The notes under the pieces were generated by a model. It was not told the origin of the DNA. It worked only from the letters and a program-made list of their open reading frames with translations, and made no database searches. Of a stretch of 50,575 nt of DNA, positions 1-50,575 are shown piece after piece. This DNA comes from Eggerthellaceae bacterium (GTDB lineage Bacteria; Actinomycetota; Coriobacteriia; Coriobacteriales; Eggerthellaceae), in NCBI GenBank assembly GCA_015062605.1, contig SUUI01000011.1:1-50575 (forward strand), written 5' to 3'. Both the position numbers and the translations under genes were made by a program. The stretch's first letter is position 1; each line of letters begins with the position of its first letter.

Positions 1-167
1 AGGTCGTGCGCTGCCTCGACACGTACGGCAAGTACCATCGCGGGTACTGCTTCTTCGGCTTCCGCTACCCCAACTCGATCGACCCCGCGGTCATCGCCGC
101 GTTCATGGCGCCCATCGTCCAGAAGGCCACCGAGTATGCATTCGAACTGATGGCGGCTGGGAAGTAA
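1..167 (+). CDS. C-terminal end of an unrecognised protein (54 codons visible)
   Basis: An open frame enters from the left edge (first full codon at position 3) and ends at TAA 165-167. The visible residues include CFFGFRYPN and an alanine-rich helical tail ending FELMAAGK. Codons are strongly GC-ending, unlike the AT-richer DNA just downstream, which fits a real gene. A terminator hairpin follows at 199-236. I do not recognise the family and propose no function. If the tRNA scar at 920-964 is an attachment site, this gene is the last gene of the integrated element. Confidence 0.6.
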   Translation, partial: VVRCLDTYGKYHRGYCFFGFRYPNSIDPAVIAAFMAPIVQKATEYAFELMAAGK

Positions 168-198
168 CGGCGCGCGCAAGGCGTTCGCGTTTATCGTG

Positions 199-236
199 CG
201 AGGCGGCGGGGTGTGACCTCGACGCCTCGTTGTTTT
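199..236 (+). terminator. Intrinsic terminator after the partial gene
   Basis: CGAGGCG (199-205) pairs with CGCCTCG (223-229). A weaker GGGG/CCTC pairing lies inside the loop and the run TTGTTTTA follows. It is placed 32 bp after the stop of the partial gene. Confidence 0.6.
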
Positions 237-678
237 AGGCGCGTTTTTTCTTGCGGCGCGTCGGGTTGGAACAAATGCCGCGGTATCCCTGCCTCGCAAG
301 ACAAGAGCAGCATAGGAGCTGCTCAATTGTCCCGTTATACTGTCGGATAAAACTAAGCAACATATGCTTGTGGCGCATCTCGCGATGTGTCAAACTCGAT
401 ACCATTCGGCTTCCGGCTGACAAGCAGTTGATAATCTAGGTTCTGTGAAGCCATCAAAAGACCAGGTAAACGGGCGATTCTAAGCCGATTTAAGATCCTG
501 TTTTACTTGCCCACGATATAGTTATCGTTCTTTCAGAAACTAGCCTTGCATACGATACGCCACACGCGACCCGCGAGGGGTGGGCGCTCTTTTTACCTTG
601 CGCATCCCTGCCCCCTAGCGCATAGTTGATATTTACACACAGGCTTTTTTTCCACAGGTAGATGCGCCCATACCCCAC
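237..678. other. Gene-free stretch, nothing recognised
   Basis: Only short open frames of about 62 codons without ribosome-binding sites occur here. A weak hairpin around 566-587 followed by TCTTTTT could terminate plus-strand transcription, but pairing is imperfect. A single TTTTCCACA at 648-656 resembles the DnaA boxes at the origin but is isolated. No RNA gene or repeat was recognised. Confidence 0.5.
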
Positions 679-710
679 GAGCCGCCCCGTATAGGGGCGG
701 CTCTTTCTTC
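679..710 (+). terminator. Strong intrinsic terminator hairpin
   Basis: A perfect 10-bp stem, GAGCCGCCCC (679-688) with GGGGCGGCTC (694-703), has a 5-nt GTATA loop and is followed by TTTCTTC. The transcript it ends is unclear because no convincing gene lies within 500 bp upstream. Confidence 0.7.
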
Positions 711-805
711 AAGCTGGAACACGCGCAACACATCAACCGCCAGCAGCCTTTTATCCCTCTTATTAAAAAGGGGGTTTAGATCGCGTTTTCCCTCATTTCA
801 AAAGT

Positions 806-888
806 GGGGATATTTTTGGGGATATTCGCCCGTTATCGCAAGTTAAACGGAGTACACGTATTTGCCGTTTTACATTATAGGGGATATT
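806..888 (+). repeat. Three GGGGATATT direct repeats beside the att scar
   Basis: GGGGATATT occurs at 806-814, 818-826 and 880-888, all in the same orientation, the first two spaced 12 bp apart. They lie 32-114 bp from the tRNA-Thr fragment. Tyrosine integrases bind short direct repeats (arm-type sites) flanking the core site, and the spacing and position fit that. The assignment is inference. Confidence 0.45.
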
Positions 889-919
889 AAAAAACGCCGT
901 CTGACCTGGGCTTTTTAGG

Positions 920-964
920 CTCGTAATGCGTAGGTCAGCGGTTCGAGTCCGCTCATTGGCTCCA
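920..964 (+). other. 3' half of tRNA-Thr(CGT): attachment-site scar
   Basis: The 45 nt read as the right half of a tRNA. They comprise an anticodon loop C-T-CGT-A-A (920-926), 3' anticodon strand TGCGT (927-931), variable AGGTC (932-936), a perfect 5-bp T-stem with loop TTCGAGT (937-953), 3' acceptor strand CATTGGC (954-960), discriminator T and encoded CCA (962-964). The 5' half is absent: the bases upstream cannot pair with TGCGT and there is no D-arm. Anticodon CGT reads ACG (Thr). A clean break in the anticodon region with an intact 3' end is typical of tRNA integration sites. Confidence 0.8.
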
Positions 965-973
965 GAGACACTA

Positions 974-1009
974 CGACCCCGTATGATAGCGGGGTCGTTT
1001 TGTTTTTTT
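974..1009 (+). terminator. Terminator of the original tRNA-Thr gene
   Basis: CGACCCCG (974-981) pairs with CGGGGTCG (990-997), and TTTTGTTTTTTT follows directly. It lies 10 nt past the CCA end, as for a normal tRNA transcription unit. It could also serve the convergent reductase gene at 1045 from the other strand. Confidence 0.8.
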
Positions 1010-1044
1010 CTTCGAAGCGCCTTTCTGAACGTTGTCTTACGCGC

Positions 1045-2073
1045 TTACCCAACGTGAACTTTCCCAGCAAGCACGTTCCGGAAGTCTTCGAGATTCTGCT
1101 TCAGCAACTCGGGAACAGGCAGTCCGTACGGACAGCGATCTTCGCAAACACGACATTCTATGCAGTCATCGATTTTTGCCATTTCCTCCTGCCAATGCTT
1201 CGTTGTCCAGCTTTCCGTAGGCGCACGACGGAGCATGAGAGCCATGCGCGCACAATCCTTGATGGAAATATCCATCGGACAAGGCATGCAATAGCCGCAT
1301 GATCTGCAGAAGTTGCCAGCAAGTTCTTCGCGTTCCCGTTCGATGTAGGCACGCATTTCGTCATCGAGCGCGGGAGTCTCGTCCATGAACGACAGCCACT
1401 CATCGAGCTCCTTCTCGCGTTGAATGCCCCAGATAGGCAATGCATGCGGATGTTCGTTCATGAACGCCATCGCAACCCGTCCGCGTGTAATCAATCCTCC
1501 TGCCATGCCCTTCATGACGACAAACCCCATGTTGGCATCCACACACGCATCAACAAGAGCCATCTCTCGTGGGGTGGAAAGGTAGCTGAACGGGAATTGC
1601 ATCGTCTCGTAAAGCCCGGATGCAACCGCCTCTTCCGCAACGCCGATCTTATGTGCTGTAACACCGAAATGAACGATCTTCCCTTGACGCTTCGCTTCGA
1701 GCAAGCATTCGTAAAGCCCAGTTCCGTCATCAGGGCGATAGCATTGTTTGATGTTGTGAAGCTGATAGACATCGATATGGTCGGTCTGGAGGTTGCGCAG
1801 CGATGTTTCGAGGTCCTTCCAAAATGCGTCAGGCGTCGTCGCCATGGTTTTCGTGGCGATGAAGATCTCGTCGCGTATGCCCGCAAATGCTTTTCCGACA
1901 CGTTCTTCGCTGTTGCTGTAACTCCGAGCCGTATCAAAATACACCATGCCGCCCTCATGAGCGCGGCGTAAAAGACGTATGGCAAGTTCTTCCGGAATGC
2001 GCTGCAAAGGCAGCGCGCCAAATGCGTTTTGCGGGGTGACTATGCCAGTAGATCCGAGTGTAAGCGTATTCAT
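1045..2073 (-). CDS. Aldo/keto reductase with C-terminal 4Fe-4S domain
   Basis: A 342-residue cytoplasmic oxidoreductase. The N-terminal barrel carries the aldo/keto reductase tetrad in its usual motifs: Asp47 and Tyr52 (FDTARSY), Lys75 (FIATKT) and His106 (YQLHN). The C-terminal 90 residues hold two ferredoxin-type cysteine sets, C256-C259-C262-C265 and C304-C307-C310-C314, both ending C-P, suggesting two 4Fe-4S clusters. Family members of this form are common in strict anaerobes, but the natural substrate is usually unknown and I cannot name it here. The start has a good GGAGGG ribosome site. A terminator at 2162-2201 separates it from the upstream methyltransferase gene, so it is probably a single-gene unit. 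Confidence 0.88.
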   Translation of the reverse strand: MNTLTLGSTGIVTPQNAFGALPLQRIPEELAIRLLRRAHEGGMVYFDTARSYSNSEERVGKAFAGIRDEIFIATKTMATTPDAFWKDLETSLRNLQTDHIDVYQLHNIKQCYRPDDGTGLYECLLEAKRQGKIVHFGVTAHKIGVAEEAVASGLYETMQFPFSYLSTPREMALVDACVDANMGFVVMKGMAGGLITRGRVAMAFMNEHPHALPIWGIQREKELDEWLSFMDETPALDDEMRAYIEREREELAGNFCRSCGYCMPCPMDISIKDCARMALMLRRAPTESWTTKHWQEEMAKIDDCIECRVCEDRCPYGLPVPELLKQNLEDFRNVLAGKVHVG

Positions 2074-2161
2074 GGTGCCCTCCGCTCGATGCTTCCTCTG
2101 TCGACAGCATTATCTCACGAGAATCACGGTTCGGTCGTAGTGCGATTGCAACGAAAACTTC

Positions 2162-2201
2162 TCGTAAAAACAAGGAAGGCGCGGTTTGCACCGCGCCTTC
2201 C
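2162..2201 (-). terminator. Terminator of the UroD-like methyltransferase gene
   Basis: A perfect 12-bp stem, GGAAGGCGCGGT (2174-2185) with ACCGCGCCTTCC (2190-2201), has a TTGC loop. On the minus strand it is followed by TTGTTTTTA. It sits 17 bp past the stop of the gene at 2218. Confidence 0.85.
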
Positions 2202-2217
2202 CTCTCAACGTAAAAGC

Positions 2218-3309
2218 TTAGAACTTGTATTTACGGAACATTTCCTCGAAGTCGAATTCGTCTTGAAGCTCCTCGAGCATGTCATGGCACGTGTAATAAT
2301 CTGCAGCAGCGCTGAAGAACTCTTCGATGTTGGCAGAATCGGTAAGAGCCGGCACATCACAACCAGAAGACAGCCAGAAATTGTCGTACTTGTAGCAATC
2401 ATGCATGACTTCATACGTTGCCTTGCGAATGGAAGCCTTCGTGCCAGCAAAGAACTCCTCGGACGGGCTCACGTTGCCCATGACCAGAACGTCTTCTGGA
2501 GCTTTCTCGAGCATTTCACGCAAGGTGATCTTGTCGCCGAAGTGATAGCCCTTGCACCCGATGGAGAAGATTTCTTCTGCCTGCAGCACGGTGTTATTGC
2601 CACAGTTGTGATAGAAGATCACGAAATCCTTATCCTGGCATTCTTCGACGATGCGCTTCATGTAGTCGCAGGAGAACTCTCCCACCAATGCGGGAGAGAG
2701 GATGCCTGCAAGCGGCTCGGCGATCATTATGCCGTGTGCGCCAAGGGCTTTATATGCCTTGATGTAATCGATGATGAACGTGGTTGCCTTGTCGAGAACC
2801 GTGTGCATCATGTCGGGTTCCTCATAGCACAGCACCATGGCCTCGGTAATGTCGACCAAGCGGCCCGCCAAAGAGAATGGGCCGATGCACTCGGCGAAAA
2901 CCGGACGATCCTTGATGAGATGCAGTGCCATTTCGATGCCGAGCAGATAAGAACCGGTGCGACCCGCGCCAACCTCGGGGATCTCGAGCGCATCAGCTTC
3001 CTCTTCAGACGTGATTAGAGCTCCCGTGATAGTCGGGATCTCATCTTCGTGATAGATGCACTCAGCACCGAATGCCTCGGCTTCAGCGGAAAGATCCATG
3101 TAGCCCATGGCGATACGCATGTTGTACTTCTCTGCCATTATCTTGATGCCAATGGCCTGTCCGACGGGATTCTTCGAAAGACGTTCGACATTCGAACCGA
3201 GAACGGCGGCCGCAGGGAACGTCGCGATGGGCTGCGGAATCTTGTGGCGTGTTGCGATGGCGGCGTTGCACCAGTTGTACATGTTGGAAAACTTGCTGTT
3301 AGATGGCAT
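2218..3309 (-). CDS. UroD-family (MtaA/MtbA-type) methyltransferase
   Basis: A 363-residue protein of the uroporphyrinogen decarboxylase superfamily. It carries the zinc-site pattern of corrinoid:thiol methyltransferases: H234-x-C236-G (FYHNCG) and C317 (SSGCD), plus an acidic AEP motif near 198-200. True HemE enzymes lack this His/Cys set, so a role in transferring methyl groups between a corrinoid protein and a thiol or pterin cofactor is more likely than heme synthesis. No corrinoid protein or activating ATPase lies beside it, so the methyl donor is unknown. The start is fixed by an AGGAGAAGGGG ribosome site. A 21-bp palindrome upstream (3443-3463) may be an operator. Function is inferred from family only. 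Confidence 0.82.
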   Translation of the reverse strand: MPSNSKFSNMYNWCNAAIATRHKIPQPIATFPAAAVLGSNVERLSKNPVGQAIGIKIMAEKYNMRIAMGYMDLSAEAEAFGAECIYHEDEIPTITGALITSEEEADALEIPEVGAGRTGSYLLGIEMALHLIKDRPVFAECIGPFSLAGRLVDITEAMVLCYEEPDMMHTVLDKATTFIIDYIKAYKALGAHGIMIAEPLAGILSPALVGEFSCDYMKRIVEECQDKDFVIFYHNCGNNTVLQAEEIFSIGCKGYHFGDKITLREMLEKAPEDVLVMGNVSPSEEFFAGTKASIRKATYEVMHDCYKYDNFWLSSGCDVPALTDSANIEEFFSAAADYYTCHDMLEELQDEFDFEEMFRKYKF

Positions 3310-3365
3310 TGCTTATCCCCTTCTCCTAGTGTGCCGAATAACGCTTTGCGCGCATACTACTGGAA

Positions 3366-3401
3366 GAAAGCCGATTTGAAACGAATACCGTTTCGGCTTT
3401 C
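3366..3401. promoter_or_regulatory. Hairpin in the leader of the UroD-like gene
   Basis: GAAAGCCG (3366-3373) pairs with CGGCTTTC (3394-3401), with an inner AAACG/CGTTT pairing. It could be a terminator for the upstream ECF operon or a 5' leader structure. The poor T-run on the minus strand leaves this open. Confidence 0.45.
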
Positions 3402-3442
3402 TTTAGAAATCGTTCGGATTTCCACCCCGCGGAATATGATAC

Positions 3443-3463
3443 CCCTGTAATGACATTGCAGGG
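3443..3463. promoter_or_regulatory. 21-bp palindrome, candidate operator
   Basis: CCCTGTAATG (3443-3452), a central A, then CATTGCAGGG (3454-3463) form an inverted repeat with one mismatch. It lies 134 bp upstream of the UroD-like gene start, in a 273-bp gene-free stretch (3310-3582). Size and symmetry fit a dimeric regulator, for example of the LuxR type, but the regulator is unknown. Confidence 0.5.
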
Positions 3464-3582
3464 ATGGACAACATTGCCGTTTCTTGGAAAGACTTTACCT
3501 GCTTTTTTGCGCACTCGTCGCAGAAGAGATCAAGGAAAGCAAAATCCCTCCGGCGTATAAGACGCGCAACGTGAAAGCTGTT

Positions 3583-4419
3583 TTATAGAATTCCCTCAAG
3601 CATCGTATCTGCCATGTTGCAGCCTATAACCGCTGCCAGCAAGATAACAATGGCAATCACCGCGAAACCGTCCAAGCGCGTGAACTCCAAGGGTTTGAGC
3701 CGCGTACGTCCAACGCCCCCGCGATAACAGCGCGAGTCCATCGCCTGGCTCAATGTGTCAGCATGGCGAAAAACGCTCGTAAAGAGCGGAACGAGCAACG
3801 CTGTAAGGCCGGTGGTACGACGCTTGTGAGCGCTTGGAAGCTTTGAACCGCGGCTTTGCTGCGCACGGCGAATGTTCGAGAATTCGCGCGATAATTGCGG
3901 AATGAAACCGAGCGCGATACCCATCATGAGCGATATCTCGCGCGCAGGCACGCCGATGCGTTTGAAGGGTGCGAGCAGCTTCTCAAACGAGTCAGCGATA
4001 TCGATGGTCGTTGTAGTCAGCGTGTACAAGCACATGATCAACAAGAACAACGTCAGGCGGATACCGAAGAAGATCGCATCATGCACGCCTTGCGTGGTGA
4101 TGAGAATCGGCCCGGCACTCAGAAGCTCTTCCCCGCCGCTCACGAACAGCAGATTCAAGATCATCGTGATGACAACGATGAACATAAGCGGAGCAATTGC
4201 ACGAAGCGCCGCGGAAACGGGCACCTTCGCGAGCGCGTAGCAGATTGCCGTGAACACGCACAGCATAACCAAAGCGGCAGGAGACCATGCGAACAGACCG
4301 ATGATGGTTGCAGCCAACGCTCCGAGGAACTTCGTGCGCGGGTCGAGTGCGTGGATAGGGCTTTCGGTCTCATAGTACGTTCCGAAAATGGCACCCTTGC
4401 CAATGGTTCCCTTACCCAT
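3583..4419 (-). CDS. ecfT: ECF transporter transmembrane component EcfT
   Basis: A 278-residue integral membrane protein, the T component that couples ATP hydrolysis to substrate import in energy-coupling-factor transporters. It shows the family's opening (YYETESPIHALDPRTK), several long hydrophobic segments and two Ala-Arg-Gly-like helical motifs in the second half (RRAQQSRG near the cytoplasmic coupling helices). I place the start at 4419 rather than further upstream. That ATG has a GAGG site, starts the conserved N-terminus and overlaps the stop of the upstream fusion gene by 8 nt, indicating translational coupling. With the RibU-EcfA fusion it would form a complete riboflavin importer. 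No second ATPase gene lies nearby. Confidence 0.9.
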   Translation of the reverse strand: MGKGTIGKGAIFGTYYETESPIHALDPRTKFLGALAATIIGLFAWSPAALVMLCVFTAICYALAKVPVSAALRAIAPLMFIVVITMILNLLFVSGGEELLSAGPILITTQGVHDAIFFGIRLTLFLLIMCLYTLTTTTIDIADSFEKLLAPFKRIGVPAREISLMMGIALGFIPQLSREFSNIRRAQQSRGSKLPSAHKRRTTGLTALLVPLFTSVFRHADTLSQAMDSRCYRGGVGRTRLKPLEFTRLDGFAVIAIVILLAAVIGCNMADTMLEGIL

Positions 4420-5869
4420 TGCGCACCTCGTCTGCGACAAGCATGTAACGCGGCAGATCCAAGCCGATAGAGCGTAGATCGTCAGCGTTTTCAGGGACGA
4501 ACACGGCACTCGGTGCGTCTAAGAAACGCTGCTCGCCGTGATCGAGTACGAGCATGCGATTGCAATGCGTGGCAAGATCGTCCATATCGTGCGACACAAG
4601 CACGATCGTCGTTCCGGCCGCATGAAGCTCATCGAGTAAAGCGAAGAGCGCTGTGCGCCCCGACGGATCGAGACCCGCGCTTGGCTCGTCAAGGACCAGC
4701 ACATCGGGCTCCATCGCCAAAATGCCTGCAATGGCCGCGCGGCGCTGCTGACCCCCCGAAAGCTCGAAGGGGTTCTTGGTGGCAAGCTCGCTCTCTAAGT
4801 GCACCAAATCAAGGGCCTTTGCGACACGACGTTTGATCTCGGCTGGCTCAAGGCCCAGATTACACGGTCCGAACGCCACATCATCGGCAACCGTCGAAGC
4901 AAACAACTGATACTCGGGATATTGGAAGACCACTCCCACGTGTGCGGGCACGTTGCGCGCGCTGTCTTTGTCGGCAAGGTCGAGCGCTTTATACAGCACG
5001 CGTCCTTTACTCGGTTGGTTCAGGCCGTTCATAAGCAGCGTTAGCGTCGATTTTCCTGAGCCCGTCGCACCTGCAACACCGAAGAAATCACCGCTCTCTA
5101 TGGTGAAATCGATATCTTTGAGCGCATCCGTCGTGCCGTCATACGAGAACGAGACGTGCTCGAACGTCAGAATCGGCCCCTCGTAATCATCTTTTGGAGC
5201 TTGCGCTTCAGAGCTCTCCTCGGCGACCTCGGCAAAATCTTCATCTGGTGCCTCGTTGACGTTCCAGTACGTCGGAACGACAGTGCCCCCCACGTCCTCA
5301 ACCTGTTCTTTTTTCGGCGTGATCAGATTCGAGATGCTCTTATAGCACAGCAGGGTGATCAAAGAGTTGATGACCGCCTTGAGCGCATTGAAGGGCAACA
5401 GTATAGGCAGGATCATCGCGATGATCGATTCGAGCGGCGTGCCCGTATATAGAGGCGTAATGACGAGGTTGCCTAAAATCGCCATGCCGATTGACACGAT
5501 GCTACCGACAATGAGACCGATAATCGCACCACGACGGCGATGGACCTTTCGGTAGATGATCGCCGCAGGAAGCACATATCCCACAACGACCAGGATGTTC
5601 ATGACTGCACCAGCAAGATTACCCGAAATGATGCCATGCAGCAGCGCGGTGACCACGCCGATGATGATGCCTGGCCCCGCGCCATACGCGAAGCCGCCCA
5701 CCATAATGGGAACGAAGCTTGCGTCATACTTCAAGAATGGCGCTGCGGGGAAAATCGGGAACTCGACGAAGGACAGCACCGTTGCCAAAGCACAGAAAAG
5801 CGCCATGGTTACAAGCTGTCGGGTGCTCCAGCGGGGAGCGTCGGATTGCGCACGCGAATCGATAGGCAT
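4412..5869 (-). CDS. RibU-like riboflavin S component fused to ECF ATPase
   Basis: A 485-residue fusion. Residues 15-180 form a six-helix S component with the RibU-like signature EFPIFPAAPFLKYD. Residues 181-230 are an acidic linker. Residues 232-485 are an ECF ATPase with Walker A GATGSGKST (267-275), Q-loop FQYPE (315-319), signature LSGGQQRR (370-377), Walker B LVLDEP (391-396) and switch SH (426-427). S components and ATPases are normally separate polypeptides, so the fusion is unusual. An FMN riboswitch directly upstream supports riboflavin as substrate. I chose ATG 5869 because AAAGGGG precedes it. An earlier ATG (5896) lies inside the riboswitch's conserved 3' end and is unlikely. It overlaps ecfT by 8 nt. 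Confidence 0.9.
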   Translation of the reverse strand: MPIDSRAQSDAPRWSTRQLVTMALFCALATVLSFVEFPIFPAAPFLKYDASFVPIMVGGFAYGAGPGIIIGVVTALLHGIISGNLAGAVMNILVVVGYVLPAAIIYRKVHRRRGAIIGLIVGSIVSIGMAILGNLVITPLYTGTPLESIIAMILPILLPFNALKAVINSLITLLCYKSISNLITPKKEQVEDVGGTVVPTYWNVNEAPDEDFAEVAEESSEAQAPKDDYEGPILTFEHVSFSYDGTTDALKDIDFTIESGDFFGVAGATGSGKSTLTLLMNGLNQPSKGRVLYKALDLADKDSARNVPAHVGVVFQYPEYQLFASTVADDVAFGPCNLGLEPAEIKRRVAKALDLVHLESELATKNPFELSGGQQRRAAIAGILAMEPDVLVLDEPSAGLDPSGRTALFALLDELHAAGTTIVLVSHDMDDLATHCNRMLVLDHGEQRFLDAPSAVFVPENADDLRSIGLDLPRYMLVADEVRNG

Positions 5870-5888
5870 AGTATCAGCCCCTTTCGTT

Positions 5889-6050
5889 TCTTCCATCCGG
5901 ACTGTAACCGTTGGCCCCGGACTTCAACCGGTGTCCACCGCGCCCTCCTGCAGCATGCGCGCTGCATGGAACGCAACGGGTCGCGGGCTTGCCTTTTAGC
6001 ACATCGCCAAACTGCTTACCGCCAGTGGGGAATTCCACCCCGCCCTGAAA
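5889..6050 (-). ncRNA. FMN riboswitch (RFN element)
   Basis: Read on the minus strand, the leader contains the RFN landmarks in order: AGGGCGGGGTG, ATTCCCCACTGGCGGTA, AGCCCGCGA, GGTGGACACCGGT, and GACAGTCC-type end ACGGTTACAGTCCGGATGG. It ends 19 nt before the start of the RibU-EcfA fusion. No clear terminator with a T-run lies between it and the ATG, and the ribosome site is close, so control of translation initiation is plausible. FMN would shut down riboflavin uptake. A TACAAT -10 element at 6060-6065 (minus) would start the transcript right at the riboswitch. Confidence 0.95.
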
Positions 6051-6159
6051 CTGGGGGCTATTGTAACGCTCTTGCGCTCGTTTGTATAACTGAATTTGCC
6101 CGACAGGATATCAGCCGTCAACATAGCGGCTGTTTCTGCTTGAGTTACGTTACCGTACG

Positions 6160-7683
6160 TCAGCTTTTCTCTGGGAAGAAATCTGCAAGCTCTCCTTCGG
6201 GCGCAGGCTTCGTCAGCAGTGAGCCTACCACCATGCCGATAAGAGCTACGGTCACACCGATAACGATTTGGTGCATGTCGAAGAGCTTGAAGCCAAGACC
6301 CATGCTGATGCAGTACGCCGCTACGCCGGCTATCATCGAGCAGAGCGCACCCGCCTTTGTTGCGCGCTTCCAGAACAGCCCCATGACGAACACCCACACA
6401 AACGCGGTTTCAAGACCGCCAAATGCGAACATGTTGATCTTCCAGATTACCGACGGCGGTACGAGCGAGAGGATGAATACGATGGCACCGATGCCGAGCG
6501 TGATCGCTTGGCTCCCCCACGCTATACCGCGCGGATTAACGGCTTGGCCGTTCTTCTCTCGATGCGCCATGAACAAATCTTTGATGATGGTCGACGAGCT
6601 TGCGATAAGCAGGCTTGATACTGTCGAAATCGACGCAGCGATCGGTCCGACAATCGCGATGCCCGCAAGCCACGCTGGCAGGCTTTTCACAATGGCGGCA
6701 GGAATGATGTTGTCTATGCTATTCCCATACGCAGAAAGGTCTTCTGTGAGGATACCCGCCGAAAGCACGCCAAGGGAGGTAGCCACGATCATCATGAAAC
6801 CGATGACGACCGTTCCGATGATCATGGCACGTGAAAGCGCCTTTGTGTTCTTCGCGCCGATGCAGCGCACCATCGATTGAGGTAGGCAGAACGTGAATAT
6901 GCCGACAAGAAGCCACTGCGTGAAATACAAAGTCCACGGCATGTTGCCATTACTGAGTGGCTCGAGCATCTCGGGATGATTCGTCTCAATGGTAGCCATC
7001 ACGGCATCATAGCCACCGCCGGCATTGAGGATACCTCCCGCGATAACGACCAGTCCGAGCAACATGACGATGCCGCACAGCGCATCTGACCACGCCACTC
7101 CGCGAAATCCCCCGATAGTTGTGAAAAGGATCGCCGTGATGCCGAAGATAACAAGACCGGTGGTGTAGCTATAGCCCGTAACAGACTCGAAGAGCTTCGC
7201 CCCTCCAACGAACTGGGCGATCATCGTCGTCGCGAAGAACACGACGATGATGGCCGCAGCAACAACGGCAAGCGCATTCGAATTGTATCTGCGTCTGATG
7301 ATGTCGATGACGGTGACCGCGTTGATGCGGCGGCTGATGAGCGCGATTTTGCGACCAAGGATGCCATACAGAAGGAACAATGCCGTGACCTGAACGACGG
7401 CCATGTACACCCAGCCCCAACCAATCGACCAAGCTTGACCAGGACCACCAACGAAACTCGACACGCTTCCGTACGTGGCAACCGTCGTCATGGCGAGCAC
7501 GAAACCGCCGAGACTGCGATTGCCGATGTAATATTCCTCGATGAAGCTATCGCCTTTGGCGCCTTTGAGTGCGCGCCGACGCAGCACGACAGCCATCGCA
7601 ACCGCGATCACCAGAAAGATGATAACCGGCAAAAGGCTCGCAATGCCAAGCGAGCTTGAAGCCTGCGCACCGCCGTTATTCAT
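6160..7683 (-). CDS. panF: Sodium:pantothenate symporter, PanF-like (SSS family)
   Basis: A 507-residue membrane protein of the solute:sodium symporter family with about 13 hydrophobic segments. It carries the family's TM1-2 region (EEYYIGNRSLGGFVLAMT) and GGFRGVAWSDALCGIVML, close to the SSS signature. Adjacent yhdT, whose product is the usual small partner of PanF, supports pantothenate as substrate, although SSS substrate calls from sequence alone are weak. The start at 7683 gives an N-terminus opening with a hydrophobic helix and overlaps yhdT by 8 nt. A longer frame upstream would read entirely within yhdT. It ends a possible gyrA-downstream cluster on the minus strand. Confidence 0.8.
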   Translation of the reverse strand: MNNGGAQASSSLGIASLLPVIIFLVIAVAMAVVLRRRALKGAKGDSFIEEYYIGNRSLGGFVLAMTTVATYGSVSSFVGGPGQAWSIGWGWVYMAVVQVTALFLLYGILGRKIALISRRINAVTVIDIIRRRYNSNALAVVAAAIIVVFFATTMIAQFVGGAKLFESVTGYSYTTGLVIFGITAILFTTIGGFRGVAWSDALCGIVMLLGLVVIAGGILNAGGGYDAVMATIETNHPEMLEPLSNGNMPWTLYFTQWLLVGIFTFCLPQSMVRCIGAKNTKALSRAMIIGTVVIGFMMIVATSLGVLSAGILTEDLSAYGNSIDNIIPAAIVKSLPAWLAGIAIVGPIAASISTVSSLLIASSSTIIKDLFMAHREKNGQAVNPRGIAWGSQAITLGIGAIVFILSLVPPSVIWKINMFAFGGLETAFVWVFVMGLFWKRATKAGALCSMIAGVAAYCISMGLGFKLFDMHQIVIGVTVALIGMVVGSLLTKPAPEGELADFFPEKS

Positions 7684-7954
7684 GGTGCACCTCGTCAGCA
7701 ACAACGGCTGCGTCATCCTCGTCTTCCAGACTGAAATCCTTAAACAGGCGCGCAAGGACAACGCTGGAAACGATAGCGGCAATCCATGTTCCGAACAGCC
7801 CGCCTATCACCCATAAAGGCACATGGAACACTTGCACGTCAAGACCGGCGAGCCCGAACCCGCACGCAAGCCAAACGATAATGACAAACACCAGTGCACC
7901 AAGCGTCATCAACGCTTCATGGTTGGTTTGGCGTAGTTTTTCCCCGTATTTCAT
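7676..7954 (-). CDS. yhdT: YhdT-family small membrane protein
   Basis: A 92-residue protein with two hydrophobic segments (about 15-40 and 46-70) separated by a short loop, then an acidic tail. Length, topology and the position directly before a PanF-like gene match the YhdT family (DUF997), thought to assist the pantothenate symporter. Its start overlaps the stop of the upstream gene by 4 nt (ATGA) and its own stop overlaps panF by 8 nt, so the three genes are translationally linked. Confidence 0.8.
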   Translation of the reverse strand: MKYGEKLRQTNHEALMTLGALVFVIIVWLACGFGLAGLDVQVFHVPLWVIGGLFGTWIAAIVSSVVLARLFKDFSLEDEDDAAVVADEVHHE

Positions 7955-8568
7955 TCGTCGTTCAAACCTAGTTTCTCATCCCAATCGGTATCGCTGAGCT
8001 TTTGGGCGGCTCGAGTGCTCGCTTCACCCAATCGGGAAAGCAAGCCGCCGGTGGTCTTCTTAGTCACCTTGGAAATCTTATCCGTAGCGGCTTCGGCCTT
8101 CTCCTCGAATTTAGAGATCTCGCGACCGCTGAACTCACGTTGGCCTTGCGCTGCGAGGGTCACACCGCCCACGGCCATAAGCGTTGTGGGCGCAACGGGG
8201 ATGACAACCAGAGGGACAGCCGCTGCTGCGAGAGCACCGCCAGCCACCATTTTGGCAGCACCTTTGACCTTGGCGCCTGCCGATATTGGCGCCTTTTCCG
8301 ACTTTTCGCTGTCGTCTATGATTATTTGCTGGTCTTCGGGCTCTTCGAATCCATCGTATCCTTCAAGCTGCGCGGACTCTGCTAGAGCGTCCTCGTCTTC
8401 TGCGGGCACCGCTTCTACCAGCGCTTCCGCATCCTCGACCCATTCAGCCAACGCATCCTCTTGCGAAGCGAACACATCAGCTTCCTCTGCGATTTCAAGC
8501 ACGGGTTGCTCTTCGCTCAGCTGGAAGTCTTCGGGTAATTCTTGCCCCGTCGTCAACTCTTCTGCCAT
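7951..8568 (-). CDS. Acidic hypothetical protein with central hydrophobic segment
   Basis: 205 residues, no family recognised. Residues 1-95 are strongly acidic and low in complexity (many Glu, Asp, Ala). Residues about 108-138 are glycine/alanine/valine-rich and hydrophobic (KMVAGGALAAAAVPLVVIPV) and may form a membrane hairpin. The last 65 residues are charged and helical (EEKAEAATDKISKVTKK). A clear AAGGGGACAAC ribosome site precedes the ATG. It lies 46 bp after gyrA with no terminator between, and overlaps yhdT by 4 nt, so it may be co-transcribed with both. A membrane-associated role is inferred; no function is proposed. Confidence 0.7.
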   Translation of the reverse strand: MAEELTTGQELPEDFQLSEEQPVLEIAEEADVFASQEDALAEWVEDAEALVEAVPAEDEDALAESAQLEGYDGFEEPEDQQIIIDDSEKSEKAPISAGAKVKGAAKMVAGGALAAAAVPLVVIPVAPTTLMAVGGVTLAAQGQREFSGREISKFEEKAEAATDKISKVTKKTTGGLLSRLGEASTRAAQKLSDTDWDEKLGLNDE

Positions 8569-8614
8569 GTTGTCCCCTTGTTCAACGTGGTCGAATCGTT
8601 ACGATTCCCAAGCC

Positions 8615-11338
8615 TTAGTCGTCTGGATTACCCGTCGCAAGCGCGCTGACGCGATCGCCTTCGCTCACGTCCATAACCCTTACGCCCTGCGTGGAGCGAC
8701 CAAGCTTGCTAATCCCCTTCACAGGCGTACGCACTACAACGCCGCCTTCGGTGATGATCATCGCTTCGTCAAATTCGTTAACAATGCGCATTACCACGAG
8801 CTGGCCCTTTTTCTCGGTCATCGTGATGGTGAACACGCCCTGTCCGCCGCGATGGTGCTCCGGGTATTCCTCGATGGCGGTGCGTTTTCCGTAACCTTTG
8901 TCGGTAATAACGAGCAGCTCGGTTTTCGGCTTCGCAATTTCCATACCAAGCACGCGAGACCCTTCTCGCACCTTCATGCCGTGTACGCCTGTGGTGTCGC
9001 GGCCCATTGCGCGAGCTTCGCCCTCATCCCACAGGATCGCCTTGCCGTCGGAAGAGACCATGACTATCTTGTCGCCCTTCGAAACGCGGCGCACCGCGAT
9101 CAGGCGATCGTCTTCTTTGAGGTTGATGGCGATAAGACCATCTCTGCGCGTACGGTCGTAGAGATTCATTGAGGTCTTCTTCACCATTCCCTGCTCCGTT
9201 GCGAACATCAGGAACTCGTCTTTAGGGAAGTCCTTGGTCGAGATGACGGCCGCGATCTTCTCGCCCTTCTTGAGTTGGAGAAGATTGACGATGGCGGTGC
9301 CGCGCGCGTGACGCGTTGCCTCGGGAATCTCATAGACCTTAAGCCGGTAAACCAATCCGAGCGTGCTGAAGAAGAGCATGTAATCGTGCGTACTGGCAAC
9401 GAATAGCTGGTCGACGAAGTCTCCATCTTTAAGGTTTACTCCCTGCAAGCCCTTACCGCCGCGCTTCTGGGCGCGGTACGTGGTGACAGGAAGGCGCTTG
9501 ATGTAGCCCGCACGCGTTACCGTGACCGCCATGTTCTCCTCAGCGATCAAATCCTCGACGTTGATCTCCTTCGCATCGGCTGCGAGCTTGGTCTTGCGTG
9601 CTGTTCCGAACTTCTTCTTGACTTCCATCAGCTCGTCTTTGATGATGTCACGAACCAAATCGATGTCGGCAAGGACCGCCTTGTAGAAATCGATCCTCTT
9701 ACGCAATTCGGCAAGTTCGTTCTCGATCTTGTCACGCTCAAGACCGGTAAGCCTTCTTAGCTTCATTTCAAGGATGGCATCGGTTTGCTTCTTGGACAGG
9801 CCGAACCTCTCCATCAATCGCTTGGATGCCTCTTGGTCGGTCTGGGAGCTGCGGATGATCTGGATGACCTCATCGATGTTATCGAGCGCAATGATGTAGC
9901 CATCAAGGATATGGGCGCGTTCCTCTGCCTTGTTGAGCTCGTACTGCGTACGACGAATGATGACATCCTCTTGGTGGAGGATGTAGTAATGCAGCATCTC
10001 CTTGAGCGTCAACACGCGAGGCACGCCGTCTACTAGGGCGAGCATGATGACACCGAAACCGACCTGCATGTTCGTATGCTTATAGAGTTTGTTGAGAACA
10101 ACCTGAGGGATCGCATTAGCTTTCAAGTCGATGATGATATCGATGCCATGTCGATCCGCGCCGTCATGGATGTTGCTGATCTCCGGCAGCTTCTTTTCGC
10201 GCACGAGCTCGCCGAGACGCTCGAGGAGCTTTTGACGATTAACCTGGTACGGGATCTCCTTAACGATGATGGAGTAGCGGCCGTTCTTCTTTTCTTCGAT
10301 TTCGCACTTGGAGCGGATGGTGATCGATCCGCGACCTGTGGTATACGCATCGACGATGCCCTGACGGCCCATGATCAACCCGCCAGTCGGGAAATCAGGT
10401 CCGGGCAGCACCGTCATCAGATCCTCGACTGTCGCATCAGGGTTATCGATAAGCATGCATACTGCATCGATGGTCTCGCCGAGATTATGCGGCGGGATGT
10501 TCGTTGCCATGCCGACCGCAATACCTGCTGAACCGTTAACCAAAAGGTTTGGAAAGCGTGCTGGCAGAACCGTCGGCTCCTCAAGGCTTTCGTCGTAGTT
10601 AGGTTGGAAATCTACAGTTTCCTTGTCGAGGTCGCGCAAAAGCTCCATCGCTGCCTTATCAAGACGCGCCTCTGTATAGCGCATGGCAGCCGGGCTATCG
10701 CCGTCAATGCTTCCGAAGTTTCCGTGACCATCGATCAATGGGACGCGCATCGAGAAAGGCTGGGCTAAACGCACCATGGTGTCATACACGGCCGCATCGC
10801 CATGCGGATGATACTTGCCGATGACGTCGCCGACCGTACGTGCGGATTTCATATGGGGACGATTCGGCGTGTAGCCTGATTCGTTCATGGCATACAAGAT
10901 GCGCCTATGAACAGGCTTCAAGCCATCGCGCACATCTGGAAGAGCACGTGACACGATAACGCTCATCGAATACTCGAGGAAGGACGCCTGCATCTCTTTA
11001 CCGAGATACGCGCTGCGAACGATGGTGCCATTGCCACCGTTTGCGTCCTCGACGACTTCGCCATGCGCAGTCGGCATGTCAACTATGAGCGCCTGCGCTT
11101 TCATTTCCTCAGACGAAGCCTGCATCATCCTGCCATGACGGCCATGGCTTCCTTCGTCCTCTTCTTCGTCTTCGTCAGCATCATCGAAATCGTCCTGGCC
11201 TGCCTTCGCATGACGACCACCACGTTTTGCGAGTGCTGAATCTTCGGGGAATTCGTCTTCGTCGAGCGATTCGATTTCTTCGAAGTCGTCAGACTGCCCC
11301 ATGTCTTCGGGTTGGTTCTTCTTGATATCATCAGCCAT
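8615..11338 (-). CDS. gyrA: DNA gyrase subunit A
   Basis: 907 residues. GyrA breaks and rejoins DNA in the gyrase complex, introducing negative supercoils with ATP hydrolysed by GyrB. Catalytic Tyr221 lies in [10 protein letters not shown] (Tyr122 in E. coli), and the GyrA box is present as [11 protein letters not shown], marking it as gyrase rather than topoisomerase IV. The first 100 residues are an acidic extension absent from E. coli GyrA (runs of Asp and Glu). In the quinolone-determining region the residue matching E. coli Ser83 is Ala182 ([10 protein letters not shown]) while Asp186 (Asp87) is kept. AAGGAGG fixes the start, 12 bp after gyrB, so the two are one operon. Confidence 0.97.
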
Positions 11339-11350
11339 GGGAAATCCTCC

Positions 11351-13376
<2,026 letters not shown>

Positions 13377-13383
13377 AGTATTA

Positions 13384-13392
13384 ATTATAGCA
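13384..13392 (-). promoter_or_regulatory. gyrB extended -10 promoter
   Basis: On the minus strand TGCTATAAT forms an extended -10 element (TGn plus perfect TATAAT). No good -35 hexamer is seen, which extended -10 promoters tolerate. It lies about 72 bp upstream of the gyrB start. Confidence 0.6.
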
Positions 13393-13482
13393 TAGATAAG
13401 ACTAAAAAATAGCCCATTTAAGATATTTGAAACGGCGAATGAATACTTATTTAAGGTAAAAATGATAAAAATATCAAAAAAA

Positions 13483-14022
13483 TTAATTATGTGTTTCTAG
13501 ATTGGCTCTCATGGCTTTAGAGAAGGATTGGGCCACTCGTTGATCCTCTATAAGTTCGGTTGCTGCTTCGACGGCAGCTTCTTGACCTTCGTCGAGTGGG
13601 TGATGCGTTTGTGTAAAGTATACAAGATATTGTGGGTTATCGTATTCAATATCCTCTATCTCCACAAAAGGATGGTGTTTTTTCATATTTCCACGTGATG
13701 CGACAAAACGCGCGGATTGAATCTCTTCCCCTTGTGAGAACAAAGCAACCTTGATGAATTCCTGTCGTGCGTCCAAATCTGCTCTTATAAGGCTGTCATC
13801 TGCATATATGATCAGTTCTTTATCGTTTGTTTCTTTGTCTTTTAATATGTAGACGGCATTGATATGCGAAAGGATATAAGAGGCTTTTTCTTTGTAAACC
13901 TGCTCGATTGCCTGCCTAAACAAACCCTGTACGATTAATGCACGTCGCATTTTTAGAGCTGCTTCACCTTTTATGGGAAGCTCATTGAATACGGTCTGGA
14001 GTTTATCTTGCAATGAGTTCAT
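13483..14022 (-). CDS. dciA: DUF721/DciA-family protein, predicted helicase loader
   Basis: 179 residues. In actinobacteria the gene following recF in the dnaA cluster encodes a DUF721 protein, and DciA of this family loads or regulates the replicative helicase DnaB where DnaC/DnaI are absent. Position and size match. The N-terminal half has the pattern of a small KH-like domain (ILSHINAVYILKDKE ... LIIYADDSLIRADLDARQEFI), while the C-terminal 60 residues are a charged tail. Sequence similarity to better-known DciA is weak by eye, so the name rests largely on location. It is 38 bp downstream of recF on the same strand. Confidence 0.7.
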   Translation of the reverse strand: MNSLQDKLQTVFNELPIKGEAALKMRRALIVQGLFRQAIEQVYKEKASYILSHINAVYILKDKETNDKELIIYADDSLIRADLDARQEFIKVALFSQGEEIQSARFVASRGNMKKHHPFVEIEDIEYDNPQYLVYFTQTHHPLDEGQEAAVEAATELIEDQRVAQSFSKAMRANLETHN

Positions 14023-14060
14023 GGTATTACCGGGAAGTTCGGTTTCGTTTTCTCTGCTTT

Positions 14061-15167
14061 CTATGATAAAGGAAGATAAACCGGTTGGATCTTTTCTGTT
14101 GATAAATCATCGAAATATGCAAGGGTCGTCGTTGTAATGAAAACCTGGGTTTCTTCAGGGATGAACCTCATTAGTTCTTTTCGCCTTTTCGCATCGAGCT
14201 CGCTCATCACATCATCAAGGAGAAGAATTGGGCGTTGATGGAGAAGCTCTTCTATCAGCGCGAGTTCTGCCATTCGATAAGCTAATACGATTGATCGCTG
14301 TTGTCCCTGGCTTCCGTATAAGGTTGCATCCTTCCCATTTAGATAATAATGAATCGTATCGAGATGAGGTCCAACCAAGCATCGTTGTCGTTTCTTTTCC
14401 TCTCCACGATGCTCATTGAGAGCCTTCTGTATTTCATTACGAGCATAACTAGGATCGTATCTCTCTATAGGTCCCGTATTTGGCTTTTCTTCCCATGATG
14501 GGGTGAAACCCATTGTCAATGATTCCCGAGAAGAAGAGAGTTGAGAGTAATACTCATTGATAAAAGATGCGAACCTCATTAAAAAAGCGCTTCTATAACA
14601 TGTGAGCTGTGCGCCACAGGTAACTAGCATCTCATCTATTGCGTCTAAAAGAGTGTCGTTAGGGTTTTCTTTTAAAAGCTTGTTTTTATGCCGTAGTACA
14701 TTTTCGCAATCGCGTTTTATGATTCCGTAGTTTTTAGACAATTGAGAACCTAATCTATCAAATTCGCTCCTACGAATGCTTTGCGCTCCTTTTACAAGCG
14801 CCAAATCGTCTGGAGTGAAAATAACAGAGGGTATCAAACCTTTAAGATCCGACGAGTGTTTCTTCTTTCCATTCAGAAAATAGGATTTTCTGTCTTCTGA
14901 GATAACCAGATCTATTACCAAATCCCGCTGGTCGTCTTTTATATGAGCGCAAAGCTTGCTCTGTTCCTCTTTTTCTTTGATCAACTGTTGTAAAGAGGCG
15001 TGTCTGAAAGAGGAAAGAGAAGTGAGCAACTCTATCCCTTCGATGATGTTCGTCTTCCCTACAGCATTCTCTCCTATGAGAACAGTAATGGGAGAAACCA
15101 TCTCAAGATGGAAAGAATCATAATTCCTGAAATGGAAAAACGATAAGTCTTTGATTGTTAAAGACAT
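14061..15167 (-). CDS. recF: DNA replication and repair protein RecF
   Basis: 368 residues, typical length. RecF is an SMC-like ATPase that helps load RecA at single-strand gaps through RecOR. Walker A GENAVGKTN lies near residues 32-40, with the family opening LSFFHFRNYDSF. The ABC signature region GSQGQQRS and Walker B LLLDDVMSELD are near the C-terminus. The start is 8 bp after dnaN, so the two are co-transcribed. Placement between dnaN and dciA is the classic actinobacterial order. Confidence 0.96.
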   Translation of the reverse strand: MSLTIKDLSFFHFRNYDSFHLEMVSPITVLIGENAVGKTNIIEGIELLTSLSSFRHASLQQLIKEKEEQSKLCAHIKDDQRDLVIDLVISEDRKSYFLNGKKKHSSDLKGLIPSVIFTPDDLALVKGAQSIRRSEFDRLGSQLSKNYGIIKRDCENVLRHKNKLLKENPNDTLLDAIDEMLVTCGAQLTCYRSAFLMRFASFINEYYSQLSSSRESLTMGFTPSWEEKPNTGPIERYDPSYARNEIQKALNEHRGEEKKRQRCLVGPHLDTIHYYLNGKDATLYGSQGQQRSIVLAYRMAELALIEELLHQRPILLLDDVMSELDAKRRKELMRFIPEETQVFITTTTLAYFDDLSTEKIQPVYLPLS

Positions 15168-15175
15168 CGGACTCC

Positions 15176-16279
15176 CTAAGAAATGCGGACAGGCATTACT
15201 AGGTAAATGTATTCATCGGTCTGTGGTGTTTTAAAGATACCTGGTTTCAAGGGTGATGTGGTTTCAAGCGCTAACTCGTCAACTCCTGAAGCAGTTAATC
15301 CATCGATAACGTATGCACTATTAAATGCAATCTCTATCGGTTCTCCTTCTGCTTTGCAGATAACGGACTCATTGACTGATCCGATATCTTGGGCCGAAGA
15401 AGAAATATTCGTAATGCCTGATTGGCAGTTGACCGTGAACTTAACGGGAGTTATTGCGGTTCCCATAAGAGAAGCACGTTTTACGGATGCAGTTAAATCA
15501 TCTCGGTTGAAAACAACTCGCGTTGTATATGTGTCGGGGATCAATCGACGATAATTCGGGAATTTACCTTCTATACGACGATTGATGCAAATAACATTCT
15601 GATATGTAATGATGATTTGATTTTCAGAAAGAGAAAGAACAACTGCATCGTCGGTTTTGTTCATTCCTATAACATCATTGAGAAAGTCGGTGGCAATAAT
15701 CGCAGAAAATGGCTCTTCAATCGAATCTTTCAGTTTCTGCTGTGCGATTGCAAGACGATAGGAATCTGAAGCAACCAGTTTGATGATATCTTCTTCTATC
15801 TCGATTAAAACTCCTGGAGGAATCATGTGGTTATCGTCACGTGCGGCAACGCGGATAACCTTCTTTGCCATAGATGTTAGAAGTGTGAAAGGCAGTTCAA
15901 CACTTTGGACTACGGCAACTTCTGGAAAAGCAGGAAAATCGTTCGCATCGAGAGCACGTACATTGAATGAAGCATCTTTGCAATCGATACTCATAGAATC
16001 ATTCGATGAAGAAGAAATCTGAACAGAGGCATCGGGGAGATTTTTGATGATGTCGTTCAGCAATTTTCCCGGAGCAACGATTTCGCCAGATTCTTCAACA
16101 AGAGCCTTTGCAGTATATTGGACTGAAGATTCGAGGTTTGTTGCTTGGAAAACCACATTGTCGTTTATAGCCTTAATGTAAATCCCGGAAAGGATAGGTA
16201 GCGTAGATCTCGTAGATAGAGCCTTCGAAACAATACTCAGAGCATTTGATAATTCGTTTTGGTTAATACTGAATCTCAT
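15176..16279 (-). CDS. dnaN: DNA polymerase III sliding clamp (beta subunit)
   Basis: 367 residues, usual size for the three-domain clamp that encircles DNA and tethers polymerase III. The N-terminus (MRFSINQNELSNALSIVSKALSTRSTLPILSGI) and the C-terminal YIYLVMPVRIS, which forms part of the partner-binding cleft, are characteristic. A GTAGGAGAA ribosome site precedes the start. The 197-bp gap to dnaA contains an AT-rich leader and a GGTTATAACC palindrome (16316-16325) but no DnaA box of the type seen at the origin. Confidence 0.97.
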   Translation of the reverse strand: MRFSINQNELSNALSIVSKALSTRSTLPILSGIYIKAINDNVVFQATNLESSVQYTAKALVEESGEIVAPGKLLNDIIKNLPDASVQISSSSNDSMSIDCKDASFNVRALDANDFPAFPEVAVVQSVELPFTLLTSMAKKVIRVAARDDNHMIPPGVLIEIEEDIIKLVASDSYRLAIAQQKLKDSIEEPFSAIIATDFLNDVIGMNKTDDAVVLSLSENQIIITYQNVICINRRIEGKFPNYRRLIPDTYTTRVVFNRDDLTASVKRASLMGTAITPVKFTVNCQSGITNISSSAQDIGSVNESVICKAEGEPIEIAFNSAYVIDGLTASGVDELALETTSPLKPGIFKTPQTDEYIYLVMPVRIS

Positions 16280-16476
16280 TTCTCCTACTTTCTTAAATAG
16301 ATAAAGAATAGTAATGGTTATAACCCCTGTTGATTGGTTGATAACTTCCTTTATCCCTTATCAGCTACCTGTTTTTCTCTTATATCAAATAGTAAGAATC
16401 TGCTCCATCTGTAAACAGTTGATTCTATGTCTTCCTTCTTCCATATTATTTAATAAGGAATTCCTCAACTTATTAA
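16280..16476. promoter_or_regulatory. dnaA-dnaN intergenic region
   Basis: 197 bp, AT-rich. It holds a perfect 10-bp palindrome GGTTATAACC (16316-16325) and, on the minus strand, a TGATATAAG element that could be an extended -10 for dnaN. No consensus DnaA boxes were seen, so I do not place the origin here. Confidence 0.4.
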
Positions 16477-17958
16477 CTATGCGTTGCGGATAAGATTTTT
16501 TATATTGTCTATCTCCTCGCGCATTTCTCTGCTTTCTTTCATTTTCTCTTCTACGTTTGTGACTGAATAGATAACCGTCGAATGATCTTTATTGAATTTA
16601 TCTCCGATGGCCTTGAATGGGAGGTCGAGCATTTCACGGCAGAGATAAAGTGCAACTTGCCGCGCATAGATGATATCACGTGTTCTTTTCTTCCCAATGA
16701 GGTCGCTATGGCTGACTTTGTAATACGATTCAACTTCCTTTTGAATGTCAGCTATGCTTAATCTCTTCGTTGGGCCGCTTGAATAATGATTCTCCAACAA
16801 GGTTTTAACTTCATCGATCGAGATATCCGTTTTTCCAAACGAGGTCATTTGGAAAATTACTTTCGTAATCGCTGCTTTAAGTTCACGGATGTTAGAGGAT
16901 GAATTTTCTGCGATATAAAGCTGTATTTCAGGAGAAATATCGAAACGTGCGTTCGGGACTTCTTCTTTATATTCCTTTATGAATCCCTTTACTATCCCGA
17001 GCTTCGTTTCCACTTCCGGTGGTTGGATATCGAAAGTACCACCTTGATTGAAACGGCTCTTATATCGTTCGTCTATATCGATGTTTTTAGGTGCTCTGTC
17101 TGCTGAGAGAACAATTTGTTTTCCTTGGTTGGTGAGTTGATTGAAAATCTGGAAAACGATATCCAATGTCTGGGTTTTCCCTTGGAAAAATTGGACGTCG
17201 TCTATTAGCAGAACATCTGCGTTGATGTATTTCTTCTTAAAATTCTTATAGCTTGTTTTTTCTTTATCGTGTTGTATGACCGAATCGGTGTATTCATTCA
17301 AAAAATCATGTGAGTCAACATAAACGCATTTAAGATGAGGAAGATTCTCATTAATATAATGCTTGATAGCGCATAGTAAATGCGTTTTACCTAAACCGCT
17401 CTTACCATAGATGAAAAGCGGATTAAGATGCGATTTTCCCGGTGTCTCCGCAACCGCAACAGCAGTTGAATAAGCCATCCTATTCGAGTCTCCGATAACG
17501 AAATTCTCGAATGTATAGCTGGCCATTTGATTGTTACCTAGGTCATCTGAATTTGTTTGTATATTCGTTTGGTTCGTTAATTCAGATTTGTTTATCTGCT
17601 GGGACTCCTTTTTATATTGTGAAGAAGGCTTCTTTTCTTGACGGTCTTGCGTAGGGGCGCCCGCACTTGCAAACGAGCTCTCCCCTTCTGATTCCTCCGT
17701 TTTCTCTATTTCAATGAGAACAGAAAAGGGAACTCCGTATAAGGCCTGAAGAGATATCTTAATGATATCGAGATAATGGGTCTCTATCCATGTTTTGATG
17801 AAATCGTTATCAGTTGTGAGCATCAAGAAGCCAGGACTCATGGCCTGAGGACGCAAGCGTGAGAAAATAGCGTTTATCTGTGCAGGATCGATATTATCTA
17901 AGCTCTTTATATGGGCGCAAACATCATCCCATTGTTGTTGTAATTCTTTACTATTCAT
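16477..17958 (-). CDS. dnaA: Chromosomal replication initiator DnaA
   Basis: 493 residues. DnaA binds DnaA boxes at oriC, oligomerises with ATP and melts the origin. Domain I covers about residues 1-85. Domain II is a Gln/Asn/Ser-rich linker (about 90-145). Domain III carries Walker A GKSGLGKT (185-192) and Walker B LLIDDVQF (250-257). Domain IV contains the DnaA-box recognition signature KDHSTVIYSV starting near residue 457. The ribosome site is poor, with only weak purine content before the ATG at 17958. A TATACT -10 and an inverted repeat lie just upstream, and the next gene upstream encodes a winged-helix ATPase. Confidence 0.98.
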   Translation of the reverse strand: MNSKELQQQWDDVCAHIKSLDNIDPAQINAIFSRLRPQAMSPGFLMLTTDNDFIKTWIETHYLDIIKISLQALYGVPFSVLIEIEKTEESEGESSFASAGAPTQDRQEKKPSSQYKKESQQINKSELTNQTNIQTNSDDLGNNQMASYTFENFVIGDSNRMAYSTAVAVAETPGKSHLNPLFIYGKSGLGKTHLLCAIKHYINENLPHLKCVYVDSHDFLNEYTDSVIQHDKEKTSYKNFKKKYINADVLLIDDVQFFQGKTQTLDIVFQIFNQLTNQGKQIVLSADRAPKNIDIDERYKSRFNQGGTFDIQPPEVETKLGIVKGFIKEYKEEVPNARFDISPEIQLYIAENSSSNIRELKAAITKVIFQMTSFGKTDISIDEVKTLLENHYSSGPTKRLSIADIQKEVESYYKVSHSDLIGKKRTRDIIYARQVALYLCREMLDLPFKAIGDKFNKDHSTVIYSVTNVEEKMKESREMREEIDNIKNLIRNA

Positions 17959-17978
17959 CTATATGCCAATCTGCGATG

Positions 17979-18010
17979 ATTCGGTAGTTGAGGGTCCTAG
18001 TATACCGAAT
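17979..18010 (-). promoter_or_regulatory. dnaA promoter with overlapping inverted repeat
   Basis: On the minus strand TATACT (17999-18004) is a good -10, giving a start near 17992 and a leader of about 34 nt. ATTCGGTA (17979-17986) and TACCGAAT (18003-18010) are exact inverted 8-mers with centres 24 bp apart. They flank the predicted start point and the right arm overlaps the -10. This fits an operator that would block the dnaA promoter; the binding protein is unknown. Confidence 0.5.
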
Positions 18011-18059
18011 TTAAAGCGCGATTATTATGGTAAAGAAAACAATTTGACGAAAGAGAAAA

Positions 18060-18845
18060 TTAAGAGAGAGTTGAGGATATCTCTTTCCCATATTGTGTGA
18101 GAATTCGCTTTTGACGTGCTGTTTTTTCTACTATTCCGGCTTCTTCTAACTCAACGAGGGCCTTATGGGTGCTTGAAAGAGGAATATTCAAGAGATTTGT
18201 TATCTCAGTAACACCTAATGCATCTTCTATGGATAGAAGGTTGATGATTTGTCTCTGACGATCATTGAGGAACGGTACGGGAATACGGGTTTTGCCTTGA
18301 GCCGGATCGGTTGTTCGGTTTTGACTGAGGCTGATGGTGATTACCGCTCCTGTTGTAAGGTTATCTTCGATAGTGATGGTTCCATGTGAACTATTCAGAT
18401 ACTCCCTCACGATGGGGAGACCGGACCCTACACCGCGTATATACTCCTTCATTTGCGTAGTTGCTGAAGAGAAGCCGGGTAATTGGGCTTTATCCTTCTT
18501 TTCGATGCCAGGACCCTGATCGGCGAATCGAATCGTGTTTCCCTTATCGAGAATGGATACGATGATTTCTTTAAACTGTGCATGGATGAAATTCTCCGAA
18601 ACCTCACGAATAATCGTATAAGGCACTTTTCCACCCATTTGCTGTGCTTGGCTGTAAATGGCAACGGTGAGATTTTCTATAAATGTGTGCGTAGGTGCCG
18701 GAGAAACCTCCGTGATCTGAGGGGCAGAGAGAAAATCATCATAGCGTGCAATACGCGCAACGGTGTCAACGAAGCTGTAGTCAAAAGAACCCTGCTCTTG
18801 GGAAGAAGAGGCGTTTCCTAAAGTGTTTTCGTTTATCGTTTCCAT
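18060..18845 (-). CDS. GHKL ATPase domain plus winged-helix DNA-binding domain
   Basis: 261 residues, two domains. Residues about 55-175 form a histidine-kinase-like ATP-binding fold with an N box (EVSENFIHA, Glu81 and Asn85), G1 box DQGPGI (109-114) and G2 box GVGSGLPIV (138-146). There is no histidine phosphoacceptor domain, so it resembles anti-sigma/SpoIIAB-type ATPases more than sensor kinases. Residues about 193-255 form a winged helix (RQRQIINLLS ... GVTEITNLLNIPLSSTHKALVELEEAGIV), so ATP binding may be tied to DNA binding. It lies 101 bp upstream of dnaA on the same strand and borders the origin. Role unknown. The ribosome site is weak. Confidence 0.8.
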   Translation of the reverse strand: METINENTLGNASSSQEQGSFDYSFVDTVARIARYDDFLSAPQITEVSPAPTHTFIENLTVAIYSQAQQMGGKVPYTIIREVSENFIHAQFKEIIVSILDKGNTIRFADQGPGIEKKDKAQLPGFSSATTQMKEYIRGVGSGLPIVREYLNSSHGTITIEDNLTTGAVITISLSQNRTTDPAQGKTRIPVPFLNDRQRQIINLLSIEDALGVTEITNLLNIPLSSTHKALVELEEAGIVEKTARQKRILTQYGKEISSTLS

Positions 18846-19720
18846 TTTTCGCTTTTCTGAAAAATGCTTTCATTCTTTCAATAATATTCAGGTTATTTTA
18901 CCCTGATTTTCACGATATTCACTAACATATTGTTGAATAGTGAGATTATTTAATCTGCTTTCCTTCCTGCATACAGTTAAAAAATCATCAATAAACAGCG
19001 ATTTTCATGGTTTTTAACATTTGATTTACAAAAAGTGGAAAACTTCGAAAAATATTATTCCATATAGTTGGGGCCCGACAAATATTTGTTAAAAAGTATC
19101 TTGACTTTTTTGATTCCCACGTTTTCCCAGATGGCAAAGAATGCATGTTGAGCCGCTCAATTGGTCAAGGCATCGTTACAGTATTTTTTTTATCAAATTT
19201 TTCTTAAATAAAGGCAAAAATAGACAAAACACCAGATAAATCAACGTTTTTAAGCATGAATTCAAAAAAGCGAATCTTCATGCGAAAACGGAATACTATC
19301 TTGAAGAAAAATACGTGAATAATCTTTTCCACCAAGGATTCTCGAATAGGAAATGGGATTTCAACGTTTTCCACAATTTTCCACTTCCCTTTTTGAATAA
19401 AACGGTACGACAGGGTGCATGATGGGCGATTTTAGGTGTTCGGATGGATAATTACTTGTTTTTGCAACGAATTAAAGGATTGAAATATTCATTTTTAAGC
19501 GATTGAGCCAATGAGAAAGGATTGTTTGATGGGAATCGGCGATCTAGGTCTTATCGGCCAGTGAAGGCAAGCCTTCCTCTTTAGTCTATATATATAGTCA
19601 AGAAGATAGAAACGTCCTTCCGGCTGCTTGGCGATCCATATATCGGCAATATAGAAGCACTGCTCTATATTTAGGAAAAGAGGAGAAGCTCGGCCATTGT
19701 CAATCCGTCGTTTTAAGAAA
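18846..19720. other. Probable oriC: AT-rich gap with DnaA boxes
   Basis: This gene-free, strongly AT-rich stretch lies between the divergent dnaA and rpmH blocks. It carries four boxes of the form TTTTCCAC[A/C/T]: 19034-19042 (minus), 19325-19333, 19367-19375 and 19377-19385 (plus, the last two 10 bp apart). These deviate from TTATCCACA by A to T at position 3. An especially AT-rich run at about 19182-19225, with long T and A tracts, is a candidate unwinding element. The strand bias of genes flips here. A palindrome CTATATATATAG lies at 19586-19597. Assignment is by location and motifs. Confidence 0.75.
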
Positions 19721-19728
19721 GGTTTTTC

Positions 19729-19756
19729 TTGACTTTCATATATTCGGCTATATAAT
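19729..19756 (+). promoter_or_regulatory. rpmH promoter
   Basis: TTGACT (19729-19734), a 16-bp spacer and a perfect TATAAT (19751-19756) give a start near 19763 and a leader of about 36 nt before rpmH, whose ribosome site is AAGGAAG. It probably drives rpmH-rnpA-yidD-yidC-jag. Confidence 0.8.
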
Positions 19757-19798
19757 TCTGAAGTTGCTCTAAAAACACTTATTAAGGAAGATGGAATT

Positions 19799-19933
19799 AT
19801 GAAGCGTACCTACCAGCCAAATAATCGCAAGCGCGCAAAGTGCCACGGTTTTCGTGCTCGTATGGCAACCAAGGGCGGCCGCGCCGTTCTCTCTGCTCGT
19901 CGCGCAAAAGGGCGTAAGCGCCTGTGTGTATAA
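19799..19933 (+). CDS. rpmH: 50S ribosomal protein L34
   Basis: A 44-residue basic protein, [14 protein letters not shown] at the start and KGRKRLCV at the end, with the family core [25 protein letters not shown]34 is a small component of the large ribosomal subunit. It is the first gene right of the origin and is followed after 12 bp by rnpA, the near-universal order. Confidence 0.98.
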
Positions 19934-19945
19934 AAGGCTTTCCAG

Positions 19946-20284
19946 TTGGAAACCATTAAATCCAGCGAGGAAATCACTCTTCTCTTCAAGCAAGGGAATC
20001 GCTTTCACACAGCGCACCTTACGTTCATCGTTTTACCTCAATGCGGCCATGGCGAAACAACCAATGGTCGCGTTGCTTTTATAGCGGGGAAAAAACTCGG
20101 AAACGCGGTTTGGCGGAATCGAGCCAAACGCAGGATGAGAGCAGTTTGCAAAGATATCGGAGGTCCTTGGCAAGGACTAGATGTTGTATTTTTAGCCAAG
20201 AAAAGCATTACTGAGGCACAATATATTGATTTATTGAAATCATGTGCCGCCATTGAAAATAAATTTAAGGAATTACAGGATTGA
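19946..20284 (+). CDS. rnpA: Ribonuclease P protein component
   Basis: 112 residues with a TTG start (AAAAGG ribosome site overlapping the rpmH stop). This subunit assists RNase P RNA in trimming tRNA 5' leaders. The RNA-binding RNR-type motif is visible as KLGNAVWRNRAKRRMR (about residues 50-65), the most conserved part of the family. The C-terminal half fits the family (LDVVFLAKKS). The usual N-terminal motif is loosely kept (LFKQGNRFHT). It is 12 bp from both neighbours. Confidence 0.96.
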   Translation: METIKSSEEITLLFKQGNRFHTAHLTFIVLPQCGHGETTNGRVAFIAGKKLGNAVWRNRAKRRMRAVCKDIGGPWQGLDVVFLAKKSITEAQYIDLLKSCAAIENKFKELQD

Positions 20285-20296
20285 GACTGTAATAGT

Positions 20297-20551
20297 ATGG
20301 AGAAGTCCGGTAATAAAGTGCTCTATGTAATCAAACGGTTGCCTACGTACATCGCAATCGCCCTGATTAACTTTTACCGGTTCGCCATCTCTCCCCTGTT
20401 CCCAAGCTGCTGTCGTTTTGTCCCGACTTGTTCCGAATATGGGCTTATTGCCTTTAAAAGGTACGGGTTCAAAAAAGGGTTCGTTCTTACGGCAAAGCGG
20501 CTTGCAAAATGTCGTCCGGGAGGCCCATACGGATACGATCCGGTTCCGTAA
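20297..20551 (+). CDS. yidD: Membrane protein insertion efficiency factor YidD
   Basis: 84 residues. The family signature is clear: INFYRFAISPLFPSCCRFVPTCSEYGLIAFKRYG, with three conserved cysteines (CC and the TCSEY cysteine), and RLAKCRPGGPYGYDPVP at the end. YidD sits at the inner membrane face and aids YidC-dependent insertion. It lies 12 bp after rnpA and 50 bp before yidC. The ribosome site is poor, suggesting translational coupling to rnpA. Confidence 0.96.
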   Translation: MEKSGNKVLYVIKRLPTYIAIALINFYRFAISPLFPSCCRFVPTCSEYGLIAFKRYGFKKGFVLTAKRLAKCRPGGPYGYDPVP

Positions 20552-20601
20552 AGTGCAGTCGGGCCTCTTTGGTATAGAAGAAAGGAAAGGTAACGTAAAA
20601 A

Positions 20602-21396
20602 ATGTGGCAGATGTGTAAGGACGCGGTATTTTACTGTATCGAGTTCTTTTACAACTTCTGTGGCGACTGGGGCTTGGCGATCTTGCTGATCACCATAATC
20701 TTCCGTTTGCTTATGACGCCCCTGATGCACAAGCAAGCGAAGTCCTCATACATGACGCAGAAGTTGCAACCAAAGATCAATAAGATCAACGAGTTGTTCG
20801 CAGACGATCCCGCTCGTCGAACAGAAGAAACCCAAAAGATTTATGCAGAAGCGCATTTCAATCCTTTGGCTGGATGCGTGCCGATGTTGATACAGATGCC
20901 TATCTTCATCGCGCTGTTCCAGGTTCTTCGTGAGCTCGATGTGTACATGACAGATGCATCGAACTATTGCTTCTACAATATCATCAACGACCTGGTTATG
21001 ACACCGTCCCAGGCGTTCGAAGCCGGCTTCGGCACGTTCGTTCCCTATTTGATTCTGCTGTTGATCTTCGCGTTGGCAACCTTCTTGCCGATGGTCATTC
21101 AGCAATTCAATAGCGACAATTCTCAGCGCACCATGATGATCGTTATGGGTGTCGTTATGACGGCCATGATGCTCTGGATCGGCTGGAGCTCACCTGCTGG
21201 CGTTCTGCTGTTCTGGGGCGCCTCTTCGGTCATCGGCATCGCGCAGAACTTCATTTCTCGCGCGATTTGCAAGAAGAACGACAAAGAAGCAGAGGAGCTC
21301 AAGTTCGAGGCAGCTGGCAAGCCAGTTGAGGTTGACGTGACCCGTAAGGTCCAAAAGAAGCGCAACAAGAAAAAGAGCTCGAAGAAGCGCAAGTAA
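20602..21396 (+). CDS. yidC: Membrane protein insertase YidC/Oxa1
   Basis: 264 residues, the short Gram-positive form without the large periplasmic domain. It inserts and folds membrane proteins alone or with Sec. Five hydrophobic segments fit the Oxa1 topology: a first helix with the hydrophilic groove region (ITIIFRLLMTPLM), an amphipathic charged stretch (KLQPKINKINELF), PLAGCVPMLIQMPIFIALFQVLR and a final GVLLFWGASSVIGIAQ helix. The C-terminus is a lysine/arginine-rich tail (KKRNKKKSSKKRK) that can contact ribosomes. No lipobox is visible. AAAGGAAAGG precedes the start. Confidence 0.96.
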   Translation: MWQMCKDAVFYCIEFFYNFCGDWGLAILLITIIFRLLMTPLMHKQAKSSYMTQKLQPKINKINELFADDPARRTEETQKIYAEAHFNPLAGCVPMLIQMPIFIALFQVLRELDVYMTDASNYCFYNIINDLVMTPSQAFEAGFGTFVPYLILLLIFALATFLPMVIQQFNSDNSQRTMMIVMGVVMTAMMLWIGWSSPAGVLLFWGASSVIGIAQNFISRAICKKNDKEAEELKFEAAGKPVEVDVTRKVQKKRNKKKSSKKRK

Positions 21397-21450
21397 AAAA
21401 TTAAATCATTAATCCGTGTCATAAAGATACGGTTATATAAGGAGTTATCA

Positions 21451-22014
21451 ATGACAGAAGAACTCTTAGAAGAGATTATTGCTGAAGAGGACTTGGATGA
21501 TATCGAAGAGCCTCTCGAAACCGAAGAGGACGAGAAGGCGGCCTTTACGGACGAAGAGATCGATGCAATAGCAGACACTGCTATAGAAGCGCTTCAGAAT
21601 ATCTTGAAGTATTTCGATGTGGGAGAAGTGACGATTGACGAATATGACGGTGACGAAGGCGAACTGATCCTCGACATCACCGGTGACAACCTTGCCATCC
21701 TCATCGGCCGTCATGGAAAAACGCTCGACGCCATACAGCTGATTGTCTCAACGATTACTACACACAAGTTGGGCTTCAGGTATCCAGTTGTCGTTGACGT
21801 TGAGGGATATAAGAGCCGTCAACGTCAAAAGCTCGAGTCCATTGCTCGCAACGCTGCGAAAAAAGCAGCTCAGCAGCATAGAAGCGTCAAGCTTCGTCCG
21901 ATGACGCCGTATGAGCGCAGAATCGTTCATGTTGCTCTTCGAGATGACCCGCGTGTTGACACCGCTTCCGAAGGAGAAGGAAGTACGCGGCACGTGGTGG
22001 TTATCCCGCAGTAA
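21451..22014 (+). CDS. jag: Jag/KhpB RNA-binding protein (KH and R3H domains)
   Basis: 187 residues. After an acidic N-terminus (about 1-60, used here in place of a recognisable Jag_N domain), a KH domain contains the GxxG loop in LAILIGRHGKTLDAIQ (about residues 85-100). An R3H domain follows with RPMTPYERRIVHVAL and the ST/RHVVV end. The family binds RNA and influences cell-wall growth and division in Gram-positive bacteria, often with KhpA. The gene begins 54 bp after yidC with an AAGGAG site and is followed by a terminator. Confidence 0.93.
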   Translation: MTEELLEEIIAEEDLDDIEEPLETEEDEKAAFTDEEIDAIADTAIEALQNILKYFDVGEVTIDEYDGDEGELILDITGDNLAILIGRHGKTLDAIQLIVSTITTHKLGFRYPVVVDVEGYKSRQRQKLESIARNAAKKAAQQHRSVKLRPMTPYERRIVHVALRDDPRVDTASEGEGSTRHVVVIPQ

Positions 22015-22019
22015 GAATC

Positions 22020-22047
22020 AAGCCCTCTTCAAAGAGGGCTTTTCTTT
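22020..22047 (+). terminator. Terminator between jag and rsmG
   Basis: AAGCCCTC (22020-22027) pairs with GAGGGCTT (22034-22041), followed by TTCTTT. rsmG starts only 10 bp further on, so either rsmG depends on read-through or it has a promoter within jag. Confidence 0.8.
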
Positions 22048-22056
22048 AGGAAAGAC

Positions 22057-22707
22057 ATGGATCAGGCCTTATTAGAAAAACATCTTCAGCTCGTAATCGA
22101 AGCGAACAAGACCACGAACCTAACTCGCATCACCGATGTCGAGGCTGCACGTATTTTGCACATCGAGGATTCGCTTGTTGCCCTGCAGGAGATAAACGAT
22201 GCTCCGCAAGGAGAATACGCTGACATTGGTTCTGGTGCAGGTTATCCAGGCATCCCTCTTGCGTTAGCAACGCAGAGGAAGACGACGCTGGTCGACTCGG
22301 TAAAGAAGAAAGCGGCATTTCTAGAACAATTCGTTGACGAGCTAGGGTTGAAGGACTACGTCTCTGTTTATAGCGGCCGTGTCGAAGAGCTGTCCAGAGA
22401 GAAGCCTAAAAGCTTTTCTGTAATAACAGCGCGTGCTTTCTCGTCGCTTCCATCGATTCTCGAATTGGTCAATCCCCTTCTCTGTCGCCATGGGCAGGTA
22501 ATATGCTATAAGGCGCACGTTCCGAAAGAAGAATACGATCATGCAATCGAGCTGGAAAAACTCCTTGGTATGAAACTCGTTTCGGATCGAGAGGCTCTGC
22601 TGAGCGATGGCGATACATATCGTAGGATCCTTGTATTCGAAAAAGAACATACTGCAAAAGTCAAGCTTCCACGTCGGAACGGCATGGCTCAAAAGAAGCC
22701 TTTCTAG
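22057..22707 (+). CDS. rsmG: 16S rRNA (guanine527-N7)-methyltransferase
   Basis: 216 residues. RsmG methylates G527 in the 530 loop of 16S rRNA using S-adenosylmethionine; loss often gives low-level streptomycin resistance. The SAM motif is YADIGSGAGYPGIPLAL (about residues 55-71), followed by VDSVKKKAAFLE and the family motif ITARAFSSL. The C-terminus ends PRRNGMAQKKP, matching the conserved tail. TTAGGAAAG is the ribosome site. Its place between jag and parA is standard. Confidence 0.96.
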   Translation: MDQALLEKHLQLVIEANKTTNLTRITDVEAARILHIEDSLVALQEINDAPQGEYADIGSGAGYPGIPLALATQRKTTLVDSVKKKAAFLEQFVDELGLKDYVSVYSGRVEELSREKPKSFSVITARAFSSLPSILELVNPLLCRHGQVICYKAHVPKEEYDHAIELEKLLGMKLVSDREALLSDGDTYRRILVFEKEHTAKVKLPRRNGMAQKKPF

Positions 22708-22736
22708 TTGGTAAAGCTCATCAAAGGAACCATAAT

Positions 22737-22752
22737 TGTTTCACGTGAAACA
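22737..22752 (+). promoter_or_regulatory. parS site 1
   Basis: TGTTTCACGTGAAACA, a perfect 16-bp match to the bacterial parS consensus bound by ParB, lies 30 bp past rsmG and 207 bp before parA. Confidence 0.97.
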
Positions 22753-22773
22753 AACGCGGGTTACCCGAGAACG

Positions 22774-22789
22774 TGTTTCACGTGAAACA
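22774..22789 (+). promoter_or_regulatory. parS site 2
   Basis: A second perfect TGTTTCACGTGAAACA, 37 bp from the first centre to centre, still upstream of parA. ParB bound here may also influence parAB transcription. Confidence 0.97.
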
Positions 22790-22959
22790 AATCAGCGCCT
22801 TTCCGATCGCGACTAAGCACTCCCCTTTCAAGCATATGTAGCAATAATGCGCGAAAAACGTGTTGATTGCTACATGTTCTCTTTTTACCCTACGAGAAAG
22901 AACCTTGCTTAGTGTAGAATGCTCGGTGATGCCGAAGACTGTTCGAAAGGAGGGTTCTT

Positions 22960-24015
22960 GTGGGTTTCTTCGATAACCTGAGGCGTGAAAAACGAGAAAA
23001 ACAAATCGACTTTAACCGCCAACTTGAAAACGTAGAAGAAAAAAGCACCGAAGCAGAAGAAGACACAGACGAACAAAGGACCGAGGTTCTAGAGGCTATA
23101 GACGGGGAAACAACCGATGCAGCCCCGAAAGAAGACCAGGAGAACGAGAGCGCTCCTGCCGTGAAGGCTTCAACGAGGAGAGCTCAAGTTGAGCCAGTCC
23201 ACGTTCAAATCCGACCTTATTCAGAGAAAAAGCCCGTTACGCACACTATTGGCCAAACAAAAGTGTTCGCAATCATCAACCAAAAGGGCGGCGTTGGGAA
23301 ATCTACAACAGCCATTAACCTTGCCGCTGCTCTCGGAGAGAGAAACAAGCAGGTTCTTTTAGTAGATCTCGACCCCCAAGGCAACTCAACAAGCGGACTT
23401 GGGGTGAACAAAAAAGAGGTAGAGGTCGACGTTTACGACGTGCTTCTTAATGGAGCAACTGTCCAAGAAGCGATTATTCCGGATATAACAGAGGGGCTCG
23501 ATTTGTTGCCAGCAACGATTGATCTTGCGGGGGCAGAAGTTGAGCTTGTTTCTCAAATCGCTCGCGAGAACCGCCTGAAAGATGCAACGGGCAGCCTTCG
23601 TGGGAAATATGATTACATTTTTGTTGACTGTCCTCCATCCCTTGGTTTGCTTACCATCAATTCGCTTGTTGCTGCTGATAAGCTCATTATTCCCATCCAA
23701 TGTGAGTTCTATGCATTGGAAGGTGTGACAGAACTTCTTGAAACAATGAAACTTGTCAAATCACACCTAAATCCTGCACTAGAAATCTATGGTGTGCTGC
23801 TTACCATGTACGATAGCCGCACTACTCTTTCACGCCAAGTTGCCGAAGAAATCAGAGCATACTTTGGTTCAAAAGTGTTCGACACGCTGATTCCGCGTAC
23901 GGTAAGGCTTTCGGAAGCACCCAGCTATGGGCTTCCTGTTATTAAATACGATCCTGAAGGCAAAGGCGCCCAGGCATACATTCAATTGGCAGAGGAAGTG
24001 ATCAAACGTGGCTAG
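22960..24015 (+). CDS. parA: Chromosome partitioning ATPase ParA (Soj)
   Basis: 351 residues, GTG start with a strong AAAGGAGGG site. ParA dimerises with ATP on the nucleoid and is recycled by ParB to move origins. The deviant Walker A is QKGGVGKSTT (108-117), Walker A' DLDPQGN and Walker B FVDCPPSLGLLT. The core starts only at about residue 101. The first 100 residues are an unusual extension, a short basic amphipathic start (MGFFDNLRREKREK) followed by an acidic linker. It overlaps parB by 8 nt. Two parS sites precede it. Confidence 0.95.
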   Translation: MGFFDNLRREKREKQIDFNRQLENVEEKSTEAEEDTDEQRTEVLEAIDGETTDAAPKEDQENESAPAVKASTRRAQVEPVHVQIRPYSEKKPVTHTIGQTKVFAIINQKGGVGKSTTAINLAAALGERNKQVLLVDLDPQGNSTSGLGVNKKEVEVDVYDVLLNGATVQEAIIPDITEGLDLLPATIDLAGAEVELVSQIARENRLKDATGSLRGKYDYIFVDCPPSLGLLTINSLVAADKLIIPIQCEFYALEGVTELLETMKLVKSHLNPALEIYGVLLTMYDSRTTLSRQVAEEIRAYFGSKVFDTLIPRTVRLSEAPSYGLPVIKYDPEGKGAQAYIQLAEEVIKRG

Positions 24016-25069
24016 AGCGAAGAACTCGGGTCTCGGAAGAGGCCTCAACTCCCTTTTAAGCGGTACCTACGAAGATACAGCGATAGAAAAACCAAAGAAC
24101 GAGCCAGTTCCTCCTGCTCCTGTTCCCGTTCCTGAAAAGAAAGCTCCGGAAGAACCCATTAAAGAGGGCTTCGAGGAGGTTAAGGAAGAACATGTGACCA
24201 TCAAAGGCGTTGTTACGCGGGAAGCAGATGCCGCATCGGCTAGCAAACCGAAGCCGAAACCAAGTAAAAGCACTCTTCCTCGAGAAACCGATGCGGTGCC
24301 AATCAACCTGATCAAGCCGAATCCCGACCAACCACGCACGAGCTTTAAGCGCGAAGAGCTCGAAGAGCTTGCCGCGTCAATCGACAGAGCCGGTTTGCTG
24401 CAGCCAATTCTGGTTCGCCCGATTGAAGACGGTACATATCAGATAATCGCAGGTGAGAGACGCTGGCAGGCTTGTAGGCTTATCGGAATGAAGACCGTTC
24501 CCGTTCGCGTTAAGCAAGCAGATGATAATGAGGCGCTCGAGTTTGCGTTAGTTGAGAACATCCAGCGTACAGACCTGAATCCCATTGAAGAGGCATACGG
24601 ATACAAGCGCATGATGGAGCGTCAAGGCCTAACTCAATCTGAATTGGCCCAGAAGATATCCAAGGGAAGATCAACCATTGCAAATGCTCTTCGCTTGCTC
24701 GATTTGCCCGAAGACGCGCAACAGCTTTTGTTTGAAGAGAAGATTACAGCTGGTCACGCGCGTGCCATACTTGCGGTTCCTACAGCGGCTGGACGTCAGA
24801 AACTAACTGAGAAACTCGTGAACGAAAAGCTTTCAGTGCGCGAAACCGAAGCTATAGCACGCCTGTTGGCGAACAAACCTCCCGTTACCGGCCTTTCAAA
24901 GCGCACACCGGCTCCGAAATCGTTCAAAAAGGTAGCACGATCTTTGAAGAACGCGCTTGCCACGCCCGTTCGCGTTAAGACAGTGCAAGGCAAGAATAAG
25001 ATTGAGATCGAATTCAAGGACGAAGCAGATCTCGAGCGTATTTACAAGCTTATGACCGAAAAAGGTTAA
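24008..25069 (+). CDS. parB: Chromosome partitioning protein ParB
   Basis: 353 residues, GTG start inside the end of parA. ParB loads at parS, closes as a CTP-gated clamp and spreads along DNA. Visible parts are the N-terminal ParA-contact region (ARAKNSGLGRGLNSLLSG), a proline/glutamate/lysine-rich linker (about 25-95), the CTP-binding domain with QPRTSF and GERRWQAC, LVENIQRTDLNPIEEA, the helix-turn-helix (QSELAQKISKGRSTIANALRLL) and a C-terminal dimer domain. Three parS sites are within 2.4 kb. Confidence 0.96.
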   Translation: MARAKNSGLGRGLNSLLSGTYEDTAIEKPKNEPVPPAPVPVPEKKAPEEPIKEGFEEVKEEHVTIKGVVTREADAASASKPKPKPSKSTLPRETDAVPINLIKPNPDQPRTSFKREELEELAASIDRAGLLQPILVRPIEDGTYQIIAGERRWQACRLIGMKTVPVRVKQADDNEALEFALVENIQRTDLNPIEEAYGYKRMMERQGLTQSELAQKISKGRSTIANALRLLDLPEDAQQLLFEEKITAGHARAILAVPTAAGRQKLTEKLVNEKLSVRETEAIARLLANKPPVTGLSKRTPAPKSFKKVARSLKNALATPVRVKTVQGKNKIEIEFKDEADLERIYKLMTEKG

Positions 25070-25109
25070 GCGTATAGTCGAGAACGACGAAAAGCCCTAA
25101 TAAACAGGA

Positions 25110-25141
25110 GAGGCCCGCGTTGTTAGCGGGCCTCATTGTTT
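25110..25141. terminator. Bidirectional terminator between parB and rlmN
   Basis: A perfect 9-bp stem, GAGGCCCGC (25110-25118) with GCGGGCCTC (25126-25134), separates the convergent genes. The plus-strand U-run is modest (ATTGTTT) and runs into parS 3. Confidence 0.7.
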
Positions 25142-25152
25142 CACGTGAAACA
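25137..25152 (-). promoter_or_regulatory. parS site 3, inside the rlmN stop
   Basis: A perfect TGTTTCACGTGAAACA. On the minus strand its first twelve bases are the codons TGT TTC ACG TGA, that is the last three residues (Cys-Phe-Thr) and stop codon of rlmN. Confidence 0.97.
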
Positions 25153-26175
25153 TTTTGAGTTTTTGAGTTGGCCGCAGGCTCCTTGAATGTCAGAACCTCG
25201 CGAGGTGCGGAGCGTTGTCGACACTCCTGCTGTCTCAAGGGATTCCACCCATGTGTTTACAACCCTTTGTGGACTCGGTTGATACGGAGAGCCCTGTACT
25301 GGGTTCATGGGGAGAATGTTCACATGGCAAAGAAGCCCTTTGCAAAAAGAAATGAGCGCATCAAGGTCCTTCTGGGAATCGTTGATGCCATCAAGCAGAA
25401 GATATTCGAACGTTACCCTCCGATTTGTTTCCGTGATGTAGTCGATTATTGCTCTCCTCAAGTTTCCGAGAGGGTAGTTGGCCACACGTGGCATCAGCTT
25501 GTCACGGATTTCCTGTCGAGCGGAGTGCAACGATATAGCTAAGGTGAATTGTTCGGGCTCTTTGCTGAGCTGGATGATTCCTGGAAGGATACCGCATGTC
25601 GAGATAGTGATTTTCCGGGCACCTATGGCAATGCCCTTGGGATCGTTTATTATCCTCAAAGCGCCCAGGGTGTTCTCGTAATTCAGGAAAGGTTCGCCTT
25701 GGCCCATGATCACGATGTTTGAGATACGCGCATTCAGATCACGCTGAACGACATTGACCTGGTCGACCATCTCACCTATGAGGAGATTGCGGGTAAACCC
25801 TTCAGCTCCCGTTGCGCAGAAGCTACATGCCATTGGGCAGCCGACCTGGCTCGACAGGCAGAGCGTGAGGCGATCTCGCGTTCCCGAGGAGGGAATAGCT
25901 ACGCATTCAACGATGTTTTCATCGTATAGCTCCAGCAAATACTTCGAAGAGCCGTCTTTGGAATCCAGTCTTTCGATGATTTCAGTCTGAGTCAATGGAG
26001 CAATCTCAAACAACCGTGTACGAAGCGATGCTGGAAGGTTCGTCATCTCGTCGTACGTGCGGGCAGGATGGACGTACAGCCATTCCAACAGCTGTTTTGT
26101 CCTGAAAGCCGGCTGACCTGCCTCCGCAAGAAGTTGGGAGAGCTCGGAGGGACTGTATGCCTTGATTGGTTTCAT
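25141..26175 (-). CDS. rlmN: Dual-specificity 23S rRNA/tRNA A2-methyltransferase RlmN
   Basis: 344 residues, a radical-SAM enzyme that methylates C2 of A2503 in 23S rRNA and A37 in some tRNAs. The 4Fe-4S cysteines are C113, C117 and C120 (CPMACSFC), with GEPFLNYENT and a second half typical of the family. The C-terminal catalytic cysteine is C334 (GACGQL), matching Cys355 of E. coli. The final residues Cys-Phe-Thr and stop are encoded by a parS site. The gene is convergent to parB and divergent from ddl. Confidence 0.95.
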   Translation of the reverse strand: MKPIKAYSPSELSQLLAEAGQPAFRTKQLLEWLYVHPARTYDEMTNLPASLRTRLFEIAPLTQTEIIERLDSKDGSSKYLLELYDENIVECVAIPSSGTRDRLTLCLSSQVGCPMACSFCATGAEGFTRNLLIGEMVDQVNVVQRDLNARISNIVIMGQGEPFLNYENTLGALRIINDPKGIAIGARKITISTCGILPGIIQLSKEPEQFTLAISLHSARQEIRDKLMPRVANYPLGNLRRAIIDYITETNRRVTFEYLLLDGINDSQKDLDALISFCKGLLCHVNILPMNPVQGSPYQPSPQRVVNTWVESLETAGVSTTLRTSRGSDIQGACGQLKNSKCFT

Positions 26176-26225
26176 GGAGCATATGATACCAAAGAGGGGA
26201 GAGTGACGTGGAAGGTGTTTCTATC

Positions 26226-26234
26226 TGATATAAT
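26226..26234 (+). promoter_or_regulatory. ddl extended -10 promoter
   Basis: TGATATAAT gives TGn plus perfect TATAAT, with a start near 26241 and a leader of about 29 nt. No good -35 is seen. Confidence 0.55.
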
Positions 26235-26269
26235 TTCGCCATCGAACAATCGGGGAAAGATGGGCTGCC

Positions 26270-27220
26270 ATGTCAACCGTAGATCCTTCAACATGCAAAG
26301 TGGCGCTGTTAGCAGGCGGACGTAGTGGAGAGCGCGAGATATCGCTTCTATCCGCTGAAGGCGCGAAAGCCGCCCTGCAAGAGGCGGGATTCGAGGTCGT
26401 GCAGCTCGACCCAGCCGTCCGTGATGACCTAAAAGCCCTGATAGATGGCGATTTTGATGTTGCGTTCCTGTGCACGCATGGACGATATGGCGAAGACGGC
26501 GCACTGCAAGGTTTCCTCGAACTGATAGACATGCCGTATACCTGCCCCGGGGTCCTTGCGAGCGCGATGGCCATGGACAAGGATAAGGCGAAGCTTGTAT
26601 ACCGCAATGCGGGCATCCCGACTCCGGTGTCGGTTACTCTCGTCGAAGGGGACGACTATGACCTCGACGAGATAATGGCGGTGACGGGGGAGCGGGTGAT
26701 CGTAAAGGCCGCAAATGAGGGGAGCACCATCGGGATTTTCCGGGCAACAGGTCGCGACGAGCTTAAAAATGCGATAGAGAAAGCATTTAGCTTCGATGCT
26801 GAGATCCTTGTCGAGCGATTCATCGAAGGTCGGGAATATACCGTTGCGGTCATCGGCAACAACGATGCTCGTCCGTTGCCCGTTATCGAGATCATTCCAG
26901 CAAGCGGTTTTTATGATTACGAGGCAAAATACGCACCAGGTGGCTCAAAGCACGTTTGTCCCGCAGAAATAAGCGATGAAGACGCTCAGGAAATGCAACG
27001 ATTGGCTTTGTGCGCCCACAAGGCGCTTGGATGCGTCGGCGTTTCTCGTACGGACTTCATCAAGGATGAGCGGGGCGGATGCTTTGCGCTCGAGACGAAC
27101 ACCATACCGGGGATGACAAAAACATCGCTTTTGCCTGAGACAGCGCGAGTGAGCGGGATGCCGTTTTCCGAATTGTGCACCTATCTGATAGAGTGCGCTT
27201 TCGAGGCGAAGAAGCTATAG
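26270..27220 (+). CDS. ddl: D-alanine--D-alanine ligase
   Basis: 316 residues, ATP-grasp enzyme making the D-Ala-D-Ala end of peptidoglycan precursors. The N-terminal HGRYGEDGALQG, the ATP-grasp segment VIVKAANEGSTIGI, and the C-terminal ALETNTIPGMTKTSLLP match the family. The loop residue GFYDYEAKY keeps the Tyr characteristic of D-Ala-D-Ala (vancomycin-sensitive) rather than D-lactate ligases. GGGGAAAG precedes the start. Its last codons and the next, convergent gene share CTATAG, a 6-nt overlap holding both stops. Confidence 0.95.
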   Translation: MSTVDPSTCKVALLAGGRSGEREISLLSAEGAKAALQEAGFEVVQLDPAVRDDLKALIDGDFDVAFLCTHGRYGEDGALQGFLELIDMPYTCPGVLASAMAMDKDKAKLVYRNAGIPTPVSVTLVEGDDYDLDEIMAVTGERVIVKAANEGSTIGIFRATGRDELKNAIEKAFSFDAEILVERFIEGREYTVAVIGNNDARPLPVIEIIPASGFYDYEAKYAPGGSKHVCPAEISDEDAQEMQRLALCAHKALGCVGVSRTDFIKDERGGCFALETNTIPGMTKTSLLPETARVSGMPFSELCTYLIECAFEAKKL

Positions 27221-27862
27221 TACCCCGAATAATTTAAGCGCTCCATAAACGAGCAAGACTACTACGCCGATATTGAACGCCCAGCTCACGATGTAGCAGC
27301 CGATATTCTTCTTACGCCCTTGTTCAACGACTTTCTCCGAAGAAGTCATCTTCGATTTGAGGATGACGGTGCCTTTGCTAGCTTTCGGGGCTTCGTTTTT
27401 CTTTGAGGGCTTCCAAACGCCATCTGCTTGCAGCATCGCGTCGATGGCTTGCGGTCCCAAGTCCACTTCTGGACGATTTCCTTCTTTGAGGGCCTCCATG
27501 ACTGAATCTGCGAATGCGTTACATGCGGAATCGAATTCGGGTGCGTTGCAAACGACAACAGCTTGTCCCCAATAATGACCAGGATCGGGGATGTCGGTAT
27601 AAGCGACCAAGGCCAAGGTTGCGCGCAATGTCCATCCGCGTGCTTTCAATACGCTCAATTGACGCGATAGGGGAGGGTCAAAAAAAGCGACATCGGCGCC
27701 GAATTTGTTAATCAAGTGCGCTTGCGGCGAACCGTCTAGAGTATCGAAGGTAAGCGTATAGGCGTCACCGATTATGTTGTCGGCGCTTTGCAGCTCGGCG
27801 CCTTTGTCTTTCGATGCGGTTTCAATCCGCGCATAACAACCGTAATACCGCAAGTCGGACAT
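27215..27862 (-). CDS. Hypothetical protein with C-terminal membrane anchor
   Basis: 215 residues, family not recognised. The first 140 residues look like a soluble domain (opening MSDLRYYGCYARIETASKD, with HYWGQAVVVCN in the middle). A basic stretch (about 165-190) then leads to a single hydrophobic helix at the end (YIVSWAFNIGVVVLLVYGAL), a tail-anchored layout. I place the start at 27862, since the open frame further upstream runs antisense through the DinG gene. It converges on ddl with shared stops and is divergent from the DnaQ-DinG gene across 100 bp. Confidence 0.65.
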   Translation of the reverse strand: MSDLRYYGCYARIETASKDKGAELQSADNIIGDAYTLTFDTLDGSPQAHLINKFGADVAFFDPPLSRQLSVLKARGWTLRATLALVAYTDIPDPGHYWGQAVVVCNAPEFDSACNAFADSVMEALKEGNRPEVDLGPQAIDAMLQADGVWKPSKKNEAPKASKGTVILKSKMTSSEKVVEQGRKKNIGCYIVSWAFNIGVVVLLVYGALKLFGVL

Positions 27863-27962
27863 GCAATCAGCTCCAGACGATTCCTGTGGCAGAATAAGGT
27901 TTCCCTGCGCACTTTCAGGATTTCTCTTAGTTCCACTGTATTGTAATGATAGGCTGCGTATC

Positions 27963-30941
27963 ATGAAAGACCCGAACCAAACGATAATCACAGCGCTGCA
28001 GCAAGCGGTAAGCGACGGAACGCCGCTGGATGTCATCGAGCGATACGCATCGCTGCCAAAGCGTGCTGCCGAAAGCGACTTCGGGCGCTTCGATCGCAAT
28101 GTGGTCGTCGTTGATACTGAGACAACGGGTTTATCGTTCAACCATGACGAGCTCATGCAGATCGCAGCAGCCCGCCTTGAGCGGGGGGTTGTCACGGAAC
28201 GCTTCGCCACCTTTGTCAACCCAGGCAAAGATATTCCAGACGATATAGTCCATCTAACAGGCATTACGCAAAATGACGTTGTAGATGCTCCGAGTCCTGA
28301 AGAGGCGCTTGCACAGCTCGTGGATTTCGTCGGTGCTGACGCAATCGTGGTTGCGCACAATGCCGAGTTCGACAAAACGTTCACGACGCGCCATCCAGCC
28401 GGCTATCCGCTGCTGGATGCATGCTGGGTCGATACGCTCGAGTTGGCGCGTATCGCCCTTCCGCGCCTTAAAGGCCACCGTCTTATCGACTTAGTGCACG
28501 CCTTCGGGACGCCGATCTCTACGCATCGAGCAGATGCCGATGTGGAAGCAACATGTTCGGTGTATCGCATCCTTCTGGCTGCGATTGATGCCATGCCGAT
28601 AGAATTGGTTGGCTTCATCGGGGGACTCGCCCCCGAAGAAACATGGAGTACGGGGACGGTTTTTGCGGAAAGCGTGCGCCGCAGGCAGGAGCCATCGACG
28701 CCCTATTCTCTCAAGGACATGCGCAAACAGCGCAAAAGGGCCATCGCTCAATCATGTAAACGCGATGCCGAGGAGTTGGCGAGCGACCCGGGAAGCGCCA
28801 TGGTATTCCCCGATGCAGCCCAAATCGCCGAAGCGTTTGAACCTGGCGGCCTAGTAAGCACTATGTACGGTCGGTTTGAGAGGCGCGTGGAGCAAGAGCA
28901 GATGTCATTAGCGGTCCTTAACGCCTTCAGGCAGTCTGAGAACCTTGCCGTCGAGGCAGGAACCGGCGTCGGCAAGTCGATGGCGTACTTGCTTCCAGCA
29001 GCGCTCGTTGCAAAGAATAACGGCATTACCGTTGGTGTGGCAACTAAAACCAATGCACTGCTCGACCAGCTGGTATACCACGAACTCCCTCTGCTCTCGG
29101 AGGCGCTAGGCGGTATCGAAGTCGCCGCGCTCAAAGGATTCGCGCACTATCCATGTTTGCGGAAAATAGGCCATCTCGTTTTAGAGGGGGCCCAGACAAA
29201 AAACGTCCAAGGCAAGGAAGTTTCGACCGCTCCCGCACTGGCTGCGCTCTTGTCATACATCGAGCAAACCGAGTTCGATGATATCGACTCCCTCAAAATG
29301 GACTATCGGGTTCTTCCGCGCTGGTCGATAACCACGACGAGCTTTGATTGCCTTCGCAGGAAATGCCCGTATTATGGGTCGATGTGCTTTGTCCACGGAG
29401 CACGGCGCTTAGCAGAAGATGCCGACATCGTCGTTACGAACCATAGTCTGATGTTTTGCGATTTGAAGGCCGACCGGAGCCTGCTTCCTCCGATTCGCCA
29501 TTGGATCGTCGACGAGGCTCACGGAGCAGAGGCAGAAGCGAGAAAGGCCTTCTCGTTCGAGATCGACACGGAAAGCCTCGCGCGCCTGCAAACCAGAGTC
29601 GCCGCAGAAGAGGCATCGAAGAACGCGCTCGTTCGCGCCTCCCGGCTCGCATCTCTTATGGGCGATGGGGGAGGGGCCGAGATGCTGCGCGGGCTCGCAT
29701 CAAAGGCAGCCTCTTTTGGGCGTTCGTTCAAGGAATCATCCAAGGAATTTGCAAATCATATCGATGACCTGCTCTTTTTCGAAGGGAACAGGTACAACAA
29801 AGATTATGAGACCATTGAACTGTGGCTCAACGATGACATTCGCGCAAGCTCGGTGTACAAGAGCCTCGCAGAATTCAATCGCTTAAGCGTCGATGATGCC
29901 GAGAAGCTCATCAAGGCTTGTCAAGATATCGTCGGATTCCTTGAGGATTACGACAATGCGGCAGACCTGCAGCGCGAAATCGCATCGATCGCATTGAATC
30001 TCAAGGAGTACGTCCAGACATCGGAGATCTTGTTTAGCGAGCAACAGAGGAAATACGTTTATTCGGCAACGTTGTGCCGCAAAAACAACCGCAAGGGAAA
30101 TAAAAAGAGCGATCGTAAGCCCGAAAAGCTTCAAGCGTTGATCTTAGACGTCGGCGACGAGCTCAACGAGCGTTTATACGCGAGCACTCATTCTGTGGTA
30201 TTCACGTCGGCAACACTTGCCGTCGGCGAATCCTTCGAGGCATTCGAGCAGGCTGTGGGCTTGAATCGCGGAGACGATTCGCGGTCGGCGTCTCTGCAAT
30301 TGGCTTCGAGCTACGCTTTCGATGAAAACATGGTGGTGTATGTCCCAAGCGATATTCCCGAACCAAACGACCCTGCATATCTTTCAGCACTGCAAGAGTT
30401 GCTCGTCCGTGCGCATCTTGCTCTGGAGGGGTCGACCTTGACTCTTTTCACGAATCGCAAAGAGATGGAGTCGTGCTTTGAGGCGGCGTATCCGGTGCTT
30501 AAACAGCATGATCTGCGTTTGGTTTGTCAAAAATGGGGCGTGTCGGTCAAGGGCCTGCGCGATGATTTTCTAAGCGACGAGAGCCTTTCGCTGTTCGCGT
30601 TGAAGAGTTTTTGGGAGGGCTTCGATGCTCCGGGCGACACGCTTCGTTCCGTCATCATCCCGAAGCTCCCGTTTGCGAAGCCTACGGATCCTCTTTCGTG
30701 CGAGAGAAGCACGATTGACCCCTCGGCTTGGGCGCATTTTGTGCTCCCATCTGCGGTTATAGAGACCAAGCAAGCAGTCGGGCGCCTGATTCGTACCGCA
30801 GAAGACAGAGGTGTAGTACTATTATGTGACCACCGTTTGGTTTCTCGTCATTATGGAAAAGCTTTCCTCAAGTCACTTCCGAGTCGTGATGTGAGGGTTC
30901 TGACGAGCGATCAGATCATCGAGGAGCTGGAGCGCAGGTAA
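27963..30941 (+). CDS. dinG: DnaQ-type exonuclease fused to DinG-family helicase
   Basis: 992 residues. Residues 45-205 are a DEDDh 3'-5' exonuclease with Asp51/Glu53 (DTETTG), Asp137 (HNAEFD) and His188/Asp193 (HRADADV). Residues about 305-990 are an XPD/DinG-like superfamily 2 helicase with Walker A AGTGVGKS (332-339), DEAH (517-520), FTSATL and QAVGRLIRT. Four cysteines (398, 463, 468, 475) fit the DinG Fe-S cluster. The exonuclease is intact, as in Gram-positive DinG proteins. Such proteins act on damaged or structured DNA, though the exact role varies. I chose ATG 27963; upstream codons overlap the divergent gene's promoter region. Its stop lies 7 nt before the next start. Confidence 0.92.
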   Translation: MKDPNQTIITALQQAVSDGTPLDVIERYASLPKRAAESDFGRFDRNVVVVDTETTGLSFNHDELMQIAAARLERGVVTERFATFVNPGKDIPDDIVHLTGITQNDVVDAPSPEEALAQLVDFVGADAIVVAHNAEFDKTFTTRHPAGYPLLDACWVDTLELARIALPRLKGHRLIDLVHAFGTPISTHRADADVEATCSVYRILLAAIDAMPIELVGFIGGLAPEETWSTGTVFAESVRRRQEPSTPYSLKDMRKQRKRAIAQSCKRDAEELASDPGSAMVFPDAAQIAEAFEPGGLVSTMYGRFERRVEQEQMSLAVLNAFRQSENLAVEAGTGVGKSMAYLLPAALVAKNNGITVGVATKTNALLDQLVYHELPLLSEALGGIEVAALKGFAHYPCLRKIGHLVLEGAQTKNVQGKEVSTAPALAALLSYIEQTEFDDIDSLKMDYRVLPRWSITTTSFDCLRRKCPYYGSMCFVHGARRLAEDADIVVTNHSLMFCDLKADRSLLPPIRHWIVDEAHGAEAEARKAFSFEIDTESLARLQTRVAAEEASKNALVRASRLASLMGDGGGAEMLRGLASKAASFGRSFKESSKEFANHIDDLLFFEGNRYNKDYETIELWLNDDIRASSVYKSLAEFNRLSVDDAEKLIKACQDIVGFLEDYDNAADLQREIASIALNLKEYVQTSEILFSEQQRKYVYSATLCRKNNRKGNKKSDRKPEKLQALILDVGDELNERLYASTHSVVFTSATLAVGESFEAFEQAVGLNRGDDSRSASLQLASSYAFDENMVVYVPSDIPEPNDPAYLSALQELLVRAHLALEGSTLTLFTNRKEMESCFEAAYPVLKQHDLRLVCQKWGVSVKGLRDDFLSDESLSLFALKSFWEGFDAPGDTLRSVIIPKLPFAKPTDPLSCERSTIDPSAWAHFVLPSAVIETKQAVGRLIRTAEDRGVVLLCDHRLVSRHYGKAFLKSLPSRDVRVLTSDQIIEELERR

Positions 30942-30948
30942 GAACACC

Positions 30949-32298
30949 GTGTTTGGGAAGAAACGAGACAAAATCAGCCAAGCTGGCCATATCAAGAGCG
31001 ATACCGTTGGTACGTCCAATGAGATATCGTTCAGCGTTCTCGATGCTGCGAAATTGTCGATGGGCGGGGGCTCCGATCAACCAACCGATGCGTTCAAGGG
31101 CTTCGGCAAGATATCTTTGTTCACGCTTCCTGGCAAGAAGAAGAAGATAACGACGCCGACGAAGGAGCAGGAGATAACCCTGCCAAGCGGCGACACCATT
31201 TCCAGCGGGGGAGCCTCAAGTCCTGGCTATACGCTCGATTTTTCCCCTAGCGGCGATGCGGCTTCTTCGATTTCTACGGAACAAAACACCGTTATGCCTG
31301 GTCAGAAGCTTGTAAGCCAGCAATCGGGCTCTAAGATTTCCGTGGAGGCGGAGGTTGCTCGACGTAAGGCGAAACGCAGAAATCGCAGAATAATAACCAC
31401 CGTATCCGTTTGCGTTGCGGCTGTGGCGTTCATCGTACTCGTTGGGATTTTGTACCAGCAGTTCTCGATGCAAAAGCAATCCGTAACACAGCAGATCGAT
31501 ACTGCCCTGAAGAAGATCGAGCAGGCAGACCAGTCTCTCGTGAAGATGGACGCAGTGCTCTCGAATCCCATAACTGAGGAGTCTTTCGAGAACATCGATG
31601 CATTGTTTGCCGAACTGGACGAGTCCAGCAGGGCTCTCGAAGATGCAACGCTTATCGTGAACAGGCTTTTATCAGAGAAGTACATTGCCGCAGACGACGA
31701 GACTGCGAACTATGCTTCAGCAGCGATTTCCTCGCGTAAGACCATGCTCGAATCCGGCAGGGCATTGCTTGAGAAGGCCTACGAAACCGAACAGGCTGTT
31801 AGCCTGGTGTCGAGCGCGTCCGACCAGATCTTCGTGGCGGATTCGCTAGCTCGTGATGCCGCCCGCCTTGTTTCCGGCGATCTCACAGCAGAGAAGATGC
31901 TTGCCTCGTACGAGAAGACGCGTGCAGCGATTGACGAGCTGTCGAACGCGCGTCAAAAGCTCGAAACGGCTAACGAGCTGAGTCCCTCAGCGGGAATCGG
32001 GGTGTATATCGAGTACATAGATCTTCGCATAACAGCCTTCGAGCACGGCATGGCGTCGACCCAGGCGCTCATTGACGAAGACACCGAACTTGCCGTTCAA
32101 GAGAACGATGCCTATACCGAAGCAGATGGCCGTGCAGCTACGTTCGCAGCGCAGTTCCCGGAGGACTGGCTTGAGCCAATTCGTGCTGCCTTCGACGAGG
32201 ACTCCAAACAGCTAGTTGCCGAGTATGAATCTGCCCGAACAGATGCGGGCGTAACCGATTCTTTCTTGCGTAACTACTTGGGTACGGAAGTCAAATAG
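30949..32298 (+). CDS. Hypothetical single-pass membrane protein, coiled-coil-rich
   Basis: 449 residues, GTG start 7 nt after dinG. Residues 1-140 are polar and low in complexity (Lys-, Ser-, Thr-rich). A basic patch RRKAKRRNRR precedes one hydrophobic helix at 148-168, so the N-terminus is probably cytoplasmic. The remaining 280 residues outside are almost entirely helical with Ala, Glu, Leu and Gln (for example DTALKKIEQADQSLVKMDAVL), likely coiled coil. I do not recognise a family. The layout resembles proteins spanning cytoplasm and envelope, such as division or wall factors, but that is only a guess. It is probably co-transcribed with dinG. Confidence 0.75.
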   Translation: MFGKKRDKISQAGHIKSDTVGTSNEISFSVLDAAKLSMGGGSDQPTDAFKGFGKISLFTLPGKKKKITTPTKEQEITLPSGDTISSGGASSPGYTLDFSPSGDAASSISTEQNTVMPGQKLVSQQSGSKISVEAEVARRKAKRRNRRIITTVSVCVAAVAFIVLVGILYQQFSMQKQSVTQQIDTALKKIEQADQSLVKMDAVLSNPITEESFENIDALFAELDESSRALEDATLIVNRLLSEKYIAADDETANYASAAISSRKTMLESGRALLEKAYETEQAVSLVSSASDQIFVADSLARDAARLVSGDLTAEKMLASYEKTRAAIDELSNARQKLETANELSPSAGIGVYIEYIDLRITAFEHGMASTQALIDEDTELAVQENDAYTEADGRAATFAAQFPEDWLEPIRAAFDEDSKQLVAEYESARTDAGVTDSFLRNYLGTEVK

Positions 32299-32349
32299 CG
32301 TATACTAATCACGACTATGCAAACTCGTAGGCACACGAAAGGCGCAACC

Positions 32350-35300
32350 ATGCCTGATACATTCGATCACATTGCTTATCTCGCTGAAGAAATCGGTCCG
32401 CGACCTGCGGGTTCCGACCGAGAACAGCAGGCGGCGCTCTATATCGCAGACACCATTCAACAGGAGTCAGGTCTCCATGCTGAAATCGAGGATTTCCATC
32501 CGCGTTCAGATGGAGAATTCGTGCATGCGGTCTGTGGCATCATTGGGCTGATAGTCGTCATTCTCGCCCTCGTTTTCCCCGTGATGGCGATTCCCGCGAT
32601 CATCATCACGCTTATTTTTGCTGTTATCGCCGTGCTTGAGCAGACGGGGCATGCTTCCCTGTCGAATTTGCTTCCTGGCAAGGATAGTCAGAACATCGTT
32701 GCAAAGTATGTTCCCGAAAACGGAACGACTAGAACACGTAAGATCGTGGTTGTTGCAAATTACGACACCAGCAAGGTTCGCCGCGAGCTTGGGTCGGCGT
32801 TTTTGCCGTCTCTTCCGTTTGTCAATAAGGCGGTCGTGATCGCATCTATCGCAATGCCCGTGCTTCTTCTCATTCGAGGGTTGTTCTTCCTGAACTCATC
32901 AGGTGCTGCGGTCATTATCATCAACATTCTTCTTGTTTTGGTCGCGCTTGTGGCGCTCCTGCCGTTCGTCGTCTACTTGCTTGCACGCCTTGCAAAGCAC
33001 AATGACGGTGCAAATGGCAATGCAGCAGGGGTCGCAATTTTGATGGAGGCGGCGCTGCGCGTTGGCGGCGGCGTACGCCAGTATAGCCCCCGTGAGCAAA
33101 GGGAGGACGACTATCGGTATGACGAGCCGCCCGTCATCCACGGCGAAGAGGCGGCATTTGCTGCAGGCGTCGTTCCGCAAGATGCCGAGATCAGCTACGA
33201 ATACGTAGACACTTTCGAAGACGAGGTGTCTTCGGATGACGATGCAGAGAAGGTAGAGCTGAAGGATCTTGGTTATTCAGCTAAACCCGCTTCCGGGTTC
33301 GAAGAAGTCGCAGAGGATGCCGACCCTGCAGAGCGCTTGCTGGCGGCAAAACGCGCTATTGCCGCGCTGACGGGTCGACCTACCAGTACGACCATCTCGT
33401 GCGACATCGAACATCTGCGTGAGCTCGATGCTCAGAGGAAGGCAGAAGATGAGGCGTCTCGCGAAACAAGCGAAGACAAAATAGAGCAGGCCTTCGAAAA
33501 CGAGCCTGCACAGGCTGTGGTAATCGAGCAAGCCGATGAGCCGGTTTTCGAAGAAGTCCCCGAGCCTGCCGCTGAGGCGCTCGAAGAGGCAGACGTCATT
33601 CCCGAGCCCGAGCCGGAACCTGAACCCGAGCCAGAGCCCGAATACTACGACGATCCGAATCTTCCTGCATGGTTTAAGCGTGCGCAGGCGAAAGCACGCC
33701 GCAATCCCGACGAGGACAACGTGCCCGTACAGCGCTCGCGCTTTGCGGATGCGCTCAAGATTGCGGAGGCGACATCAGCTGCAAGGTTCGCGAACACTAC
33801 TCCCGCACCAGTCGAAGTCGAGGTGTCGACCGAACTCGGCAGACAGATAGAAGACATTCGCAGCAAGATCAATCAGGCGCCGGAGTTCCATTATGACCGC
33901 GCACTGCTCGAAGAGGTTGACCGTACCGAAGCAGCACGCGAAGCGGCGCTGGGCGCTTCCGAGCCTGACATAGAGGTGCTAGCCGATGAGGCGGTCGAGG
34001 CAGTTGAAGATGGGCTGGAAAAGGTCGTTGAAGCTGCCGATACGGTCGCAGACAAGATCGAAGCATCCATCAAAGAGCATCCTGAGGTGGAAGAAATCGT
34101 CGAGGCAGCGCAAGAAGCTGCTGGTAAAGTTGCCGACGATGTTGAAGCTGTTTTCGAGGACGACCTCGGCGAAACGATTGCGATGCCCGCCCTTGACCCG
34201 AAGAACGCAATCCCCAAACTGCAAGCGATTCCGCGTGTTGATCTTCCGGTTATCGACAGAACCATTCCCGTCGATGAAGAGGACAAGAAACCTGCGGGTT
34301 CTAGATCCTCTCTGCGCACCACGCTCCCGAGTATTACTGGCTCCATAAGGTATGGTGCTGCCACGCTCTTCTCGGGGCAATCGGCTTCCAGCCAGGCAGA
34401 CGAGGCGGACAAGGCTGACGAGTTGACAGTACCCGAACTTTCTGGCAGCCCCGTGCTCGATGCCGACATGCTGCCTGCGGTAAACGTCCAAGACGATCTC
34501 GAAAGCGTAGAACCCTCGGCCGCTCCCGCTGTCGTTGAAGAAGCCGACGACTTCGCCTTCGATGCCGTGTTCGATGACCAGGATGACTACGACGACAATG
34601 ACGACCTTGAGGAGTCCAAGAAGGCAAGCTTCTTCAGCAAGCTGTTCAAGAAGAACAAGAAGACAGATGAGTTCGATGTGAGCGCAAGCGAGTGGCTTGA
34701 CGTTGACGAGGACTACAACGCGCGCAGCGTCGGCGCAGCGCGTGGAAGCTGGAAAAGCTTCAGGTCTGACGACCATGACGATTTTGACGATGCTGACGAC
34801 ACCGACGATTTCGAGCGTGTGAGCGCCGGATCGAAGGATTCTCGTTTCATGGATCCTGCCGCTTCCCGCGTTAAGTCCATCGAGGACAATCTTTTCGACG
34901 ACGACGACTGGTCTTCCGAAGGATGGGGCAACAACGGTTGGGGGCGTGGCTGGAACGGTGGTGCGTTCTCTGGTCTCAAGCAAAAGATAGCTGGGAAAAT
35001 CCGCAAGAACGCCAAAGACGAAGAAGTTCCCGTAGAAGACGAGTTCGAAGAAGAGCTTCAGTATGATGATGGTTTCGAGCCGCAAGCGTACGAACCAGCA
35101 GAATATGATGAGGAACCCGAACCCAAGTATGTTCGACCGCGCCGCAGGACGAGCCAGAGCATAAGCGCGATGCGCAATCTCGACCTCGATACCGAGGTGT
35201 GGTTCGTTGCGCTGGGCTCCCAGTATTCCGGCAATTCGGGCATGAAAGCCTTCCTCGCGGCGCATGAGCGCGAGCTTCACGGCGCTTTGGTCATCGAGCT

Positions 35301-35622
35301 TGATGGTCTAGGTGCGGGCGAATTGAGTTACGTGAAGAAGGAAGGCCTCGGGCAGCCGGTTGAGGTGTCGAGACGCGCGTTGAGGTTCCTGAAGAAGGCG
35401 CAGAACATTACGGGCCTGAAACTTGGTTCAGAAGACATTCAGTGGGCAGAGAGCGCAAGCTCGCTTGCGATCCGTCGTGGCATTAGCGCGCTGCACCTTA
35501 TTGGAGCGGCCCAAGGCAAGCCTGCGTACCGAGGCGAGGAAGCTGACACGATTGACATCATCGATATGGACGTGCTTGCAGAAAACACGGATTTCGTAAT
35601 GGAGCTGCTAAAAACCATATAA
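32350..35622 (+). CDS. M28-peptidase-like membrane protein with huge acidic insertion, probably inactive
   Basis: 1090 residues. The opening (IAYLAEEIGPRPAGSDREQQAA) and segments VVVANYDTS (133-141) and GANGNAAGVAILME (220-233) match M28 metallopeptidases. The C-terminal part (945-1090: WFVALGSQYSGNSG, VIELDGLG, ADTIDIID) matches the rest of the fold. Between them lie about 700 acidic, low-complexity residues including a Pro-Glu run. Metal ligands look lost: His to Asn138, Asp to Gly223, Glu-Glu to Gln-Tyr, and the late His missing. Four hydrophobic helices at 60-97 and 162-212 anchor it. I start at 32350 (AAAGGCG site). It could be a scaffold or binding protein. Alternative: an unrelated fold with chance similarity. 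Confidence 0.7.
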   Translation: MPDTFDHIAYLAEEIGPRPAGSDREQQAALYIADTIQQESGLHAEIEDFHPRSDGEFVHAVCGIIGLIVVILALVFPVMAIPAIIITLIFAVIAVLEQTGHASLSNLLPGKDSQNIVAKYVPENGTTRTRKIVVVANYDTSKVRRELGSAFLPSLPFVNKAVVIASIAMPVLLLIRGLFFLNSSGAAVIIINILLVLVALVALLPFVVYLLARLAKHNDGANGNAAGVAILMEAALRVGGGVRQYSPREQREDDYRYDEPPVIHGEEAAFAAGVVPQDAEISYEYVDTFEDEVSSDDDAEKVELKDLGYSAKPASGFEEVAEDADPAERLLAAKRAIAALTGRPTSTTISCDIEHLRELDAQRKAEDEASRETSEDKIEQAFENEPAQAVVIEQADEPVFEEVPEPAAEALEEADVIPEPEPEPEPEPEPEYYDDPNLPAWFKRAQAKARRNPDEDNVPVQRSRFADALKIAEATSAARFANTTPAPVEVEVSTELGRQIEDIRSKINQAPEFHYDRALLEEVDRTEAAREAALGASEPDIEVLADEAVEAVEDGLEKVVEAADTVADKIEASIKEHPEVEEIVEAAQEAAGKVADDVEAVFEDDLGETIAMPALDPKNAIPKLQAIPRVDLPVIDRTIPVDEEDKKPAGSRSSLRTTLPSITGSIRYGAATLFSGQSASSQADEADKADELTVPELSGSPVLDADMLPAVNVQDDLESVEPSAAPAVVEEADDFAFDAVFDDQDDYDDNDDLEESKKASFFSKLFKKNKKTDEFDVSASEWLDVDEDYNARSVGAARGSWKSFRSDDHDDFDDADDTDDFERVSAGSKDSRFMDPAASRVKSIEDNLFDDDDWSSEGWGNNGWGRGWNGGAFSGLKQKIAGKIRKNAKDEEVPVEDEFEEELQYDDGFEPQAYEPAEYDEEPEPKYVRPRRRTSQSISAMRNLDLDTEVWFVALGSQYSGNSGMKAFLAAHERELHGALVIELDGLGAGELSYVKKEGLGQPVEVSRRALRFLKKAQNITGLKLGSEDIQWAESASSLAIRRGISALHLIGAAQGKPAYRGEEADTIDIIDMDVLAENTDFVMELLKTI

Positions 35623-35776
35623 ATTGTGCCGTTCACATGCTTTTTTGCAGGTCGGAGCGGAAATTCTATTGATTGATTCGATAATGAATGCAAGTTAATC
35701 GCGCTGGGCAGGAGCAAACGAGAAACCTCTTGCTTAGGTGCATGAAAATGAACAACCAATAGAAAGGATTAGTAAG

Positions 35777-35932
35777 ATGGCAAAGAAGATCGAAGCTTAC
35801 TGCATGAAGTGCAAGGCCAAGAAGGTTATGGCTGATCCGACCGAGGGAACCACGAAGAACGGCAAGCCGATCGTTAAGGGTAAGTGCCCGGACTGCGGAA
35901 CCACCATCTGCCGCATTGGTGCCATCAAGTAG
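35777..35932 (+). CDS. Small zinc-ribbon protein (DUF5679-like)
   Basis: 51 residues with two CxxC knuckles, YCMKCKAKK and GKCPDCGTT, about 27 residues apart, and a basic composition typical of small actinobacterial zinc-ribbon proteins. AGAAAGGA lies before ATG 35777; an upstream in-frame ATG has no ribosome site. The compact unit, ending in a strong terminator, suggests a highly expressed single gene. The function is unknown; ribosome or nucleic-acid association is a guess. Confidence 0.8.
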   Translation: MAKKIEAYCMKCKAKKVMADPTEGTTKNGKPIVKGKCPDCGTTICRIGAIK

Positions 35933-35953
35933 TCTGACTAATAATAATTGATT

Positions 35954-35981
35954 AAGAAGGCCCTTCGGGGCCTTCTTTTTT
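35954..35981. terminator. Strong intrinsic terminator
   Basis: A perfect 10-bp stem, AAGAAGGCCC (35954-35963) with GGGCCTTCTT (35968-35977), has a UUCG-type tetraloop and is followed by further Ts. It ends the zinc-ribbon gene and overlaps the end of rsmJ, so it may act in both directions. Confidence 0.9.
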
Positions 35982-36690
35982 ATTCGTTGGGAATGCGGGT
36001 TTCGCTTGCAAAGGCGAAGCAATCATAGCGAATCGCCTTCCCTTTGAGCGAGTAATGAGGTTTTCTGGCTGCCAGGTACGGTCCTTTCAAAGTGCGCTTG
36101 ATGACGATTTTCCGGGGTTTGCTTGCAGATGCTGCTTCAAGAAGCTTTGCTTCGTTGGGGCAGGGAAGCTCGATTCGGTGGAGCAGCTGGAATTTCTTTT
36201 TCACTGAAGCGCTTTTCGTGCGTTCGGGGAACATCGGATCGAGATACACCACGTCAGGAGAAAAGGCGATATTCTCCAACGCCTGGACGCTATCGCCTTC
36301 GATGAGTTTCATGCGTGCAATCGCAGGAGCGAGCAAGTCGTCCTGTGCGGCGCGAGAAAGCGCATCGCGCAAAAGGGCGACAATAATCGGGTTGTGCTCG
36401 AACATGGTGACCGTGAAGCCTGCAGCAGCGAGCAAAAGCGCATCTTCTCCGAAACCGGCGGTTGCATCGACGGCGGAAGGTGCGTGGCCTGCATCTTTGA
36501 CGCGCGCTGCTTGCACGAGCAGCTCCCGCTTTAAATTGGCGGGCTTAAGGCGTGTCTTCATTCGCGTGAAATCGGCGATGAGCTCCATGCCGTCACCAAC
36601 CAGTGCGAGTCCGCGATCGGTTTCTGCAATTTCAACGCCGAGTGCGTCAAGATCCATGCTGCCGATTATGTCTTCTGTGGATCCCACCAT
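35980..36690 (-). CDS. rsmJ: 16S rRNA (guanine1516-N2)-methyltransferase RsmJ-like
   Basis: 236 residues. The SAM-binding motif is AVDATAGFGEDALLLAAAGF, followed by the acidic strand FEHNP and the catalytic-type motif VVYLDPMFPERTKSASVKKKFQ, which closely matches RsmJ (LDPMFP). RsmJ methylates G1516 in helix 45 of 16S rRNA. The open frame extends upstream through the tRNA-Arg gene, which cannot be coding, so I place the start at 36690. An alternative Met is at 36657. No strong ribosome site is visible for either. The RsmJ family is best known in proteobacteria, so its presence here is worth noting. Confidence 0.8.
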   Translation of the reverse strand: MVGSTEDIIGSMDLDALGVEIAETDRGLALVGDGMELIADFTRMKTRLKPANLKRELLVQAARVKDAGHAPSAVDATAGFGEDALLLAAAGFTVTMFEHNPIIVALLRDALSRAAQDDLLAPAIARMKLIEGDSVQALENIAFSPDVVYLDPMFPERTKSASVKKKFQLLHRIELPCPNEAKLLEAASASKPRKIVIKRTLKGPYLAARKPHYSLKGKAIRYDCFAFASETRIPNE

Positions 36691-36701
36691 GTGCTCGCTT
36701 T

Positions 36702-36734
36702 CGAAATAAAAAAGCCAAACCATTTTGGTTTGGC
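36702..36734 (-). terminator. Terminator of tRNA-Arg
   Basis: Read on the minus strand, GCCAAACC and GGTTTGGC (36714-36721 / 36727-36734) form an 8-bp stem with an AAAAT loop, followed by TTTTTTATTT. It lies 12 nt past the tRNA end. Confidence 0.85.
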
Positions 36735-36746
36735 GATGATTATAAG

Positions 36747-36823
36747 TGGTGCGCCATGAGGGATTCGAACCCCCGACGTACTGATTCGTAGTCAGTCCCT
36801 CTATCCAGCTGAGGTAATGGCGC
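36747..36823 (-). tRNA. tRNA-Arg(ACG)
   Basis: 77 nt on the minus strand. A perfect 7-bp acceptor stem (GCGCCAT with ATGGCGC), a D-arm CCTC/GAGG, and anticodon stem ACTGA/TCAGT with loop CTACGAA give anticodon ACG. The T-arm has loop TTCGAAT, with discriminator A and encoded CCA. Anticodon ACG reads CGN Arg codons after A34 is edited to inosine. Confidence 0.97.
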
Positions 36824-37102
36824 ACAAAAAACAGCAAACGATATTGTATTGCAATCCAAAGGTTTGTCAATGCTTTATTTCGCCAAAAAGCTTGGCAAAT
36901 GCCTTCTTTCGGGGTACTATTCAGAAGTTAAAGCACCGTTGAACGTGTTTGCTTCGCTGCGTGCACGTTCGCAAACGGTATCAAAGTCGAGAAAGGACAA
37001 TACTTGAAGGTTCGAAAACCGAAACCTCACAGTATGTAATCCTTTGGCTTTCCCGTGCGGACAGCCAAAGGAAAAGCTGTGCGTAACAGAAGAGGAAAGC
37101 CC
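36824..37102 (+). promoter_or_regulatory. Structured leader of the magnesium-transport module
   Basis: Without a gene for 279 bp. It holds GAACGTG (36941-36947)/CACGTTC (36964-36970), an alternative GTTTGC/GCAAAC pairing that would compete with it, and a strong 9-bp hairpin CCTTTGGCT (37041-37049)/AGCCAAAGG (37063-37071) 31 bp before the start. I could not match it to the M-box or the yybP-ykoY element. The mutually exclusive pairings fit a metal-sensing leader, but this is inference. Confidence 0.4.
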
Positions 37103-38455
37103 ATGCTCTATCTTTCACAAATGCTGGGAAAGCCCGTTGTAGACTCAACGGGTGAGAAAATCGGTACGGTATCTGATCTCGCCATTTCCACAGGTGAGGT
37201 TTTCCCGCGTATTACCAGTCTTGCCTTCCAAGGACCGGGTCGCGTCCCGTTCATGGTCTCGTGGCGTAAGTACGTCGACGAATTCGATGATGACGGCATC
37301 AAGCTCAAGATGGAAAGCCATGATGTGCGTTTCAGCTACCTGCAGCCCGATGAGGTGCTCCTTGCGCGCGACTTGATGAACCGTCAGATTGTCGATACGC
37401 AAGGGCTTAAGGTCGTCCGCGTAAACGACCTGAAGCTCTCTCAGTCCGGTACGCAGCTGCGCTTGCTCGGCGCCGAAGTGGGTATCCGCGGCATTCTTCG
37501 CGGCTTGCATCCCATCATCGAGAAAGCCGTCGTCGGCTTAGCGAAGCTGTTCGGCAAGGACATCCCCGAGCAAATCATCGCGTGGAACTACATGGACCTG
37601 CTCGATCGAGACCTTTCAAAAGTGCAGCTCAGTGTTACGCACAAGCGCCTCGACGAGCTGCATCCTGCCGACGTCGCGGATATTCTGGAGCAGCTTGAGC
37701 CTCAGCAGCGCGCCAACGTATTCAAACACCTTGACGAATCGCATGCATTCGAAGCGGTCAGCGAGATGGAAGATGAGTTCCAAGCAGAATTCATCGATGA
37801 TTTGACCGACGTTCAAGCATCCCGACTGCTCGGCAAGATGGATCCCGATGATGCTGTCGAAATCGTCCGCGATCTTCCCTACGAGAAGGCAGAAACGCTT
37901 CTCCGCCTGATGGGCTGGGAGGATGCGAACGAGATCCGTCGCCTCCTTGGTTACAAGGAAGGCACTGCAGGCGGCATGATGACTACGCAGTACGTTGCGG
38001 TTCGTCATGACAGTACGGTTAAGCAGGTCATCGATGCGCTGCGCAACCTTGAAGAAGATCATCCGACAGTCCATTACGTGTACGTGCTTAGCGATTATGG
38101 CAAATTCATCGGCGTGCTGTCGTTGCGCACTCTCGTGCTCACCCCCGAGGACACTGTAGTTAGCGACATCATGTATACGGAGAACCTTATCTCTGTAACT
38201 CCCGATGAAGAAGAGGAAGAAGTCGCGGCAGACATCTTCAAATACGACATGCCCGCAATCCCAGTTTGCGATGAGAGCGGCGTACTGCTTGGCATCGTCA
38301 CGACCGAGGACGCATGGGATGCCATCGAAGATGACGTCTCAGGCGATCGCAAGATCAGACCCGCTGTTTTGGCCGGCATCATCGTTGGTGCCATCGTGAT
38401 CCTGGCGTTGTACACCTTCGTCGTCATAAACATCGTGCAAGGCGGAATGGTCTGA
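37103..38455 (+). CDS. PRC-barrel, MgtE_N and CBS-domain protein with one membrane helix
   Basis: 450 residues. It has two PRC-barrel-like domains (1-80 and 85-165), an MgtE_N superhelical domain (183-285, with LHPADVADILEQLEP), a CBS pair (about 290-405, opening YKEGTAGGMMTTQYVAV), and one C-terminal membrane helix (421-443). In MgtE the N and CBS domains sense cytosolic Mg2+ and gate the pore, but here the five-helix pore is missing. The next gene, 5 bp on, is an NRAMP-related transporter of the magnesium type, so this is probably its sensor or regulatory partner. ATG 37103 has AGAGGAAAG before it and starts the PRC domain. Confidence 0.85.
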   Translation: MLYLSQMLGKPVVDSTGEKIGTVSDLAISTGEVFPRITSLAFQGPGRVPFMVSWRKYVDEFDDDGIKLKMESHDVRFSYLQPDEVLLARDLMNRQIVDTQGLKVVRVNDLKLSQSGTQLRLLGAEVGIRGILRGLHPIIEKAVVGLAKLFGKDIPEQIIAWNYMDLLDRDLSKVQLSVTHKRLDELHPADVADILEQLEPQQRANVFKHLDESHAFEAVSEMEDEFQAEFIDDLTDVQASRLLGKMDPDDAVEIVRDLPYEKAETLLRLMGWEDANEIRRLLGYKEGTAGGMMTTQYVAVRHDSTVKQVIDALRNLEEDHPTVHYVYVLSDYGKFIGVLSLRTLVLTPEDTVVSDIMYTENLISVTPDEEEEEVAADIFKYDMPAIPVCDESGVLLGIVTTEDAWDAIEDDVSGDRKIRPAVLAGIIVGAIVILALYTFVVINIVQGGMV

Positions 38456-38460
38456 TTTCT

Positions 38461-39741
38461 ATGGTCGTCAAGGATCTGCAGACACAGCAAACCCAAGAAA
38501 CGCTTGCACCCGAAAAGAAGAAGGGCAAGCTCTGGCTCTTCTTCGCCGCGATGGGGCCAGGTGTCATTACCGCCATGGCAGGAAACGATGCTGGCGGTAT
38601 CGCGACCTATTCACAAGTAGGCGCGCTGTTCGGGTATAAGACGCTGTGGGCGCTGCCGATTATGTGCGTGCTTCTCATCGTCGTGCAGATAACCGCAAGC
38701 CGCATGGGTGCGGTGTCAGGCAAGGGTTTCGCGGCGCTCATCCGAGAGCGCTTCGGCATTCGTCTGACCACGCTTGCCATGATCGCCTTGCTCATTGGCA
38801 ACATCGCAACGATCATCTCGCAGTTCGCCGGCATCGCTAGCGGTATGGAGATGTTCGGGGTCAGCAAATACATAACGGTGCCTGTGGCTGCCGTTGTCGT
38901 ATGGCTTCTGGTCGTCGGTGGTAACTACAAACAGGTAGAGCGTGTTTTCCTCATCATCTCACTCGTGTTCATCACCTATGTCGTAGCTGCGATCATGGCG
39001 AAACCAAGTTGGGAAGAGGCGCTTATCAGTACAGTTGCCCCGACGTTTCTGAACGACACCAACTACATATCGCTCATGATCGCGATGGTCGGCACCACGA
39101 TCGCGCCATGGATGATCTTCAATATGCAAAGCAACGTGGTGGAGAAGGGTATGACCATCGAGGACAACTTCTCCATGAAGGTCGATGCGATTTCCGGCAC
39201 GATTGTTGCGTGCGCGGTTGCATGGTTCATTGTGGTGACGACAGGTTCTGTGCTGTATCCCGAAGGCATCTCTGTCGATTCTGCGGCCGATGCGGCGCAC
39301 GCGCTTGAACCGTTCGCAGGCCAATACGCGCGCATCCTGTTCGCGGTTGGTCTGATAGGAGCATCGTTTTTGGCTGCATGCGTGTTGCCGCTTACTACGT
39401 CATTCGTCATCTGCGAGGCATTCGGTTGGGAAGCGGGCGTTTCTTTCACTTGGAAGGAAGCCCCAATTTTCAAGAGCATCCTGACCTTCGTCATAGCATT
39501 CTCGGCTGTCGTGGTTCTGATTCCTGACATCAACCTGATGCGGGTCATGCTGTTCTCGCAGTTCGTATGCGGCATCATTCTACCTGTGCTCTTGGTATTC
39601 ATGGCGATTATCGCGGCCGACAAGCGCATAATGGGCGCCTATCGTGTCGGACGCGTGTTCCGAGTGCTGATTTGGGCGACCGTCGTGGTGGTCGCAGCGC
39701 TAACCATAGCGTTACTCGTCATGCAGGTTTTGGGTTTTTAG
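38461..39741 (+). CDS. NRAMP-related magnesium transporter (NRMT)
   Basis: 426 residues, about 11 hydrophobic helices of the SLC11/NRAMP fold. The canonical TM1 metal motif DPGN is replaced by D43-A-G-G46, and the TM6 methionine by Ala215 (GTTIAPWM). In NRAMPs the Asn and Met bind Mn2+/Fe2+. Their replacement defines NRAMP-related magnesium transporters, characterised in Eggerthella lenta, where a wider site takes hydrated Mg2+. So Mg2+ (and perhaps Mn2+) uptake is predicted here, not iron. It follows the MgtE_N/CBS gene by 5 bp. Its stop overlaps a convergent small gene by 4 nt. Confidence 0.88.
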   Translation: MVVKDLQTQQTQETLAPEKKKGKLWLFFAAMGPGVITAMAGNDAGGIATYSQVGALFGYKTLWALPIMCVLLIVVQITASRMGAVSGKGFAALIRERFGIRLTTLAMIALLIGNIATIISQFAGIASGMEMFGVSKYITVPVAAVVVWLLVVGGNYKQVERVFLIISLVFITYVVAAIMAKPSWEEALISTVAPTFLNDTNYISLMIAMVGTTIAPWMIFNMQSNVVEKGMTIEDNFSMKVDAISGTIVACAVAWFIVVTTGSVLYPEGISVDSAADAAHALEPFAGQYARILFAVGLIGASFLAACVLPLTTSFVICEAFGWEAGVSFTWKEAPIFKSILTFVIAFSAVVVLIPDINLMRVMLFSQFVCGIILPVLLVFMAIIAADKRIMGAYRVGRVFRVLIWATVVVVAALTIALLVMQVLGF

Positions 39742-39962
39742 CGTCTGCAGTCCGATTCCTTCGGGACCATCTTCAGCCAATGGGCAGAAAGAGCCGAATA
39801 GGGAAGTGATTCGGTAAGTCCCGTTCGGCCTTCAACCACGACGCGATCGTCGTCGACGAGCAAGACGGTCCGATACGTTTTCCCGTCAATGCAGCGGAGG
39901 ATATCTCCAGGAGCAAGCCCGTCTTTTTGAGGGACGGTTTTGATGAAATCGCTTTCCTTCAT
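39738..39962 (-). CDS. Small hypothetical protein (74 residues)
   Basis: 74 residues with a compact, beta-like central part (PGDILRCIDGKTYRTVLLVDDDRVVVEG) and a conserved-looking end SLPYSALSAHWLKMVP. It converges on the NRMT gene with a 4-nt overlap. The ribosome site is weak (GAAGAA), and it may be translated from the ATG at 39962. Its sequence reads like a folded domain rather than a shadow frame, but no family is recognised. Confidence 0.55.
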   Translation of the reverse strand: MKESDFIKTVPQKDGLAPGDILRCIDGKTYRTVLLVDDDRVVVEGRTGLTESLPYSALSAHWLKMVPKESDCRR

Positions 39963-39983
39963 TTCTTCACGCAGTTCGAGTCG

Positions 39984-40012
39984 TTGACAATATTCTCGGA
40001 TAAGAGTAATCT
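39984..40012 (+). promoter_or_regulatory. Promoter of the FecCD-type ABC operon
   Basis: A perfect TTGACA (39984-39989), 17-bp spacer and TAATCT (40007-40012). A near-palindromic GTATAATAC (40020-40028) lies at the predicted start and might be a regulator site. No riboswitch is visible. Confidence 0.7.
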
Positions 40013-40067
40013 AAACACAGTATAATACACAAACAAGAATATTGCCAACTGGAAATAATAAACTCGA

Positions 40068-41159
40068 ATGATAACATCCTCTAAAAAAGAGTCTGGCAAT
40101 GGCTTAATCAAAACACCGCCCGTTTCCGCGCAGAAGAATCGCGCCAGGGCCGTCCTTATTGCGCTAGGTGTCTTGATGATTGTGGCAGTGGCCGTATCGC
40201 TCATGCTCGGCCGCTATCCGATTCCCCCAGACGAGGCGATTCGGATGCTGCTGTCCGAAGTCTTTCCTGTAACGGAGACATGGACGGACCAGATGTACAT
40301 CCTGTTCTTCAATGTCAGGCTTCCGCGTATTCTCATGGCCCTGTTCGTAGGATGTTGCCTTGCTGCTGCTGGCGCTGCATACCAAGGCACTTTCCAAAAC
40401 CCCTTAGTCAGTCCTGATATTCTCGGCGCTTCGCAAGGAGCTGCCCTTGGTGCGGCAATCGGCATCTTGATGCATCTTGGCGGTGCGGGCGTTTCTGTCA
40501 TGGCCTTTGCGTTCTCGCTGCTTTCGGTCGCCTTGGTCTTGCTTATCAGTACCCGTGCAAAGGGAAACCATGTATTGGTTGTCGTCCTAGCTGGCGTTAT
40601 GGTCAGCTCACTGTTTTCTGCGGGCGTGTCATACGCGAAGCTTGTTGCCGACCCTACGAACGAGCTCGCGGACATCACCTATTGGCTCATGGGTAGCGTT
40701 ACCGGGTCGACGCTTGAGCAATTATGGGGCGGTGCGCCGAACCAGCCGATAGGTGTTGTGCCCATCATGCTGGTTGGCCTGGTCATGCTGTTCGTCCTTC
40801 GATGGAAGATTAATATTCTGACAATGGGGGACGAAGAAGCCTCTACGATGGGTGTAGATGCGCGCCGCGTCAGAATCCTCGTGATTTTCGCTGCAACGCT
40901 AGTCACCGCAGCAAGTGTTTCTGTTACAGGCATGATCGGTTGGGTTGGGCTTGTCATCCCCCATTTGTGCCGCATGCTCATCGGCGTCGACTATCGCAAG
41001 CTCCTTCCCGCCAGCATGCTTATGGGCGGCACCTTCCTTTTGGTCGTTGACGACGTCTCGCGCTTAGCAACTGCAGCCGAGATCCCCATCGGGATTCTGA
41101 CGGCCTTCATCGGCGCGCCCTTTTTCCTGTATCTCATCACCCGTAAAAAGAAGCTGTAG
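40068..41159 (+). CDS. FecCD-family ABC transporter permease
   Basis: 363 residues, about 9-10 hydrophobic helices. Family features include the VRLPRILMALFVGCCLAAAGAAYQGTFQNPLVSPDILG segment and the coupling motif GWVGLVIPHLCRMLIG near the C-terminus. This family imports iron-siderophores, heme or cobalamin with a periplasmic-type binding protein; the substrate cannot be read from sequence. It is followed after 2 bp by the ATPase and then a lipoprotein, a complete importer. The permease would act as a homodimer since only one is encoded. Confidence 0.93.
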   Translation: MITSSKKESGNGLIKTPPVSAQKNRARAVLIALGVLMIVAVAVSLMLGRYPIPPDEAIRMLLSEVFPVTETWTDQMYILFFNVRLPRILMALFVGCCLAAAGAAYQGTFQNPLVSPDILGASQGAALGAAIGILMHLGGAGVSVMAFAFSLLSVALVLLISTRAKGNHVLVVVLAGVMVSSLFSAGVSYAKLVADPTNELADITYWLMGSVTGSTLEQLWGGAPNQPIGVVPIMLVGLVMLFVLRWKINILTMGDEEASTMGVDARRVRILVIFAATLVTAASVSVTGMIGWVGLVIPHLCRMLIGVDYRKLLPASMLMGGTFLLVVDDVSRLATAAEIPIGILTAFIGAPFFLYLITRKKKL

Positions 41160-41161
41160 CC

Positions 41162-41947
41162 ATGAGCATCGCGGTCAGCAATCTCTCTTTTTCTTACGGA
41201 AAGCATGCGGTTTTGCATGACGTTTCCTTCACTGCGGAGGACGGCATGCTGATAAACGTGCTCGGCCCTAATGGCGTTGGGAAGTCAACTTTGTTTCGCT
41301 GCATTCTCGGTCTCGAGTCACGATACCAGGGAAGCATCATGGTCAACGGGAAAGACATAAGGAGCCTATCGATAAAGCAGCGTGCTCGGGAGATTTCCTA
41401 CATTCCCCAATCGCATGCTCCCGTGTACGACTTCGAGGTCATCGACGTGGTTCTCATGAGCACCACGAATGACCTTCCCTCGCTTGGAGTTCCAGGTACC
41501 GCCCAGCTCGAGCGCGCCTATGCAGCCTTGGAGCGCATCGGTATCGCTCATCTTGCAACCCGAACATATACGCAGATTTCGGGAGGCGAGCAGCAGCTTG
41601 TGCTTATCGCTCGCGCCCTGGCGCAAAATGCGCGAACGATCATCATGGATGAGCCAACGAGCGCGTTGGATTACGGCAACACGGTGCGCGTGCTGAGCTG
41701 CGTCAAAAGGCTTGCTCGCGAGGGGATGAGCATCATCCAGTCAACCCATCAACCTGACCAGGCTTTTCTGTATTCAGACAAGACCCTTGTCATCAGCAAA
41801 GGACAGATTGCTGCATTCGGGCCTCCTAAGGAGGTGATTACTGACAAGTTGATCAGCGACTTATATGGCATAGACGTTGAGGTTAATTCGCTCTACGACG
41901 ACAAGGTACGCGTTTGCGTACCGATTATCGATTTAGAAGAAGTTTAG
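41162..41947 (+). CDS. FecE/FepC-type ABC transporter ATPase
   Basis: 261 residues. Walker A is GPNGVGKST (35-43), the Q-loop IPQSHAPV, signature ISGGEQQLVLIAR, Walker B IIMDEPTSALD and switch STHQPDQ. Sequence class is the iron/heme/B12 importer family (length and ISYIPQ motif). It drives the adjacent permease and is 2 bp after it. Confidence 0.94.
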   Translation: MSIAVSNLSFSYGKHAVLHDVSFTAEDGMLINVLGPNGVGKSTLFRCILGLESRYQGSIMVNGKDIRSLSIKQRAREISYIPQSHAPVYDFEVIDVVLMSTTNDLPSLGVPGTAQLERAYAALERIGIAHLATRTYTQISGGEQQLVLIARALAQNARTIIMDEPTSALDYGNTVRVLSCVKRLAREGMSIIQSTHQPDQAFLYSDKTLVISKGQIAAFGPPKEVITDKLISDLYGIDVEVNSLYDDKVRVCVPIIDLEEV

Positions 41948-41972
41948 GCTTCATGGAAAGGAAGGGAATCCC

Positions 41973-43079
41973 ATGTCGCAGACAAAAGAAAGATGGAAGA
42001 GGGTTGCAGCGATTGTTCTGGCAGCCATGCTGTGCCTTGGTCTTGCATGTGTTGCTTCGGGCTGCTCGAGCAAGAAGAAGGCCGATGCCGATGGCAACGT
42101 CACGTTCGTCGACTCGGTGGGTAGGGAAGTGAAGGTGCCGGCAAACGTCGAGTATGTCATTCCGTCAGGCCATACGGCAACGCAGGTTCTTCTTACGCTG
42201 TGCCCCGAAAAGCTCGCATCGGTTTCAAGTGAACTGTCCGATGACATCTTGAAGTACATAGGTGTCGATTCGCTGAAAGGACTTCCCGTTACGGGTGCAG
42301 CGTTCGGCTCGAAGGGCGACCTGAACAAGGAGACCGTTGCTGGCCTGGCAAGCGGCAAGACCAAGGTGCTTGTTGATACTGGCGAAGTGAAGGATGGTAT
42401 CAAGGAAGACCTCGATCAGCTACAGGAGCAACTCGGAATCCCGTGTGTGTTTATCGAGACCAAGCTTGAGGATTATGGAAACGCTTACACGAAACTCGGC
42501 GAACTGCTCGGATGTGAAGACCGTGCCAAGACGCTTTCAAATTATTGCTCTAAGGCGTATCAAACGGTGTCGGATGCTATGAAGAAAGTCGGCGACAGCA
42601 AGAAGAACGTTGCCTACATCGTTGGGACAGATGGCGTGAACGCCATTGCGAAGGGTTCGTATCAGGGTGGCGTTGTCGATATGGTTGCGAATAACGTCGT
42701 CGTTGTCGAGAACGCTTCTGGAAAGGGAACGGGTAATCCAATCGACCTTGAACAGCTTGCGAACTGGAACCCCGAAGTCATCCTATTCCAAGCAGGCGGT
42801 CTTTATGATCAGGTTGGAAACGCTGCGGGTTGGCAGACTTTGAGCGCAATACAAAACGGTCAGTACTATGAGGTTCCGAATACGCCATATTGCTGGATGA
42901 ACAATCCTCCGACAGTTAATCAGGTCATGGGAATGCAATGGCTTCCGCGTCTGCTGTATCCGGATAAGTTCAGCGATTCGATTGCTGATGTGACCAAGTC
43001 CTATTACAAGACTTTCTATAATTACAACCTTTCCGATGACGAGGTAAAGGCTCTTATCGAGAAGGCGAACGTTAAGTAA
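41973..43079 (+). CDS. ABC transporter substrate-binding lipoprotein (iron/siderophore class)
   Basis: 368 residues. The lipoprotein signal (1-30) ends VASGC with Cys31 as the lipid-anchored residue. The mature part has the class III fold opening VTFVDSVGREVKVPANVEYVIPSG and the second-lobe segment WNPEVILFQAGG. Class III binding proteins carry siderophores, heme or cobalamin. GGAAGGG precedes the start, 25 bp after the ATPase. A hairpin with a weak U-run follows (43112-43143). Confidence 0.92.
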   Translation: MSQTKERWKRVAAIVLAAMLCLGLACVASGCSSKKKADADGNVTFVDSVGREVKVPANVEYVIPSGHTATQVLLTLCPEKLASVSSELSDDILKYIGVDSLKGLPVTGAAFGSKGDLNKETVAGLASGKTKVLVDTGEVKDGIKEDLDQLQEQLGIPCVFIETKLEDYGNAYTKLGELLGCEDRAKTLSNYCSKAYQTVSDAMKKVGDSKKNVAYIVGTDGVNAIAKGSYQGGVVDMVANNVVVVENASGKGTGNPIDLEQLANWNPEVILFQAGGLYDQVGNAAGWQTLSAIQNGQYYEVPNTPYCWMNNPPTVNQVMGMQWLPRLLYPDKFSDSIADVTKSYYKTFYNYNLSDDEVKALIEKANVK

Positions 43080-43111
43080 CAAAATACACGCTTTTCGAAA
43101 AAAGCATTGCT

Positions 43112-43143
43112 GTGGGTATCGTCGATTGGCGATACCCACCTTT
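43112..43143 (+). terminator. Terminator of the ABC operon
   Basis: A perfect 10-bp stem, GTGGGTATCG (43112-43121) with CGATACCCAC (43130-43139), is followed by CTTTG. Its U-run is short. Confidence 0.65.
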
Positions 43144-43211
43144 GTACTCTACGGAAAACGTGCTTGCTTCAATATAGGATACAGTCTTAGTTCAAATACA
43201 GAAAAACATGC

Positions 43212-43403
43212 TTGACATTATCCTCAAGAAAGCATAATATAGAGAACAACATAATACTAAGTTGGGAATAATTAAGTAAGAAACAATTCAGAAGTCCGGC
43301 ATAGGGGGTCGGAGCTCAAAGAAAGGAAACGCTTGGTGTAACTTTTTCCTCCCTTTTCTTCTCTTCTCTCTCGGTGGGCACTGTCAAAAAGGCAGTGCCC
43401 ACC
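43212..43403 (+). ncRNA. Candidate small RNA with near-consensus promoter
   Basis: TTGACA (43212-43217), 17 bp and TAATAT (43235-43240) form one of the best promoters in the window, predicting a start near 43247. No ATG opens a frame before 43403. A perfect 11-bp stem, GGTGGGCACTG (43373-43383) with CAGTGCCCACC (43393-43403), could be its 3' end, though no U-run follows. A purine-rich AAAGAAAGGAAA at about 43318-43330 lies inside. It is convergent to the NhaC-family gene. A transcript is inferred. Confidence 0.45.
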
Positions 43404-43414
43404 CGCATGTAACG

Positions 43415-43450
43415 GCAAAACGAAAGGACCCTGGAAAACCAAGGTCCTTT
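43415..43450 (-). terminator. Terminator of the NhaC-family gene
   Basis: On the minus strand AAAGGACC and GGTCCTTT (43423-43430 / 43443-43450) form an 8-bp stem, extended past one mismatch by TGG/CCA, and are followed by CGTTTTG. It lies 32 bp past the stop. Confidence 0.75.
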
Positions 43451-43481
43451 GCGTTCGAGTTAGCTGAAGAAAGCGGCAGGA

Positions 43482-45071
43482 CTACTCTTCTGCGGCGGTC
43501 CTGTTGTAAGAGCGGATAACCTCGCCGCTCTTCTTTCCGATTGTGTTGCGCAGCACAATGACCGTTGCGATGACCAGCACGATGCCGATAGCCAGGCAGA
43601 TGAACGGGTTGCGGACGAAGCCGGCGATGAGGAAGCATACGAACGAGATCGCTGCAACCGTCAGCGCGTACGGCAGCTGCGTAGAAACATGCTCGACGTG
43701 GTTCACGTTCGCACCAGCGGATGCCATGATCGTCGTATCGGATATCGGCGAGATGTGGTCGCCGCATACAGCGCCTGCCAGGCAGGCGGAGATGCCGATG
43801 ATGAGCAACTCGGGTTCGGTGGCGAAGATCGGCAGCACGATGGGGATGAGGATGCCGAACGTGCCCCAGCTCGTGCCCGTCGAGAATGCCAGGAACAGAG
43901 CGACCAAGAAGATGATGGCCGGTAGCAGCGCATACAGTCCAGCTGCAGCACCTTCCATGAGACCGGCGACGAAGACGTCAGCGCCAAGCGCAGTGGTCAT
44001 GAGCTTCAGCGTCAGTGCAAAGGTCAGGATGAGCATAGCCGGAACCATGGCCTTAAAGCCTGTGATGATGCATTCCATAGCCTTCTTGAATGTGATAGTG
44101 CGACGGGCGATGAGGTAGATGAACGACAGGATGAGAGCGATGATCGAACCCCACGGCAGGCCGACGGATGCGTCAGTGTCGCCAAAAGCTACGGCGAGAT
44201 TCATGTAGCCATCGGCTTCGGGATCCCAGAAGCCACCGATGTACATCATTCCGATGCAGCAGCAGATGATGAGCAAGATGACGGGGAGAAGCAGATCCCA
44301 CAGGGAAGCCTTTTCCTGCTTCACGGCCTCTTCGTTGCCCAGGGAACCGAGTTCGCCTTCCCTGAGCGCCTTGAGCTCGGCTGCGGCCATCGGACCGTAA
44401 TCAAACTGCATGACGACGAGGAAGATGACGAAGACGATGGTGAGCAACGAATAGAAGTTGTACGGGATCGCCTGGATGAACAGCTGGATGCCCGTGACGC
44501 CCGTGTCGAGGTCGCTTGCGGTTGCGGAAACAGCAGCCGCCCAAGAGCTGATAGGTGCGATCATGCAGATGGGCGCGGCGGTCGCGTCGATGACGTATGA
44601 GAGCTTCGCGCGTGAGATCTTGTGACGATCGCTCACGGGGCGCATGACAGCACCGACGGTCAGGCAGTTGAAGTAGTCATCGATGAAAATGAGCACGCCG
44701 AGCACGAACGTGGCGAGCATGGCTCCCACACGGCTCTTGATGTGCGTAGCGGCCCATGTGCCGAACGCGGCGGAACCGCCGGCGGCATTCACGAGCGCGA
44801 CCATGATGCCGAGTATCACAAGGAATATGAAGATACCCGCATTCCATGGGTCGCTTATCGCAGTGATGAAGCCGACCGTTGCGCCATCATCGGTTTCACC
44901 CAGGATGATGTAGTTCAAGATGTTGATCAAATCGCCCGATTGCAGGGCCAGCAGAATAGCGCCGACCAAGATGCCGACGAACAAGGAACTGTACGTTTCC
45001 TTGGTGATAAGCGCCAAGACAATGGCGACTATCGGGGGCACGAGAGCCCAGAAGGTGTTAACGAACTCCAT
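43482..45071 (-). CDS. NhaC-family transporter, predicted lysine uptake (LysW-like)
   Basis: 529 residues with about 11-13 hydrophobic helices, family features FIDDYFNCLTVGAVMRPV and a C-terminal half with GDHISPISDTTIMASAGA (about residues 450-467). NhaC-family members are named Na+/H+ antiporters, but several are under lysine riboswitches and were predicted to be lysine transporters (LysW). A lysine riboswitch precedes this gene, so lysine import is the more likely role. AAGGAGACAAC fixes the start. A terminator follows. Confidence 0.88.
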   Translation of the reverse strand: MEFVNTFWALVPPIVAIVLALITKETYSSLFVGILVGAILLALQSGDLINILNYIILGETDDGATVGFITAISDPWNAGIFIFLVILGIMVALVNAAGGSAAFGTWAATHIKSRVGAMLATFVLGVLIFIDDYFNCLTVGAVMRPVSDRHKISRAKLSYVIDATAAPICMIAPISSWAAAVSATASDLDTGVTGIQLFIQAIPYNFYSLLTIVFVIFLVVMQFDYGPMAAAELKALREGELGSLGNEEAVKQEKASLWDLLLPVILLIICCCIGMMYIGGFWDPEADGYMNLAVAFGDTDASVGLPWGSIIALILSFIYLIARRTITFKKAMECIITGFKAMVPAMLILTFALTLKLMTTALGADVFVAGLMEGAAAGLYALLPAIIFLVALFLAFSTGTSWGTFGILIPIVLPIFATEPELLIIGISACLAGAVCGDHISPISDTTIMASAGANVNHVEHVSTQLPYALTVAAISFVCFLIAGFVRNPFICLAIGIVLVIATVIVLRNTIGKKSGEVIRSYNRTAAEE

Positions 45072-45147
45072 GTTGTCTCCTTTTGCCTACGGTGCGGATC
45101 TCTTATCCGCGTTTCAGCCGAGACGGGTTAGCATTCTCGGCTTTGTT

Positions 45148-45179
45148 CCAAAAAGAAAAGCCATGGTGCTTCATGGCTT
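45148..45179 (-). terminator. Riboswitch-controlled terminator
   Basis: On the minus strand AAGCCATG and CATGGCTT (45158-45165 / 45172-45179) form an 8-bp stem followed by TTCTTTTT. It lies between the lysine riboswitch and the transporter gene, the position of the expression-platform terminator. Two more hairpins follow (45117-45141 and around 45094-45110). Confidence 0.8.
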
Positions 45180-45239
45180 CAACAAGGAGTACGTTTTCCG
45201 TGTCGTGCCATGATAGCTCTCCGCGAAAGACGCTCATCG

Positions 45240-45388
45240 CGCCCGTGGCGACAGCCTGAAGGATGTTCTCCTTCAGTCCAGGTACCGGGCTTTCGGGAAT
45301 CAACCGGTCCTTCGGCGGCTAACCCTTTCGCCTGCACGTTCCCGACGTGGCTTCCAGGCTACTGATGCGAGCCGCACCTCTACCATGT
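45240..45388 (-). ncRNA. Lysine riboswitch
   Basis: Read on the minus strand the leader contains the lysine-box landmarks in order: GTAGAGGTGCGG, CAGTAGCCTGGAAGCC, GGCGAAAGGGTTAGCCGCCGAAG, CCCGAAAGCCCGG, CTGGACTG, then TGTCGCCACGG closing helix P1. The terminator at 45148-45179 provides control by premature termination when lysine is high. A TATAAT at 45404-45409 (minus) would start transcription just upstream. Confidence 0.92.
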
Positions 45389-45403
45389 CTAATCAATACG
45401 CAC

Positions 45404-45409
45404 ATTATA
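45404..45409 (-). promoter_or_regulatory. -10 element for the lysine riboswitch transcript
   Basis: A perfect TATAAT on the minus strand, 16 bp before the riboswitch start; the -35 is poor. Confidence 0.45.
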
Positions 45410-45976
45410 TGAAGGACTTGTGAAAAAACGCGAAAACGATGGGAAGAAGCGCTCAAAAGGTGTCGTTTTGGTCCTAGACGAACAGGAATCGTGCGACTAA
45501 GGGTCCGAATGTCGTCGAATGTTCTAGAAGATGGAAGTATGCCCCTATTGCTAAACGTTCATCAAATGGAAGACTTTCCCGCAAAATCGTCGTTCTATCG
45601 AGCATGGCTTTCTAACATATTGTGCTTATAGGGACCGTGCGATCATTCGAGTCCGCTTCGTTGTTCTAGCGCGAGTCAGCACATGAGGAACGGCTACGGC
45701 CTGTGGGGGGTCAATTAATTATGAACGCACGCCCGGCTGTTCACGCATTAAGTTTATGCAGAAAGGTGTATTCGCACGTCAATATTCCATTTTGCAACAG
45801 CCGATAAACAATCAAGCAAATATCGATACGACATGAAGGAAGGCACAATTATCGAAAGGAAAAGCCATTTTTTTGCGTTACAATATTAGATTGGATTAAT
45901 AGGTGTCTGTTAAGGCTGATAAGCACAAGGCGACCACCGCTTAAAGGCATGTTAAGAGAGTAGAAAGAATGCGGGA
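45410..45976. other. Long leader region of the surface-adhesin gene
   Basis: 567 bp without a credible gene. It holds a G6 tract (45705-45710), a T7 tract near 45868-45874, and TGTTCTAG repeated near 45518 and 45661. No good promoter hexamer pair was found; AGAAAGAATGCGGGA is a weak ribosome site for the adhesin. The length and repeats fit an elaborate regulatory region, but nothing specific is recognised. Confidence 0.4.
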
Positions 45977-48900
45977 ATGAACAAGCAAATCGAGACAAAT
46001 ACCTGTCAAGACAAGCAAAAGCTGGCTGCCAAGAGCAACCGTCATCAAAAACGTAACCGCTTTGCAGCACTCTTGGGCTGCATGGTCGTTTTGGCGACTG
46101 CGATTGCGTTAATGGTGCCGAGCATCGGCATCACGGAAGAAGCTGGCGATGTGCCGCGTGTCGTGATGGACAAACAGCTCGTCACAGCCGATGAAGCTGT
46201 TTCTGCTGAGGCAGATTCCGTCGAAGGAGCATCCGAGGAACCCGCATACGAGGAAGCTTTTGAGTCGAAGGGCGAGACGGAGCTGACAGCAGAGACGGCT
46301 TTGCCCGGCGGCGCTGGCGCGTATGAAGTAAAAGTCGCATATGGACCAGATGCGAACATTCCCGATGGCGCAACGCTTGATATCAAGGCAATTGATGAGA
46401 GCAGCACGGAATACGAAGCAGCAAAAGAAGAAATCATAAGCGCCAAGAAAGCGGAAGACAAGAACTTCATCGAGTCTGCTTTCAGGATGGTGGCGCTGGA
46501 TATTACGATTCTCGATGCCGACGGTAATGCAGTTGAGCCCGCAGAGGGGGCGAAGGTCAACGTGTCCATCACGATGAACGCCCTTCCCGAAGGTGCCAGC
46601 GAAGAAGCTGCGAGCAACTCCATGGAAGTTCAGCATCTGAACAAGAGCAATGGAGACACGGTTGTCGAGACTGTCGCGGGTGTGGCTGACGTTGACGTCG
46701 CCGAGGGAAGCGTGAGCGCGGAGTTTGCCGTCGATAGCTTCTCTGTCTTTGCTCTGACATGGACAGACGGCTCTGCAACGATTCACTATGGTGTAATCGA
46801 AAACGGGGCTTTCAAGGAATTCGCAGAAGACAAGGTCGCTCTTCTTGATACCACTGCAAGCAGTGTAAGCCTCGACAACAATTTTGACGGCAATACATAT
46901 ATCGCAGCGTACTATTCCGAGACAGAAGGCTACGACAACGACTCGATTAAGATCGAGCAGAACCTTCAAAAGCTAGAAGGGAACGCCGGTTGGGAAATGA
47001 CCCAACACATCATTGATGCCCAAGAGCAAGAAACCATTCAAAAAGCCACAGTTGCTCCCGGCAGTCACATCTATGCGATATATGGCGAAAATGGCGGACC
47101 GGTTGATCCTTCTGGCGAGGATGACCCGGATATCCCGTCCCCGATAACGACCAAGAATGTTTCTAGCAACAACGACGGCACATACACGATCCAGCTTGAT
47201 GTCGAACCTACGACGATATCTGAGGAAAGCTCCAAAACCGCCAATGTCTTGATCATTCTTGATCGCACAACCAGCATGAACACCACCATGAGCGGTGGTT
47301 CAACGAGATGGACTGCTGCGAAGACGGCGATCAACACGCTCGTTGATACTATTACAACAGGCAAAAACGCTGGAAACGCGGGAAAAATCGACTGGTGCCT
47401 GGTTGGCTTCGGCGGTTATTACAACAACTACAACGATAAAGAAACGCTTGTGGACTGGACGAAGAGCGAGACCGAATTCAAGAGTGAAGTCAACGATCTC
47501 GACACGGTTTCAAGTTCGAGGCATGGAACCAACTGGGAAGGCGGTATGGACCAAGGTCAGGACGCGCTAAGGAGCGTTCCGGATACTGACCCCACATACG
47601 TCATCTTCATAACTGACGGCAATCCGAACTGCACCGATACAACGCAATTCACCGGCATGACTGGCATGAACAGCGATCTCGCCGCATATGAGGCAGCCGA
47701 TGAAGCAAGAGCGATTGCGAGCACCAATAGCCTGTATGGCGTTTTCTGCGGAGCTAGTACAACATCAGAAGAGTTCAGGCGTCTTGACAATATCATTACC
47801 GGCATAGTTGACGGTCAAAGCCAAGGTGGCGTAAAGACGATAGCGGCTACGGACGAAGACACGCTTAAAACCGAATTCGCAACGATCGCGCAGACGATCG
47901 TAGATAACCTTGGCGCAAGTAACGTTTCGGTTGACGACGGCGTCACGCAACTATCCTCGGTAAGCTCTCAGTTTGCAGGAAAGCCCGGCGGCTACAAGTA
48001 CTACATCTCATACAAGCTTACGCGCAATGGCGATTCTGGCACATATAAAGATTCCGAAGGAACAGAGCATACGGTTTCTCTGTCCGACGAGAACGTCTGG
48101 ACAAAGGAAGACAGTGGGGAAACCGTTTATTACTACAAGACCACATGGGAGGACGCTCCTGGCGCAACATATAGCGATGACAACGGAGTAACGTGGGATC
48201 TTAGCAATAAGGGAACTCTTCCCGGAGGCGTTGTGCTAACGGTAACGTTCGAAGTGTGGCCAAGCCAAGAAGCATATGACCTTATTGCAAATCTGAACAA
48301 CGAAGCCGTTGACTATGACGATCTGGAGGACGATGTTAAGGACCAGGTTTATGAATCTGGTGGGAAATACTATCTGAAGACGAACACCCATCTGAAGACC
48401 ACCTACTCCTTCAAGGGAACAACTTATACCGACCCGGTTGAGTATGAAGAGTCTCAGATGGTTTTGGACGAAACGCAAATGAACGTTAAGAAGGAGTTTG
48501 CGCATGGCATCAACGCTGAGGCTCCGTATGTAAACATTGCGTTCTATCTGATGGTTGATGGTAAATACTATCAGGCAGATGGCACTCTTTCAGAAACGTT
48601 GGATAAAGACAAGGTTTACAAGATCGAGGTAAATGAAGACAATCACTGGACAGACAGCGTGTATATTGCACCGGGCGTCATGAAAGACGGCGACATCCTT
48701 GAAACCGGACATCAATACACTTTGGCCGAAGAGGTTCTCGAGGGTGAGGAATACGAATACGAGTTCACTCCTCAGATAGTACGTCCAATGGAGATCAACG
48801 GTACGCTTGCCTACCTGACGCTTGTCGATAAGTACAATCCGGCTCCTGACGGCGCAACCGTGTATTACATCGACGACGAGAACGCAACATACAGAGAAGC

Positions 48901-50575
48901 AACGGACGACGATACGGAAAACGTGTATTACGTTGCTTCCGGTGAAAGCGACGGTACGCTGGTCGGCACCAACCGTAAGACCGCCGAGCTCGATATCACT
49001 AAGCTGATCGTGGACAATACCGGCAATTTCACTAAAGAGCAGCTAGATGCTGAGACCTTTACGTATCGCGTGACATTAACCGTGCCTGCCGATGGCGACA
49101 TCTCGGGCATTACCGCCTACGAATACGTAGCTCGTTGGGACGATACTCCAGCGGGTAACCGCTACACCATTTTCGGTTATCAGAGCACTGACCCTGAAGA
49201 TAACCGTGCTATCGCCTCCGACGTTGAACGTTTCTCTGGCAAGATTTACGGTGGCTATACCGTGACTACGTCTACGACCAATCGTCAGATGACCGATATG
49301 TTCGTAGACAATCCAGATGGCACCAAAACGGCTACTATCGACATAACGTTGAAGCGCAATGAAATCATCCGCTTCACCAACCTGCCTGCGGATACGGCAT
49401 ACACTATCGTCGAGATGTACAACAACTATCGCCAAGCGGATCCATCCAGAGACGCAGATGCGGGCGGCAGCACGATGGAGGCAAACATTGCCGACATGGG
49501 ATATTCGACAACCGTTGCAACGAAGAGCCACAACCCGGTAGAAGATTCGGATAGAGAAGGCTCTGTAGAGGGAACGATAGTCAAAGGAACGGTTGATTAT
49601 CTGGACGTTCGTTACTACAACCAGTTCACCAACACGTTAAATGACGCAATCGATGTTGAACTGACAGGGACCAAGAAGCACGAAGGATACAATTGGACTG
49701 CTAGCGGAGCCCAGGAACGGTACTTCTTCAATCTCAGTGGCGAGGATGACTCTACCCCGATGCCTGTTGTTGGCGCCAACGGGAGAACTCGTTTCTATCT
49801 GCAAGCAACCGCCGACGAAGTTGGAACCGATGCTCTTAAGACGTATTCCTTCGGAAAGATTCGTTTCACCGAAGCGGGCACCTATACCTACACCATTGAA
49901 GAGGACAATGCAGGCACAGTTCAGGTGGTAAATGGCATTCCTGTGGTATTCGGCGCAGCTGAGACCGTAACCATCAAAGTGGTCGATAACGGCGGAAAGC
50001 TATCCGTTGAAAGCGTGACCAACGAAAGCGGCAACACCACGTGGGATGAAGACAAGCTGGTTGCCAACACGACCATCACCAACACTTACGAGGAGACCGA
50101 GGCCACCGTCAAGAAGGTCTGGGACGACGCTGAAGACCAGGACGGCAAGCGCCCCGAGTCCCTGACCGTGACCCTCAACGACGAGGACGAGACCGCGGTC
50201 ACCCTCGATGAGTCCAACCAATGGACCGCCACGGTCACGGGCCTGGACAAGTACGCTGACGGCGTCGAGATCGAGTACAGCTGGACCGAGGGCGACATGC
50301 CCGAGGGCTACAGCCTGACCGACACCTCCAAGGACGGCACCGTCACCACGCTGACCAACAGCTACACGCCCGAGGAGACCGAGGCCACCGTCAAGAAGGT
50401 CTGGGACGACGCTGAAGACCAGGACGGCAAGCGCCCCGAGTCCCTGACCGTGACCCTCAACGACGAGGACGAGACCGCGGTCACCCTCGATGAGTCCAAC
50501 CAATGGACCGCCACGGTCACGGGCCTGGACAAGTACGCTGACGGCGTCGAGATCGAGTACAGCTGGACCGAGGGC
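45977..50575 (+). CDS. Giant VWA and Cna_B surface adhesin (start only; truncated by window)
   Basis: 1533 codons visible, still open at the right edge. A basic N-terminus and hydrophobic helix (about 29-48, LLGCMVVLATAIALMV) form a signal peptide. An acidic region and a beta-rich domain lead to a von Willebrand A domain with MIDAS residues Asp429, Thr431, Ser433 (LDRTTSM), Thr518 (GTNWEGG) and Asp547 (ITDGNPN), replacing the usual DxSxS serine by Thr. Prealbumin-like Cna_B domains follow; in these, Lys-Asn isopeptide bonds stabilise the stalk. The last two are in tandem (from residues 1372 and 1466). This is the layout of Gram-positive pilus-tip or LPxTG adhesins that bind host or neighbouring cells. 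Its sorting signal would lie beyond the window. Confidence 0.9.
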   Translation, partial: MNKQIETNTCQDKQKLAAKSNRHQKRNRFAALLGCMVVLATAIALMVPSIGITEEAGDVPRVVMDKQLVTADEAVSAEADSVEGASEEPAYEEAFESKGETELTAETALPGGAGAYEVKVAYGPDANIPDGATLDIKAIDESSTEYEAAKEEIISAKKAEDKNFIESAFRMVALDITILDADGNAVEPAEGAKVNVSITMNALPEGASEEAASNSMEVQHLNKSNGDTVVETVAGVADVDVAEGSVSAEFAVDSFSVFALTWTDGSATIHYGVIENGAFKEFAEDKVALLDTTASSVSLDNNFDGNTYIAAYYSETEGYDNDSIKIEQNLQKLEGNAGWEMTQHIIDAQEQETIQKATVAPGSHIYAIYGENGGPVDPSGEDDPDIPSPITTKNVSSNNDGTYTIQLDVEPTTISEESSKTANVLIILDRTTSMNTTMSGGSTRWTAAKTAINTLVDTITTGKNAGNAGKIDWCLVGFGGYYNNYNDKETLVDWTKSETEFKSEVNDLDTVSSSRHGTNWEGGMDQGQDALRSVPDTDPTYVIFITDGNPNCTDTTQFTGMTGMNSDLAAYEAADEARAIASTNSLYGVFCGASTTSEEFRRLDNIITGIVDGQSQGGVKTIAATDEDTLKTEFATIAQTIVDNLGASNVSVDDGVTQLSSVSSQFAGKPGGYKYYISYKLTRNGDSGTYKDSEGTEHTVSLSDENVWTKEDSGETVYYYKTTWEDAPGATYSDDNGVTWDLSNKGTLPGGVVLTVTFEVWPSQEAYDLIANLNNEAVDYDDLEDDVKDQVYESGGKYYLKTNTHLKTTYSFKGTTYTDPVEYEESQMVLDETQMNVKKEFAHGINAEAPYVNIAFYLMVDGKYYQADGTLSETLDKDKVYKIEVNEDNHWTDSVYIAPGVMKDGDILETGHQYTLAEEVLEGEEYEYEFTPQIVRPMEINGTLAYLTLVDKYNPAPDGATVYYIDDENATYREATDDDTENVYYVASGESDGTLVGTNRKTAELDITKLIVDNTGNFTKEQLDAETFTYRVTLTVPADGDISGITAYEYVARWDDTPAGNRYTIFGYQSTDPEDNRAIASDVERFSGKIYGGYTVTTSTTNRQMTDMFVDNPDGTKTATIDITLKRNEIIRFTNLPADTAYTIVEMYNNYRQADPSRDADAGGSTMEANIADMGYSTTVATKSHNPVEDSDREGSVEGTIVKGTVDYLDVRYYNQFTNTLNDAIDVELTGTKKHEGYNWTASGAQERYFFNLSGEDDSTPMPVVGANGRTRFYLQATADEVGTDALKTYSFGKIRFTEAGTYTYTIEEDNAGTVQVVNGIPVVFGAAETVTIKVVDNGGKLSVESVTNESGNTTWDEDKLVANTTITNTYEETEATVKKVWDDAEDQDGKRPESLTVTLNDEDETAVTLDESNQWTATVTGLDKYADGVEIEYSWTEGDMPEGYSLTDTSKDGTVTTLTNSYTPEETEATVKKVWDDAEDQDGKRPESLTVTLNDEDETAVTLDESNQWTATVTGLDKYADGVEIEYSWTEG
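50090..50575 (+). repeat. Tandem Cna_B repeats, 282-bp period, identical at DNA level
   Basis: The unit starting at 50090 recurs at 50372 (94 codons). Over the 204 bp visible of the second copy (50372-50575) I see no differences from 50090-50293. Codons in the repeats are GC-ending, unlike the AT-richer coding DNA before 50080. Confidence 0.95.

Follow-up and report, generated by a model that had tools for sequence, protein, structure and literature searches.

A dnaA-linked family of GHKL-winged-helix proteins in Actinomycetota, a candidate regulator of dnaA expression or replication initiation

In the window, a 50,575-nt stretch of DNA from an Eggerthellaceae bacterium, a protein of 261 amino acids (18060..18845, minus strand, ATG start at 18845 and stop codon at 18060-18062) is encoded directly before dnaA (16477..17958, minus strand), which follows on the same strand after a gap of 101 nt. 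It belongs to a dnaA-linked family whose members consist of a GHKL domain, a linker, and a winged helix-turn-helix (wHTH) domain and are encoded directly upstream of dnaA. Of the readings considered, a nucleotide-gated regulator that binds DNA and is encoded in the dnaA operon is the most likely (probability about 0.42); it would act on dnaA expression or on initiation, and its role in replication is one that we infer from the linkage only.

Loci were fetched from 114 distinct genomes, and dnaA was present within the same stretch in 104 of them, most stretches of the other ten stopping at a contig or chromosome end. In 103 of the 104 genomes in which both genes are in view, dnaA comes immediately downstream in the same orientation. 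This number comprises 99 genomes recognized by script and L040, L049, L062, and L094, which the script missed only through long linkers or start extrapolation and which were added by reading ORF ends. The sole exception is L011, in which the two genes diverge and lie about 0.6 kb apart. The linkage spans about 30 family codes. As its other neighbour, the GHKL gene has a divergent rpmH in 81 genomes and a divergent dnaN in 12. Since this neighbour changes while dnaA persists, the gene stays with dnaA when other classic neighbours move. The origin cluster is rearranged in an unusual way, with a divergent dnaN next to the GHKL gene and dnaA, in the Eggerthellaceae-family loci L005, L012, L017, L018, L022, L024, L026, L029, L030, L034, L035, and L050, and in L050 gyrB accompanies dnaN on the divergent side.

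In many families outside the Eggerthellaceae, 3-20 nt lie between the stop codon of the GHKL gene and the start of dnaA, or the two genes overlap. In the Eggerthellaceae, about 25-270 nt separate the two genes, and a TATACAAT-like site, perhaps a separate promoter for dnaA, is frequent in this spacer. The region of rpmH and dnaA is one of the most conserved bacterial neighbourhoods, so that the linkage by itself may have been maintained for the sake of expression. An ordinary transcription factor, one that serves an unrelated regulon, has no role in replication, and owes its place before dnaA to growth-coupled expression alone, would agree with the promoter-like sites in the spacers of some relatives, which would permit independent expression of dnaA, with the loss of the GHKL gene from some genomes with an intact dnaA, and with the failure to find an operator for it at the origin. 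A generic regulator is, however, expected to move, whereas the linkage to dnaA outlasts the rearrangement of rpmH or dnaN over these family codes and the two genes are very closely spaced in most other classes. We consider an ordinary transcription factor rather unlikely.

By single-sequence search, the gene was detected in 153 of the 161 good genomes of the order, in 208 of the 221 good genomes of the Coriobacteriia, and in 123 of a phylum-wide sample of 247 good genomes, the last number including a few matches at E near 1e-5 to other GHKL proteins, so that the true count is somewhat lower. A profile search splits members of the family (main-domain E < 1e-48) cleanly from other GHKL proteins (best about E 1e-13). 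Conservation next to dnaA in the Coriobacteriia, as envisaged in the original prediction, is thus observed and extends far beyond the class. The closest relative, L031, belongs to an Eggerthellaceae MAG and is 90% identical. Median identities to the GHKL protein of the window amount to 58% in the Eggerthellaceae, 44% in other Coriobacteriia, and 36% in other classes, compared to 54%, 35%, and 34%, respectively, for DnaA, i.e., the conservation of the GHKL protein equals or exceeds that of DnaA. The distances of both proteins co-vary (Mantel r 0.57, 0 of 999 permutations), which fits joint vertical descent. A mobile or viral origin was rejected, as no viral relatives were found and plasmid matches were partial and histidine-kinase-like only. 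Judged from these sequence comparisons, the family is vertically inherited and extends over a large part of the Actinomycetota whose lineages diverged long ago.

Ten Coriobacteriia genomes apparently missing the gene were checked for dnaA. Five of them are also without dnaA in the assembly, one is cut by the contig start, and four (G115 and G198, which belong to one genus, G204, and G236) represent true losses with dnaA and rpmH kept, as does G311 outside the class. Sampled families elsewhere in the phylum likewise possess dnaA without the GHKL gene. Due to the retention of dnaA after its loss, the GHKL gene is regarded as dispensable and not universally essential. In the 9.2-Mb genome G319 and others sampled, dnaA is present and the GHKL gene absent, and the class Actinomycetes appears to be without the gene. 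DnaA domain I of the class Actinomycetes has a class-specific dimer (PMC13270200), and one might speculate that this dimer and the GHKL gene replace each other.

The GHKL ATP-binding domain of the window protein covers residues about 76-175 (18321..18620, minus strand), as delimited by the invariant columns and by the Pfam match to PF02518 (HATPase_c, residues 76-174, E 1e-10), and contains the N box at 81-88, the G1 box at 109-114, and the lid together with the G2 box at 117-144. It is followed by a disordered linker of residues about 175-191 (18273..18323, minus strand), assigned from the AlphaFold2 model and comparison with relatives, and by a C-terminal winged helix of residues about 192-261 (18063..18272, minus strand). 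For the latter, Pfam reports a PF09339/MarR-like winged helix at residues about 193-245 (E 1e-6, above the family cut-off), and chains of the MarR family align to it with Z 12-14 over about 70-76 residues (VIA-align). Sequence and model thus point to a fold of the MarR/IclR wHTH type with predicted DNA binding. The AlphaFold2 model, built from 62 relatives, has a mean pLDDT of 91 and places short strands (30-34 and 43-47) in front of the GHKL domain, the disordered linker around 175-190, and the winged helix at 192-261. In many relatives, the linker grows to 75-194 residues and is rich in Pro, Ala, Gln, Gly, and Tyr, indicating that the winged helix is flexibly tethered. None of the 62 family members matched HisKA, DHp, STAS, AlbA_2, HATPase_c_2, or RsbW-type domains. 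In its own genome, the gene is single-copy, next to seven other PF02518 matches.

All three boxes of the ATP site are present, namely the N box E81-VSE-N85-FI-H88, the G1 box D109-QG111-PG113, and the G2 box G138-VG140-SG142. In an alignment of 62 sequences from many families, ten residues are invariant (N85, H88, D109, G111, G113, G124, G138, G142, G155, and G166), all of which fall inside the ATP-binding domain. PF02518 is matched by 62 of 62 members and is the best Pfam match of the family. With these features, among them the metal-chelating Asn and the Asp of the G1 box, the protein is assigned to the GHKL (Bergerat) superfamily, and ATP binding is predicted. The original prediction of N, G1, and G2 boxes without a phosphoacceptor domain, joined to a winged helix, is borne out by the PF02518 match, by the 62 members without HisKA, and by the model.

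Of 96 sequences, 94 have Glu at the position of E81, which precedes N85 by four residues. The same position is occupied by N or Q in the two readable histidine kinases of the own genome and by E in HtpG. SpoIIAB, PDK/BCKDK, and the GHL ATPases (GyrB/MutL/Hsp90) have their general base at this position of the N box. Due to the Glu at E81, compared to N or Q in these two histidine kinases, an active ATPase or a Ser kinase is plausible from the sequence and a histidine kinase is not. A sensor histidine kinase was also rejected because HisKA/DHp was found neither in the 62 members nor in the model.

The Glu at E81 likewise favours a Ser/Thr kinase in the style of SpoIIAB and PDK, which the winged helix would place on DNA and which would phosphorylate DnaA or another origin factor. 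Further support comes from the family profile, which weakly matches SpoIIAB structures (E 4e-4) and also reaches BCKDK/PDK structures, and from CapK, an HTH-STAS-GHKL Ser kinase that phosphorylates CapS, a separate STAS-wHTH repressor, and controls the adjacent operon (PMC13373217). However, the same Glu is present in the pure ATPases GyrB and HtpG, no linked partner with a conserved phospho-serine was found, PF13581 (RsbW) is without a match, and the one STAS/SpoIIE module detected in the genome has its own RsbW-type kinase domain, for which reason the GHKL protein was also rejected as the kinase of this module. In our view, a Ser/Thr kinase acting at the origin is doubtful. The module itself (L170, 3850-7110, G000:C27) is of the partner-switching kind with fused kinase and phosphatase: a membrane protein of 965 aa combines a SpoIIE phosphatase domain with an RsbW-type kinase domain, and a STAS protein comes next.

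Upstream of the GHKL gene, an AT-rich intergenic region of 953 nt with 34% GC (18846..19798) extends to the divergent rpmH, which is located at 19799 on its opposite side, and represents the putative oriC and promoter region. In the part of the window with dnaN, dnaA, and the origin (13000-20000), G+C drops to about 39-42%, compared to 53-56% elsewhere in the window. A cluster of DnaA-box-like sequences is situated at about 19360..19400, with TTTTCCACA at 19367 on the plus strand and tandem GTGGAAAA/GTTGAAA-type repeats. Across relatives, DnaA-box-like sites upstream are about 20-fold enriched over shuffles (204 observed, about 10 expected), whereas in the upstream region of the window only one site passes at one mismatch, besides the tandem cluster. 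The putative oriC between rpmH and the GHKL gene is thus well supported comparatively. Of the predicted location between oriC and dnaA on the dnaA strand, strand and adjacency to dnaA stand as stated, while oriC is supported by the comparison with relatives rather than proven in the window. In the gap between dnaA and dnaN, DnaA-box matches are about 33-fold enriched, and the origin region appears to include the GHKL gene, in many cases with a box cluster on either side of it. In L061 and L062 (family f40), 17-18 DnaA-box matches occur in a dnaA-dnaN gap of 535-611 nt, far above the Coriobacteriia.

A search with k-mers and dyads for an operator specific to the winged helix yielded none in the region between rpmH and the GHKL gene, DnaA-box motifs alone being enriched. 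A conserved three-box element between rpmH and dnaA consists of TTTTCCACA, about 2 nt, TGTGGAAAG, about 3 nt, and TGTGGATAA, i.e., a box followed by two inverted boxes. It occurs in the upstream regions of L054-L093 and in L158-L160, L163, L165, and L166, with or without the GHKL gene and in many Actinomycetota. Due to its persistence in genomes without the gene, the element was rejected as operator of the GHKL protein and is considered to mark DnaA binding. In the 5' spacer of dnaA, the window and L031 share the inverted repeat ATTCGGTA-N16-TACCGAAT (17979..18010, minus strand), which could form a leader structure or serve as an operator. Being restricted to the window and this closest relative, it was rejected as an operator of the family, and the non-coding spacer shows 93% identity to L031, level with coding sequence.

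For the dnaA-operon regulator, we envisage that ATP would be bound by the GHKL domain via the Bergerat site, the residues of which are observed to be intact, and that a ligand or partner at the conserved N-terminal strands (RxAxYD...PRV) could modulate the nucleotide state. This state would alter either dimerization or the way in which the tethered winged helix of the MarR type is positioned, and the winged helix presumably binds DNA in the origin/dnaA region. The bound winged helix would then adjust, in one direction or the other, dnaA transcription or the assembly of DnaA at oriC, and initiation would be tied to the state of the cell. Anatomy, invariant ATP site, linkage to dnaA, deep conservation, and a pairing that withstands rearrangements were counted in favour of this regulator; an origin without a gene-specific motif, the five genomes with losses, and the divergent arrangement in L011 were counted against it. 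A more far-reaching version, which we deem unlikely, is an initiation control factor new to the literature, i.e., an ATP-switched GHKL-winged-helix protein from the dnaA operon that binds the origin or modifies DnaA and thereby licenses or restrains replication in several deeply diverged Actinomycetota lineages.

To our knowledge, no regulator of DnaA is known in many bacteria besides E. coli and Bacillus subtilis. For mycobacteria, one publication states that no DnaA regulator is known (PMC5720831). A conserved gene that keeps its place before dnaA across deep lineages of the Actinomycetota, among them gut Eggerthellaceae, offers a concrete candidate for a regulator of DnaA or replication. 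If this holds true, the family would provide an example of a GHKL fold wired to replication and of a GHKL ATPase acting beside an AAA+ initiator.

Among known systems, the protein resembles the catalytic domains of histidine kinases in its best Pfam match, and SpoIIAB/RsbW in its single GHKL domain without DHp, its Glu four residues before the N-box Asn, and the absence of a membrane part. In contrast to SpoIIAB, in which the His is found at N+4, the family has His at N+3, carries a winged helix, and is without an adjacent STAS partner, no STAS gene having been found among the neighbours of the GHKL gene. An anti-sigma kinase of the SpoIIAB/RsbW type (PF13581) was rejected, since none of the 62 members matched at 1e-3 and the gene is absent from the PF13581 matches of its own genome at E 0.1. 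By profile, the protein is therefore not counted in the family of the SpoIIAB/RsbW-like ATPases, which the original prediction had cited for their ATP-dependent binding of partner proteins.

The best structural match over both domains is DIP2311 of Corynebacterium diphtheriae (PDB 3lmm), an AlbA_2/HATPase_c_4/winged-helix protein, with an E of 6e-7 in Foldseek and a Z of 14.7 over 212 residues in VIA-align. As in DIP2311, the GHKL domain is followed by a winged helix, but identity is 13% and the rmsd of 9.3 A indicates a different domain arrangement. Membership in the 3lmm type was rejected, as neither AlbA_2 nor HATPase_c_4 was found in the 62 members, and the likeness is structural only.

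With CapK the family shares the combination of GHKL and helix-turn-helix domains in one protein. It differs from CapK in being without a STAS domain and in its C-terminal winged helix on the same chain as the GHKL domain, and for these reasons, together with a neighbourhood without a CapS-like gene, membership among CapK kinases was rejected. CapK is activated by ssDNA, for which its STAS domain forms a groove (PMC13373217). The shared domains and the position of the GHKL gene next to the origin would suit a CapK-like sensor of DNA damage or ssDNA at the origin that restrains dnaA expression or initiation, but a family without the groove-forming STAS domain makes such a sensor highly improbable. 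Considering DIP2311 and CapK, the combination of GHKL and helix-turn-helix domains is not unique, contrary to the original prediction; no description of a dnaA-linked GHKL-winged-helix family was found in the literature. The pairing of GHKL domain and winged helix itself was thus already known, and the new part is the replication-linked dnaA context of this family.
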